Made by a program: the position numbers and the translations under genes. 42,160 nt of DNA from Chloroflexota bacterium (GTDB taxonomy: Bacteria; Chloroflexota; Dehalococcoidia; Lucifugimonadales; Australimonadaceae). Below are positions 1 to 42,160 of this stretch, piece by piece (positions within the stretch are counted from its first letter, which is position 1; each line of letters begins with the position of its first letter). The notes beneath the pieces are model-generated. The model did no database searches, was not told the DNA's origin, and worked only from the letters and a program-made list of their open reading frames with translations. Location of the stretch: the NCBI GenBank assembly GCA_009838965.1, contig VXQP01000023.1, positions 1 through 42,160 of the forward strand. Reading direction: 5' to 3'.

Positions 1-56
1 GAGGTTGGCGTGGGCGTCGGAGTTGGCGTTGGAGTCGGAGTCGGCGTTGGAGTGGC
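1..56. repeat. Hexanucleotide-like tandem repeat encoding Thr-Pro linker
   Basis: Degenerate GGAGTT/GGCGTC/GGAGTC units read on the minus strand as alternating Thr and Pro codons of the lipoprotein linker. A second, shorter tract with the same unit lies at about 355-400. Such tracts can change length by slippage. Confidence 0.6.
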
Positions 57-485
57 TGTTGGAAGCATCTCCGTCGTCGAAGTCCCGGTCGCCGACCACC
101 CACCGGTCCCGGCGCTGCTCAGCGCCCGCACCTGTACGCCGTAGGTCGTGTCCGGTGTCAGGGCGACGATCCGGACCCTGCGTTCTACGTGGCCGGTGTC
201 CAATACTTCGACCCATGGCCTGGACTCGGTGCGGAAACGGTACTCATATTCACGGACCGGCCGCTCGCTGACCGGTTCTTCCCACGACGCCTCGATGACG
301 GTCGTGCCCAGGGACTTCACCATTGGCGCCGTGGGGGCATCGGGTGGAGCGGGAGTGGGCGTCGGGGTTGGCGTCGGGAACGGGGTTGGAGTTGGGGTCG
401 GAGAGGCGCAGGCAGCAAGGAACACAACCGCCAGGACCACCATCGGCAACGAAATCTGCCTGTATCTCGCGTCGCGGTTCTTCAT
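1..485 (-). CDS. Fibronectin type III lipoprotein, C-terminal part outside the window
   Basis: An open frame runs from an ATG at 485 off the left edge with no stop. It encodes a signal peptide ending in a lipobox (LAAC, Cys about residue 26), then a Thr-Pro repeat linker. A fibronectin type III-like domain follows at about residues 50-130, with ASWEEP, EYEYRFR and the closing TPDTTYGVQVRALS. A second Thr-Pro repeat tract follows and reaches the edge. FN3 domains in bacteria usually serve binding or spacing outside the cell, so this is probably an outward-facing lipoprotein anchored by Lgt-dependent lipidation. Its partner is unknown. It is divergent from the decarboxylase at 618. The Shine-Dalgarno is weak. 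Confidence 0.72.
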   Translation of the reverse strand, partial: MKNRDARYRQISLPMVVLAVVFLAACASPTPTPTPFPTPTPTPTPAPPDAPTAPMVKSLGTTVIEASWEEPVSERPVREYEYRFRTESRPWVEVLDTGHVERRVRIVALTPDTTYGVQVRALSSAGTGGWSATGTSTTEMLPTATPTPTPTPTPTPTPTPT

Positions 486-602
486 CCCTTGTTGAGGCGG
501 TGGGAGGGCATACAACTGGGGAGATTATAGCCAATCGAGGCCTGCTCATCCTTCCGTAGCAGGAGACTGCGGCTCCTTGCTACATTGCAGTCGCGCTTGC
601 TC

Positions 603-608
603 TATAAT
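603..608 (+). promoter_or_regulatory. Candidate -10 box (TATAAT) for the decarboxylase operon
   Basis: A perfect TATAAT lies 10 bases before the ATG at 618. A transcript starting about 7 bases after the box would be almost leaderless. No convincing -35 hexamer sits at 16-18 bases, and there is no Shine-Dalgarno before this ATG, which fits leaderless translation. Confidence 0.45.
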
Positions 609-617
609 CCGTCGGCC

Positions 618-1130
618 ATGCACTGGTCTGACGTTGTAGTCGAGAGTCTGCGCGAGCACGAGGTCTGGCACGCTACCTACGTGCCGGACGCCATCAACTG
701 GCAGGTGCTCTCCAAGCTGGAAGCCGATTCTGCGTTCACCGTTATCCCCGCGTCGCGGGAGGAAGAGGCGGTCGGTATCGCGGCGGGCATCTACGCCGCC
801 GGCGGGCGCGCCGCGATGTTCATGCAGAGCAGCGGCTTCGGCAACACGATCAACGCGCTGGCGCAGCTGCTCACCGGCTACCGCATCCCCGTTCCGCTGT
901 TCATCGGGATGCGCGGCGGGCTGAGCGAGTTCAATGAGGTGCAGGTGCCGTCCGCGCGACCGATACCCGCGATCCTCGATACGCTGCACATCCAGCACTA
1001 CGCGCCGGAGCGCGAGGACGAGGTGCAGAAGTACGTCGACGGCGCGATAGAGCTGGCGTACGCGAGCCGTATGCCCGTGGCCATCCTCTGGTACGCACAG
1101 CTGGTGGGAGCGAAACGTGCTACGTCGTGA
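618..1130 (+). CDS. ThDP-dependent decarboxylase, alpha (PYR-domain) subunit, ComD-like
   Basis: This 170-residue protein matches the N-terminal pyrimidine-binding domain of sulfopyruvate/phosphonopyruvate decarboxylases. The motif SREEEAVGIAAG (about residues 46-57) carries the Glu that activates the thiamine ring, and SSGFGNTINAL is typical of the family. In the two-subunit ComDE form this chain pairs with the PP-domain chain encoded next, and the gene end overlaps that chain by 14 bases. The family decarboxylates 3-sulfopyruvate or 3-phosphonopyruvate to the aldehyde. No coenzyme M or phosphonate gene is nearby, so the substrate is open. The ATG at 618 was chosen because homologous sequence begins there; the frame is open upstream to 585. 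Confidence 0.8.
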   Translation: MHWSDVVVESLREHEVWHATYVPDAINWQVLSKLEADSAFTVIPASREEEAVGIAAGIYAAGGRAAMFMQSSGFGNTINALAQLLTGYRIPVPLFIGMRGGLSEFNEVQVPSARPIPAILDTLHIQHYAPEREDEVQKYVDGAIELAYASRMPVAILWYAQLVGAKRATS

Positions 1131-1677
1131 GGGCATCGCCGCGCTGGTGCGCAGGGTCGACAACGAACCCATCATCGCCAACCTCGGCCCGGCGACGTTC
1201 GACCTGTACGCATCAGGCGACCGCGACGCGAACCTCTACACCTGGGGCGCGATGGGGCTGGTGTCGTCCATCGCGTTGGGAGTGGCGATGGCCGCGCCGG
1301 ACCGCAAGGTGTTCGTGATGGACGGCGACGGCTCGCTGCTGATGAACCTCGGCTCGCTCGCGACGATAGCGCGACAGGCGCCGCCGAACCTCGTGCACAT
1401 CGTGTGGGACAACCAGATGTGGTACGAGACGGGCGGCCAGCCGACGCACACGTCCACCGGCACCGACCTCGGGGGGGTCGCGCTCGCCTCCGGCATCAGG
1501 AATGTCGCGCGGGCGTCCACCGTCGAGGCGTTCGAGGAGGCGCTCGATCAGGCGATACGAGAGCCGGGGCCGTGGTTCATCCACGTCGATATCGAGGAGA
1601 CCGGCGAACCCCGCCAGCGCCCGAAGGTCGTCGTGGAAGAGAACCTCGTGAAGTTCCGCCGCACCTTCACCGGATAG
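1117..1677 (+). CDS. ThDP-dependent decarboxylase, beta (PP-domain) subunit, ComE-like
   Basis: This 186-residue chain carries the diphosphate- and magnesium-binding signature of ThDP enzymes. It starts at MDGDGSLLMNLGSLATI (about residues 68-84) and ends near the Asn-containing VWDNQMWYETGGQ. With the preceding chain it forms the decarboxylase, each active site lying between the two domains. The start is GTG at 1117, inside the end of the alpha gene, with a GGGAG about 8 bases upstream; this implies coupled translation and fixed stoichiometry. The 3' end overlaps the convergent SMP-30 gene by 11 bases (1667-1677). Sulfopyruvate, phosphonopyruvate or another 2-oxo acid are all possible substrates. 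Confidence 0.82.
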   Translation: MLRREGIAALVRRVDNEPIIANLGPATFDLYASGDRDANLYTWGAMGLVSSIALGVAMAAPDRKVFVMDGDGSLLMNLGSLATIARQAPPNLVHIVWDNQMWYETGGQPTHTSTGTDLGGVALASGIRNVARASTVEAFEEALDQAIREPGPWFIHVDIEETGEPRQRPKVVVEENLVKFRRTFTG

Positions 1678-2566
1678 GCAGCCCGCCCTCCACGCTGACG
1701 CTCGACCGATGATCCAGAACGCCCGCCACGCCCGGGCGGAACGCGAAGAGTGCCCCGCCTTCCGGGCCGATCTCCTCGCCCGGCACGGACTGCCTGCTCG
1801 ACGAGGTGACGTACGCGGTGGAGAGATCGCCGTCCCCGAAGCCGATGCTGGTTATCTTGCGCGCAGGGAACTCCACCCGCGTCATCTCCACGCCTGAGGG
1901 ATCGTACCGCACGACGGACCAGCCGCCCGACAGAGCGACCCACAGACAGCCGTCCGCGTCGAGCGTGATGCCGTCGGGCGAGCCGCCTTCCCCGCCCGAG
2001 AGGTCGATGAAGACGCGCCGGTTGGAGACCGTCCCTGAGTCGAGGTCGTAGTCGAACAGGGCGATGCGCCTGCCTCGGGTCTCGGCGACGTAGAGGAGCC
2101 GGTCGTCGGACGAGAAAGCCATGCCATTGGGCATCTCGATCCCGCCCGCAAGCAGAGCGGCTGACCCGTCCGTCCCGACCGAGTAGAGCGAGCCGGTCCC
2201 GCCTTCAGGGGGTATGACACCTGCCACGACGCGCCCGGATCGGTCGGCGACGACGTCGTTGAAGCGGGCTTCCCCCTCCCCCGGCAGTCCGTCGATGACG
2301 AGCCCGACGGATCCGCCGGTCTGCGCCGCCCCTACCCGCGTGCGGTCCATGAACAGCAGCAGCGAACCGTCCGTCTGGAGCGTGAACGCGTAGAACGGAT
2401 GGCCCTCAACCACGGTCTCGACCGCGCCGGTCGCAGGGTCCAGACAGTGTACGCGCAGCGACCGGTTGTCGGTCCAGTAGAGGCGCTGGTCGTCGGGGTT
2501 CCATAGCGGGTTCTCCCCAACGATGTCCGGGTTCCTTGCAACGATTGCTGCTTCTTCGATTGCCAT
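1667..2566 (-). CDS. SMP-30/gluconolactonase family sugar-lactone hydrolase
   Basis: This 299-residue protein has the length of SMP-30/regucalcin, a six-bladed beta-propeller that hydrolyses aldonolactones with one divalent metal. Expected metal-site regions are visible: the N-terminal Glu in VGENPLW, Asn in EMPNGMAF and Asp in SPDGITLDADGCLWVAL. The ATG at 2566 has GGAG 8-12 bases upstream and gives MAIEEAAIV. The frame is open further up to 2728, but that extension would cross the hairpin after glnA. A lactonase would suit sugar or aromatic lactone breakdown, or an oxidative pentose-phosphate route, but the exact lactone cannot be read from sequence. It is last in the minus-strand run after glnA. 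Confidence 0.85.
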   Translation of the reverse strand: MAIEEAAIVARNPDIVGENPLWNPDDQRLYWTDNRSLRVHCLDPATGAVETVVEGHPFYAFTLQTDGSLLLFMDRTRVGAAQTGGSVGLVIDGLPGEGEARFNDVVADRSGRVVAGVIPPEGGTGSLYSVGTDGSAALLAGGIEMPNGMAFSSDDRLLYVAETRGRRIALFDYDLDSGTVSNRRVFIDLSGGEGGSPDGITLDADGCLWVALSGGWSVVRYDPSGVEMTRVEFPARKITSIGFGDGDLSTAYVTSSSRQSVPGEEIGPEGGALFAFRPGVAGVLDHRSSVSVEGGLPIR

Positions 2567-2593
2567 TGCGTTACTCCGGATGGATGCGTATGA

Positions 2594-2623
2594 GAAGGAG
2601 CCGTCCGGTTGGACGGCTCCTTC
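2594..2623 (-). terminator. Strong hairpin downstream of glnA
   Basis: A perfect 13-bp stem (GAAGGAGCCGTCC / GGACGGCTCCTTC) with a 4-base loop lies 31 bases after the glnA stop. No U-run follows on the minus strand, so it may act as an attenuator or RNA-stabilising 3' end rather than a classic intrinsic terminator. The lactonase Shine-Dalgarno lies just beyond it. Confidence 0.6.
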
Positions 2624-2654
2624 ATCGTTTACCGCATGGTCTGTCGACGCGCGG

Positions 2655-3665
2655 CTACTTGGCCATGGCCACGTCGCCCACCGTCTCCATGATGAGACGG
2701 GTGACGGTGTACGGGTCCATGTTGGCATTCGGCCGGCGGTCTTCGATGTAGCCCTTGCCCTCGACCTCGACCTGCCAGGGGATGCGGACGGAGGCGCCGC
2801 GGTCGGAGACGCCGTACTTGAACTCCTTGTAGGAGGCAGTCTCGTGGAGGCCGGTAAGGCGCTCCTCGATGCGGTAGCCGTAGTTGGCGATGTGGAGGTC
2901 GTGGCGCGTCTTCAGCGCCTCGGCTGCGTCGATGTTGGGCTGGTAACTGCTGCGCATGGCGTTGGTGGAGAAGTTGGTGTGCGCCCCTGCCCCGTTCCAG
3001 TCCCCGCGCGCGGGCTTGGGGTCCAGCGTGGCGTTGATGTCGAAGTCCTCACCGGTGCGGTAGAGCAGCCAGCGGGCGACCCAGAGCTGGTCGGACACGT
3101 CCAGCGCGCCGAGCGGGCCGACCTGGAACTCCCACTGTCCCGGCATGACTTCGCCGTTGATGCCGGAGATGCCCAGCCCCGCCTGGAGACAGTTCTCGAG
3201 ATGCGCCTCGACAACGGGGCGTCCGAACACCTCGTCAGCGCCGACGCCGCAGTAGTAGCCGCCCTGGGGCGGAGGGTATCCGCCCTCCGGAAAGCCGAGC
3301 GGGCGGGTGCCCTTGAAGAACGTGTACTCCTGCTCGATGCCGAACCAGAATTCGAGGCTCGCATACTTCTCGGCGGCAACGGCGCAGGTCGCGCGTGTGT
3401 TCGTGGGGTGGGGAGACATGTCCGGCAGCAGCACCTCGGCCATGACCAGGATGTTATCCCCGCCGCGGATCGGGTCGGGACAACAGAAGACGGGCCTCAG
3501 CACACAGTCGGACGCGTCCCCCGGGGCCTGGTTCGTGGACGAGCCGTCGAACCCCCAGATGGGAAGTTCCCCCAGCTTGTTCGTCTTCTCGATGACCTTC
3601 GCCTTGGAACGGAGCTTCGCCGTGGGCTGAGTGCCGTCTACCCAGATATATTCCGCACGTATCAT
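2655..3665 (-). CDS. glnII: Glutamine synthetase, type II (eukaryote-like)
   Basis: At 336 residues this is far shorter than GSI (about 470) and matches GSII. Diagnostic stretches are WGFDGSSTNQA near residue 38, GINGEVMPGQWEFQVGP (Glu metal ligands), GDWNGAGAHTNFST (ammonia/ATP site) and DRRPNANMDPY at the C-terminus. It makes glutamine from glutamate, ammonia and ATP in the cytoplasm, acting as an octa- or decamer in this family. A GGAGGGA Shine-Dalgarno lies about 8 bases before the ATG. It follows the cyclophilin gene by 31 bases and is probably co-transcribed with it. GSII lacks the adenylylation control of bacterial GSI. GSII is known from some bacteria, so transfer is possible but not shown. 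Confidence 0.93.
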   Translation of the reverse strand: MIRAEYIWVDGTQPTAKLRSKAKVIEKTNKLGELPIWGFDGSSTNQAPGDASDCVLRPVFCCPDPIRGGDNILVMAEVLLPDMSPHPTNTRATCAVAAEKYASLEFWFGIEQEYTFFKGTRPLGFPEGGYPPPQGGYYCGVGADEVFGRPVVEAHLENCLQAGLGISGINGEVMPGQWEFQVGPLGALDVSDQLWVARWLLYRTGEDFDINATLDPKPARGDWNGAGAHTNFSTNAMRSSYQPNIDAAEALKTRHDLHIANYGYRIEERLTGLHETASYKEFKYGVSDRGASVRIPWQVEVEGKGYIEDRRPNANMDPYTVTRLIMETVGDVAMAK

Positions 3666-3696
3666 TGCAGTGGTCCCTCCTTCTTCTTTCTTGTCT

Positions 3697-4338
3697 CTAC
3701 CCTTCGGTGATTTCGATGGTGTGGATGGCGTCGCCGGGTGTCCGTGCCGCCTGCGGGTCGCGAACGCTGATGGACATCAGCACGTCCAACCCCTCAGTCA
3801 CCTGCCCGAACACGGCGTGGCGGTTGTCCAGGTGCGGCGTCGGGCCATGGGTGATGAAGAACTGGCTGCCATTGGTATTCGGTCCGGCATTGGCCATGGA
3901 GAGGATGCCGGGCTTGTCGTGCCTCAGGCTGGGGTGGAACTCGTCCGCGAAGCGGTAGCCGGGGCCGCCCCTGCCCGTTCCGGTGGGGTCGCCGCCCTGT
4001 GCCATGAAGTCCGGGATGACACGGTGGAAGGTCGTGTTGTCGTAGAAGCCCTCGCGGGCGAGGAAGACGAAGTTGTTGACGGTGTTGGGGACCTTATCGG
4101 CGAAGAGCTCGATGACGATGTCGCCCTTCTCGGTCTTGAACGTTGCGGTGTAGCTCTTTTCGGGGTCTATCGTCAGGGCTGGTGGGGCATCGTACTGTTG
4201 CGGCATCTGTGCTCCGTTTCTTGTATCGGACACGTCCGGGGTGGGTGTGGGAGGCAGTGTGTCCTCCGCGCTGCATCCGAGCAGGAGGCCGGCCAGCGCA
4301 GCCAGCGCAAGAAGTGTCGTTAGGAAGTGTCTTCTCAT
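3697..4338 (-). CDS. Lipoprotein cyclophilin-type peptidyl-prolyl isomerase
   Basis: The 213-residue product has a basic start ([14 protein letters not shown]), a hydrophobic segment and a lipobox LLLGC (Cys about 22). A Thr-Pro linker leads to a cyclophilin domain from about residue 50. Signature residues are [19 protein letters not shown] (catalytic Arg in FHR), [16 protein letters not shown] and [12 protein letters not shown]. It probably isomerises X-Pro bonds of secreted proteins while tethered to the outer face of the membrane. The start at 4338 was preferred over an upstream ATG at 4380 because it gives a standard signal peptide. It sits between an amidohydrolase-like gene and glnII on the same strand. 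Confidence 0.9.
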
Positions 4339-4443
4339 CGTCCGGCGGCAGCGTCCCCGAGGGATCCGAACGTGCTGCATTAGCGGAGAGGATATGCGCT
4401 GGCAGGTGGCGGGGCAAGCGAGAAATGGGGGTGCGGCGCAAGG

Positions 4444-4463
4444 CGTAACGAAATCGTAACGAA
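4444..4463. promoter_or_regulatory. Two direct copies of CGTAACGAA, 11-base period
   Basis: CGTAACGAA occurs at 4444-4452 and again at 4455-4463, about one helical turn apart. The pair lies in the gap between the amidohydrolase-like gene and the cyclophilin gene. It could be a regulator site, but no regulator is known to recognise it. Confidence 0.25.
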
Positions 4464-4482
4464 TAGGGCCCGCGCTGCTGCG

Positions 4483-5268
4483 TCAATCGAGACGGTAGAA
4501 CGATGCGGCGGTGCCGCTCAGCACGTCGGCGAGCTGCTCATCAGTCATGGGACCCGCTGCATCGATCGTTGCCTGCACCACCTGCTCGTACGACGCAACC
4601 GACAGGTGGTTCGGCCAGTCGCTGCCGAACATCATGCGGCGGTAGCCGAAGAGCCGCACCATCGGCTCCACGAACAACCGCAGGTGGGCCGTGCTCCACG
4701 GCTCCGTGTCCAGTGTCACGAGGCCGCTCAGCTTGACCGAGACGTTGGCGCAGGGCGCGAGGTTGAGCATGTGGACGCCCCACGGCTCCCGCTCGCTCCG
4801 CGCGATGAACGGCGAACCGATGTGCGCCAGGGCGATGCGCAGGTCCGGGATGGCCTCTGCCAGATTGCGCACGGAGGGGACCTGGCGCGGTTCCACGATG
4901 ACGTCCAGGCTGAACCCGCGTTTCGCCGTCTCGCGAAGACCCGCCAGTACAGCGGGCTGCGTCAGCCAGTGGTTGTCTTCCTCACGGTATGCCGGGAGAC
5001 ACACCCCCCGTACCTTCTTGTTGCGCTCCAGTTGCTTGAGTATCTTCCCGATGTCCCGCGACGTAACGTCCACCCACAGGGAGGCAGCGGCTACGAGTTC
5101 GTCTTCGGCTGCAGCAGCAAGCGCTGCGTTCGTGGCGTCGTTGGAAGACTCCGGCTGCACGAGCACGGTGCGCTGCACGCCGGCGGCGGCGAGGAGCGCG
5201 GCGAGACCGCCGGCGCTGTCCGCGGTCGCAGGGAGGCGGTGGGCGTCTACGATGGGTGGGAGGTTCAT
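4483..5268 (-). CDS. Amidohydrolase-2-like TIM-barrel protein with altered metal site
   Basis: The 261-residue protein has the fold signature of small amidohydrolase-2 enzymes (lactone, aromatic-acid or dicarboxylate hydrolases and decarboxylases). It shows PIVDAH at the N-terminus, LRIALAHIGSPF near residue 155, VSVKLSGL and FGSDWPNH near the C-terminus. The usual first-strand metal motif HxH reads H-R-L here, so the second His is missing, while the later His and Asp remain. It may bind metal differently or be a decarboxylase-like or inactive relative. The ATG at 5268 was preferred because it starts just before the first beta strand; an in-frame ATG at 5301 adds 11 Pro-rich residues. No operon partner is tighter than the 144-base gap to the cyclophilin gene. 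Confidence 0.72.
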   Translation of the reverse strand: MNLPPIVDAHRLPATADSAGGLAALLAAAGVQRTVLVQPESSNDATNAALAAAAEDELVAAASLWVDVTSRDIGKILKQLERNKKVRGVCLPAYREEDNHWLTQPAVLAGLRETAKRGFSLDVIVEPRQVPSVRNLAEAIPDLRIALAHIGSPFIARSEREPWGVHMLNLAPCANVSVKLSGLVTLDTEPWSTAHLRLFVEPMVRLFGYRRMMFGSDWPNHLSVASYEQVVQATIDAAGPMTDEQLADVLSGTAASFYRLD

Positions 5269-5649
5269 GGCTCTATTCGGCGGGTCGGGCGCAGTGGGCA
5301 CGCGGTTTCCCCAATCCTAGCACGGGGGACGGCGCGGAAGCCTGTACGGCCCTGCTCAACGAGGTTCTCGTTCGGCGACGATCGTGCTGCTACCACTTAC
5401 ATGGTTCAACTTACCCGGCATAACCCCTGCCGGCGCCCTCCATCTATCCGGATTGTGAAGCCTGATTTTGGTACGAATACGTGCCGGAACGCGCTCCAAC
5501 AACCGGGCTCAACTCACCATGTGGCAGCTTACGAGGCCTTCAGACCTTGCTATCGAAACCGATACTGGACTTATCGGATTCGACACGTTATCCTGCCCGC
5601 ACAACGGGCAGCGATTCGACGCAGCTGCCGCATACAGGAGGTAAGTGGG
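5269..5649. other. 381-base intergenic region with leader hairpin
   Basis: No gene is visible. Base composition is clearly less GC-rich than the flanking genes. A 7-bp hairpin (CTGCCCG at 5593-5599, CGGGCAG at 5605-5611) lies 25 bases before the Shine-Dalgarno of the small gene at 5650 and may belong to its leader. I saw no convincing promoter pair. Confidence 0.4.
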
Positions 5650-5943
5650 ATGCCCACTTTCGACATCGTTTCCATAGGCGAAGCCCGCGCGAACAGCGCA
5701 ACGGGCAAGCGCGCGGCACTCTTGCAGGAATACATCGGCTACATCCAGCGTGTGGCCCCCGGCGAGGCGGGCAAGCTGGAAGCCGGAGAGGGCGAGACAA
5801 CACAGGCCATCCGGCGAAGGCTCAACGCGGCAGCCGAGGCGTTGGGCAAGAAACTGGACGTCCGCCGCTCCGCTACCACTGTCTATTTCTGGACGTCGGA
5901 CGGACGCCGCCGCGGCAGGCCTCGGAAGAACCCCGTCGCGTAG
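5650..5943 (+). CDS. Small basic protein with C-terminal AT-hook-like tail
   Basis: This 97-residue protein is not a family I recognise. Its start is well set: ATG at 5650 preceded by AGGAGGTAAGTGGG. The middle is helical and charged (GKRAALLQEYIGYIQRV, then ETTQAIRRRLNAAAEALGKKL). A possible strand follows (TTVYFWTSD), then the tail GRRRGRPRKNP. GRPRK is the core of an AT-hook, which binds the minor groove of AT-rich DNA. In a GC-rich genome this points to a nucleoid-associated or regulatory role, which is an inference. A stable hairpin follows the stop, so it is probably a single-gene transcript. The long low-GC upstream region may hold its control sites. Confidence 0.72.
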   Translation: MPTFDIVSIGEARANSATGKRAALLQEYIGYIQRVAPGEAGKLEAGEGETTQAIRRRLNAAAEALGKKLDVRRSATTVYFWTSDGRRRGRPRKNPVA

Positions 5944-5964
5944 CATCCTTTTTCCTGGCCATTT

Positions 5965-6011
5965 CACACGGCATCACGACCGCTCCGGAGAGCGGGTTGC
6001 GATGCCGTGTG
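5965..6011 (+). terminator. Branched hairpin terminator after the AT-hook-like gene
   Basis: An 11-bp outer stem (CACACGGCATC 5965-5975 with GATGCCGTGTG 6001-6011) encloses a second hairpin (CCGCT/AGCGG at 5980-5995). A U-rich stretch (TTGTTAACGTGTATTT) follows. It lies 22 bases after the stop and before the rpiB promoter region. Confidence 0.65.
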
Positions 6012-6151
6012 TTGTTAACGTGTATTTATCTCCCGACGGGGTGCGGTTTTGCTGGCCGCATGGCGACCGGTTTATGCGTCGGTAAGCCTTTGACGGCTGC
6101 AGGCGCACCCGTTCGGCCGTATGGACGTTAACCCCCCGCGGGCCGGACTGC

Positions 6152-6160
6152 TGGTACGAT
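6152..6160 (+). promoter_or_regulatory. Candidate extended -10 promoter for the pentose-phosphate operon
   Basis: TGGTACGAT has the TGn extension plus a near-consensus -10 (TACGAT at 6155-6160), with no clear -35. It would give a leader of about 50 bases before the GTG at 6217. Confidence 0.4.
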
Positions 6161-6216
6161 AGGGGTGCAGGCAGCGATGCCGCACGTCCAACAGACGGGA
6201 CCCGACAGGAGCCGCA

Positions 6217-6678
6217 GTGCGCCTAGCCATAGCAGCCGATCACGCAGGGTTCGCACTCAAGACCGACGTTGCCGCGATGCTCAGCGCATGGGGCCACGAC
6301 GTGCTCGACCTCGGTGCGCATGAGTTCGACCCGGACGACGACTACCCCGACTTCGCCGCGCTAGTCGCACGAGCCGTCGCCGGCGGAGACGCGGAGCGCG
6401 GCGTCATCGTCTGCGGCAGCGGGGTCGGCGCGAGCATCGCGGCCAACAAGGTGACCGGCGTCCGCGCGGCGATGTGCCACGACACGTACTCGGCGCACCA
6501 GGGAGTGGAGCACGACGACATGAATGTGCTCTGCATCGGTGGGCGCGTCATCGGACCGGAGACGGCTCGAGAGGTCATCGCAGCCTTCCTCGGAGCCTCG
6601 TTCACCGGCGAGGAGCGCCACGTCCGCAGGCTGGAGAAGGTGAAGGCGCTGGAGCGCGACGCTACAGCAAGCAAGTGA
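6217..6678 (+). CDS. rpiB: Ribose-5-phosphate isomerase B
   Basis: The 153-residue protein is RpiB/LacAB type. The N-terminus AIAADHAGFALK, DYPDFA and the catalytic Cys segment GVIVCGSGVGASIAANK are all present, followed by CHDTYSAHQGVEHDDMNVLCIG. It interconverts ribose 5-phosphate and ribulose 5-phosphate in the cytoplasm. The start is GTG at 6217 with CAGGAG about 6 bases upstream. It is the first gene of a four-gene run that continues with transaldolase, 6-phosphogluconate dehydrogenase and 6-phosphogluconolactonase, so its role is the pentose-phosphate pathway rather than allose use. Length and motifs are normal. Confidence 0.95.
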   Translation: MRLAIAADHAGFALKTDVAAMLSAWGHDVLDLGAHEFDPDDDYPDFAALVARAVAGGDAERGVIVCGSGVGASIAANKVTGVRAAMCHDTYSAHQGVEHDDMNVLCIGGRVIGPETAREVIAAFLGASFTGEERHVRRLEKVKALERDATASK

Positions 6679-6695
6679 GATCAGGAGGCAGCACC

Positions 6696-7802
6696 ATGGA
6701 GAACACGATCCGCAGGAACCTCGCGCTCGGACAGTCCACCTGGGTGGACTACATCAGCCGCAACATGCTGGTCAACGGCGAGTTGGAGCGGCTCGTGGAA
6801 GACGGAGTCACCGGTCTCACGTCCAACCCCACCATCTTCGAGAAGGCCATCTCCGGCAGCTCCGACTACGACGAGGCGCTCGCCGGGCTGTCGAACGAAG
6901 GGAAAACCCCGACGCAGATATTCGAGGCGCTCGCGGTCGAGGACATCCGTGCCGCAGCGCAGGCGCTCCGCCCCGTCTACGACGCCTGCGGCGGACGCGA
7001 CGGCTTCGTCTCGCTCGAGGTCGCCCCTACCCTCGCCTACGACACCGAAGGCACGGTACGCGACGCGCGTCGCCTCTGGGCAGCGGTCGGTGAGCCGAAC
7101 GTGATGATCAAGGTGCCGGGAACGCCTGAGGGACTTCCCGCCATCACGCAGCTCATCGGCGAGAGCATCAACGTCAACGTCACGCTCATCTTTTCGCTGG
7201 ACGCCTACCGGCGCGTGATGGACGCCTATGTCAGCGGCCTGCAGACGCTCGCGCAGAGCGGCGGGCCCCTCGGGCGCGTGGCGTCCGTGGCGTCGTTCTT
7301 CGTGAGCCGCGTGGACACGGCCGTCGACAAGGCGCTCGAAGAGAGCGGTGCCGATGCGTCGCTGCGGGGGAAGGCGGCGATAGCGAACGCGCGCGTCGCG
7401 TACGCGCTGTTCCAAGAGCGGTTCGCGCGGGACGACTTTGCAGCCCTCCGAGCGCAGGGCGCGCAGGTGCAGCGTCCGCTCTGGGCCAGCACGAGCACCA
7501 AGAACCCGGCCTACCCCGACACGCTCTATGTCGACAACCTCATCGGCCCGGACTCCGTGAACACGATGCCGCCCGACACGCTCCAGGCCACGCTGGACCA
7601 CGGCGTATCCGCGCTCACACTGGAGGGCACGGAGCAGGAGGCCAACGCCACGCTCGCCGCGCTGAAGGACGCAGGCGTGGACATGGACGCCGTTACGGAC
7701 AAGCTGCTCAGCGACGGAGTGGATGCGTTTGCGGGCTCATATCGCCAGTTGCTGGAGAGCATCGAGGCGAAGTGCGGCCTGTTGGCGCAGGCGCGCAGAT
7801 GA
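6696..7802 (+). CDS. tal: Transaldolase
   Basis: This 368-residue protein is of the longer transaldolase type found in Actinobacteria, Cyanobacteria and Chloroflexota. Visible landmarks are TSNPTIFEKAISGSSDYDEAL near residue 45, VSLEVAPTLAYDTEGT, and the Schiff-base Lys in NVMIKVPGTPEGLPAI (about residue 138). NVTLIFSLDAYRRVMDAY and RPLWASTSTKNPAYPDTLYV follow. It moves a dihydroxyacetone unit between sedoheptulose 7-phosphate and glyceraldehyde 3-phosphate. AGGAGG lies 7 bases before the ATG, and the gene starts 17 bases after rpiB, so the two are in one operon. Confidence 0.95.
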   Translation: MENTIRRNLALGQSTWVDYISRNMLVNGELERLVEDGVTGLTSNPTIFEKAISGSSDYDEALAGLSNEGKTPTQIFEALAVEDIRAAAQALRPVYDACGGRDGFVSLEVAPTLAYDTEGTVRDARRLWAAVGEPNVMIKVPGTPEGLPAITQLIGESINVNVTLIFSLDAYRRVMDAYVSGLQTLAQSGGPLGRVASVASFFVSRVDTAVDKALEESGADASLRGKAAIANARVAYALFQERFARDDFAALRAQGAQVQRPLWASTSTKNPAYPDTLYVDNLIGPDSVNTMPPDTLQATLDHGVSALTLEGTEQEANATLAALKDAGVDMDAVTDKLLSDGVDAFAGSYRQLLESIEAKCGLLAQARR

Positions 7803-7836
7803 CACGGCGCGGGACCCTTATCACAGGAGGAAGGCT

Positions 7837-8745
7837 ATGAACATCGGCATGGTGGGGCTGGGACGCATGGGAGGCAACATGTCCGAGCGTCTGCGCCGGG
7901 GTGGGCACCGTGTCGTCTCCTACGACCGCGATCCCGACACACGCCAGGCGGCTGCCGCGTCCGGTTGCGAGGTCGTGGACTCCCTGGAGGGGTTCGTGGA
8001 GGCATTGCCGGCCCCCCGTGTGGTCTGGGTGATGGTGCCGTCAGGCAACCCCACGGAGGCGACCGTCGCCGCCCTTGGGGACGTGCTGGAGTCCGGCGAC
8101 CTCGTGGTGGACGGCGGCAACTCGAACTACAACGACTCGATGCGGCGCGGGGAGTCCCTGCGGCGCAAGGGCATCGAGATGGTGGACGCCGGTGTCAGCG
8201 GCGGCATATGGGGGCTCGCGGAAGGCTACTGCCTCATGGTTGGCGGCAGCGAGGAGGCCGTCGCACTGGTGGAACCCGTGTTCCGCACGCTCGCGCCAAC
8301 ACCGGAGAAGGGTTACGCTCACGTGGGGCCGCTCGGCTCCGGGCACTTCGTGAAGATGGTGCACAACGGCATCGAGTACGGGCTTATGCAGGCGTACGCC
8401 GAGGGCTTCGAGCTGATGCGTGCCAAGCAGAGCTTCGACCTCGACGTCGCGCAGATAGCCGAGATCTGGCGGCATGGGAGCGTCGTGCGCTCGTGGCTGC
8501 TCGACCTCACCGCCGCGGCGCTCGAAGAGGACGACTCCCTCTCGGGCATCGTACCGTGGGTGGACGACTCCGGAGAGGGACGCTGGACCGTGGAAGAGTC
8601 CATCGAGCTTGCGGTTCCGCTGCCGGTGATCTCGATGGCGCTCCAGGCGCGCTTCCGTTCCCGCGACGAGACCCAGTTCGGCTTCAGGCTGCTCGCGGCG
8701 ATGCGCAACCAGTTCGGCGGGCATGCCGTGAGGCGCCAGTCCTAG
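7837..8745 (+). CDS. gnd: 6-phosphogluconate dehydrogenase, decarboxylating (short YqeC/Gnd type)
   Basis: The 302-residue enzyme is the short form of 6-phosphogluconate dehydrogenase; the classic form is about 470. It opens with the Rossmann motif IGMVGLGRMGGNMSERL. It then shows VVDGGNSNYNDS, the substrate segment DAGVSGGIWGLAEGYCLMVGG and the catalytic GSGHFVKMVHNGIEYG (Lys and Asn). It oxidises 6-phosphogluconate to ribulose 5-phosphate and CO2, usually with NAD in this short class. A CAGGAGGAAGG Shine-Dalgarno precedes the ATG, 34 bases after transaldolase. The start at 7837 is set by that site and the Rossmann strand; the frame is open upstream to 7723 inside tal. Confidence 0.93.
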   Translation: MNIGMVGLGRMGGNMSERLRRGGHRVVSYDRDPDTRQAAAASGCEVVDSLEGFVEALPAPRVVWVMVPSGNPTEATVAALGDVLESGDLVVDGGNSNYNDSMRRGESLRRKGIEMVDAGVSGGIWGLAEGYCLMVGGSEEAVALVEPVFRTLAPTPEKGYAHVGPLGSGHFVKMVHNGIEYGLMQAYAEGFELMRAKQSFDLDVAQIAEIWRHGSVVRSWLLDLTAAALEEDDSLSGIVPWVDDSGEGRWTVEESIELAVPLPVISMALQARFRSRDETQFGFRLLAAMRNQFGGHAVRRQS

Positions 8746-8751
8746 CGAATC

Positions 8752-9492
8752 ATGCCGGACGTGCGCGTCTTCCCCTCTCCTGCCGCCCTCACGCAGGCCG
8801 CGGCGAACCTCGTGCTCGCGTCGGCAGAGGAGGCGGTGCGCGAGCGCGGGCGTTTCGTGTGGGGACTCTCCGGCGGCAGTACGCCGGAAGCGCTCTACCG
8901 GAAACTCGCGGAACCGCCCTACTCGACCGGGATGCCGTGGCGCGCCACGTTCGTGTTCTGGGGCGACGAGCGCTGGGTGCCAACCGACCACCCGGACAGC
9001 AACCAGCGGATGGCAACCGAGGCGCTGCTCGCCCACGGCCCCGCCGCCAGGGCGAACATCATCCCTGTGCCCACGGAGAACATTTCCCCGGACGAGTCCT
9101 CAGCCGCCGTCGAGGATGCGCTGAGCCGCATATCCGGCGACGCGCCGGTGCGACCGGACCTGCTGCTGCTCGGCCTCGGCCCCGACGGACACACGGCGTC
9201 GCTCTTCCCGGGAACGAGCGCACTCGACGAGCGCGAGCGGCTCTTCGCCGCCAACTGGGTCCCTCAGATGGACTCCTGGCGTATCACGGCCACGCTGCCG
9301 CTCATCAACGCCTCGCGGCACGTCGTCTTCCTCGCGCAGGGACGAGATAAGGCAGAGGCCCTGCGGCTCGCGCTGCACCAAGCGGACGGCGAACCTCTCC
9401 TGCCGGCCGCACTCGTCGCGCCGGACGACGGCACGCTGACGTGGCTGCTCGACCGGCAGGCCGCGTCCGGGTTGGCCCGGCACTCCGGGTGA
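8752..9492 (+). CDS. pgl: 6-phosphogluconolactonase
   Basis: The 246-residue protein is the DevB-type lactonase. It has WGLSGGSTPEALYRKLA near residue 37, VFWGDERWVPTDHPDSNQRM, and LLLLGLGPDGHTASLFPGT with the catalytic His. It hydrolyses 6-phosphogluconolactone to 6-phosphogluconate, the substrate of the preceding enzyme. It starts 6 bases after gnd and ends 13 bases before the convergent lgt stop. Glucose-6-phosphate dehydrogenase (zwf) and transketolase are not in the window, so the oxidative branch must be completed elsewhere or fed by gluconate. Confidence 0.93.
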   Translation: MPDVRVFPSPAALTQAAANLVLASAEEAVRERGRFVWGLSGGSTPEALYRKLAEPPYSTGMPWRATFVFWGDERWVPTDHPDSNQRMATEALLAHGPAARANIIPVPTENISPDESSAAVEDALSRISGDAPVRPDLLLLGLGPDGHTASLFPGTSALDERERLFAANWVPQMDSWRITATLPLINASRHVVFLAQGRDKAEALRLALHQADGEPLLPAALVAPDDGTLTWLLDRQAASGLARHSG

Positions 9493-9505
9493 TTGTCCGG
9501 GGGAA

Positions 9506-10438
9506 CTATTCCGAGTCCGACCCCTGCGTGCGACGGCGTGCCCGCCGCTCCGCGGACCGCGACCGGGCAGCCGGTTGCTCCACCGGCCTGCTGTCGGCTC
9601 GCCGGGCGTCTTCCCTTCCCGAAGCGAGGTACGGCGGCCTGCGCCAGAGGAAGAGCGCCAGGAGCGCAATGACGATCATCACGGCGGAGACGAGATGCGC
9701 GACCGGCACGTCACCCACCTTCCAGTTGTCGATGCGCATGAACTCCAGCGCGGACCGCTCCAGCGCATACCAGATGAAGTAGAGGAACAGCAGGTCACCC
9801 TGCCGGAGGCTGTTGCCGAAGCGGCGGCCGACCCACAACAACGCGATGACGCCGAGGAAGCTCAGCAGCGATTCGTAGAGGAAGAGCGGATGGAAGTACG
9901 CCGCCGCGCCGGAGTCCCAGGGGAAGTGATGCTCCGGCCCTACGGGGATGCCCCAGGGGAGGCTCGTCTCCGGCCCGTACAGCTCCTTGTTGAAGAAGTT
10001 ACCCCACCTTCCAACGGCCTGCCCTAACAGAAAAGCAGGCGCTCCGATGTCGAACCAGCGGAGCGCGCGGATGCGCTGTCCCCGTCCTCCGCGCGCCCGG
10101 CGGTTCACCCACCAGACGTAGAGCGCAAGCGCGAATGCCGCGCCCGCTATCGCACCGAAGATGCCGATGCCGCCCGCGCGGAGGACGAATATCTGCCCTG
10201 GGTTCTCGGAGTAGAAGCTCCACAGGTCTATGACGTGGTAGAGCCGCGCCCCGATGAGGCCGAACACGACGCCGAGCACCGCGATGTTCAGGACGTGGTC
10301 AGGGTTCTCGCCGAGGCGCTTCGCCTCGCGCTGCGCCAGCACGATGCCCGCGAGCAGTCCCGCGAGGATCGCCAGCGAGTAGAAACGGATCTCCAGACCG
10401 AAAAGGACGAGGCCACGAAACGTGATGTCGAAGTCCAC
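9506..10438 (-). CDS. lgt: Prolipoprotein diacylglyceryl transferase
   Basis: The 310-residue integral membrane enzyme attaches diacylglycerol to the lipobox Cys of prolipoproteins, several of which are encoded in this window. Several transmembrane segments are evident. The family signature is GRWGNFFNKELYGPET, with HPLFLYES and the C-terminal LYFIWYALERSALEFMRIDN. The start is GTG at 10438 with AGGAG 5 bases upstream, giving VDFDITFRGLVLFGLEIRFYS; the frame continues to 10522 but without a better site. The last 35 or so residues are Arg-rich and look like a disordered cytoplasmic tail beyond the usual family end. Confidence 0.95.
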   Translation of the reverse strand: MDFDITFRGLVLFGLEIRFYSLAILAGLLAGIVLAQREAKRLGENPDHVLNIAVLGVVFGLIGARLYHVIDLWSFYSENPGQIFVLRAGGIGIFGAIAGAAFALALYVWWVNRRARGGRGQRIRALRWFDIGAPAFLLGQAVGRWGNFFNKELYGPETSLPWGIPVGPEHHFPWDSGAAAYFHPLFLYESLLSFLGVIALLWVGRRFGNSLRQGDLLFLYFIWYALERSALEFMRIDNWKVGDVPVAHLVSAVMIVIALLALFLWRRPPYLASGREDARRADSRPVEQPAARSRSAERRARRRTQGSDSE

Positions 10439-10548
10439 ACTGGCTCCTGGGGGTTGGCTCGCGTTGCCGGGCGTATGCCGGACGCGGACTCGCGTCATTA
10501 TAGCCCGCAGCGGCGTGCGCACTGAACGGCGACACTGCCTATGATGTG

Positions 10549-10574
10549 ACCATGGTCATTGACTATGGTATGCT
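10549..10574 (+). promoter_or_regulatory. Palindromic operator and -10 box of the toxin-antitoxin operon
   Basis: ACCATGGTCA-T-TGACTATGGT (10549-10569) is an inverted repeat matching at 9 of 10 arm positions. It runs straight into a -10-like TATGCT (10569-10574), about 25 bases before the antitoxin ATG. Antitoxins of the Phd/YefM type usually repress their own promoter through such sites. Confidence 0.6.
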
Positions 10575-10599
10575 GGGAAAGGCATAGAGGAGTAAACCT

Positions 10600-10884
10600 A
10601 TGACTGCAAGCGACGAGACCACGCTTGGCGGCATCCGCACCATCAAGGCATCGGAGTTCAAAGCCAAGTGCCTCAAGCTCATGGACGAAGTTGCGGAGAG
10701 TGGCCAGGAGATAGTCGTCACCAAGAACGGGCGCCCCGTCTCAAGAGTGGTCCCGTACCGTGAGAAATCGACGCTCACTTTCGGACGCAACCGTGGGCTC
10801 TTCGAGACCCACGCAGACATCGTCGAACCAATGCCTGCGGAATGGTTCGAAAAGGATGGCGGCGACGAGGACGACCTCTTTTGA
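10600..10884 (+). CDS. Phd/YefM-type antitoxin
   Basis: The 94-residue protein has the Phd/YefM N-terminal DNA-binding fold: TIKASEFKAKCLKLMDEV, then EIVVTKNGRPVSRVVPY at about residues 36-52. An acidic C-terminal tail (EPMPAEWFEKDGGDEDDLF) is expected to wrap the toxin. It neutralises the PIN-domain RNase encoded next and probably represses the operon as a complex. A GAGGAGTAAACCT Shine-Dalgarno precedes the ATG. Its stop overlaps the toxin start (TTGA), so the antitoxin is made first and the toxin by coupled translation. Confidence 0.9.
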   Translation: MTASDETTLGGIRTIKASEFKAKCLKLMDEVAESGQEIVVTKNGRPVSRVVPYREKSTLTFGRNRGLFETHADIVEPMPAEWFEKDGGDEDDLF

Positions 10885-11279
10885 TACTGCTCGATACGCA
10901 TGTGCTGCTATGGCAGGAAGAGGGCGACCCGAAGCTGGGCCAACACGCCCGCGCGGTGATCGGACACGCATTCGACGAGAACGAAGCGGCAATCTCCCCC
11001 ATCTCCTTCTGGGAAGTCGCCATGCGGATCCAGAAAGGGCACCTTAACTTCCTCTCTGACGTTGCTGCCTGGCGCCGCGACTTGATCGTCCGAGGGTTGA
11101 GGGAAATCCCGGTAGACGGCGACATTGCGGTCCGCGCGGGTCTGCTTCAGGACATGCACGGCGACCCCGCGGACCGCCTCATCGTCGCCACGGCACTCGA
11201 AGGTCATCAACTCGTGACCGCCGACCGCCACCTGCTCGAATGGTCCGGCCCGTTGAACCGCCTGGATGCTTCCCGGTAA
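10881..11279 (+). CDS. vapC: VapC-like PIN-domain ribonuclease toxin
   Basis: The 132-residue protein opens with LILLDTHVLLWQ, the first PIN acidic motif. It also has SFWEVAMRIQKG (second acid), GDPADRLIVATALEG (third) and LVTADRHLLEW (fourth). PIN toxins are Mg-dependent RNases that cut tRNA or rRNA. The start is a TTG at 10881 overlapping the antitoxin stop by four bases. An upstream in-frame GTG at 10842 would add 13 basic residues from inside the antitoxin gene and is less likely. With the preceding gene it forms a complete type II module placed between lgt and the nucleotide/amine operon. Confidence 0.9.
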   Translation: MILLDTHVLLWQEEGDPKLGQHARAVIGHAFDENEAAISPISFWEVAMRIQKGHLNFLSDVAAWRRDLIVRGLREIPVDGDIAVRAGLLQDMHGDPADRLIVATALEGHQLVTADRHLLEWSGPLNRLDASR

Positions 11280-11285
11280 CCGCCT

Positions 11286-11314
11286 TTGGCGCCCCTGGCC
11301 CGCGCTGCTATAGT
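11286..11314 (+). promoter_or_regulatory. Sigma-70-like promoter of the dUTPase-oxidoreductase-amidase operon
   Basis: TTGGCG (11286-11291), a 17-base spacer and TATAGT (11309-11314). Predicted start is near 11321, with a leader of about 33 bases to the ATG at 11354. The same -35 hexamer and spacing recur at 31958. Confidence 0.65.
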
Positions 11315-11353
11315 CTGATCCACCATCCCGTCTGCCGAGGTCGATTCCCGCCC

Positions 11354-11875
11354 ATGGGCGTCCTCTCATCGCAACAGATACGCGCCATGCTTTCCGACAC
11401 CCCGCCGCTCATCGCGGGGTTCTTGGACATCGACGAGCAGCTACAGGCCAACGGCTTTGACATGACGCTGGAGTCCATCGCCGCGTTCACCGGCGCGGGA
11501 CGCATCGGCGTCAGCAACAGCGACCGCATCCTCGCCGGAACGCAGGACCTGCCCTTCGATGCTGACGGCTGGGTGCACTTGGAGCCGGGTGTGTACGCAG
11601 TGCGGCTCAACGAGACCGTCGCCCTGCCCCGCCACGTCATGGCGCTCGCAAAGCCGCGCTCCACGCTGCTCCGGAACGGCGCTGCGGCGCACAACGCCGT
11701 CTGGGATGCCGGCTACACCGGCAGGTCGCAGATACAGGTGGCGGTCTACAACCCGCACGGGCTCACGCTCGCCCGCAACGCCCGCATCGTGCAGATGGTC
11801 TTCTTCACCCTCGACGACGCGACCGAGACGCCGTACGCCGGCATCTACCAGGGCGAGGCGGTGACCTCCCCATGA
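11354..11875 (+). CDS. dCTP deaminase/dUTPase family protein, more likely dUTPase
   Basis: The 173-residue protein belongs to the Dcd/Dut fold. The segment VMALAKPRSTLLRNGAAAHN followed by AVWDAGYTGRSQIQVAVYNP matches the nucleotide-binding and Asp-containing motifs. The Glu that dCTP deaminases carry after DPGWxG (in LEF/LEL) is replaced by Val or Ala here, and the AVWDAGY form resembles archaeal-type dUTPases. It therefore probably hydrolyses dUTP to dUMP rather than deaminating dCTP, but this is not settled. The start at 11354 follows a good promoter. Its stop overlaps the next start (ATGA), linking it to an amine oxidoreductase for no obvious metabolic reason. Confidence 0.72.
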   Translation: MGVLSSQQIRAMLSDTPPLIAGFLDIDEQLQANGFDMTLESIAAFTGAGRIGVSNSDRILAGTQDLPFDADGWVHLEPGVYAVRLNETVALPRHVMALAKPRSTLLRNGAAAHNAVWDAGYTGRSQIQVAVYNPHGLTLARNARIVQMVFFTLDDATETPYAGIYQGEAVTSP

Positions 11876-13005
11876 CCGCGAACGGGACTGCCGACGTCGT
11901 TGTCGTGGGCGGTGGAGTCATGGGCTGCTCCACCGCCTGGTTCCTCGCAGCGGAGCACGGCATACGCTCGGTCATCGTCGAGCGCGACGCGGTCGCCAGT
12001 GGCGCGTCCGGCGGCGCTGCGGGCGAATTGGGCGCGGTCGGCAGGCACCGCTACTCCATCGAGTACACGCGCTTCCTGCTGGACGCCATCCGCATGCACA
12101 CGGAGATCGCGGAGACGCTCGTCGCCGAGTCCGGTGTCGACTACCTCTTCTCGGATATCCCCATCCTGCGCCCGGCGCTGGACGAGGAGGAGGCGCGCGA
12201 CCTGCAGGCGCAGATGGGCTGGCAGCGCGAGATCGGCATCGACGTCGAATGGCTCGACGAGACGCAGGTGCGCTCGCTCGGCACCTGGCTGACAGAGGAA
12301 GCGCTCGGCGCGGCCTACACCACCGAGAAGCAGTTGGAGGCGTACCCGTTCGCGATAGCGCTTGCGCAGGCGTGCGAGAAGCGCGGTGTGTCGATACGCA
12401 CCGCCGAGGTGAACGGCGTGCTGCGCGACGGCGACCATGCGTCCGGCGTAACGCTCGCATCGGGCGAGCGCATCGAGGCGGGCGCCGTGCTCGTGGCGAA
12501 CGGCCCGTGGTCGCAGCACACGTCGGAGTGGCTCGGCATGGAGGTGCCCGTGGTCCCGCTGCGCGGGCAGATCGTGCACCTCGCCCCGCCGAACGGCGTT
12601 CCGATGCCGACGCACTCCATCTTCCACGAGACCGGCTACGTGCTGCCGAAGGCCGGCGGCGACCTGCTCGTGGGGACGACGGAGGAGCTGGTGGGGTTCG
12701 ACCCCTACCCCACGATGGAGGCGCAGAACAGCATCCTGGAAGCGGTGATACGCATCGCGCCGAACGTGCTCGACGCGCCGATACGCGACCTCACGGCGTG
12801 CCTGCGCCCCTACTCGCCGGACCAGATGCCCATCCTCGGCCCGGTGCCCGGGACCGGATCGCTCTACCTGTCGACCGGCCACGGCTACAAGGGCATCACG
12901 CTCGCGATCATCTCGGGGAAGGCGATGGCGCAGCAGATAGCCAACGGCAGGAGCGACATCGACATAGCGCCCTTCTCCCCCACCCGCTTCGCGGAGGCGT
13001 CGTAG
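11872..13005 (+). CDS. FAD-dependent amino acid/amine oxidoreductase (DAO family)
   Basis: The 377-residue protein is a DAO/sarcosine-oxidase-beta-type flavoprotein. It begins with the dinucleotide motif DVVVVGGGVMGCSTAWFL. A second FAD-contact region is at GAVLVANGPWSQ, with PLRGQIVHL and the C-terminal GTGSLYLSTGHGYKGITLA. Such enzymes oxidise glycine, sarcosine, D-amino acids or related N-alkyl amines to imines. No signal peptide is seen, so it is cytoplasmic or loosely membrane-bound. It overlaps the previous gene by ATGA and precedes the amidase by 4 bases. The amidase suggests release of an amine or amino acid from an amide that this enzyme then oxidises; that link is inference. Confidence 0.85.
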   Translation: MTANGTADVVVVGGGVMGCSTAWFLAAEHGIRSVIVERDAVASGASGGAAGELGAVGRHRYSIEYTRFLLDAIRMHTEIAETLVAESGVDYLFSDIPILRPALDEEEARDLQAQMGWQREIGIDVEWLDETQVRSLGTWLTEEALGAAYTTEKQLEAYPFAIALAQACEKRGVSIRTAEVNGVLRDGDHASGVTLASGERIEAGAVLVANGPWSQHTSEWLGMEVPVVPLRGQIVHLAPPNGVPMPTHSIFHETGYVLPKAGGDLLVGTTEELVGFDPYPTMEAQNSILEAVIRIAPNVLDAPIRDLTACLRPYSPDQMPILGPVPGTGSLYLSTGHGYKGITLAIISGKAMAQQIANGRSDIDIAPFSPTRFAEAS

Positions 13006-13009
13006 CCGC

Positions 13010-14440
13010 ATGGCAGGCGCCGATCTCACCGAGTTCACGGCCTCCGAGCTGGCGGCGCTCATCCGCGAGCGGCAGGTCTCGCCTGTCGAGGTGACGTCGC
13101 ACTTCCTCGAGCGCATCGCGAAGTACGACGGCGAACTCCGCGCGTTCATCACCACCGTGCCGGAGCAGGCGATGGCGGAGGCGCACCGTGCTGAGGCGGC
13201 AGTCATCGCGGGCGAGGAGCTGGGGCCGCTGCACGGCGTCCCCTTCGGCGTCAAGGACCTCAACGCCACCAAGGGCATCCGCACCACCTTCGGCTCGCTG
13301 CTATTCGGCGACAACGTCCCCAAGAACGACGACATCGTCACCGAGCGCATCCGCGCGAGCGGCGCCATCATCGTCGGCAAGACGAACACGCCCGACTTCG
13401 GCTGGAAGGGCACGACCGAGAGCACCATCGCGGGGCCATGCTTCAATCCATGGGACACGACGCGCACGTCCGGCGGATCGAGCGGCGGATCGGGTGCGGC
13501 GCTCGCCGCGCGGCTCGTGCCGCTCTGCAACGGCGGCGACGCCGGCGGCTCCATCCGCATCCCTGCCAGCTTCTGCGGCGTCTACGGCATCAAACCCGGC
13601 GCGGGACGCGTGCCCGGCGACTACACCGCGAACGCCACGTGGGGAGGACTGTCGCAGAACGGCCCGATGTCTACGAACGTACGCGACTCCGCCCTGCTCC
13701 TGGACATCCTCGCCGGACCCGATCCCCGCGACCCGCGCTCGCTGGGGCAGCCCGAAACTGACTACCTCGCGGCGATCGAAGCGCCGTCCGTCGACGGCCT
13801 GCGCATCGCGTGGGGCGGCGCGATGGACGATCAGCCGACCGACCCGCAGGTGCTGGCGCTCGCACAGGCGGGTGCGGAGGCGTTCACGGAGCTCGGCGCG
13901 TCCGTCGAGGAGGACATGCCCGCCGTCACGACGGACGACGCCATCTGGGCGTTCGTGACGTTCATGCTCACGGACCTCTGTATCACGCTTGGCCCGGCCA
14001 TCGAGGGCGGCCAGGGCGACTTCCTGCCGTCGATGCTGTTGAAGTGGCTCACCGACGCGAAGGCGTGGCCCGCGTCGCGCTACGCCGAGGCGCTGCACAT
14101 GCGCGAGTGGCACCGCCACTGGTTCGACGAACTGTTCGAGCGGTACGACGTGCTCGCGCTCCCGACGATGGCTGTCCCCGCGTTCCCGGTCGACCGCAAT
14201 CCGAAGGCGATCGCGGGTCGGGACGTCCATCCGTCGTGGGGCTTCACGCCGTTCTGCCTGCATGCCAACCTTACGGGAAGGCCCGCTGCCAGCATCCCGT
14301 GCGGCTTCACCGCCGAGGGCCTGCCCGTGGGGCTGATGCTCGTTGGACGCATGGGAGAGGAATCGACGCTCCTGCGGGCGTCAGCCGCGTTCGAAGCCGC
14401 GCACCCGTGGGCGGAGCGCCGCCCGCCTGAGTTCGCTTAG
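13010..14440 (+). CDS. Amidase signature-family hydrolase
   Basis: The 476-residue protein is an amidase-signature enzyme with the Ser-cisSer-Lys triad. The catalytic Lys is in HGVPFGVKDLNATKG, the cis-Ser in TSGGSSGGSGAALAARL and the nucleophilic Ser in GGDAGGSIRIPASFCG. It hydrolyses a C-N amide bond; specificity ranges from indoleacetamide and aryl amides to Gln-tRNA in GatA. GatB and GatC are absent nearby and the C-terminus is not GatA-like, so a catabolic amidase is favoured. It is last in the operon and ends 6 bases before the convergent anti-sigma gene. Confidence 0.9.
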   Translation: MAGADLTEFTASELAALIRERQVSPVEVTSHFLERIAKYDGELRAFITTVPEQAMAEAHRAEAAVIAGEELGPLHGVPFGVKDLNATKGIRTTFGSLLFGDNVPKNDDIVTERIRASGAIIVGKTNTPDFGWKGTTESTIAGPCFNPWDTTRTSGGSSGGSGAALAARLVPLCNGGDAGGSIRIPASFCGVYGIKPGAGRVPGDYTANATWGGLSQNGPMSTNVRDSALLLDILAGPDPRDPRSLGQPETDYLAAIEAPSVDGLRIAWGGAMDDQPTDPQVLALAQAGAEAFTELGASVEEDMPAVTTDDAIWAFVTFMLTDLCITLGPAIEGGQGDFLPSMLLKWLTDAKAWPASRYAEALHMREWHRHWFDELFERYDVLALPTMAVPAFPVDRNPKAIAGRDVHPSWGFTPFCLHANLTGRPAASIPCGFTAEGLPVGLMLVGRMGEESTLLRASAAFEAAHPWAERRPPEFA

Positions 14441-14446
14441 CGCCGC

Positions 14447-15319
14447 CTACTGCGCAGAGTCCTCACCTTTCGGGCCGACCACGTGGACGTGACCGTGCAG
14501 CACGATCTGCGGGCCGGGTTCGACCGCGCCCATCTCCGATTCGACGCTCACGCCGAGCCTGCTCATGCCGCCCGCGTGTCCGATCAGCTGAACCCACGCG
14601 TAGCCGTCCTCCCCCACCGTGAACACCGCCGCGCTCTTGGTCTGGTGGGCCTCGTCCCACCACCACGCCCGGTAGATGAAGCCGGGTTCCAGCGCACGGA
14701 GGCCCCTTACGACGAGCATGCTCTGACCGTCCGGCCGAGTGATGAGGATGCCCTGGGCATGCCTTGCGCCATAGCGGACTTCCCGCTCCTTCGACGCCTC
14801 CTCGGCCTGCGCGACGGGTTGCGCGGGCGTGAGCGCTGTCATGGCCACGCTGTCGGCGACGTGGTCGGTGAGCCCCATGAGATCATCGCGGGCTCCCTCC
14901 GCCTCGGCCGTCATCACTTCCACCTCGTCCTGAAGCTGCACCACGCGCTGCTGCTGCACCGTGGAGAAAGCACCCAGCCCCATGACCGCGACGGCGAGCG
15001 CGGCGGCAACGCCGAGCAGCGCGAACGGCACGCGCGGCGCGGGACGCACGACCGGCGCCGCCTCGGAACCGCGCACACGGCCCATGATCCGCTCGCGCAC
15101 CTCGGCGCTCGGAACGGCGAACGTATGCGAGACCGCGAGCGCGCCAAGACTCTCCAAGTGCTGCTCCAGCATCTCCCGGTAGCGTGGCTCGCGGTCGAGG
15201 GCGCGTTCGACGACTAGCGCGTCCGCTGCGTCCAGCGCCCCGAGGGCGTAGGCCGGCAGCAGTTCGGCTATCTCGTCGTCAGCCGCATCTGCCTGCAGCT
15301 CCGGCGACTCGTCGGCCAT
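14447..15319 (-). CDS. RskA-type anti-sigma factor, membrane protein
   Basis: The 290-residue protein has an N-terminal anti-sigma domain (EIAELLPAYALGALDAADALVVERAL). One transmembrane segment lies near residues 100-120 (FALLGVAAALAVAVMGLGA). A short coiled coil follows (VQQQRVVQLQDEVEVMTAEAE), then an external RskA-like beta domain (GILITRPDGQSMLVVRGL, FIYRAWWWDEAHQTKSAAVF). It holds the ECF sigma factor at the membrane until the outer domain is processed. The zinc-binding HxxxCxxC of ZAS anti-sigmas is absent. The ATG at 15319 shares one base with the sigma stop (TGATG) and has GGAGGGAG suitably upstream; a GTG at 15322 is the alternative start. Confidence 0.88.
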   Translation of the reverse strand: MADESPELQADAADDEIAELLPAYALGALDAADALVVERALDREPRYREMLEQHLESLGALAVSHTFAVPSAEVRERIMGRVRGSEAAPVVRPAPRVPFALLGVAAALAVAVMGLGAFSTVQQQRVVQLQDEVEVMTAEAEGARDDLMGLTDHVADSVAMTALTPAQPVAQAEEASKEREVRYGARHAQGILITRPDGQSMLVVRGLRALEPGFIYRAWWWDEAHQTKSAAVFTVGEDGYAWVQLIGHAGGMSRLGVSVESEMGAVEPGPQIVLHGHVHVVGPKGEDSAQ

Positions 15320-15921
15320 CACGCTCCCTCCGTTGCGGGCGCATTCATCGTCTGCCTCAGCTTGCCCAGTCCCAGGCGCAGCCGCGTCTTGACGGTCCCG
15401 AGGGGGGTCCCCGTGCGCTGCGCTATCTCCTGTTGTGTCGCGCCTTCCAGGTACGCCATCACGATGACGACACGCTGCTCCTCCGGCAGTGCGCGCAGGG
15501 CTTCGCGCGCCTCCCCGGCCAGCACGGCGGTGATCGCCTCGTCAGCGGTGTCGCCGTTGGACACGAGGCCGAGCGTCGCATCCTCCGGCGCCCTGTCCGC
15601 GTCCATCAGCGTGGCCCGGCGCCTGCGGCGCACCTCGTCGATCACGCGGTTGTGCGCCAGGTGCAGGAACCAGTGCCGGAAGACACCCTTCGCTGCGTCG
15701 AACCGCCCTGCCCGCGTCCAGAGGGCCATGAAGACCTCCTGAGCGAGGTCCTCGGCAAGTGCGTAGTCCCTGAGTATCCCGTACGCCATGCTGAACACCT
15801 GCACGCCGTAGCGGTTGTAGAGCTCTTCGAGCGAGCCCGCATCACCGGCCGCAACGCGGGAAGCCAGAACGGCGTCCGGTTGGGCAGTCAGAGTGATGGA
15901 CACGTTCTCACCGCTCGCCAT
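15319..15921 (-). CDS. ECF (sigma-70 family, SigK-like) sigma factor
   Basis: The 200-residue factor has region 2 (EELYNRYGVQVFSMAYGILRDYALAEDLAQEVFMALW) and the DNA-melting stretch RHWFLHLAHNRVIDEVRRRRR. Region 4 has the helix-turn-helix GATQQEIAQRTGTPLGTVKTRLRLGL. It directs RNA polymerase to a stress or envelope regulon and is held by the RskA-like protein encoded downstream with a one-base stop/start overlap. The C-terminal half is of the SigK/SigL type that usually pairs with RskA anti-sigmas, which agrees with the neighbour. No target promoter can be named from this window. Confidence 0.92.
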   Translation of the reverse strand: MASGENVSITLTAQPDAVLASRVAAGDAGSLEELYNRYGVQVFSMAYGILRDYALAEDLAQEVFMALWTRAGRFDAAKGVFRHWFLHLAHNRVIDEVRRRRRATLMDADRAPEDATLGLVSNGDTADEAITAVLAGEAREALRALPEEQRVVIVMAYLEGATQQEIAQRTGTPLGTVKTRLRLGLGKLRQTMNAPATEGA

Positions 15922-16070
15922 AGCGCGGCACGCTTTCTCTACGACAGGTACTACGACGCACGGGTTGTTCCGGATTCATGGTTCTTCCCAACTCACCCAA
16001 TTGTAGCGTGGACGGCGGGAGCGTGGGAGAATCCCTGCCACCCCACACGAGAGCGGAGGCAGGCGCGCGC

Positions 16071-17141
16071 ATGGGAAAGCACGAGATAGCGGTCATACGC
16101 GGAGACGGCATTGGGCCGGAGGTCGTCGAGGAAGGCATCAAGATGCTGAACGCCGCGCAACGCCGGTTCGGCGTCGAGTTCACGTACACCGAGTTCCCGT
16201 GGGGCTCCGACTACTACTTCGAGCACGGCAGGATGATGGACGCGAACGGGCTGGACATGCTGCGCGGGTTCGACGCCGTCTTCTTCGGCGCAGTCGGACA
16301 CCCGGACATCCAGGACCACGTCACGCTGAACGGCCTGCTGCTGCCGATGCGGCGCGGCTTCGACCAGTACGTCTGCCAGCGACCCAGCATCCTGCTGCCC
16401 GGCGTCACGTCGCCGCTGCGGGAGATGGAAAGCGGCGACATCGACATGATCGTCATCCGTGAGAATACGGAGGGCGAGTACGCCAACGTCGGCGGCTTCC
16501 AGTACAAGGGCTTCCCGGAGGAGGTTGCAGTGCAGACGTCCGTGTTTACGCGTCGCGGGATCGAGCGCGTCGTGCGCTACTCGTTCGAGCTGGCGCGCTC
16601 ACGCAACAAGCAGCGGCGCGTCGCCTCCATCACCAAGTCGAACGCGCAGGGCTACGGCATGGTGCTCTGGGACGAGGTGTTCGATCAGGTCGCGGCCGAG
16701 TACCCGGACATCGAGACGGAGTCGCTCCTCGTGGACGCCGCGTGCATGAACTTCATCCGGCGCCCGCAGTCGTTCGACGTCGTGGTCGCGAGCAACCTCT
16801 TCGGCGACGTGCTCACGGACATCGGCGCCATCATCACGGGCAGCATGGGCCTCGCGCCGAGCGGGAACATCAACCCGGAGCGCGCGTTCCCATCCGTCTT
16901 CGAGCCGGTGCACGGCAGCGCCCCCGACATCGCCGGCAAGGGTATCGCGAACCCGATGGCGACCGTCTTCTCCGGCGCGATGATGCTGCGCCACCTCGGC
17001 GAGACCGAGGCCGCGGACGCGGTCGACGCTGCCGTCGAGAGCGTGCTGCGCGACGGCGAAACGATGCCCGTGGACCTCGGCGGCTCAGCCTCGACCCAGG
17101 CCATCGGCGACGCCATCGTCGACGCCCTCGAACGCGCCTAG
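16071..17141 (+). CDS. Tartrate/D-malate-type beta-decarboxylating dehydrogenase
   Basis: The 356-residue protein belongs to the isocitrate/isopropylmalate dehydrogenase family. Landmarks are IAVIRGDGIGPEVV, DHVTLNGLLLPMRRGFDQYVCQRP, VIRENTEGEYANVGG, the catalytic Lys in ITKSNAQGYGMVLWDEVF, the metal-site Asp stretch ASNLFGDVLTDIGA and FEPVHGSAPDIAGKG. The loop and TKSNA form match tartrate dehydrogenase/decarboxylase and D-malate dehydrogenase rather than LeuB. It should oxidise and decarboxylate a 2-hydroxy dicarboxylate with NAD and Mg/Mn. The final 47 bases (17088-17134) are repeated in decayed form at 18716-18762 beside a group II intron domain V. Confidence 0.87.
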   Translation: MGKHEIAVIRGDGIGPEVVEEGIKMLNAAQRRFGVEFTYTEFPWGSDYYFEHGRMMDANGLDMLRGFDAVFFGAVGHPDIQDHVTLNGLLLPMRRGFDQYVCQRPSILLPGVTSPLREMESGDIDMIVIRENTEGEYANVGGFQYKGFPEEVAVQTSVFTRRGIERVVRYSFELARSRNKQRRVASITKSNAQGYGMVLWDEVFDQVAAEYPDIETESLLVDAACMNFIRRPQSFDVVVASNLFGDVLTDIGAIITGSMGLAPSGNINPERAFPSVFEPVHGSAPDIAGKGIANPMATVFSGAMMLRHLGETEAADAVDAAVESVLRDGETMPVDLGGSASTQAIGDAIVDALERA

Positions 17142-17454
17142 CCAGTACCCGTCATTCCTGCGCAGGCGGGAACCCAGAAGTGCCCCATAGGGCACACGGG
17201 GCGCGGTGTGGGAGTTGTCATGCCGAGCAAGCGCAGCGGAGTCGAGGTATCTCTCACGGGCGGAGTGCAACTCCGTCGTTCCTGCGCAGGCAGGAACCTC
17301 GCCTGGCCCACTTCTCCCTCTGGGAGAGGTCGACGCGCTTGCGCTGCGGGTGAGGGTGAACCAGGCTGGCCGGGGCCCCATTGACGCAGCAACCGCGCTG
17401 TCCATAGCCTGCTTACCCGAGCCACCCTCTCCTCGGAGAACCGAAACGAGCCGC
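17142..17454. repeat. Composite intergenic repeat (A, B, A, C) before the HAD gene
   Basis: This gap holds palindrome A (GTTCCTGC-GCAG-GCAGGAAC type) at 17151-17175 and 17274-17298. A short hairpin GTGCCC/GGGCAC lies at 17180-17195, element B (TGTCATgCCGAGC...GTATCTCTC) at 17216-17262 and element C (CTCCC/GGGAG hairpin plus GGGTGAGGGTGAACC) at 17310-17362. No gene is seen. Confidence 0.75.
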
Positions 17455-18153
17455 ATGCGAGATTCCGCCTCCTCCGCCCTTGAAGGGTCCATCGACGCCG
17501 TCGTCTTCGATTACGACGACACGCTTGTAGACACCTTCCGCGCCCGCGTCGAGGCGATGCGCCTGACGTTCGCAGAGGTAGGGTTGCTTTACGACCCGAC
17601 AGAGTTCGTCGAGACGACGCGCGGCTCCCCATTCCAACGAGCCTTCGATGAGATAAGCGACGCTCCGGGCTGGAAGCCGGACCTTATGGACGTCTATCGC
17701 CGTCACTACTGGAGCAAGGAACCCGGCTTCATCTACCTCTTCGATGGTGTGCGTGAGATGCTCGACGCCTTGAAACAGCGTGGCATGCCCATGGGGATGC
17801 TCACCTCGAAAGCGCACGACATCCTGATCGAGGGTCGGCGCGCCGGCGCGGTGGTCGAGGCAGAGGAACTTGGTATCGACGGCCACTTCCCGCATATCGT
17901 CGGCTTCGAGGACGTTGCTCACCACAAGCCCCATCCCGAAGGGCTGGAACGCCTGATGGCCCGCTTGGGCGCAACCCCGGACCGGACCCTCGTGGTAGGC
18001 GACAGCTGGTCGGACGTTGAGGTCGCGAAGAACGGCGGCTGCTGGAGTTGCCTCGCAACGTGGGGCCTCGACGACCCCACCGAGCAGACCTCCCGCGCCA
18101 CCCCCGACTTCATAGTCGAAACCCCGGCGCAACTGCTCAGCCTGCTCGCCTGA
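17455..18153 (+). CDS. HAD-superfamily hydrolase, phosphoglycolate phosphatase-like
   Basis: The 232-residue protein has all four HAD motifs. They are the nucleophile FDYDDTLVDT, the Thr/Ser motif MLTSKAHD, the Lys in VAHHKPHPEG and the acidic VGDSWSDVEVAKNGG. The helical cap after motif I is type C1, as in phosphoglycolate and pyrophosphate phosphatases. It dephosphorylates a small cytoplasmic metabolite that cannot be named. The ATG at 17455 was chosen because upstream in-frame sequence is repeat DNA. It is a single gene between a repeat block and the low-GC islet. Confidence 0.87.
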   Translation: MRDSASSALEGSIDAVVFDYDDTLVDTFRARVEAMRLTFAEVGLLYDPTEFVETTRGSPFQRAFDEISDAPGWKPDLMDVYRRHYWSKEPGFIYLFDGVREMLDALKQRGMPMGMLTSKAHDILIEGRRAGAVVEAEELGIDGHFPHIVGFEDVAHHKPHPEGLERLMARLGATPDRTLVVGDSWSDVEVAKNGGCWSCLATWGLDDPTEQTSRATPDFIVETPAQLLSLLA

Positions 18154-18673
18154 GCCACCTTCTTGTTCCCCGCAGGTGAGAACATCCCGACCCTCCAGGT
18201 CTTCGCCCTGATAGTCGTCGCGACATCAGGCTGTACATTGCCAACCGAAGCACCTCCTAGCGGCACGGTGGTATGATTCCCCGAATCTACGGACACGGCA
18301 GAGATCCAACGATGTGTTTCATGACTGGTCGAACCAAACACTATAAGTGGGGCAACATGGGGCATGGGCATTGGGGATGGATCGAGACCAAGCCGCCTCG
18401 CCGTCGACGCTCTCGGCGTTCAAAGCACCGCTATCGTCGGATGATTGCGCTACTGCCTACGCTCCCCTCCCTACTCCGCCCTGCCTCAGTGTCTGCCCAA
18501 ACAAAGCCGTGAGGTATGCTTTCGCACTCACTCCGCGCCAATGGGGCACGGAGGCCACGATGCGTTGTACCCACTATCAGACCAGAACACTTACCCCTCT
18601 AGGTTGTGATGCGTCTCGGTAGGGCACTGACACTCCCGGCATCTACCCAACACTACCGACACAAGACACTGGA
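18154..18673 (+). other. Low-GC, non-coding stretch upstream of the domain V; possible intron remnant
   Basis: Base composition falls well below that of the flanking genes. The first 120 bases carry no convincing ORF. A run from 18513 to 18673 also lacks coding potential in any frame. Because a group II domain V begins at 18674, part of this stretch may be the remaining intron domains I-IV, or what is left after loss of the reverse-transcriptase gene. I could not identify a GUGYG-type 5' end or a maturase. Confidence 0.35.
18273..18512 (+). CDS. Possible small basic protein of unknown function
   Basis: A 79-residue open frame starting MIPRIYGHGRDPTMCF contains an Arg/His/Lys-rich block (HGHWGWIETKPPRRRRSRR). 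I recognise no family. The Shine-Dalgarno is weak, and it lies inside low-GC sequence that may belong to a degenerate intron, so it may be chance. The aromatic and basic bias is the only point in favour. Confidence 0.22.
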   Translation: MIPRIYGHGRDPTMCFMTGRTKHYKWGNMGHGHWGWIETKPPRRRRSRRSKHRYRRMIALLPTLPSLLRPASVSAQTKP

Positions 18674-18707
18674 GAGCCGGATGCGGTGAAAACCGCACGT
18701 CCGGTTC
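18674..18707 (+). ncRNA. Group II intron domain V
   Basis: These 34 bases match the canonical domain V exactly in architecture. The lower helix GAGCCGGA pairs with TCCGGTTC and contains the catalytic AGC triad at its second to fourth bases. A two-base CG bulge sits on the 3' side. The upper helix GCGGT/ACCGC is capped by a GAAA tetraloop. Domain V is the active-site RNA of group II self-splicing introns. No reverse transcriptase/maturase gene and no obvious domain VI with a bulged A are seen; sequence homologous to an exon begins 9 bases later. It is therefore probably a degraded or truncated intron. Confidence 0.9.
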
Positions 18708-18715
18708 GGAGGAGG

Positions 18716-18762
18716 GCCTCAACGCAGGCCATCGGCGACGCCATCATCAGCACCCTAGAGCG
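18716..18762 (+). pseudogene. Decayed duplicate of the 3' end of the tartrate-type dehydrogenase gene
   Basis: These 47 bases match 17088-17134 at 39 positions by eye. Read in frame they give ASTQAIGDAIISTLERP against ASTQAIGDAIVDALERA in the intact gene. The match starts just after the domain V, as expected if an intron once sat in the 3' end of a second dehydrogenase gene whose upstream part is gone. The frame continues without the expected stop, so it is not functional. Confidence 0.75.
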
Positions 18763-18784
18763 GCCTGGTACCGTGTGTCAGCCC

Positions 18785-20425
18785 CTACCCGTCGACATGG
18801 TTCGTGGATGTCGCAGCAAGGTAGGGAGATTCTTTGGGTGGGTCGATGAGCCAGAAGAGCGATTGCTTCGACAACGGAGTCGGTTCCTGCATGTGGTCCG
18901 GTCTCCCCCAGAGGAGGACAGTGTAGACGCCGGGGCCATGTTCTTTAAGGACTGTGGTGAGGTCTGCTCTTATATCGAAAGCACTGCTGGCAATGTCCAT
19001 ACGGTCGGCGACTATCCGTCTTTTCTGTGTAATGATTGTTTGGGCGGATTCGCTGGCAGCTTTGGCGGATGCCCAGGCGTTGTGCGCTTGCTCAGGGCTG
19101 CTTGGAGCGGGTCGGTCCGCCGGGGTCTGGTACGGGTCTACGCATCTCACTACTTGAGAGTCAGTTCTGACATCCGGGGTTGAGAATGACCAGCCTGGAA
19201 GTAATGGCTCCACCACGTAACCGACTGAGACGGGGTTACAAAGGGAGTAGGTGTATGCGAGTTGCCCTCGGGTCAGGCGTGTTGGCGGTACATCGTAGGC
19301 AATCGAGACATTAACGGTATCCACGATATTGAGTGTGGCGCCCGACACTTCGCCTTGGAGTGTGAGCACGCCCTCCGAGTTTATGGTGGGTTTGGTTGTG
19401 TAGCTGACATAGTCAGACGAAAAGTGTTGGACCAGCATGACATTGAACTGGTCGTGGGCTATGCCGACATTCAGGATGGTGTGCGCCGGGTCCAGCAGGT
19501 TGCGGCGGTGTCCTGGGCTGGCCATCCATCCTTTGATGGCATTACCTATCTCGCGATGCATATCGTCGATGGGTCTGTAGCCTTGGTTGGATGCAATGCA
19601 GTAGTCAGAGCCTCGGCCGTTCTCGCCGTCGGCTCCGGTACCGCCAGACAAAGTGTATCGATGGTTCGGTTTGAGTCCCCACTGGTCCCAGTGGCTGCTG
19701 TAGCATCCTTGAAGCGCCGCTTCAGCGTGGAGTTGAGCAGCTCCGTTGGAGCCAAGCCGGACTGGCGGTACGCCAGCCCCAGCCCTTTGCTCGTTGGTCA
19801 GTTGAACCATAAGCTCCTTGAGCGCAAGGTGACGCTGGACGGGATCTGAGAACTGTTCACGTTCGTCCTCGGTGTCGTGGAACCCGGTAGTCGTTACCTC
19901 AATATCCCCTGACCGAGCTTCAATATCTGCCTCTGGTGTTGCCTCGGTGGAGGTTCGAGCAGCAGTACCATCGATATCCCCGGTCTGAGCCTCAGGATTT
20001 GCCTCTGACGCTTCCTCGGCGATGGTCCGAATCGTGTCTGCACCGAGGAAGTCGGCGTTCTCTTCTAGCGCGAAGTAAGCGGCTATGACTGCGGCCGCAG
20101 CCACGACAATGACGACAGCCCAGCAGAGCCCATGCGACTGCCTGCGGCTACCCCGGTTTCGGCCCCGTGCCGAACGGCTACCCGGTTGAGCACGCAGGGT
20201 GCCTCTTCGTTCCATTCGTGGTATGTCTTCGGCGAAGACAGACCATCTTCCATCGTCTCCCGGAGGGAGGATGTAATCCCGAACGGTTGGGGTTCTGAAC
20301 ACCCCATTGCAACTACGGCATCTCCACAACAGATTCTGATGCCTCTGTTGCCTGATGCGAATCCTATGACTTCCACACAGCGGGCAAACTCCAAGGCGTT
20401 CGTAGTGTTCACCTCCGTTCGGCAT
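18785..20425 (-). CDS. Membrane-anchored CAP-domain protein with N-terminal zinc ribbon
   Basis: The 546-residue protein has a Cys4 zinc ribbon (Cys14, 17, 36, 39: CPLC...CRSC). A basic stretch is followed by one transmembrane segment at about 100-120 and an acidic linker with an imperfect repeat (EANPEAQTGDID, EADIEARSGDIE). A CAP/SCP-PR1 domain spans about 205-345, with HWDQWG, GENGRG, IKGWMASPGHRRNLLDP and VQHFSSDY. A unique domain of about 200 residues follows. The ribbon should be cytoplasmic and the CAP domain outside. GGAG lies 6 bases before the ATG. Its base composition is far lower in GC than neighbours (for example 27 of 60 bases at 19381-19440), suggesting transfer. The function of bacterial CAP domains is mostly unknown. 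Confidence 0.82.
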   Translation of the reverse strand: MPNGGEHYERLGVCPLCGSHRIRIRQQRHQNLLWRCRSCNGVFRTPTVRDYILPPGDDGRWSVFAEDIPRMERRGTLRAQPGSRSARGRNRGSRRQSHGLCWAVVIVVAAAAVIAAYFALEENADFLGADTIRTIAEEASEANPEAQTGDIDGTAARTSTEATPEADIEARSGDIEVTTTGFHDTEDEREQFSDPVQRHLALKELMVQLTNEQRAGAGVPPVRLGSNGAAQLHAEAALQGCYSSHWDQWGLKPNHRYTLSGGTGADGENGRGSDYCIASNQGYRPIDDMHREIGNAIKGWMASPGHRRNLLDPAHTILNVGIAHDQFNVMLVQHFSSDYVSYTTKPTINSEGVLTLQGEVSGATLNIVDTVNVSIAYDVPPTRLTRGQLAYTYSLCNPVSVGYVVEPLLPGWSFSTPDVRTDSQVVRCVDPYQTPADRPAPSSPEQAHNAWASAKAASESAQTIITQKRRIVADRMDIASSAFDIRADLTTVLKEHGPGVYTVLLWGRPDHMQEPTPLSKQSLFWLIDPPKESPYLAATSTNHVDG

Positions 20426-20523
20426 GGGGCTCCTTCAGCAGCACTGACAAGAGGGCATAAGAGACATCGCGGGAACGCCCCTTTACAGGACGGTGACCTG
20501 TGGCAAGCGATCGCCTGCCCCGC

Positions 20524-21267
20524 CTACTCCCGGTAGGACGTGTCCTGCCGGTCGAGCACGCGCAGCAGCCACTCCCACTCCATCGAGCCGTGCATCATCT
20601 CCAGCATCGCAGCGGTCTTCTCGATGGCGGGCAGTGGGGCCTGGTGGATCGCCTGCCCCGTCGACTGCGCGAGCACCTGCACCTGGCAGGCGCGCTCGAG
20701 TTGCCACATGAGCGTCCACGCCTCCGCGACGCTCCGGCCCGCCGTGAGCAGCCCGTGGTTCCGCATGATCATGGCGTTCTTGTCGCCCAGGTCGGTCACG
20801 AGCCGCTCGCACTCGTCAGTGTCGACGGCGATCCCTTCGAACTCGTGGTAGGCCACGCGCTCGTGGAAGCGGTACGTGTCCTGCTGTAGCGGGAGCAGCC
20901 CTTCTTCCAGGGCGGAGACAGCCATGCCGTAGGGCGTGTGCGTGTGCATCACGCAGTTCACGTCGTGCCGCGCGCCATGAACGGCGGAGTGGATGACGTA
21001 GCCGGCGATGTTGATGCGATGGTCGTCATCCTCCTCCCGCACCTTGCCGTCCAGGTCGATCCTGACGAGGTTGGAGGCCTTCACTTCGTCGTAACCGAGG
21101 CCGTACTCGTTGATGAGGAACTGGTCGTCCGTGCCGGGCACGCGCGCGGTGATGTGGTTGAAGATGAGCGTCGTCATGCCGAAGAGGTCGGTGAGGCGGT
21201 AGGCGGCCGCCAGATCGACACGCGCCTGCCATTCCGCTTCCGAGTAGCCATTCCCGTTCTCGGCCAT
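20524..21267 (-). CDS. Class II aldolase/adducin-family protein
   Basis: The 247-residue protein has the zinc-dependent class II aldolase (FucA/AraD) fold. It shows LTDLFGMTTLIFNHITARVPG, the metal His pair in VMHTHTPYGMAVSAL and the third His in IMRNHGLLTAGRSVAEAW. Members cleave sugar phosphates, decarboxylate, or act on aromatic-derived hydroxy acids. The C-terminal half resembles the catabolic members often found with ring-cleavage genes. The residue Glu that acts as general acid/base in FucA is not clearly placed. AGGAGG precedes the ATG. It stands downstream of the DUF427 gene, separated by a repeat. Confidence 0.85.
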   Translation of the reverse strand: MAENGNGYSEAEWQARVDLAAAYRLTDLFGMTTLIFNHITARVPGTDDQFLINEYGLGYDEVKASNLVRIDLDGKVREEDDDHRINIAGYVIHSAVHGARHDVNCVMHTHTPYGMAVSALEEGLLPLQQDTYRFHERVAYHEFEGIAVDTDECERLVTDLGDKNAMIMRNHGLLTAGRSVAEAWTLMWQLERACQVQVLAQSTGQAIHQAPLPAIEKTAAMLEMMHGSMEWEWLLRVLDRQDTSYRE

Positions 21268-21307
21268 ATCCGTTCCTCCTTCTCTCTACCGCCGTTCCTG
21301 CCCCGCT

Positions 21308-21396
21308 CCGTCGTTCCTGCGAAGGCAGGAACCTCGCCTGCTACCTTCTCCCTCTGGGAGAGGTCGCCGCGCGATAGCGTGGCGGGAGAGGGTGTC
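21308..21396. repeat. Composite repeat A + C between aldolase and DUF427 genes
   Basis: Element A lies at 21310-21333 and element C at 21342-21395. The C arm is GCCGCGCGATAGCGTGGC, which pairs with itself. It sits 5' of the aldolase start and just after the DUF427 stop on the minus strand. Confidence 0.75.
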
Positions 21397-22179
21397 CTAT
21401 CGCCGCCAGTTGGTCACCGGCTTCTCCGATTCTTCTCCGTCGACGTGGATCGCGTCCACACGCTCGTTGAAGAAACAGACCAGTCCCGCCACACCGGCTG
21501 TCTCCGTGGTGGGATACTTGTAGCACCACGCCGCGTCTTCCAGCAAGCCGCTCCCAGTCTCCACCGAGTAGTAGTCCGCCTTCCCCTTGTACGGGCAGCG
21601 GCTCACCGTCTCGCTGGGGAGCATCAGGTCCATCCGAATGTCCATCTTCGGGAGGTAGTAGCGCAGCGGGTGGCCCGGCTCCAGCAGCACCACTGGCGAG
21701 GAACTGTCGGCGACCTTCTCCCCTCCCGCATACACCTCGACGTGACGCACCGACCTGAACGTCTCGATGCGCTTGAACGGGTCCTTCGCGTGGACGAACA
21801 CTTCCTCTTCTTCCTCATACCAGGCGTCCATCTCGCCCCACCGGAACGAGAGCATCCCCGCGAGGAACGGCACGTCGTCCGCGGTTTCGGTGTACTCCCA
21901 CGCCGCGCCCTCTGCGGAGCGCTCCCCCACCTGCACGTCGTACAGCGACATCGTCCCGCGCGCGTTCGACTCGGTGCGCCCGGTGGCCGTGAGCGCGCCC
22001 TGCCGCACGTCTTCCTTCGGGAAGTAGTACACCGGCGGGCCGCCGCCCCGGAACAGGTTCGCGCGGGTGGAGTCGACGATGGCCTCGCCGCCGAAGAACA
22101 CCCGCAGGCGCTTGGGGCTCGTGATCCAGCGCGGCTCCGGCGCCGCGATCAGCCGGTTGTTCTCGTCCAGGTAGTCCAT
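21397..22179 (-). CDS. Tandem DUF427-domain protein
   Basis: The 260-residue protein contains two DUF427 units. Unit 1 is about residues 22-130 (RVFFGGEAIVDST...YYFPKEDV...SLYDV...AWEYTE). Unit 2 is about 148-250 (VEVYAGGEKVADSS...YYLPKMDI, CPYKGKADYYSV, AWCYKYPTTE). The CPYKGxAxYYSV motif is intact in unit 2 and degenerate in unit 1. DUF427 proteins are small beta-rich proteins of unknown biochemistry that often sit near catabolic genes. AAGGAGGA precedes the ATG. Function is unknown. Confidence 0.85.
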   Translation of the reverse strand: MDYLDENNRLIAAPEPRWITSPKRLRVFFGGEAIVDSTRANLFRGGGPPVYYFPKEDVRQGALTATGRTESNARGTMSLYDVQVGERSAEGAAWEYTETADDVPFLAGMLSFRWGEMDAWYEEEEEVFVHAKDPFKRIETFRSVRHVEVYAGGEKVADSSSPVVLLEPGHPLRYYLPKMDIRMDLMLPSETVSRCPYKGKADYYSVETGSGLLEDAAWCYKYPTTETAGVAGLVCFFNERVDAIHVDGEESEKPVTNWRR

Positions 22180-22198
22180 GCCGCTCTCCTCCTTGCAA

Positions 22199-22252
22199 TA
22201 TCACCTCTCCTTGGGGGAGAGGTCGCGCACCGTGGTGCGCGGGTGAGGGTTC
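22199..22252. repeat. Element C repeat between MFS and DUF427 genes
   Basis: CACCTCTCC...GGGAGAGG hairpin, variable arm GCGCAC-CGTG-GTGCGC, then GGGTGAGGGT. It ends at the MFS stop codon. Confidence 0.75.
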
Positions 22253-23530
22253 CTATCCCGCCGCTTGGGCGGGCTCCTCCCGCCGCAGCGTTTCCGGTAT
22301 CAGCGATATCACGATAACGGCGCCCACCAGGGCTGTCGCGCCCAGGAACCCGAATCCCACCGTGGCCGTGGAGATGGCAGTGAGCCAGCCGAAACTCGCC
22401 GGGCTGAGCACCATCCCGCCCTGGGCGACGGTGCGGGACACGCCGAAGAACTTGCCGCGCGCTTCCGCGGGCGCGACGTCCGTCCCGAGCGTCTGCATGT
22501 TGCCGGAGATGATATTCGCGGACATATGTATGGCGATGAAGCCCGCAACGAACCATGCGTAGGAAGCCTCTGTATAGGCGATCGCGGCGAGGAACACCAT
22601 CGAGGCTCCGGAGAGGATGAGTCCGGGGACGATGGTGTACTTCCGTCCGAACCGGTCCATCACGTAGCCACCGGTGAAGACGATGGGGATGGCGACGGCG
22701 GCCATCGCGCCCCGCAGCACGCCGAGCTCGTCCGGTTCCAGCCCGTAGGCGTACGCGGCGTAGACCACGATGACGCCTCCGCCGAATACGCCGCCGCGCG
22801 TGACGTTCGCCAGGAACTGCACCACGAATACGGCGGGGATAGGTGCGGCCATCATGTGACGCCAGACCCCCTGCGTTGGCGCGCCGGAAGCGGACGCCTG
22901 CCGCGGGCTGGCCGGCGGCGCGGTCTCCCGCAGCAGGTAGAAGCTGGGGATGAGCGCGACGAGAACGATGGCCGCGTGCATGACGAACGGCGCCCACAGC
23001 CCCAGCAGCACCGCGGCGAACCCGCCGACGATCGGGCCGGAGAGGTTGCCGACCTGCTGCACCCCGAACATCTGCGTGACCTGCTTGCCGCGCTGGTTCG
23101 TCGCGCCCGTGTCGGCGATGACGGTGATGCGGCTCATCATCCACATCTGCTCGCCCCACCCCGCGATGAAGCGGTAGATCAGCAGCTCGATGTACGAACC
23201 GTCCGCGCCTTCCAGTGCCACCTTGGCGACGAGCAGTGAGGCCACCGCGGTGATGATGGGCCCTGCGAGCAGCACGCGGCGGCGTCCGAGCTTGTCGATG
23301 AGGAACCCGGTGGGCAACGGCGCCGCGAACGTTCCCAGTAGTTGAAAGACGAAGACGAGCGCCGCGCCTTCGAGGTCGACGCCCATCTCCTTGGCCAGTT
23401 CCGGTATGACGGGCACGGTGAGGCCGAGCCCCAGGCCCATGGAGATAGAGGGCAGGTGCAGCGTGAGCAGCAGGTACGTCAGGTTGCTTTTGGGGGTCTG
23501 TGGGCTTTGCGCCGAGCCGGATGAAGCCAT
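22253..23530 (-). CDS. Major facilitator superfamily transporter
   Basis: The 425-residue protein has about 12 hydrophobic segments. The family motif GFLIDKLGRRRVLLAG lies between segments 2 and 3, with its half-repeat GGYVMDRFGRKYTIVPG in the second half. It should be a proton-driven transporter in the cytoplasmic membrane; drug or metabolite efflux types resemble it most. Substrate is not evident. GAGAGAGG lies just before the ATG. It may share a transcript with the DUF427 and aldolase genes downstream, although repeats lie in the gaps. Confidence 0.88.
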   Translation of the reverse strand: MASSGSAQSPQTPKSNLTYLLLTLHLPSISMGLGLGLTVPVIPELAKEMGVDLEGAALVFVFQLLGTFAAPLPTGFLIDKLGRRRVLLAGPIITAVASLLVAKVALEGADGSYIELLIYRFIAGWGEQMWMMSRITVIADTGATNQRGKQVTQMFGVQQVGNLSGPIVGGFAAVLLGLWAPFVMHAAIVLVALIPSFYLLRETAPPASPRQASASGAPTQGVWRHMMAAPIPAVFVVQFLANVTRGGVFGGGVIVVYAAYAYGLEPDELGVLRGAMAAVAIPIVFTGGYVMDRFGRKYTIVPGLILSGASMVFLAAIAYTEASYAWFVAGFIAIHMSANIISGNMQTLGTDVAPAEARGKFFGVSRTVAQGGMVLSPASFGWLTAISTATVGFGFLGATALVGAVIVISLIPETLRREEPAQAAG

Positions 23531-23590
23531 CCTGCCTCTCTCGGGTGTGCTGACGGCAACCTACGCTCTCGGCGCGGGCAGGTCAAACCG

Positions 23591-23842
23591 CCCCCCCCCC
23601 CGTATCTGTCATTCCGAGCGAAGCGCAGCGGAGTCGAGAAATCTCTCGGGTGGCTTGGTGTAGGAGCGCCCCTTGTGGGTGCCCTCCCCGCTCATGGCGA
23701 GCCTGTCGAACCACGCGCCGTTCCTGCGGAGGCCCGCGCTTTAGCGCGCAACCTCGCAGCCCACCTCTCCCCCTGGGAGAGAGCCTGCCCTGAGCTTGCC
23801 GAATGGGTCGACGCGCTTGCGCGGCGGGTGAGGGTGAACCGG
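23591..23842. repeat. Poly-C tract and composite repeat B + C
   Basis: A run of 11 C (23591-23601) is followed by element B (23606-23650). A segment with GCGCTTTAGCGC comes next, then a long form of element C (23762-23840) that carries the insert CCTGAGCTTGCCGAATGGG. No gene is seen in the 335 bases between the MFS and ribbon-helix-helix genes. Confidence 0.75.
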
Positions 23843-23865
23843 GGGGTGGGGATGTGAAGCGTTCG

Positions 23866-24192
23866 CTAAGGACGCAGCCTGCGGTTCCTCACGCTGCGGC
23901 GTTTCGCTTCGGCGTCGATCCGGGCGGCTGCGCGGTCCAACAATTCCTCGCGGGAAAGGCTGTCCGCAACGCGCAGCGCTATGCCCCGCGCATCGAAGTC
24001 TGCGACTACTTCCTGCAGCAGCCTGTGGCGCCGTTCAACCACTGTTTCCGCGTGCGATTCCTCTTCGTGTCTTACGGAAAGTAGTCGCAGATACTCGCGG
24101 ACCAGCGCCGACACGGTCGTATCCAATTCCGCCGCACGGACGCGCGCGGAGCGGTATGTTTCGTCGTCCACAGCCACAGTGATGTTCTTCAT
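23866..24192 (-). CDS. Ribbon-helix-helix protein, orphan antitoxin-like
   Basis: The 108-residue protein starts MKNITVAVDDETYRSARVRAAE, followed by DTTVSALVREYLRLL, a ribbon-helix-helix DNA-binding domain as in VapB/CopG antitoxins. The rest is charged and helical (VVERRHRLLQEVVADFDARG) with an Arg-rich end. GGAG lies about 9 bases before the ATG at 24192; an upstream ATG at 24222 is possible. No PIN or other toxin gene adjoins it, so it is either an orphan antitoxin or a stand-alone regulator. Near-identical repeat blocks flank it on both sides. Confidence 0.78.
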   Translation of the reverse strand: MKNITVAVDDETYRSARVRAAELDTTVSALVREYLRLLSVRHEEESHAETVVERRHRLLQEVVADFDARGIALRVADSLSREELLDRAAARIDAEAKRRSVRNRRLRP

Positions 24193-24285
24193 CGACACAT
24201 CTCCACAGTAACTGTGACGCACAGTCTAACGGTAATTCCGTGCTTGTCAAACCGCACAACCAGTGGCCCCACAGTTTGCACGGCA

Positions 24286-24511
24286 TTTGTCATTTCGAGC
24301 GGAGCCGAGAAATCTCTTACGGGCACACCTCTCCCCCCGGGAGAGAGCCTACCCTGAGCTTGCCGAATGGGTCGACGCGCTTGCGCGGCGGGTGAGGGTG
24401 AACCGGCGGTGTGGCGTGGGGATGGGCTTTGTCATGCTGAGCGGAGCGCAGCGGAGTCGAAGTATCTCTCGGGTGTCTCTCGTCGTTCCCGCGCTTTAGC
24501 GCGCAACCTCG
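24286..24511. repeat. Composite repeat B, C, B, A in the gap before Rieske oxygenase 1
   Basis: Short B lies at 24286-24324, long C with the CCTGAGCTTGCCGAATGGG insert at 24325-24403, full B at 24428-24475 and an A-like GCGCTTTAGCGC unit at 24481-24511. The long C copy is almost identical to 23762-23840. No gene is seen. Confidence 0.75.
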
Positions 24512-24521
24512 CCCCGCCCGC

Positions 24522-25754
24522 CTACGCGGGCAATTCGCCCCCGTACTCCGCCCAGAGCGCGTGATACTCTGCCTCGATCGCCTCGGGCTGGTCCACCAGG
24601 AACGGGAAGCGCGGGGGGTACCGTGTCGGCGCGAACTGCCCTATCTCTGCACGGATGCGCGGAAGCGGCACCATCGCATTCCGGCCTGCGTCGCGCAGGA
24701 TGCCCTTGGGGTCGCCGCCGTCCTCGATGACGGCCAGGTCGTCCATGAACTGCTTGCGCAGCATGATGACGCCCCGGTCGCTCTCGCCCAGGTGCTCGTT
24801 CCACCGGTCGGAGACGGCGCCCTGCCCCACCCACGCGATGAAGTCCTGGTTCATGATATGGCTCGATATCCAGCGCCCCGTCTTTTCGTCCACGATGGGC
24901 GAGTGCCAGTACGGGATGCGCTCCTGCTCGAACGGCTGCTCCCCGGGGATCGGGTCGATGAACCACCCGACGCTGAGCGTGTGCTCGTCGTCTATCGGCA
25001 CCCTCCACTCGAAGTGGCCCGTGTACAGCGCGTTCGGCCACAGGCAGACGCGCCCCACCTTCCAAAGCTCGTTCTCCTCATCCGTGTCCGAGCGGATGCG
25101 GAGGTACCGGATGCCGAACTCGAACTCGTCGAACCCGATGCGCGTATGCGTCGGCGAGTAGCCGGGATCGCCCTTGAGGCGGAGCGACTGGTTCGAGTGC
25201 AGCCACTCGAAGTGCACCGGGTCTATCGAGTTCTCCTGGCACTGCAGCCAGTTGCACGGTATCTCCGAGAACACCACCTGCTTGTAGCCCCGGTCGTAGT
25301 AGCGGTCCCAGTCCCACAGCTCCGGCACCGGCTCTTCGCCGATGTACGCCCACAGCAGACCTGCTTTCGCCTGCACGTGGTACGCCGTCGCGCGCACCTT
25401 CTCCTTGAAGTTCGCCTCCGGGTGGGAGATCTGTTCGTACGGCTGCCCGATGCAGCGTCCCGTCGTATCGAACAGCCACCCGTGGTAGCTGCACCGCAGC
25501 CCGCCATCCTCCTCCACCCACCCGTACGACAGGTCCGCCCGACGGTGCGGACAGTGACGCTCCAGCAGCCCGTACTCGCCCGACACGTCCCTGAACAGCA
25601 CGAGGTCCTCGCCCATCAGGCGGATGGGCTTCACCGGGTTGTCGTCCAGCTCCCCGACGGCGGCCACCGGATGCCAGTAACGGCGCATCAGCCGTCCCAT
25701 CGGCGTGCCGGGCCCCACCTTGGCGAGCAGGTCATTCTGTTCGGGCGTCAGCAT
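24522..25754 (-). CDS. Rieske non-heme iron oxygenase 1 (phthalate dioxygenase-like alpha subunit)
   Basis: The 410-residue protein has a Rieske [2Fe-2S] site: Cys68-x-His70, then Cys88-x2-His91. The mononuclear iron ligands lie near residue 185 in NSIDPVHFEWLH (D-x2-H-x4-H), with a later Asp in HIMNQDFIAW. The class hydroxylates or demethylates aromatic or alicyclic substrates with O2 and electrons from a separate reductase, which is not encoded here. The ATG at 25754 gives MLTPEQNDLLAKVGPGTPMG, the same start seen in the three paralogues; GGAGGAA lies upstream. It is a single gene flanked by repeats. Confidence 0.93.
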   Translation of the reverse strand: MLTPEQNDLLAKVGPGTPMGRLMRRYWHPVAAVGELDDNPVKPIRLMGEDLVLFRDVSGEYGLLERHCPHRRADLSYGWVEEDGGLRCSYHGWLFDTTGRCIGQPYEQISHPEANFKEKVRATAYHVQAKAGLLWAYIGEEPVPELWDWDRYYDRGYKQVVFSEIPCNWLQCQENSIDPVHFEWLHSNQSLRLKGDPGYSPTHTRIGFDEFEFGIRYLRIRSDTDEENELWKVGRVCLWPNALYTGHFEWRVPIDDEHTLSVGWFIDPIPGEQPFEQERIPYWHSPIVDEKTGRWISSHIMNQDFIAWVGQGAVSDRWNEHLGESDRGVIMLRKQFMDDLAVIEDGGDPKGILRDAGRNAMVPLPRIRAEIGQFAPTRYPPRFPFLVDQPEAIEAEYHALWAEYGGELPA

Positions 25755-25777
25755 CTCAAACGATTCCTCCGATTCCC

Positions 25778-25968
25778 CGTCATTCCCGCGAAGGGCGGGA
25801 ATCCAGAGTGCGCTCCGGCTACGCAACGATTCGCCAACGCGCGAGCGTAAAGGTAAGCCGCGCCCTGCAGGGTGTCAACGCGGTTCCGTCGTTCCTGCGC
25901 AGGCAGGAACCCCGCCCCCACCTCTCCTTGGGGGAGAGGTCGACGCGCTTGCGCGGCGGGTGAGGGCG
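25778..25968. repeat. Element A copies and element C between oxygenase 1 and the esterase
   Basis: An A variant (CATTCCCGCGAAGGGCGGGAATC) lies at 25778-25804, A at 25888-25911 and C at 25918-25968 with the arm GCGCTTGCGC. The C copy ends at the esterase stop codon. Confidence 0.75.
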
Positions 25969-25969
25969 C

Positions 25970-27124
25970 TTAAAACCTCCCGAAGAACTCCCGGATCGCC
26001 TCCGCCCCCGCGAAGCCCGCGCTGCCGTCGACCGTCGGCCACTCGTGCCCGAAGTTGTCGACCCTGTAGTACCACACCTCGTTGCCGCCCGCGCAACCGA
26101 CGTGCCGGCGTCGCGTCGTGTTCGCGTTGAGCGTATCCGTCTCCACGGTCGAGCACCCGTTCCTCTCGCTCCAGTACGCGATGATCTCGTCGTGGGCGGG
26201 CGCTCCCGGCCCGCCGCTCGGATCGACGATGCCGTCGACGGGCACCACCGTGTCGTCGAGCCCCGATATCTGGAGGAGCGGGAACGGAGCAGCGCTGTCC
26301 CTGTCCTCCCACGCGCTGCCCCATGCCGCTCCGACCACCGACGCCGCGCCCCGGAAGACGCCGGGCGCCTCCATCGCCAGCAGGTAGCTCATCATCCCGC
26401 CGTTCGAGAACCCTGCCGCGAAGGTACGCTCGGGATCGAGGCCGTGCTCGTGCTGCAGGCTCCGAGCCAGCGCGCTCAGGAAGCCGATGTCATCGTCGAC
26501 GCCCGGGAACGTGTGCGCGTTCCAGTACGGCGTCCCTTCATAGTTGCCGCTGCCCTGCGGGTAGACCACCGCGAACCCGTTGGCGTCGGCGACGCGGTCC
26601 AGCCCGACCCACGCCCGGGTCTCGCCCGCGTTCCCTCCGTGACCGTGCAGGAAGAAGACCAGCGGAGCGTTCGCCGGCAGGTCCTGAGGTGCGTGGTAGA
26701 GGTAATGCCGGGTAACGCCGTCGTGTTCGAACGTCAGGAACGTGCCCGTATCGGGCGCGGGTTTCCCCCCGTCGACGCTCGGCTTCTCCTCGCAGAACCC
26801 CCGGCACGTCGCGTCATCGCCGCCCTTCGCGATGCACGCCTCATGGCACGCTTCGGGATCTGCGTCGCCGTCCTTCCCTGTGACGTCGTCCTTGCCCTCG
26901 TCCTCCTTCGCCGGAGGCTCGACCGTGCCGCCTGCGCAGAACGTGCGGCAGCTCGCATCGCTGCCGCCCTTCGCGATGCACGTCGCATGGCACACCGCGA
27001 AATCGGCATCTCGCGTGTCCGGTGTAGGAGTCGAGGCCGGCGTCGGTTCTTCGTCGCAGCCGAGCGCTCCGGCCAGTACCAACACGCAAACTGCACAGAG
27101 GATGGACAGGACAGAACGATTCAT
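25970..27124 (-). CDS. Secreted lipoprotein esterase, LpqC/PHB-depolymerase-like, with twin Cys motifs
   Basis: The 384-residue protein has a lipoprotein signal (VLAGALGC, Cys23). Two copies of a Cys-x3-Cys-x9-Cys-x3-Cys motif follow at residues 45-63 and 93-111 (each near CIAKGGxDAxCRxFC). An alpha/beta-hydrolase domain follows with LVFFLHGHGGNAGETRAW, the nucleophile GFSNGGMMSYLL, Asp in ISGLDDTVVPVDG and His in FGHEWP. It resembles LpqC, feruloyl esterase and polyhydroxybutyrate depolymerase and probably cuts extracellular esters. The Cys repeats could form disulfide-linked helical hairpins for attachment or binding. It lies between two Rieske genes, so it may release their substrate; that is inference. 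Confidence 0.87.
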   Translation of the reverse strand: MNRSVLSILCAVCVLVLAGALGCDEEPTPASTPTPDTRDADFAVCHATCIAKGGSDASCRTFCAGGTVEPPAKEDEGKDDVTGKDGDADPEACHEACIAKGGDDATCRGFCEEKPSVDGGKPAPDTGTFLTFEHDGVTRHYLYHAPQDLPANAPLVFFLHGHGGNAGETRAWVGLDRVADANGFAVVYPQGSGNYEGTPYWNAHTFPGVDDDIGFLSALARSLQHEHGLDPERTFAAGFSNGGMMSYLLAMEAPGVFRGAASVVGAAWGSAWEDRDSAAPFPLLQISGLDDTVVPVDGIVDPSGGPGAPAHDEIIAYWSERNGCSTVETDTLNANTTRRRHVGCAGGNEVWYYRVDNFGHEWPTVDGSAGFAGAEAIREFFGRF

Positions 27125-27215
27125 GGGGTCTCTCTAAGGTGGTGGCGCAGTGAACTACGACGCGCGCAGGCCGCTGGATTCGTGGTGCGCCCCCCTACCC
27201 AACCTCACCCAAAAA

Positions 27216-28526
27216 CTATGCCCCGTTGTGCCCGTTCGAGCCCATCCGCGCCGCCAGCGCCTCCGCGTTCCGCTTCCACACGGACGACCACTCCTCCGTC
27301 TTGGAGATGACCTCCTGCCACGCGCCGATGTGGTTGAAGACGTTGGCCGACGCCTCGCGGACCACGTGCGGCGCCTCCGCGCCGTCCTGCACCTGCCGCG
27401 TCGCCTTCAGCAGCAGGCGCCGCGAGAGCGCGACCGCCTTGTCCGTGTAGCCGAGGTGCTCCGTCGTCCGGTCCTGTATCGCGCCCTCCCCCTCCGTCGC
27501 CCACATATCGTGGACGGGGAAGCTCGGCCCCATGCCGAGGAAGCTGCGCGTCCGCATCTCCTCGCGGTCCTGCAGGTAGCGGTTCCGCAGGTTGCGCTCG
27601 TTCGTGTAATCGTCCTTCAGCCCCTCGAACATCGTGAGCCCGAGCGCGTTCTTCGGCAGCGGCCCTTCCGAGCGCACCATGAACATGAACTTCCAGTGAT
27701 GCGTGTCGTCTACCGGCACATGCCAGTTCACTCCGTACACGCCCGGGAACGCCGGGAACGACGCCAGGTTCGGATAGATGAAGTTCGTGATGCGCACGTA
27801 GTCGTCGCCAGCGTCCGTGTCGCGCACCGCGTAGATGCGGATGCCGTAGTCAGTCTCCTCGACCTCGATCGTTGGCGACGGATCGTCGCCCATCATGCGG
27901 TTCGATGTGGCCGCCCCGCCCTGCACGTTGCCCGTCGCGACGCGGCTCCCGCTGGCGTCCTCGCGGATGAAGAAGTGCAGGAACGAGAGGTGCTGCGGGT
28001 CGATGTTGCCCTCGTTCCCCTGCTGGTAGTTGCACTCGTGGTAGATCTTCGTGACGACGCGGTTCTCCGGTGCGATGTCCAGGAACTCGTACGCCGGCAG
28101 CAGCGGTGGCTCGCCCGGCCCCAGGTACGCGAACACGACACCCGCGCGCTCCTGCACCGGGTACGAGAGCAGTTGGATCTTGTCCTTGAACGTGCTGCCC
28201 TCCGGCTCGCCCGGCTGCTCCAGGCAGTTGCCGTGGATGTCGTACAGCCAGCCGTGGTACAGGCAGCGCAGGCCGCCGTCCTCGATGCGAGCGTAGCTCA
28301 GGTCTGCCGCGCGGTGCGCGCAGTGCCGCGCCACGAGTCCGAGGCGGTCGTACTGGTCCCGGAAGAGCGTCAGGTCTTCGCTCAGAACGCGCACCGGCAT
28401 CGGAGCGCTGCCCGGCTCGATCTCCTCCGCCAGCGCGACCGGCTGCCAGTAGCGCCGGAGCAGGTCGCCCGCGGGATCGCTCGGCCCCGTTCGGCAAAGC
28501 AGTTCGTTCTCTTCCTTCGTCAACAT
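27216..28526 (-). CDS. Rieske non-heme iron oxygenase 2
   Basis: The 436-residue alpha subunit has Cys69-x-His71 and Cys88-x2-His91 for the [2Fe-2S] cluster. GNIDPQHLSFLH carries the mononuclear iron ligands. It differs from oxygenase 1 in having Ala after the first Cys (CAHR for CPHR) and a longer C-terminal region. An aromatic or ether substrate is likely, but the exact one is unknown. A GGGAGGCGAG Shine-Dalgarno precedes the ATG. The end (GSNGHNGA) is flexible. It is downstream of the dppDF genes with a 147-base gap containing repeat B. Confidence 0.93.
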   Translation of the reverse strand: MLTKEENELLCRTGPSDPAGDLLRRYWQPVALAEEIEPGSAPMPVRVLSEDLTLFRDQYDRLGLVARHCAHRAADLSYARIEDGGLRCLYHGWLYDIHGNCLEQPGEPEGSTFKDKIQLLSYPVQERAGVVFAYLGPGEPPLLPAYEFLDIAPENRVVTKIYHECNYQQGNEGNIDPQHLSFLHFFIREDASGSRVATGNVQGGAATSNRMMGDDPSPTIEVEETDYGIRIYAVRDTDAGDDYVRITNFIYPNLASFPAFPGVYGVNWHVPVDDTHHWKFMFMVRSEGPLPKNALGLTMFEGLKDDYTNERNLRNRYLQDREEMRTRSFLGMGPSFPVHDMWATEGEGAIQDRTTEHLGYTDKAVALSRRLLLKATRQVQDGAEAPHVVREASANVFNHIGAWQEVISKTEEWSSVWKRNAEALAARMGSNGHNGA

Positions 28527-28619
28527 AGCTCGCCTCCCTGGTCTGGCAACGTTGAACGGAACAATGGGAGTCTAGGAGCGCGCCGCCGTGCGGTCAACGC
28601 CGGAAGAGGACGTGGGGAA

Positions 28620-28668
28620 CCTTGTCATTTCGAGCGAAGCGCAGCGAAGTCGAGAAATCTCTCGGGCC
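28620..28668. repeat. Element B repeat between oxygenase 2 and dppF
   Basis: TTGTCATTTCGAGCGAAGC...GAGAAATCTCTCGGG, a single B unit lying just after the dppF stop on the minus strand, where it could act as a 3' end. Confidence 0.7.
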
Positions 28669-28673
28669 TCTCC

Positions 28674-29645
28674 CTAATACAGATGACACGCCACGAAGTG
28701 CCCCGGCGTCTCCTCTTTCCACTCCGGCGCGACCTCCGCGCAGACGTCCTTCGCGAACGGGCAGCGCGGGTGGAAGCGGCAGCCGGACGGCGGGTTGAGG
28801 GGGCTCGGCACCTCGCCCTGCAGGATCATCTCGTCGCGCTGCAGCGCCGGGTGCGCGGGAAGCGCCGCCGAGAAGAGCGCCTGCGTGTACGGGTGCAGCG
28901 GATGCTCGTACAGGTCGTCCGTCTCCGCCCGCTCGACGATCTCGCCGAGATACATGACCGCCACCTCGTGCGCGAGGTAGCGGACCGTCGCGAGGTTGTG
29001 CGACACCATCAGGTAGCTCACGTTGTGCTCCACCTGCAGGTCCCGCAGCAGGTTCATGATCTGCGCCTGCACCGACACGTCCAGCGCCGACACTGGCTCG
29101 TCGAGCACGATCAGCGACGGCTCCACGCTGAGCGCGCTCGCCATCGCGATGCGCTGCCGCTGCCCCCCGCTGAACTCGTGCGGGAAGAGGTCGGCCTGCT
29201 CCGGGCGCAGTCCCACGTCGTTCAGCAGCTCCAGCACGCGCTCGCGCGCCTCGCGCCCGCTCACGTGCTTATTGACCACCAGCGGCTCCGCGATGATGTC
29301 GCGTACCCGCATCCGCGGGCTGAGCGAGCTCCACGGGTCCTGGAAGACCGCCTGCACCTGCATGCGGAACTGCCGCAACTCCTGCCCGCCGAGCGCATGG
29401 ATGTCCTGCCCTTCCATCGAGATGGTGCCGCCTGTCGGTGTTTCGAGGCGAAGCACCAGCTTCGCCGTCGTCGTCTTGCCGCAGCCCGACTCGCCCACGA
29501 GCGCGAGCGTCTGGCCGCGCCGCACTTCGAAGCTGATGCCGTCGACGGCGCGCACCCAGCCCACCGTCTTCATCAGCACCAACCCCTCGGTCACGGGGAA
29601 GTGCTTCTGCAGGTTCTCGGCCCTTACGAGGACGTCGGCTTCCAC
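28674..29645 (-). CDS. dppF: Oligopeptide/dipeptide-type ABC transporter ATPase, DppF-like
   Basis: The 323-residue ATPase has Walker A GESGCGKTTTAK, the Q-loop VFQDPWSSLSPR, the signature FSGGQRQRIAMA, Walker B LIVLDEPVSALDVS and the switch His in MVSHNL. The family C-terminal zone SGCRFHPRCPFAKDVC, a likely Fe-S or Cys cluster motif, is present. It powers uptake by the DppB/DppC permeases. The start is GTG at 29645 with GGAGGAG upstream, and the gene overlaps dppD by 22 bases. Peptide-family transporters also import glycosides, nickel or small aromatics, so the substrate is open. Confidence 0.93.
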   Translation of the reverse strand: MEADVLVRAENLQKHFPVTEGLVLMKTVGWVRAVDGISFEVRRGQTLALVGESGCGKTTTAKLVLRLETPTGGTISMEGQDIHALGGQELRQFRMQVQAVFQDPWSSLSPRMRVRDIIAEPLVVNKHVSGREARERVLELLNDVGLRPEQADLFPHEFSGGQRQRIAMASALSVEPSLIVLDEPVSALDVSVQAQIMNLLRDLQVEHNVSYLMVSHNLATVRYLAHEVAVMYLGEIVERAETDDLYEHPLHPYTQALFSAALPAHPALQRDEMILQGEVPSPLNPPSGCRFHPRCPFAKDVCAEVAPEWKEETPGHFVACHLY

Positions 29646-30664
29646 TTCTCCTCCAGTAGCCAGCAGGCGGCGGTGTGTCCCCCGGAGCCGGTGAACTCGG
29701 CGGGGTACGCCTCTTCGCACCGGTCGTGAACGTGGGGACAGCGCACCGCGAACCGGCAGCCCTGCGGCAGCGCGAACAGCGCGGGCGGCTGACCCTCTAT
29801 CGCCGTGAGCCGCTCGACGCGCTCCTCCATCTTCGGGATGGAGCCGAGCAACGCCTGCGTGTACGGGTGCGACGGGTTGTCGAATATCTCATGGATGCCG
29901 CCCTGCTCCACGATGCGCCCCGCGTACATCACCGCGACCCGGTCGCACATCCGCGCCACGACGCCCAGATCGTGCGTGATGAACAGGATGGCGACGCCCG
30001 TCTCGCGCTGTATCTCCTTCAGCAGGTTGAGGTACTGCGCCTGTATCGTCACGTCCAGCGCCGTCGTCGGCTCGTCGGCGATGAGCAGCCGCGGCTGGCT
30101 CTCGATGGCGATGCCGCCCACAACGCGCTGCTTCATGCCGCCGCTCATCTGGTGCGGGAAGTCGGAGAGCCGGCGCTCCGGTGCGGCCACGCGCATCATC
30201 CGCAGCACCTCCATCGCCCGGTCCCTGACGGACTGCTTGCTCCTGCGTCCGCCGTTCCGTCCGCTGCGAGCCGCGATCGATTCCGTGAGCTGGTTGCCGA
30301 TGGTGAACACCGGGTTCAGTGCCGTCTGCGGGTCCTGCAGGATCATGGATATCTTGCGTCCCCGCATCTCGCGAACGTCCGGCATCCGCATGCGCACGAT
30401 GTCGTCGCCGTCGAGCAGGATGCGCCCGTCCACGATGCGCGCGGCCTCAGGCAGCAGGCGCAGCAGCGAGAGCGCCGTCATGCTCTTACCGGAGCCGGAC
30501 TCCCCCACGAGCCCGAGCGTCTCGCCCTCGCGTATCTGGAAACTGACGCCGTCGACGGCGCGCGTCACCCCCCACTTCGTGAAGAGGTGCGTCTGCAACT
30601 CCTGCACGTCCAGGACGACGTTGCCCGCGTTCCGCTCAGTGCTGCTCACGCTCTCGCCAATCAC
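29624..30664 (-). CDS. dppD: Oligopeptide/dipeptide-type ABC transporter ATPase, DppD-like
   Basis: The 346-residue ATPase has Walker A GESGSGKSMTAL, Q-loop ILQDPQTALNPVF, signature MSGGMKQRVVGGIA, Walker B LLIADEPTTALDVT and ITHDLGVVARMCDR. The C-terminal GCRFAVRCPHVHDRC is the usual Cys motif. An Arg-rich insert (RSGRNGGRRSKQ) lies before the signature. The start is GTG at 30664, overlapping the stop of Rieske oxygenase 3 (GTGA). Translation is therefore coupled to that oxygenase, and the ATPases are made with it rather than with the permeases. Confidence 0.93.
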   Translation of the reverse strand: MIGESVSSTERNAGNVVLDVQELQTHLFTKWGVTRAVDGVSFQIREGETLGLVGESGSGKSMTALSLLRLLPEAARIVDGRILLDGDDIVRMRMPDVREMRGRKISMILQDPQTALNPVFTIGNQLTESIAARSGRNGGRRSKQSVRDRAMEVLRMMRVAAPERRLSDFPHQMSGGMKQRVVGGIAIESQPRLLIADEPTTALDVTIQAQYLNLLKEIQRETGVAILFITHDLGVVARMCDRVAVMYAGRIVEQGGIHEIFDNPSHPYTQALLGSIPKMEERVERLTAIEGQPPALFALPQGCRFAVRCPHVHDRCEEAYPAEFTGSGGHTAACWLLEEKWKPTSS

Positions 30665-31935
30665 GCAACCCCGACCGCGAACCGCTCTTCCAGCGGCCGC
30701 TCGGCCTTCCAGGAGCTGTCCGCCGGCTGCACGTACGCGTCGGAGCAGATCAACTCATAGTCCCCCTGCTCCCACACGCCCGGCGGCTCGACGCCCTCTT
30801 CCGCGAGCGCGATAGCGGCCTTGATGTACAGCTTGCGCGCCTTGATGATCGCCGCGTCGGTCGTCCCCAGGTGCTCGGCAGTGCGGTCGACGATGGGGCC
30901 CATGCTCTCCTGCACCGCGTTGTCCTGCACGAACAGCCCGCGGATGCCGGACCAGCTCTCTTTCTTCATCAGTTCGCGGTCCTGCAGCCACATGTTCTGC
31001 GGTCCGGCGTGCTTCACGAACGTCTTGGGGTCGAACGAGTAGTAGCCCCGGTACTCCTTCAACTGCTCCTTCAACTCGTCGGACATCGGCGTGTCCTGGT
31101 TGAAGCACACGTCCCAGGCCCAGCACGTGCCGTCGTCGCGCGGCACCCACATGTTCCAGATGCGGTTCTCCCCCCTCGCGAACGGCGGGTACGACGACGC
31201 GGGCATGATGTGCGGCGTTATCCGCACGTAGCGCTTGTCCTCCTCCGGCCCCCGCCGTATCGCGGCGTAGCGGAAGCCGTAGGTCGTCTCTTCTATCTCG
31301 AGCTTCGGCCTCGTGTCGTTGAACATGAGGTTGTTGCCCAACCGCCTGCCGGGCGCGGCCATCGGCCCCCGGGCGGTGTTGTGCAGGAACGACGCGTGCA
31401 CCGTGTCGATACCGCCCTCGAGGCTCTGGAGCCAGTTCGCGTCCTGTATCCACTTCGCCATGATCCGGTTCGATTCCGGCATCGTCGTCCACAGGTAAAC
31501 GGGGAACGGCGGTTCGCTCTCCGGAGCGCCCATGTACACCCATATCGCGCCCCCGTGCTCCCGCACCGCGTACGACCCTGCCCGCACCTTGTTGCGGAAT
31601 CCGCTCTCCGCCGGCTCGGTCGGCATGTCCACGCAACGGCCGGATACGTCGAACTTCCAGCCGTGGTAGAGGCAGCGCAGACCGTCGTATTCGTTGCGGG
31701 CGAGCGCGAGCGACACCCCTCGGTGCGGGCAGTACTCGGAAAGGATGCCCACCGCGCCGCTCGTGTCGCGGAACGCGACGAGGTCCTCGTTCAGCAGGCG
31801 GAAGCGCACCGGAGCGCCGTCAGCCTCCAGTTCGTCAGAGATCAGCGCGGGCAGCCAGTAGCGGCGGAAGAGCGCGCCCATCAGTGTGCCCCTGCTCGTG
31901 TGGGTGATGAGCTCGTTGTCAGCGTGGCTCAACAT
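30661..31935 (-). CDS. Rieske non-heme iron oxygenase 3, coupled to transporter ATPases
   Basis: The 424-residue protein has Cys69-x-His71 and Cys88-x2-His91 and the iron ligands in GGIDTVHASFLH. Its start MLSHADNELITHTSRGTLMG follows a GAGGAGG site. It is closest in layout to phthalate 4,5-dioxygenase-type oxygenases, with LFVQDNAVQESMGPIVDRTAEHLG in the C-terminal region, a stretch shared with oxygenase 4. Its stop overlaps dppD, and its 5' end faces the divergent promoter of the solute-binding protein. This suggests that the oxygenase acts on what the transporter brings in. No reductase or ferredoxin adjoins. Confidence 0.94.
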   Translation of the reverse strand: MLSHADNELITHTSRGTLMGALFRRYWLPALISDELEADGAPVRFRLLNEDLVAFRDTSGAVGILSEYCPHRGVSLALARNEYDGLRCLYHGWKFDVSGRCVDMPTEPAESGFRNKVRAGSYAVREHGGAIWVYMGAPESEPPFPVYLWTTMPESNRIMAKWIQDANWLQSLEGGIDTVHASFLHNTARGPMAAPGRRLGNNLMFNDTRPKLEIEETTYGFRYAAIRRGPEEDKRYVRITPHIMPASSYPPFARGENRIWNMWVPRDDGTCWAWDVCFNQDTPMSDELKEQLKEYRGYYSFDPKTFVKHAGPQNMWLQDRELMKKESWSGIRGLFVQDNAVQESMGPIVDRTAEHLGTTDAAIIKARKLYIKAAIALAEEGVEPPGVWEQGDYELICSDAYVQPADSSWKAERPLEERFAVGVA

Positions 31936-31957
31936 GCGGCGCCTCCTCTGCTTTTCA

Positions 31958-31986
31958 TTGGCGCGCTCACGCTCGATGCGTATAAT
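31958..31986 (+). promoter_or_regulatory. Sigma-70-like promoter of the solute-binding protein gene
   Basis: TTGGCG (31958-31963), a 17-base spacer and a perfect TATAAT (31981-31986). Predicted start is near 31993, leaving an 86-base leader. It lies in the 143-base gap between divergent oxygenase 3 and the binding protein. Confidence 0.75.
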
Positions 31987-32078
31987 GCGCCCCTGCTCTT
32001 GCAGCCGTGCACCTCAAATCTTAACGGGCGCGCACGGTTTCGCAACAGCATACGCTCATACGCGATAAGGGAGGCGTC

Positions 32079-33965
32079 GTGCGTACGGTCAGGAACCACA
32101 CTCGTTTACTCATAGTGGTGGCGCTCAGCATGCTGCTCGCCTTGTTCGGCGCGGCATGTGACGGCGAAGACCCCACCGCAACGCCCACGCCGACCAGCCC
32201 ACCGGCCCCGTCCGGAACGACGCCGGACGCTCCCGCGCCCGCGCCCGACCCGACGGCCACGCCCACTCCAGAACCCACGGGGCCCGCGGTCGACCGCGTC
32301 ATCATGGCCGTCGGTTCGCCGGTCGACTTCAGCAACATCCGCCGCATCCCGGGTCAGGCCAGCAACTGGTACATCCGGCCCCACTATGAGTACCTCGTCG
32401 GCTTCGACAAGACGAACGGCGCCTACGTGCCGCAACTCGCCACCGAGTGGGGTCTTGAGCCCGACGGCCACTCCTGGCGGTTCAAGCTGCGGGAGGGCGT
32501 GCAGTTCCACAACGACTTCGGCGAGATGACCGCCGAGGACGTGCGCTTCTCCTGGCTCATGAACATCCTGCCCGACGACGTCGGCAGCGAGGCCCGGACC
32601 ATGCGCGACATCGTCACCGACGTCGAGATCGTCGGCCCCTACGAGGTCGTCTTCCACACGGAGGCCCCCAACGCCGACGTCTTGGAAGTCATCTCCGAGA
32701 TCCAGGGCGGCATGGAGATCGCCAGCAAGGCGGACTTCCTCTCGCGAGGACCCGGACTGCTCGCAAGCAAGCAGTCCTCCGAGTGGGGCGCCTACGAGGA
32801 AGACCCGCGCCTTGCCGAACTCGTCGACGGACGCGACCCCCTCGGGAACGAGGTCCCGCTCGCAGGCACCGCGCCCTACACCATCGTCTCGATGGACGAG
32901 CAGACCGGCGTCGTCTACCAGGCCATGGAAGACCACTGGCGCGACACGCCCGACTTCCCCGAGTTCGAGTTCCAGTTCATCAACGAGGCCTCCACACGCC
33001 ACGCGAAGCTGATCGCTGGCGAGGTGCACCTCGCCAAGCTGCCCCAGGAACTGATCGAAGACGCCGAGGCGCGTGGCTACGTAACGTTCGCCGCTAAGGT
33101 ACCCGCCAACCGCTACTTCCTCGCATGGCAGGGCGTCTACGTCCCGGCGGGCCCGAACCTCGCGAACGACCGCCACGGCGAGTGGAGCGGAGACCTCGCA
33201 CAGAAGGAGTTCCCCGCCTACCCCAACACGCCGCTCGCCAACCTGAACGTCCGCAAGGCGCTGAACAAGGCCATCGACCGTGAAGCCCTCAACGACGCCT
33301 TCTTCGCGGGCAAGGGCCTCACCATGTACAAGAACCACTATCTGCCCAACAACGCGCAGCGCGTGGGCTGGAACCCGGAGTGGGAGACCCGCTTCGATGA
33401 CGAGTACGGCTACGACGAGGACGCCGCCAGGGCGCTCCTCGAGCAGGGTCTGGAGGAGCTCGGCATCGACCAGCTCCAGACGACGATCCAGCTCACCAAC
33501 CTTCCCGGCGTGCCTGCTGGTCGGGATGTGATGCAGGCCATCGCGAACTTCTGGCGTGACATCGGCGTGGATGTCGTCGAACAGAGCGTCGACCCCGCAG
33601 AGTACCGCACCAAGCAGCGCGAGATGCGCTGGGACAACCACGTCGTTCCGGTCAACACGAGCGGGGCACAGCTCGTGACCGTGCATGTCTACGGCAGTTC
33701 ACTCATCCCCGTCCTCTACATAGGACTGCAGGACCCGGACGCCGAGGCAATCATGCGCGAAGCCCTCAAGACCAACACGCCGCAGGACCGCGACGACCTG
33801 CTGCGAGTGCTCGGCGACATGTACTACGACCTCCACCAGGACATCCCGCTCTTCTACCTGCCCAACGAGGTCGTCGCAGACCCTGACGTGGTCGCCGACT
33901 ACGTCTACTCCGGCATGGTCTCCGGCGCGCCGGTCGATCACCTGGAAGGCCTCGTCGCCAAATAA
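32079..33965 (+). CDS. ABC transporter solute-binding lipoprotein, family 5 (DppA/OppA-like)
   Basis: The 628-residue protein has a signal peptide and lipobox (FGAAC, Cys27) and a Thr-Pro/Ala-Pro linker to about residue 70. A family 5 binding domain follows: LATEWGLEPDGHSWRFKLREGVQFH, MTAEDVRFSWL, LANLNVRKALNKAIDREAL and the C-terminal DIPLFYLPNEVV. It captures a peptide or other small ligand outside the membrane and delivers it to DppBC. The start is GTG at 32079 with GGGAGG upstream. It has its own promoter and a strong terminator, so it can be made in excess over the permeases. Ligand is unknown. Confidence 0.93.
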   Translation: MRTVRNHTRLLIVVALSMLLALFGAACDGEDPTATPTPTSPPAPSGTTPDAPAPAPDPTATPTPEPTGPAVDRVIMAVGSPVDFSNIRRIPGQASNWYIRPHYEYLVGFDKTNGAYVPQLATEWGLEPDGHSWRFKLREGVQFHNDFGEMTAEDVRFSWLMNILPDDVGSEARTMRDIVTDVEIVGPYEVVFHTEAPNADVLEVISEIQGGMEIASKADFLSRGPGLLASKQSSEWGAYEEDPRLAELVDGRDPLGNEVPLAGTAPYTIVSMDEQTGVVYQAMEDHWRDTPDFPEFEFQFINEASTRHAKLIAGEVHLAKLPQELIEDAEARGYVTFAAKVPANRYFLAWQGVYVPAGPNLANDRHGEWSGDLAQKEFPAYPNTPLANLNVRKALNKAIDREALNDAFFAGKGLTMYKNHYLPNNAQRVGWNPEWETRFDDEYGYDEDAARALLEQGLEELGIDQLQTTIQLTNLPGVPAGRDVMQAIANFWRDIGVDVVEQSVDPAEYRTKQREMRWDNHVVPVNTSGAQLVTVHVYGSSLIPVLYIGLQDPDAEAIMREALKTNTPQDRDDLLRVLGDMYYDLHQDIPLFYLPNEVVADPDVVADYVYSGMVSGAPVDHLEGLVAK

Positions 33966-33975
33966 CGACCGCTCA

Positions 33976-34004
33976 GGGGCGGGCTCCGTTCTGGAGCCCG
34001 CCCC
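33976..34004 (+). terminator. Strong hairpin after the solute-binding protein gene
   Basis: A 12-bp GC-rich stem (GGGGCGGGCTCC / GGAGCCCGCCCC) with a 5-base loop, 10 bases after the stop. No long U-run follows. It probably limits read-through into the LicD-like and permease genes and stabilises the upstream mRNA. Confidence 0.7.
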
Positions 34005-34021
34005 CTGTGAAGTAAGAGCCT

Positions 34022-34105
34022 GTCGTTCCTGCGCAGGCAGGAACCTCGCATCCACCTCGCCCTTGAGGAGAGAGGTCGCCGCCTCTGGTGGCGCATGAGG
34101 GTGAA
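34022..34105. repeat. Composite repeat A + C before the LicD-like gene
   Basis: A lies at 34022-34045 and C at 34051-34105 with a GCCGCC-TCT-GGTGGC arm. It lies between the terminator and the LicD-like gene. Confidence 0.7.
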
Positions 34106-34209
34106 CCGGCGGAGTGCGTGGGAGGCGTGTCTGGTCCCTTCCCCCTTGACGGGGGAAGGCTGGGATGGGGGTGAGCCGGTGCGGAGGGCGACCCCCAAGG
34201 AGGCGCACC

Positions 34210-35151
34210 ATGACCGAACGAGACCCTGCGGGCGAAGCAGCCTACGAGAAGACCATCAAAGACCCGACTCCGCTCGACCCGGTGGTCGCCGCCGAGCGCC
34301 TCAAGCTGGTGAAACGCATCTTCGACGAGCAGGGCGTCATGTTCTGGATCGGCTCCGGCACCCTCCTGGGCGCCGTGCGCGAGGGGCGTTTCATTCCCTG
34401 GGACGACGAGATGGACACGGCGGGCGTCATCGGGATGCACGGCCTCGACATGGACACGATCTACCGCGTTGGGGAGGCGTTCCGGTCGTACGGCTTCTAC
34501 CCGCGCATAAAGCCCAACGTCCGCCACGTCAGCGTCGCCTTCATCAAGGACGGCATCCGCACGGACTGGACGTGCCACCGCATCGTCAACGGCAGAGCGT
34601 ACGAGTTCCCCGGCGTCGAGTTGCCCCTGCACCTGTTCGAGAGCCTTGGAGAGATTGAGTTCATTGGCGAGCGCTTCCGCACCCCCAACCCGCCCGAGGA
34701 GTACCTGCGCCGAAAGTACGGCCCCGACTGGCGCACGCCCAAAGGGCCGGGGTTCGAGTCCGACGTCGTCGGAGAGGTCGCGGAAGACGCGCTGCTCAGC
34801 CCGAGAGAGAGACTCCGCCGCAGGCTCTCCCTTGGCTTGCTGCCGCGCCCCAACGTCAGCGTGCAGATATTCGACCGCGACGGCGGTTCCGTGGCAGGCG
34901 CGGAAGTGGCCGTCGCGGGCCTTGGCCGCTCGAAGACCGACGCGCGAGGAGTCGCGCGGTTCTTCGTGCCCGGCTTCGCCTGCTACGCCATGACCGTCAC
35001 CTACCCCGGCCACCGGGAACTGCTGTACGAGGAGTTCCTCGACCCCGGCGCCGACTACACCTACCACCCCGGCCCCATCGTCACGCCCGAGGAGCACTAC
35101 AAGGCCGGCGTCCGCGCCATGGCCCTCGTCCGAACAGACGATGCGCGATAA
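34210..35151 (+). CDS. LicD/fukutin-like nucleotidyltransferase-fold protein fused to a beta-sandwich domain
   Basis: The 313-residue protein has the LicD-type signature GSGTLLGAVREG (residues 48-59) followed by IPWDDEMD (62-69), whose acids should bind metal. LicD proteins transfer phosphocholine or similar groups to glycans. From about residue 215 a separate domain with QIFDRDGGSVAGAEVAVAG and TDARGVARFFVPG looks like a carboxypeptidase-regulatory or Ig-like beta-sandwich. AAGGAGG precedes the ATG. It sits between the binding protein and the two permeases, ending 12 bases before dppB, an unusual place for this family. No signal peptide is seen, so it is cytoplasmic. Confidence 0.78.
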   Translation: MTERDPAGEAAYEKTIKDPTPLDPVVAAERLKLVKRIFDEQGVMFWIGSGTLLGAVREGRFIPWDDEMDTAGVIGMHGLDMDTIYRVGEAFRSYGFYPRIKPNVRHVSVAFIKDGIRTDWTCHRIVNGRAYEFPGVELPLHLFESLGEIEFIGERFRTPNPPEEYLRRKYGPDWRTPKGPGFESDVVGEVAEDALLSPRERLRRRLSLGLLPRPNVSVQIFDRDGGSVAGAEVAVAGLGRSKTDARGVARFFVPGFACYAMTVTYPGHRELLYEEFLDPGADYTYHPGPIVTPEEHYKAGVRAMALVRTDDAR

Positions 35152-35163
35152 CATAGCCGTCCG

Positions 35164-36096
35164 ATGCAACGCTACATCATCATCCGGCTCTTCCAGGCGG
35201 TGCTCGCGCTCATAGGCGTGAGCATCATCGTCTTCACGCTCGTCCGCATCACCGGCAGCCCGCTCGACGTGCTCGCGCCCGCCGACGCGACGGAGGAAGA
35301 CCTCAGGCGCGTTGCCGCCCTCTGGGGCTTCGACAAGCCCCTCTGGGAGCAGTACATCCTGTTCGTCGGCAACGCGCTCCAACTGGACTTCGGCCCCTCC
35401 ATCAAGTTCCAGGGGCAGAGCGCGATGGGCCTCATCGGCGACGCCATCCCCAACAGCCTGCAACTCGCCGGTTTCGCCATGTTCGTCAGCGTGCTGATGG
35501 CCGTGCCCATCGGCGTCGTCTCCGCCGTCAAGAAGGGCACCCCCATCGACATGATCGGCAAGATCATCGCGCTCCTCGGACAGTCGCTGCCCCCCTTCTG
35601 GTTGGGCATCGTCCTCATCTGGATCTTTTCAGTAAACCTGGGCTGGCTGCCGGTCTCCGGCAAGGGCGGGTTCACGCACATCATCCTGCCCGGCGTGGCA
35701 CTCGGCTGGTTCTCCGTTGCCGCCTTCATGCGCCTCACCCGCTCCGCGATGCTGAACGTGCTGGACAGCGAGTACGTGAAGTTCGCGCGCATCAAGGGCA
35801 CGGCGGAGTGGAAGGTCATCTGGAAGCACGCTCTCAAGAACGCCGCCATACCGCCGCTCACCCTGTTCGGCATCATCGCCGGCATCATGGTCACCGGCGT
35901 CGTGACGCTGGAGACCGTCTTCGCGTGGCCCGGCATCGGCCAGCTCGCGCTCACGTCGGTGAACGCACGCGACTACTCCGTCGTGCAGGGGCTCGTCATC
36001 CTCATCTCCGCGATGTTCATCACCATCAACCTCATCGTGGACATCCTCTACGCCTACATAGACCCGCGCGTCCGCTACGGCGGAGGGAGAGGCTGA
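35164..36096 (+). CDS. dppB: Oligopeptide/dipeptide-type ABC transporter permease, DppB-like
   Basis: The 310-residue membrane protein has six likely transmembrane segments and the DppB-type N-terminus (RYIIIRLFQAVLALIGVSIIVFTLVR). The EAA loop that contacts the ATPases is at EYVKFARIKGTAEWKVIWKHALKNA. The conserved ETVFAWPGIGQLAL and YAYIDPRVRYG at the end are present. With DppC it forms the channel. It follows the LicD-like gene by 12 bases and precedes dppC by 1 base, so the three genes are one transcript. Confidence 0.94.
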   Translation: MQRYIIIRLFQAVLALIGVSIIVFTLVRITGSPLDVLAPADATEEDLRRVAALWGFDKPLWEQYILFVGNALQLDFGPSIKFQGQSAMGLIGDAIPNSLQLAGFAMFVSVLMAVPIGVVSAVKKGTPIDMIGKIIALLGQSLPPFWLGIVLIWIFSVNLGWLPVSGKGGFTHIILPGVALGWFSVAAFMRLTRSAMLNVLDSEYVKFARIKGTAEWKVIWKHALKNAAIPPLTLFGIIAGIMVTGVVTLETVFAWPGIGQLALTSVNARDYSVVQGLVILISAMFITINLIVDILYAYIDPRVRYGGGRG

Positions 36097-36097
36097 C

Positions 36098-37000
36098 ATG
36101 GCTGTCGCAACCTCCCCTGCCGCAGTCGCACGTGTGCCCGGAGCCCGGGTCGTCGGATGGGCCTGGACGATCCTGCGCCGCTACCCCGTCATCCCCGTTG
36201 CCGTGCTGCTCATCGTCCTCGTCATCCCCGCGCTCTTCGCAGAGCTCATCACGCCCCACGACCCCATCGACGGCAACCTCCGCGCGCGGCTGCTGCCCCC
36301 CGCGTGGACGGACGGCGGCGACTGGAGCTACCCGCTGGGCAGCGACCGCCAGGGACGCGACATCCTCAGCCGCATGATCTTCGGGGCGCGCACGGCTGCG
36401 CTCGTCTCGCTCGCCGCGCTGGCCGTCGGCGGCATCATCGGGTCGGTGCTCGGCCTCGTCGCGGGCTACTTCGGGAGCTGGTGGGACCACGTCATCATGC
36501 GGCTGGTTGACATCAACCTCTCGCTGCCGCTCATCCTGCTCGCGCTCGTGCTCGTCGTGCTGTTCGAGCCCGGCACCGCTACGACGGTCGCCGTCGTCGC
36601 CCTGCTGCTCTGGTCGCGCTACGCGCGGCAGGTGCGCGCCGAGGTGCTGACGCTCAAGGAGATGGACTTCGTTGCGCGGGCCCGCGTCGCGGGGGCATCG
36701 AACCTGCGCATCATCTTCCGCCACATCCTCCCCAACGTCTTCAACACCATCATCGTCCTCGCGACCCTTCAGGTGGGGAACGTCATCCTGCTGGAGGCGT
36801 CGCTCAGCTTCCTCGGCGCGGGCATCCCGCCCCCGAACCCCGCCTGGGGCGTCATGGTCGCGGAGGGGCGCGACTTCATCGTCACGTCGTGGTGGCTCTC
36901 CGTCATCCCGGGCCTCGCCATCATGTTCACGGTGCTCTCCATGAACCTGCTCGGCGACTGGCTCCGCGACTACCTCGACCCCAAGCTCCGCCAGCTCTAG
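36098..37000 (+). CDS. dppC: Oligopeptide/dipeptide-type ABC transporter permease, DppC-like
   Basis: The 300-residue membrane protein has the DppC pattern: one N-terminal segment, HDPIDGN, the loop YPLGSDRQGRDILSRMIFGAR and four to five more segments. The EAA loop is at MDFVARARVAGASNLRIIFRHILPN, and LSFLGAGIPPPNPAWGVMVAEGRDF is family-typical. It pairs with DppB. It is last in its operon; repeat A at 37012 follows the stop and could serve as the 3' hairpin. Confidence 0.94.
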   Translation: MAVATSPAAVARVPGARVVGWAWTILRRYPVIPVAVLLIVLVIPALFAELITPHDPIDGNLRARLLPPAWTDGGDWSYPLGSDRQGRDILSRMIFGARTAALVSLAALAVGGIIGSVLGLVAGYFGSWWDHVIMRLVDINLSLPLILLALVLVVLFEPGTATTVAVVALLLWSRYARQVRAEVLTLKEMDFVARARVAGASNLRIIFRHILPNVFNTIIVLATLQVGNVILLEASLSFLGAGIPPPNPAWGVMVAEGRDFIVTSWWLSVIPGLAIMFTVLSMNLLGDWLRDYLDPKLRQL

Positions 37001-37011
37001 GGCGCAACCTC

Positions 37012-37035
37012 GTCGTTCCTGCGCAGGCAGGAACC
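37012..37035. repeat. Element A palindrome after dppC
   Basis: GTTCCTGC-GCAG-GCAGGAAC, an 8-bp stem with a 4-base loop, 12 bases after the dppC stop and before the convergent toxin-like gene. Confidence 0.7.
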
Positions 37036-37055
37036 CCGCCCCCTAGCGGCTGACC

Positions 37056-37277
37056 TCACACCCTCCTCTGGGGCTCGATGCCTCGAACCCAGATGACTTC
37101 GGCGTTCTCTATGCTGTACGTGATGAGGAACCCTGCGGCGCCGAGAACGAGCGTGCCGTACCGGAAAGGAAAGGGCAGCGCCGCCTTCGTCTCGCCGTCA
37201 GGGTGAGGATCGGCCAGGAGACCGTGGATGGCGGTCAGCACTTGCCCACGCCGTCGTGGAGGCAGGGCAAGGATCAC
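37056..37277 (-). CDS. RelE/ParE-like toxin, small
   Basis: The 73-residue product has the RelE/ParE pattern: PPRRRGQVLTAIHGLLADP, a central FRYGTLVL, then FLITYSIENAEVIWVRGIEP. These proteins cut mRNA on the ribosome or block gyrase. The GTG at 37277 has a poor ribosome site, and the frame continues upstream as SDIVIEDAVWD without an ATG, GTG or TTG. Either the true start is non-standard or a small change has shortened the N-terminus. It follows the antitoxin-like gene by 20 bases. Confidence 0.6.
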   Translation of the reverse strand: MILALPPRRRGQVLTAIHGLLADPHPDGETKAALPFPFRYGTLVLGAAGFLITYSIENAEVIWVRGIEPQRRV

Positions 37278-37297
37278 GTCCCAGACCGCGTCCTCGA

Positions 37298-37474
37298 TTA
37301 CGATGTCTGACGGCGTAGGAAATCCTTTCCCTTGAAGAACAAGGCAGGCTCCCCGCGCTCGGCGCGCTTGTAAGACTCTTCCGTGGCGGCTACGAGCTCC
37401 TCATTGGCCAGGGCAGCCTGCACGAGCTCTTCGCCTTTGAGCGGCTCGGGCGTTTCTCTCGATTGCTTGTCCAT
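37298..37474 (-). CDS. Small antitoxin-like protein
   Basis: The 58-residue protein (MDKQSRETPEPLKGEELVQ...) is acidic and helical in the middle (AALANEELVAATEESYKRAERGE), ending FFKGKDFLRRQTS. GGAGG lies 8 bases before the ATG. It directly precedes the RelE/ParE-like gene, so a type II antitoxin role is likely, but I recognise no DNA-binding fold. The order antitoxin then toxin is normal. Confidence 0.55.
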   Translation of the reverse strand: MDKQSRETPEPLKGEELVQAALANEELVAATEESYKRAERGEPALFFKGKDFLRRQTS

Positions 37475-37540
37475 CCCTTGCCTCCACTGCACACGCTAGC
37501 ACAAGTGAGGCCTCTCCCTCTATGCAGTAGTGTCGCCCCC

Positions 37541-38647
37541 TTACGCAGCGGCGGGCGTGCGCAGGCCGTACATCCGCGCGGCGTTCTTCCAGAGGATCGC
37601 CTCGAGGTCGGCGTCCGGCACCTCTTCGTTCTCGACGAGCTCCCGTATCTCCAGCGCGCACGTCTCCACCGTCACCTCGTGCGGGAAGTCGCTCGACCAG
37701 ATGAACGGGTCGCTGCCCACCGTCCGGATCGCGTGTCCAAGGTCCGGCTCGTCACCCTCGATGCCCACGAAGATGCGTCCGTTACGCACGTGTCGCAGGA
37801 TGTTCTCCCGCACGCTCTCGTCGTCGCCCAGCTGCAGGAAGCGCCGGTTCGGGTCGAGCGGTGTGAACGAGTTGTAGGAGCCGTCGCCGCGTTCCAGCGC
37901 CATCAGGAACCACGCGACGCCGCCCTCCATGAAGCCGTAGCGCACGTTCGGGAACCTGTCGAAGACGCCGTTGAACAGCATGCCCATGAACGAGATCATG
38001 ATGCCGAACGGATGCCCCATCGCGTGTATCGCCGCGAAGATATTGAGGTCGTGGAACCCCAGGTCCGGGTACGAGCCTCCGTGCACCGACAGGCAGCACC
38101 CCAGCCGGTCCGCCTCCTCGTGGACGGGCCAGTAGTGCTTCGCGCCGAGGTGGCCCTGCAGGCCGGTGGCGGGCAGCATCCCGCCGCACATACCCAGCTC
38201 CTCGACCGCGCGGCGCAACTCAGCCGCCGCGAGCTCCGGCTCCTGCATCGGCAGCAACGCCACCGCCTGCAGGCGGTCGTCCTTCTGCAGGTACTCCTGG
38301 TACACCCAGTCGTTGTAGGCCCTGGTCACCATCTCTATCTGGTCGAGGTCGACCATCCGGCCCACCGCGAGTCCGTCGGTCGGATAGATCACGGCTCCGC
38401 CGATCTTCAGTTCGTCCATGAACCGCGTCCACCCGCGCACCTCCTCCGGGTTGGAGAACGAGCCTTCCGGCGAGATGCTGAGCAGGTTGTGGTAGTTGTC
38501 CAGCTCCGGGAAGATGCCGCGCCGACGCATCCGGTTCACCGCCCGGCTGGCCTGAAGGTCGCTCGGCATCCGGTCGATGATCGCCTCCTTGTTCTCCAGC
38601 ACGTGCCCGTCGCCGTCATAGATCGGGCCGTTGTACGTTCGAGCCAT
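37541..38647 (-). CDS. Amidohydrolase-2 family metal-dependent hydrolase or decarboxylase
   Basis: The 368-residue protein belongs to amidohydrolase-2. It has the N-terminal metal motif YDGDGHVLEN (a D-x-H-x2-E form), CLSVHGGSYPD, HAMGHPFGIMISF, FPNVRYGFMEGGVAWF and the late Asp in IWSSDFPHE. Relatives decarboxylate or hydrolyse aromatic and alicyclic acids after ring oxidation. The ATG at 38647 has AGGAGG 7 bases upstream; GTG at 38650 is an alternative. It follows the cupin and flavoprotein genes on the same strand and may process a product of Rieske oxygenase 4 encoded opposite. Confidence 0.88.
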   Translation of the reverse strand: MARTYNGPIYDGDGHVLENKEAIIDRMPSDLQASRAVNRMRRRGIFPELDNYHNLLSISPEGSFSNPEEVRGWTRFMDELKIGGAVIYPTDGLAVGRMVDLDQIEMVTRAYNDWVYQEYLQKDDRLQAVALLPMQEPELAAAELRRAVEELGMCGGMLPATGLQGHLGAKHYWPVHEEADRLGCCLSVHGGSYPDLGFHDLNIFAAIHAMGHPFGIMISFMGMLFNGVFDRFPNVRYGFMEGGVAWFLMALERGDGSYNSFTPLDPNRRFLQLGDDESVRENILRHVRNGRIFVGIEGDEPDLGHAIRTVGSDPFIWSSDFPHEVTVETCALEIRELVENEEVPDADLEAILWKNAARMYGLRTPAAA

Positions 38648-38689
38648 CACACGCCTCCTTTTGCCTGCCTGTCATCCCCAATCTACTCG

Positions 38690-38790
38690 TCGTTCCTGCG
38701 CCCTGTTGCGCCGTTCCCGCGCAGGCAGGAACCTCGTATCCCACCTCTCCCCCTGGGAGAGGTCGCCGCCCGTCAGGCGGCGGGTGAGAG
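38690..38790. repeat. Composite repeat A, A + C upstream of the amidohydrolase
   Basis: A partial A unit is followed by a full A (to 38733), then C at 38738-38790 with the arm GCCGCC-CGTCA-GGCGGC. It separates the amidohydrolase from the cupin gene. Confidence 0.7.
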
Positions 38791-38798
38791 TTGGTCCC

Positions 38799-39320
38799 CT
38801 AGTCGTACCACTGACCGGTCACCGTCTTGCCGTCCGCGACGCCGGGGTCGACGATGGTCGTCTTGAACGGCGGGAAGAGCACGTCCACGATGACGCGCGG
38901 CGCAGGCGCGGGACGCGTCCGCTCCGCCACGATCTCGTCGACCCGCTTCACATGCGCCTCCAGCACGCCGGCGATGAAGCGCGCGAACTCCGGGTTGCCG
39001 GACGCCCTGATCGCCTCCTCGTCTATGAGCCCCTCCACCGCGGCCTCCACCGGGTTCGCGGGCCCGGGCACGCCGCCGTGCACCATGCCGGGCGGGTTCC
39101 AGTTCACCTCCGGGCGCATCTCGTCCGAGAAGTGGATAGACAGCTCGCCGGACTCGTGCGAGTGGCGGATGCCGACCTCGCCGGGGATGAGCAGCAGCGC
39201 CGTCACGAGGCACTTGTCGTTCTCGACGAGTGTGAACCACTTCCGCTTGTGCGCTCCGGGGATCGACTCGCCGCGCCAGCCCTGCAGGTCCGGTGGAAGC
39301 GTGTACGGATTGATGGCCAT
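38799..39320 (-). CDS. Cupin-fold protein
   Basis: The 173-residue protein carries cupin motif 1 as GEVGIRHSHESGE (G-x5-H-x-H-x3-E) at about residue 47. A motif 2-like stretch PPGMVHGG follows at about 76. The two His and the Glu should hold one metal ion. A helical segment (EEAIRASGNPEFARFIAGVLEAHVKRVDEIVAE) follows. Small cupins include dioxygenases, isomerases and sensors; this one is not specific enough to name. AGGAG precedes the ATG. It is 33 bases from the flavoprotein gene, so the two are one transcript. Confidence 0.75.
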   Translation of the reverse strand: MAINPYTLPPDLQGWRGESIPGAHKRKWFTLVENDKCLVTALLLIPGEVGIRHSHESGELSIHFSDEMRPEVNWNPPGMVHGGVPGPANPVEAAVEGLIDEEAIRASGNPEFARFIAGVLEAHVKRVDEIVAERTRPAPAPRVIVDVLFPPFKTTIVDPGVADGKTVTGQWYD

Positions 39321-39353
39321 CGGTACTCCTTTCTCTGCACTCCGCGCTGGCGC

Positions 39354-39962
39354 TCAATAGAGCCGTTCGCGGTTGGCTTCGTCCTCGTCGGCGTCTATCT
39401 CCTCAGCGTTCGCTCCCGCGATCTGGTCGGCGAGCACCTGCCCGTACGTCGGAAAGCAGGAACGCTCGATCCGTGCGTCAGGCTCCCACAGGCGGGAGCG
39501 GATCAGCGACCTGCCGCAATGCAGGAACGCCTCCTCCACCGTCACCCGCAGGCCGGAGAGCGGGGGCCTTCCCCTGAATGACAGCGGGGCAAGCAATCCT
39601 TCGTCAGTCACGATCTCCGCAGCGCCGCTCACGCGGAGCGTTTCGTTCATCCCCGGCACCAGGAAGAGCAGCCCTACCTGCGGGTTCGTGAGGACGTTCT
39701 GCAGCGAGTCCACCTGGTTGTTCCCCGGGCGGTCGGGGATGAGCAGCGTCCGCTCGTCCAGCACCGCCACGAACCCGGGAGGATCGCCTCTCGGAGAGGT
39801 GTCCATCAGGCCGTCGGCCCCAACGGACGTGAGTATGCAGAACGGCGAGAGCGCGATGAAGTTCCGGGAGTGCTTGTCCAGGTAGCCGAGCACCTTCTGC
39901 CCTGCCCGCTCGTTCGGCTCGCGGTAGGCCGTCCGCAACCCGGACATATCCGTTATGGCCAT
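39354..39962 (-). CDS. FMN-dependent PPOX-type flavoprotein (MSMEG_1061-like)
   Basis: The 202-residue protein has the split-barrel fold of pyridoxamine-phosphate-oxidase-like flavoproteins. It shows FCILTSVGADGLMDTSPRGDPPGFVAVLDERTLLIPDRPGNN near residue 41, then NPQVGLLFLVPGMNETLRVSGAAEI and EEAFLHCGRSLIRSRLW. The TSPRGDPPGFV form and HCGRS are typical of the MSMEG_1061 group, whose members bind FMN or F420 and may reduce or detoxify small organics. AAGGAGA lies 7 bases before the ATG. It is divergent from Rieske oxygenase 4 and could supply or remove electrons, which is inference. Confidence 0.87.
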   Translation of the reverse strand: MAITDMSGLRTAYREPNERAGQKVLGYLDKHSRNFIALSPFCILTSVGADGLMDTSPRGDPPGFVAVLDERTLLIPDRPGNNQVDSLQNVLTNPQVGLLFLVPGMNETLRVSGAAEIVTDEGLLAPLSFRGRPPLSGLRVTVEEAFLHCGRSLIRSRLWEPDARIERSCFPTYGQVLADQIAGANAEEIDADEDEANRERLY

Positions 39963-40059
39963 CTCCCGTCTCCTTGCTCCCCGGCGTTCCGTTCTGCGCC
40001 CCTGCCCTCTTGAAGCCGGAGCGTCCGCATCGCCACAATGGCAACGGTGACGGTGCGGC

Positions 40060-40065
40060 TATAAG
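40060..40065 (+). promoter_or_regulatory. Candidate -10 box for Rieske oxygenase 4
   Basis: TATAAG lies 48 bases before the ATG at 40114, in the 151-base gap between divergent genes. A good -35 at 17 bases is not present. Confidence 0.35.
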
Positions 40066-40113
40066 ATAGCGCGTAATCGGAGCGCAGTCCAAGCAGGACA
40101 CGGAGGATTCTCC

Positions 40114-41424
40114 ATGCTGAGCACGGCAGACAACGAGATGCTGACGCAGGTGGGCAAGGGAACGCCGATGGGCGAACTCATGCGCCGCTACTGGCTCCCC
40201 ATCATGCCCGTAGAGGAGCTCGGCGGCCCCGACTGCGACCCTCAGCGCTTCCGCCTGCTCGGCGAGGACCTCATCGTCTTCCGCGACTCCAAGGGCGACG
40301 TGGGCGTCTTCTCCGAGACGTGCCCGCACCGCGGCGCATCGCTCTTCTATGGGCGGAACGAGGAGGGCGGCCTCCGCTGCGTCTACCACGGCTGGAAGTA
40401 CGACGTCACCGGCCAGTGCGTCGACCAGCCGAACGAGCCCGGCGACAGCAACTTCAAGGACAAGATACGCGCATGGGCGTACCGGGGCGCGGTCCACGGC
40501 GGCGTCGTGTGGGCGTACCTCGGCGAGGGCGAACTGCCGGGACTGCCCGACTTCGAGTGGACTGCCATGCCGGAGGAGCAGCGCAACTTCTCGCTCGCGC
40601 AGCGCGCCTGCAACTGGATGCAGGGCCTCGAGGGCGACATCGACACCAGCCACCTCTTCTTCCTCCACGGGCGGCTGGACCCGGGCGCCTCCGTCGCGAC
40701 AGGCGTATGGCACAACGACAAGCACCCCACGCTGGAGGTCGTCCCCACGAAGTACGGTGTCGTCTACGGGGCGAACCGCGAGGAGAACGAGGAGACAACC
40801 TACTGGCGTATCACCCAGTTCCTCTTCCCCATCTTCACCTTCTTCCCCGCCGCCGCCGACGGCACCGTGCCCGGCCACATCTGGGTGCCGATGGACGACC
40901 ATCACACGATGGTGTGGACGGTCTCCTGGCATCCCACGAAGAGCATCGCGGACAGGAGGCGGTTCGGCACGCTCGGCGCGGCGACCCACCCCGCGGGCGA
41001 GCTGCTGCCGGACACCGCCGGACCGCTCGGACGATTCCGCCCGCGCGCCAACCGCAAAAACGACTACGAGATAGACCGCACCCTCCAGCGCACCGAGACG
41101 TTCACCGGCATCTCCACCGTCTTCCTGCAGGACCAGGCCGTCACCGAGAGCATGGGCCCCGTCCAGAACCGCAGCATCGAGCACCTCGGACGCTCGGACG
41201 GCATGATCATCCAGGTGCGCCGGCGGCTCCTGAACGCGGCGAAGGCCCTCCACTACGACAACGTGACTCCCCCGTGCGTCGAGAACCCGGAGTGGTACCG
41301 CGTGCGCTCCGCCATCGGCACGCTCCCCAAGGGCGAGTCGTGGTATGAGCAGATGCACGACTGGCTCTACGCCAAGGTGAACGAGCCTCCCGCGCTGGAG
41401 CTCGCCTACCCCCACTCGCGCTAG
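40114..41424 (+). CDS. Rieske non-heme iron oxygenase 4
   Basis: The 436-residue protein has Cys70-x-His72 and Cys89-x2-His92 for the [2Fe-2S] cluster. GDIDTSHLFFLH carries the mononuclear iron ligands. The C-terminal VFLQDQAVTESMGPVQNRSIEHLG closely mirrors oxygenase 3, so these two are the nearest pair in the window. GGAGG precedes the ATG. It likely hydroxylates or O-demethylates an aromatic acid. It is the only one of the four on the plus strand and faces a flavoprotein-cupin-amidohydrolase run, which could act on the same compound. No reductase is encoded here. Confidence 0.94.
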   Translation: MLSTADNEMLTQVGKGTPMGELMRRYWLPIMPVEELGGPDCDPQRFRLLGEDLIVFRDSKGDVGVFSETCPHRGASLFYGRNEEGGLRCVYHGWKYDVTGQCVDQPNEPGDSNFKDKIRAWAYRGAVHGGVVWAYLGEGELPGLPDFEWTAMPEEQRNFSLAQRACNWMQGLEGDIDTSHLFFLHGRLDPGASVATGVWHNDKHPTLEVVPTKYGVVYGANREENEETTYWRITQFLFPIFTFFPAAADGTVPGHIWVPMDDHHTMVWTVSWHPTKSIADRRRFGTLGAATHPAGELLPDTAGPLGRFRPRANRKNDYEIDRTLQRTETFTGISTVFLQDQAVTESMGPVQNRSIEHLGRSDGMIIQVRRRLLNAAKALHYDNVTPPCVENPEWYRVRSAIGTLPKGESWYEQMHDWLYAKVNEPPALELAYPHSR

Positions 41425-41425
41425 G

Positions 41426-41455
41426 CTGACACCCGAAACGACTCTCGGGGTTCAG
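41426..41455. terminator. Bidirectional hairpin between oxygenase 4 and the HicB-like gene
   Basis: CTGA..CCCGA pairs with TCGGG..TCAG around a 9-base loop, with a 2-base internal mismatch. It lies 1 base after the oxygenase stop and covers the stop of the convergent gene. Confidence 0.45.
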
Positions 41456-41787
41456 CGGCGTGATGCCAGCCGTTCGACGACTAGGCGGTTCATGCTGACC
41501 CCAGCCTCGGCGGCGTCCATCGCAAGGGCCCGATGGGTCTCAGGCGGGATACGAAGCGTGAGCGTCCCACTGTAGCGCCGAGTGGAGAGCGGCTCGGGGA
41601 CCGGAGCGCCTTCCTTGCGCAGGTCGTCCACACTGAAAGCCACGAGGTCGCGGATACCTGCAAGCGCCTTCTCCGGGGTGTCGTCGAGGTGGCTGAGGAA
41701 TCCGAACTCGGCGCACGTCCCGACGTATTCCCCGTCCTCCTCCGACCAGGCGACGCGGTAGGTGTAGCGGTCTGCCTCTTCAGTCAT
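41452..41787 (-). CDS. HicB-like antitoxin with C-terminal ribbon-helix-helix
   Basis: The 111-residue protein has a HicB domain (YRVAWSEEDGEYVGTCAEFGFLSHLDDTPEKALAGIRDLV) and a C-terminal ribbon-helix-helix (GTLTLRIPPETHRALAMDAAEAGVSMNRLVVERLA). HicB proteins bind the HicA RNase and repress their operon. No HicA gene is seen on either side. The ATG at 41787 was chosen because GGAGGAG lies 7 bases upstream; the frame is open to 41997, but that extension runs through repeat DNA. A short in-frame segment before it (RGQAKPYQVRQVLKAIDKLEE) could also be translated from an upstream start. Confidence 0.8.
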   Translation of the reverse strand: MTEEADRYTYRVAWSEEDGEYVGTCAEFGFLSHLDDTPEKALAGIRDLVAFSVDDLRKEGAPVPEPLSTRRYSGTLTLRIPPETHRALAMDAAEAGVSMNRLVVERLASRR

Positions 41788-41876
41788 TCCCATCTCCTCC
41801 AGTTTGTCGATGGCCTTGAGCACCTGCCGCACCTGGTATGGCTTGGCCTGACCTCTGCGAGACTGGATGTTGGTGG

Positions 41877-41895
41877 TTGCACTAATGCAATCATA
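41877..41895 (-). promoter_or_regulatory. Inverted repeat and -10-like box upstream of the HicB-like gene
   Basis: TTGCA-CTAA-TGCAA (41877-41890) is a perfect 5-bp inverted repeat adjoining TATGAT on the minus strand (41890-41895). It may be the promoter and autoregulatory site; no matching -35 is seen. Confidence 0.4.
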
Positions 41896-41912
41896 CGTCA
41901 AGCAAAACGCTC

Positions 41913-42020
41913 CCCGAGAGATTCCTCGACTCCGCCCTCGGCTATCGCCGACGGCTCCGCTCGGAATGACAACCCTCACCCGCCGCTGGCGCGGCACCCT
42001 CTCCCAGAGGGCGAGGGGAG
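41913..42020. repeat. Composite repeat B + C in reverse orientation
   Basis: Reading on the minus strand, C (41973-42020) then B (41913-41971) are present. Other blocks in the window carry them on the plus strand. The B copy is extended by a CTCGGCTATCGCCGACGG hairpin. Confidence 0.7.
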
Positions 42021-42065
42021 CGGTGGCCTTCGCTCATTCCTCATCATCACCACACACCGAAGTTT

Positions 42066-42094
42066 GGGGTGGACGCGGCGGCGGAGTCCACCCC
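42066..42094. terminator. Hairpin near the right edge
   Basis: GGGGTGGAC (42066-42074) pairs with GTCCACCCC (42086-42094). No gene is visible in the last 140 bases, so its owner lies outside the window if there is one. Confidence 0.4.
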
Positions 42095-42160
42095 CAGGCA
42101 ATTATACACAACTCCCAGCCCCCGCGACCCGAAGAGAGATCGGATTGGCTGGTGTTGAGT

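Follow-up and report, generated by a model that had tools for sequence, protein, structure and literature searches.

Most group II intron copies in bacteria are truncated or inactive (PMC4424553), and relics of these introns are common. Cases in which fragmentation removed the 3′ terminus have been described (PMC4496777), and 111 fragments, representing 55 distinct copies, have been counted in 90 Enterobacteriales genomes (PMC3522654). Homology-facilitated illegitimate recombination makes its joins at 3–10 bp, according to the passage of PMC6382021 that cites de Vries and Wackernagel 2002. The locus described here very probably holds a dead scrap of a group II intron, truncated at both ends, that illegitimate, microhomology-type recombination joined to a decayed copy of the 3′ end of a dehydrogenase gene. 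The observations behind this reading are a domain V from which domain VI and all recognisable sequence upstream of about 18650 are missing, a sharp junction at a shared GCC, and a low-GC island that the sister genomes do not have at this locus. Like the fragmented introns of Enterobacteriales and Sinorhizobium (PMC3522654, PMC4496777), the scrap is a single truncated remnant in a genome with no active copy; unlike them, it has lost both ends and is flanked by a gene-tail pseudogene. The duplication of a gene tail around putatively foreign DNA and the three-base overlap at the illegitimate end resemble the recombination products covered in that passage of PMC6382021. In contrast to those products, the present case is deduced from sequence alone.

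The window, that is, the whole stretch of DNA analysed here, is an entire contig (C88; 42,160 bases) of a 3.0-Mb genome (G000) assembled in 106 contigs, the nearest named relatives of which are Dehalococcoidia/SAR202-type Chloroflexota metagenome assemblies. The features of the locus are listed in Table 1. The protein encoded by the intact dehydrogenase gene shares 91–97% amino acid identity with those of sister species. The gene order in the window is dehydrogenase–HAD–island–aldolase, and the corresponding orders in the sisters are dehydrogenase–aldolase (G002), dehydrogenase–PIN gene–aldolase (G001), and dehydrogenase–HAD–PIN gene–aldolase (G004); the PIN genes of G001 and G004 were called from DNA similarity, as judged visually, to their counterpart in the sister G003, the one on which the family search was run. 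At this locus the HAD gene is common to the window and G004 and is absent from G001 and G002. The alignment with the G004 locus (L040) runs up to window position 18180, where the island begins. The GC profile gives about 55–62% GC for the island vs 65–70% in its flanks, and none of four sister genomes has the island at the syntenic locus. It contains the intron scrap, the dehydrogenase tail remnant, and the CAP-domain gene, whose nearest relative in an order-wide search is 58% identical and comes from another family of the order; in the loci fetched, relatives of the CAP gene do not adjoin a dehydrogenase.

Table 1. Coordinates of the features at the locus (window positions)
Feature	Position	Strand	Basis
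Intact isocitrate/isopropylmalate-dehydrogenase-family gene (Iso_dh)	16071..17141 (open frame from 15978)	+	Pfam PF00180, E 1.8e-98
HAD-family hydrolase gene	17461..18153 (start approximate; open frame from 17206)	+	Pfam HAD_2, E 3.2e-31
Lower-GC island	18180..20506 (approx.)		Synteny breaks and GC profile
Fragment of a group II intron, from the end of domain IV/linker through domain V into the first bases of domain VI	18650..18718 (~69 bases)	+	Similarity to relatives
Domain V	18674..18707	+	RF00029 match and fold
Junction GCC, common to domain VI start and dehydrogenase tail (microhomology)	18716..18718	+	Overlap of two BLAST boundaries
Decayed copy of the 3′-terminal ~48 bases of the dehydrogenase gene, which has lost its stop codon	18716..18763	+	Match to 17088 region and to G004
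CAP-domain protein gene	18788..20425	-	Pfam CAP, E 2e-8

Several other elements of the region were noted. An open reading frame running through domain V and the tail (18686–19183) has no family and is overlapped by the CAP gene of the opposite strand; it was treated as spurious. A small frame on the plus strand (18312–18512) encodes a basic, Arg/Lys-rich peptide of 66 amino acids, which belongs to no Pfam family and has in relatives only weak matches of low complexity, none of them convincing. Interspersed repeats around CGTCATTCCTGCGCAGGCGGGAA and TTCTCCCTCTGGGAGAGG occupy 17148–17360 and 21306–21396; they are intergenic here and occur again in sister loci. A sub-threshold match to the Rfam family whalefall-1 covers 17308–17357.

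The preliminary description had taken a 34-base element to be group II domain V, and the covariance-model search it proposed bore this out. The model RF00029 matched 18672–18744 on the plus strand with 55.5 bits (gathering score, 40; E 2.3e-8), the single match in the entire 3.0-Mb genome. The element is a textbook 34-mer with the features by which domain V is recognised, namely the AGC triad (18675–18677), a GNRA-type loop (GAAA, 18688–18691), and a two-base bulge (CG, 18698–18699), and it adopts the canonical fold with a z score of −6.1 vs shuffled sequences. It is one base off the commonest version among relatives, GTGAAAGCC being replaced with GTGAAAACC, which turns a U.G pair into U-A. 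Compared with the RF00029 introns of the HNH-bearing bacterial type in the same order (L033 and L035), all the catalytic features of domain V are kept. The domain V region is 96% identical to the same-genus copies over 52 bases, and the linker on its 5′ side is the same as in two relatives, G054 and G060. Unlike complete RF00029 introns, the scrap has no detected domains I–III, maturase, or 3′ splice site, and domain VI is lost after its first bases.

The boundaries of the intron similarity were located by comparison with these and other relatives. The fragment is 90, 87, and 82% identical to the copies of G060, G054, and G076, respectively, with which the similarity begins at 18650; the three copies of G001 are 90–96% identical from about 18667. 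The right edge lies at 18718 in BLAST comparisons with G054, G021, G001, G076, and G060, and at 18712 vs a diverged relic of G004 (L036) and a truncated second copy of G060. Every comparison with group II introns of the same order that crosses the junction places the end of the similarity at 18718, 11 bases past domain V and within the first strand of domain VI. Between 18150 and 18650, no above-chance similarity to the DNA upstream of the introns of five relatives was found, and this comparison revealed neither domains I–III nor a GUGYG 5′ end. No group II maturase (PF01348) was detected in the genome, whereas the sister G001 has one together with its three RF00029 copies. The fragment has thus lost both ends, and homology to complete introns that ends at non-functional boundaries, the mark of a relic, is confined to 18650–18718.

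The state of domain VI was assessed with a lineage covariance model built from complete relatives of the same order. A domain VI of ~62 bases, GGAGGGGGGCCGACGGAAAAG...CTCGCCGGCGGCCTACCCTAC, comes after domain V in these relatives and ends with GGCCTACCCTAC or a close variant; the window keeps no more than its first bases. The complete copies scored 112–115 bits and the window 45–46 bits, the latter from domain V and local ends only. The RF00029 alignment nominally covers domain VI, with a posterior confidence down to 6–7 of 10 in part. Neither the lineage model nor the alignments located a domain VI with a bulged adenosine and an AY 3′ end, and nothing next to the scrap points to a 3′ splice site. 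Broken copies also occur elsewhere in the order: two further ones in G060, broken inside domain VI (L052 and L062), and the diverged one in G004.

Some of the relatives' introns have features of their own. The copies of G054 and G060, which belong to two families, lie on the plus strand at L031 3724–4746 and L037 1–905 and agree at 81% of positions over 1.1 kb. Of the reverse transcriptase, no more than the C-terminal HNH-like part was found in them, and between this part and domain V lies a lipoprotein-like frame of ~158 amino acids, like a domain IV cargo gene. In L035 (5276–7535, plus strand), the intron reverse transcriptase is intact and has an HNH domain; a membrane-protein-like frame of 124 amino acids comes next, and then domain V.

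The dehydrogenase-like sequence described on the 3′ side of domain V also withstood examination. It matches the intact gene at 17088 in 39 of 47 positions, ungapped and in frame, and reads ASTQAIGDAIISTLERP where the dehydrogenase reads ASTQAIGDAIVDALERA. Among 300 random segments of the window compared with the dehydrogenase end, the best reached at most 30 of 47, and the match had an E value of 9e-7 in a whole-genome blastn search. The remnant is 86.5% identical to G004 over 52 bases and 74–84% identical to the genes of the genus. In most comparisons its divergence exceeds that between the gene tails, and so it may be older than the arrival of the intron. Two further matches were discarded: a 93% match of 27 bases of the tail in contig C52, considered as a second paralogue, sits in a ketosynthase-like frame and was attributed to chance, and an exact match of 21 bases in G054 (L031 6472) lies within an unrelated gene.

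The two similarities meet in a three-base overlap, the dehydrogenase similarity beginning at 18715–18716. An overlap of this size is weak proof of microhomology joining. The junction is that of the assembled sequence. When the exact junction pattern was sought in a collection of genomes from 84,980 species and in viral contigs, no second example came up. The most likely course of events is that foreign DNA entered beside the dehydrogenase through one homologous crossover inside the gene, which would have supplied the present tail of the intact gene and carried the cargo in. The other end would have been joined through short homology to the old tail, which stayed as the remnant, so that the resulting order would be new tail, cargo, scrap, and old tail. 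Within the intact gene, a change from G002-like to G004-like sequence reaches only weak significance (permutation p = 0.05), and this recombination signal gives only slight help to the proposed history. The same trace would be expected of a tandem duplication with a later deletion.

The sister G003 shows a tail duplication of its own (L039). Its dehydrogenase gene ends at 4533, and a second tail of 124 bases lies at 6817–6940, beyond which the flank is the same as in G001. The insert (4534–6940; 2.3 kb), situated between duplicates of the last 124 dehydrogenase bases, carries a lipoprotein-like frame with no family assignment, followed by a PIN/ribbon-helix-helix toxin–antitoxin pair. The tail of the intact gene is the divergent one (82–84% identical to the sisters in the last ~115 bases); the remnant is nearer to the genus (86–88%), and remnant and flank match the sister arrangement. 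The repeat lengths (48 bases in the window vs 124 in G003) and the cut points differ, and the duplication in G003 is an independent one. The 3′ end of the dehydrogenase gene might be a recurrent point of entry for foreign DNA in the genus, at which a new tail is gained and the old one left, possibly through an unrecognised recombinase, with the scrap marking just one such event; we consider this unlikely. It is also unlikely that integrative elements bearing a replacement gene tail use the 3′ end as their attachment site, the remnant being a putative attR. The gene icd is the attachment site for e14 and phage 21, and the order of new tail, cargo, and old tail in two species would fit such a scheme. 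Integration of the icd/e14 type, however, involves a site-specific recombinase and a fixed crossover core, and neither was found here: no recombinase was recognised among the frames of the window insert (HAD, unassigned, and CAP) or of the G003 insert (unassigned and PIN/RHH). Together with the different cut points, this argues against a fixed attachment site.

The preliminary description had proposed a group II intron seated in the 3′ end of a second dehydrogenase gene, with most of both deleted afterwards. Its picture of a deletion-scarred relic, with a genuine domain V beside a decayed dehydrogenase 3′ end, holds; the seating of the intron in a second dehydrogenase is not supported, and we regard that arrangement as improbable. 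Domain V does lie directly 5′ of the in-frame tail on the same strand. An intron–exon joint, however, would need domain VI in full together with a 3′ splice site, and neither is present between domain V and the tail; the intron similarity ends at 18718 and the tail begins at 18716, the two sharing the GCC. The present adjacency is thus better read as a later junction than as an insertion site. In the aligned sister genomes, the dehydrogenase has no intron and no second full copy. In addition, G003 duplicated its dehydrogenase tail independently with no intron, which indicates that such a duplication need not involve one.

A dehydrogenase fragment might also have been inserted within domain VI, whose 3′ strand would then survive at 18784–18793 (CCTACCCGTC), and the lineage model with default filters did place its last positions there. 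The resemblance to domain VI amounts to a 7-mer (p = 0.37 vs shuffles) and was rejected as no better than chance; the same bases fit the dehydrogenase 3′ flank better (p = 0.03), the model with its filters off prefers a different end, and no relative with the same insert plus a clear domain VI 3′ strand was found, all of which makes this explanation very unlikely. That the intron has a minimal domain VI, formed by the hairpin GGCCT-CAACGC-AGGCC as had been suggested, or lacks the domain altogether, and is possibly active, is hardly credible: the hairpin does fold and RF00029 nominally covers domain VI, but dehydrogenase codons (GCCT...AGGCC) supply its strands, it lacks the bulged-A YA-CCC-YAC ending, a long domain VI is present in every complete relative aligned, truncated copies are known in the order, domains I–III were not detected against the upstream DNA of the five relatives, and the genome has no maturase.

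We return to the reading of a truncated scrap joined to an old gene tail, for which neither splicing nor any other function is expected. The element is ordinary genomic debris, neither a working intron nor a new intron type. The case illustrates that a strong match to a whole domain V–VI covariance model can stem from a fragment in which host gene sequence stands in as "domain VI". One more dead group II intron is thereby recorded in a Chloroflexota lineage. Beyond this, the one finding of broader bearing is that two sister species have each duplicated the same gene tail.

What the first reader, a model, noticed from the sequence alone, without database searches (positions are those of the whole stretch)
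26780..26992. Twin Cys-x3-Cys-x9-Cys-x3-Cys motifs in a secreted esterase
Residues 45-63 and 93-111 carry two near-identical motifs with identical spacing, ahead of the hydrolase domain. This spacing suits disulfide-linked helical hairpins. It is not a module I know for LpqC/PHB-depolymerase-like enzymes and could be a new substrate- or wall-binding domain.
Basis: partly seen in the sequence, partly recalled or inferred. Interest (0 to 1): 0.5.

Follow-up and report, generated by a model that had tools for sequence, protein, structure and literature searches.

The report
Twin stapled helical hairpins on esterase
A probable sponge-associated bacterium carries a cell-surface ester-cutting enzyme fitted with two small cysteine-stapled hairpins that look like those of plant defence and scorpion venom peptides; the add-on is real and confined to a few related bacteria, but what it does is unknown.

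Summary
A 384-residue esterase (25970-27124, minus strand) carries two Cys-x3-Cys-x9-Cys-x3-Cys modules at residues 45-63 and 93-111, 14 of 19 residues identical. The window lies in a SAR202-type Chloroflexota genome. The protein looks like a lipoprotein: lipobox Cys23, Pro/Thr linker, module 1, acidic linker, module 2, linker, alpha/beta hydrolase. The modules occur in 4 of 6 genomes held of the genus, always paired and only in this esterase. No convincing copy turned up elsewhere in 393 genomes of the class or 400 of the phylum; nine related esterases from other phyla lack them. AlphaFold2 makes each module a helix-loop-helix with a Cx3C pair on each helix. That is the frame of plant alpha-hairpinins and scorpion kappa-KTx (CS-alpha-alpha) peptides; one of eight copies hits Pfam Hefutoxin below cut-off (E 5e-4), and 0 of 40 Cys-preserving scrambles do. 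Convergence is the likely cause. Disulfides are inferred, and the genome lacks VKOR, DsbB and Thioredoxin_4. The neighbours are LigXa-type Rieske oxygenases and an oligopeptide-type ABC transporter, suggesting aromatic-ester scavenging. A binding or tethering role for the hairpins is the best guess, a passive stalk nearly as likely. New variant of a known kind.

The parts
27059..27124 (-). signal peptide, residues 1-22, ending in a lipobox-like ALG|C
   Evidence: sequence; same layout in three relatives (alignment)
27056..27058 (-). Cys23, probable lipid-anchored residue
   Evidence: sequence and family alignment; inference
27002..27055 (-). Pro/Thr-rich acidic linker, residues 24-41
26930..27001 (-). 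module 1, residues 42-65; core C45-x3-C49-x9-C59-x3-C63 at 26936-26992; predicted helices 37-51 and 56-63
26858..26929 (-). acidic linker of variable length, residues 66-89
26780..26857 (-). module 2, residues 90-115; core C93-x3-C97-x9-C107-x3-C111 at 26792-26848; predicted helices 90-99 and 104-112
26738..26779 (-). Gly/Pro linker, residues 116-129
25970..26737 (-). alpha/beta-hydrolase domain (PHB-depolymerase/feruloyl-esterase-like), residues 130-384 and stop; S240, D291, H360 invariant in 12 of 12 aligned sequences (presumed triad)
24522..25826 (-). Rieske oxygenase with LigXa-like C-terminal domain, next gene downstream
   Evidence: syntenic in G004
27216..28526 (-). Rieske oxygenase with LigXa-like C-terminal domain, next gene upstream
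   Evidence: syntenic in G001
28674..29720 (-). oligopeptide-type ABC ATPase (OppF-like)
   Evidence: next to the esterase in G003 and G004
29624..30664 (-). oligopeptide-type ABC ATPase (OppD-like)
30661..31935 (-). third LigXa-type Rieske oxygenase

Best explanation
A membrane-anchored extracellular esterase of a SAR202 Chloroflexota genus has gained two small alpha-helical hairpins between its lipid anchor and its catalytic domain. Each hairpin is probably stapled by two disulfides (C45-C63 and C49-C59; C93-C111 and C97-C107) in the way of plant alpha-hairpinins and CS-alpha-alpha venom peptides. The Gly of the loop (G53, G101) would cap the first helix and the Ser/Asp before the second helix (S55, D103) would cap the second, which explains most of the invariant residues. 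Acidic linkers of free length hang the hairpins like beads on a tether. Most likely the pair docks the enzyme on an extracellular partner (polymer, particle or sponge matrix) while the hydrolase cuts ester bonds of aromatic or short-chain esters; the released compounds would be taken up by the neighbouring ABC transporter and attacked by the LigXa-type Rieske oxygenases. Shown: the sequence, its conservation and its neighbours. Predicted: the hairpin fold. Inferred: disulfides, anchoring, substrate and docking.
For: Helix-loop-helix with Cx3C on each helix in two AlphaFold2 runs: module model helices 2-16, 21-29, 55-64, 69-78 with block pLDDT 70-82; full model helices 37-51, 56-63, 90-99, 104-112. 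The same Cys frame (CX3CX4-20CX3C) defines alpha-hairpinins (PMC11591084) and is shared with kappa-hefutoxins, with C1-C4 and C2-C3 bonds (PMC7191063). PF08095 matches one copy from profile position 3 to 22 of 22, E 5e-4; 0 of 40 Cys-preserving scrambles matched it or Thionin. Modules kept without gaps while linkers vary. The mature protein has an even number of Cys besides Cys23. Hydrolase: PF10503 E 5e-12, nearest solved sequence annotated feruloyl esterase (9j07, E 2.6e-14), nearest folds PHB depolymerase, acetyl xylan and feruloyl esterases. Rieske/LigXa and ABC neighbours, kept in part in three relatives. SAR202 group VII has expanded ring-hydroxylating dioxygenases, most copies in the sponge symbiont MPMJ01 (PMC6946804), which is the record of L015.
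Against: The genome (96.6% complete) shows no VKOR, Thioredoxin_4 or DsbB; the one DSBA-family protein starts without a signal peptide. The models rest on 3 and 12 sequences and the modules reach only middling confidence (block pLDDT 70-82 and 60-74); Foldseek found no PDB match for the module model and the module profile found nothing credible in PDB sequences. PMC7191063 warns that the Cys pattern alone does not predict fold. No binding evidence of any kind. The module cores are near neutral (net +1 to -2). G002 and G005 of the genus lack the esterase altogether, so the system is dispensable.
Confidence: 0.4

Rival explanations
1. Passive stalk: the stapled hairpins are compact, protease-resistant beads that only hold the catalytic domain away from the membrane, with no ligand.
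For: Every strongly conserved residue (4 Cys, Lys-Gly, Asp) can be explained by the fold; linkers are acidic and of free length.
Against: A plain Pro/Thr linker would do, and the nine related esterases from other phyla manage without. The aromatic residue before the last Cys is kept in 8 of 8 copies, which a mere spacer does not need.
Confidence: 0.3
2. Reduced metal or thiol site: the four Cys of each module bind a metal ion or act as redox thiols.
For: No VKOR, DsbB or Thioredoxin_4 in the genome.
Against: Exported proteins in oxic seawater normally lose free thiols (general knowledge); no conserved His or acid completes a site beside the Cys (the residue after the first Cys is H, Y or L).
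Confidence: 0.12
3. Protease inhibitor: the hairpin loops bait trypsin-like proteases of the sponge and protect the enzyme or the cell, like plant alpha-hairpinin inhibitors.
For: [quoted passage not shown] plant alpha-hairpinin inhibitors carry their P1 Arg in that loop, in pumpkin C2 presumably as Arg-Gly (PMC7191063).
Against: The loop has 9 residues, against 12 to 13 counted from the Cys numbers given for BWI-2c and VhTI; Lys lies at Cys2+3 and not +4; Lys-Gly also fits a helix end.
Confidence: 0.1
4. Chance cysteine pattern in a disordered linker, without a folded module.
For: Short stretches; low confidence around them in the models.
Against: Two copies, eight Cys of eight kept in four genomes, far above shuffles.
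Confidence: 0.03

Closest known systems
Plant alpha-hairpinins (e.g. VhTI, BWI-2c, MBP-1, EcAMP1, and the Cys-rich N-terminal modules of vicilins)
   Same: CX3C-Xn-CX3C frame, predicted helix-loop-helix, tandem modules ahead of another domain as in vicilin precursors (PMC7191063 and PMC11591084, passages seen)
   Different: bacterial, on a lipoprotein esterase, nearly neutral, shorter loop (9), no sign of release as free peptides; no sequence homology shown
Scorpion kappa-KTx / hefutoxins (Pfam PF08095) and other CS-alpha-alpha peptides
   Same: the PF08095 profile aligns to one copy over positions 3-22 of 22
   Different: below the Pfam cut-off, 1 of 8 copies at E<0.01; a fused module on an enzyme, not a free venom peptide; convergence is the stated view for this scaffold (PMC11722136, passages)
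PHB-depolymerase-family / feruloyl esterases (PF10503; NCBIfam NF050058; PDB 9j07, 8jh8, 8daj)
   Same: catalytic domain, presumed Ser-Asp-His triad
   Different: twin hairpins at the N-terminus; scores just under the NF050058 cut-off (147.9 of 150)

Membership tests
Esterase_PHB (Pfam PF10503) | score above the curated cut-off | tested here: met
   45.9 bits against 23
NF050058 extracellular type 1 scl-PHA depolymerase | score above the curated cut-off of 150 bits | tested here: not met
   147.9 bits, E 4e-43; very near, so the domain is of this kind but is not filed as a member
Feruloyl or PHB esterase by activity | hydrolysis of the named substrate | not testable with these tools
   only sequence and fold likeness
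alpha-hairpinin | CX3CX4-20CX3C motif | tested here: met
   both copies in all four genomes; criterion from PMC11591084
alpha-hairpinin | helix-loop-helix | tested here: met
   predicted only, block pLDDT about 70-82
alpha-hairpinin | disulfides C1-C4 and C2-C3 | not testable with these tools
   no coordinates or chemistry; oxidation partners not found
alpha-hairpinin | small plant peptide released from a precursor | tested here: not met
   bacterial modules fused to an esterase
Hefutoxin family (Pfam PF08095) | score above the curated cut-off of 25 bits | tested here: not met
   best 20.6 bits, one further copy 13.5, six of eight copies no match
bacterial lipoprotein | signal peptide with lipobox and Cys | tested here: inconclusive
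   read by eye from the sequence and three relatives; no predictor run

The most novel reading that the evidence does not exclude
Sponge-associated SAR202 bacteria independently evolved the alpha-hairpinin/CS-alpha-alpha scaffold as a tandem extracellular recognition or protease-blocking module, fused it to a scavenging esterase, and use it to work inside an animal host that digests bacteria: a bacterial counterpart of the plant vicilin-type modules.
Probability: 0.12. Interest if true: 0.65.

Novelty: new variant of a known kind. Interest (0 to 1): 0.36.

Why it matters
If the fold holds, this is a lineage-specific bacterial use of a scaffold described in the papers seen here for plants and venomous animals, and it gives a simple handle (delete or synthesise a 19-residue core) on how uncultured SAR202 cells hold enzymes at their surface. 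It also puts an ester-cutting step next to the Rieske oxygenase expansion reported for group VII SAR202.

Tried and rejected
Rejected: third pattern hit in the window (28840, +) as an antisense chance match; the other own-genome pattern hits, mostly Arg/Ser-rich frames; the weak G004:C39 hit (L005, E 0.095) as not a module. In the phylum search 26 of 400 genomes matched at E<=0.1; apart from G000 all are between 0.004 and 0.09, no more than chance gives; 19 of those 25 places were held as loci and scanned, and only L068 (G098, E 0.068) shows four Cys in the right spacing, in Arg-rich frames that I take as chance. The other 6 places were not looked at. A viral-contig scan with the module profile found 7 pattern matches and no confirmed relative. 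A plasmid search with the whole protein found 41 records, none covering 80% of the query; the eight rows listed start at query residue 114 or later, so none reaches the module cores (the other 33 rows were not seen). Foldseek and VIA-align on the module model gave nothing. PHROGs and NCBIfam scans of the eight copies gave nothing of note. Literature: searches for alpha-hairpinin with prokaryote terms, for CXXXC with helical hairpin, bacteria and esterase, and for SAR202 with sponge and esterase gave no report, by their listings, of such a bacterial module; this is an open-access library only. The sponge/feruloyl-esterase and LpqC searches gave nothing usable by their listings.

Full report
Observation. 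The open reading frame 25970-27124 (minus) encodes 384 residues. Cys residues stand at 10, 13, 23, 45, 49, 59, 63, 93, 97, 107, 111, 324 and 344. They share 14 of 19 residues and 46 of 57 bases; 1000 shuffles of residues 24-129 never passed 9 identities. The pattern is found 3 times in the window against 0.06 expected. The coding frame is real: GC3 is 0.86 over the gene and over the module region, and relatives keep it.

Where it occurs. The whole genome is held (G000, 3.01 Mb, 96.6% complete). Among 16 genomes of the family, the 77-residue twin-module query finds the own genome and three others of the genus (G001, G003, G004), so 4 of the 6 held of the genus; a further weak match in G004 is not a module. 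A profile of the eight copies finds the same four genomes with strong matches, and one meaningless hit at E 0.69 in G015. In a draw of 393 genomes of the class it finds 3 at E<=0.01, all of this genus; in 400 of the phylum only G000 is convincing. G002 and G005 lack the whole esterase, and G008 has a distant one (32%) without the motif. Named relatives: of 11 loci, two carry the modules (SAR202 cluster bacterium bin16, MPMJ01; Chloroflexota RHO1_bin_8), while nine, labelled Thermoplasmatota, Mariniblastus, Bacteroidetes, Verrucomicrobiales, Gemmatimonadetes, Aureibaculum and Lewinellaceae, do not. bin16 comes from the sponge Aplysina aerophoba (PMC5649159, passages). The window's own host is not known. 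Records of the window's own genome may be left out by the named search.

Age and constraint. Copy 1 sequences resemble each other (mean 77%) and copy 2 sequences likewise (69%) more than copies 1 and 2 do (61%), so the duplication is probably older than the split of these genomes, though in the window's own protein the two copies are 74% alike. Among window, L015 and L016 the modules have no gaps and dN/dS 0.14-0.36; linker 2 has 5 to 12 gap columns and 0.50-0.88; the esterase domain has 0.12-0.19. Comparisons with L003, whose gene is cut by the contig end just after the second module, are noisier (module 0.11-0.44). Seven columns are invariant in 8 of 8 copies: the four Cys, Lys and Gly of the loop, and an Asp; an aromatic residue (F or Y) precedes the last Cys in all eight.

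Fold. AlphaFold2 gives helix-loop-helix for each module in the module-only run (3 sequences, mean pLDDT 68, module blocks 70-82) and in the full run (12 sequences, mean 71.6). Each helix carries one Cx3C pair, the loop holds the Gly, and Ser55 or Asp103 stands just before the second helix. No coordinates were available, so bond geometry was not measured. Foldseek found no PDB match for the module model. A profile search of PDB sequences gave nothing credible. Pfam scans of single copies gave Hefutoxin (PF08095) at E 5e-4 and 0.091 for two of eight and plant Thionin at E 0.006 and 0.022 for two others, all below the curated cut-offs (the scan by alignment, agrees). Of 40 scrambles that keep the Cys, none matched either family; six other families appeared once each, best E 0.014. 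So there is likeness beyond the Cys spacing, but short convergent sequences can do this, and PMC11722136 (passages) regards this scaffold as convergent among organisms.

Disulfides. They are inferred. VKOR, Thioredoxin_4 and DsbB are not found in the genome at E<=0.001, while control genomes ring. One DSBA-family protein is present but begins without a signal peptide (read by eye). The even Cys count of the mature chain besides Cys23 agrees with disulfides. This is the weakest link.

Enzyme and neighbourhood. The catalytic domain scores with Esterase_PHB, just under NF050058, with feruloyl esterase 9j07 as best PDB sequence and PHB depolymerase, acetyl xylan and feruloyl esterases as best folds. 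S240, D291 and H360 are invariant in 12 of 12. The gene lies between two Rieske oxygenases with a LigXa-like domain; a third and a fourth lie nearby (30661-31935 minus, 40114-41424 plus), with two oligopeptide-type ATPases, a family 5 binding protein and two permeases. In G004 the order OppD, OppF, esterase, Rieske is kept (OppD appears in pieces); in G003 OppD, OppF, esterase; in G001 Rieske, esterase, contig end. Expanded ring-hydroxylating dioxygenases are known for SAR202 group VII (PMC6946804, passages). The link from the esterase to this pathway is an inference from position.

Verdict. A real, conserved, lineage-restricted pair of probable stapled helical hairpins on an otherwise ordinary surface esterase. 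I put the hairpin fold at about 0.8, disulfides at about 0.7 and a docking role at about 0.4 (judgements, not computed). It is a new variant of a known kind, of moderate interest.

Noticed in passing
L075:1483-2121 (G000:C49:11299-11937): A DSBA-family (FrnE-like) gene has an in-frame TGA where the first Cys of the CPxx motif is expected (YYDFR-TGA-PFVF). 14 of 16 genomes of the family have the gene and all 14 keep that TGA in that place, followed by a hairpin-like stretch kept almost base for base in most of them: a likely SAR202 selenoprotein. The fold of that stretch alone is not striking (z -0.83), and SelA/SelB were not searched. Two papers were listed for SAR202 with selenocysteine; neither was checked for this.
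   Followed up: partly
24522-25826 -, 27216-28526 -, 30661-31935 -, 40114-41424 +: Four Rieske oxygenases with LigXa-like C-terminal domains in one 42-kb window, around an oligopeptide-type ABC transporter.
   Followed up: partly
34165-35151 +: An ORF with a partial LicD match (30 residues, E 1.9e-12) between the binding protein and the permeases of the ABC transporter.
   Followed up: no
18785-20425 -: A CAP-domain protein whose N-terminus carries CxxC pairs like a zinc ribbon (domain, N-terminus).
   Followed up: no
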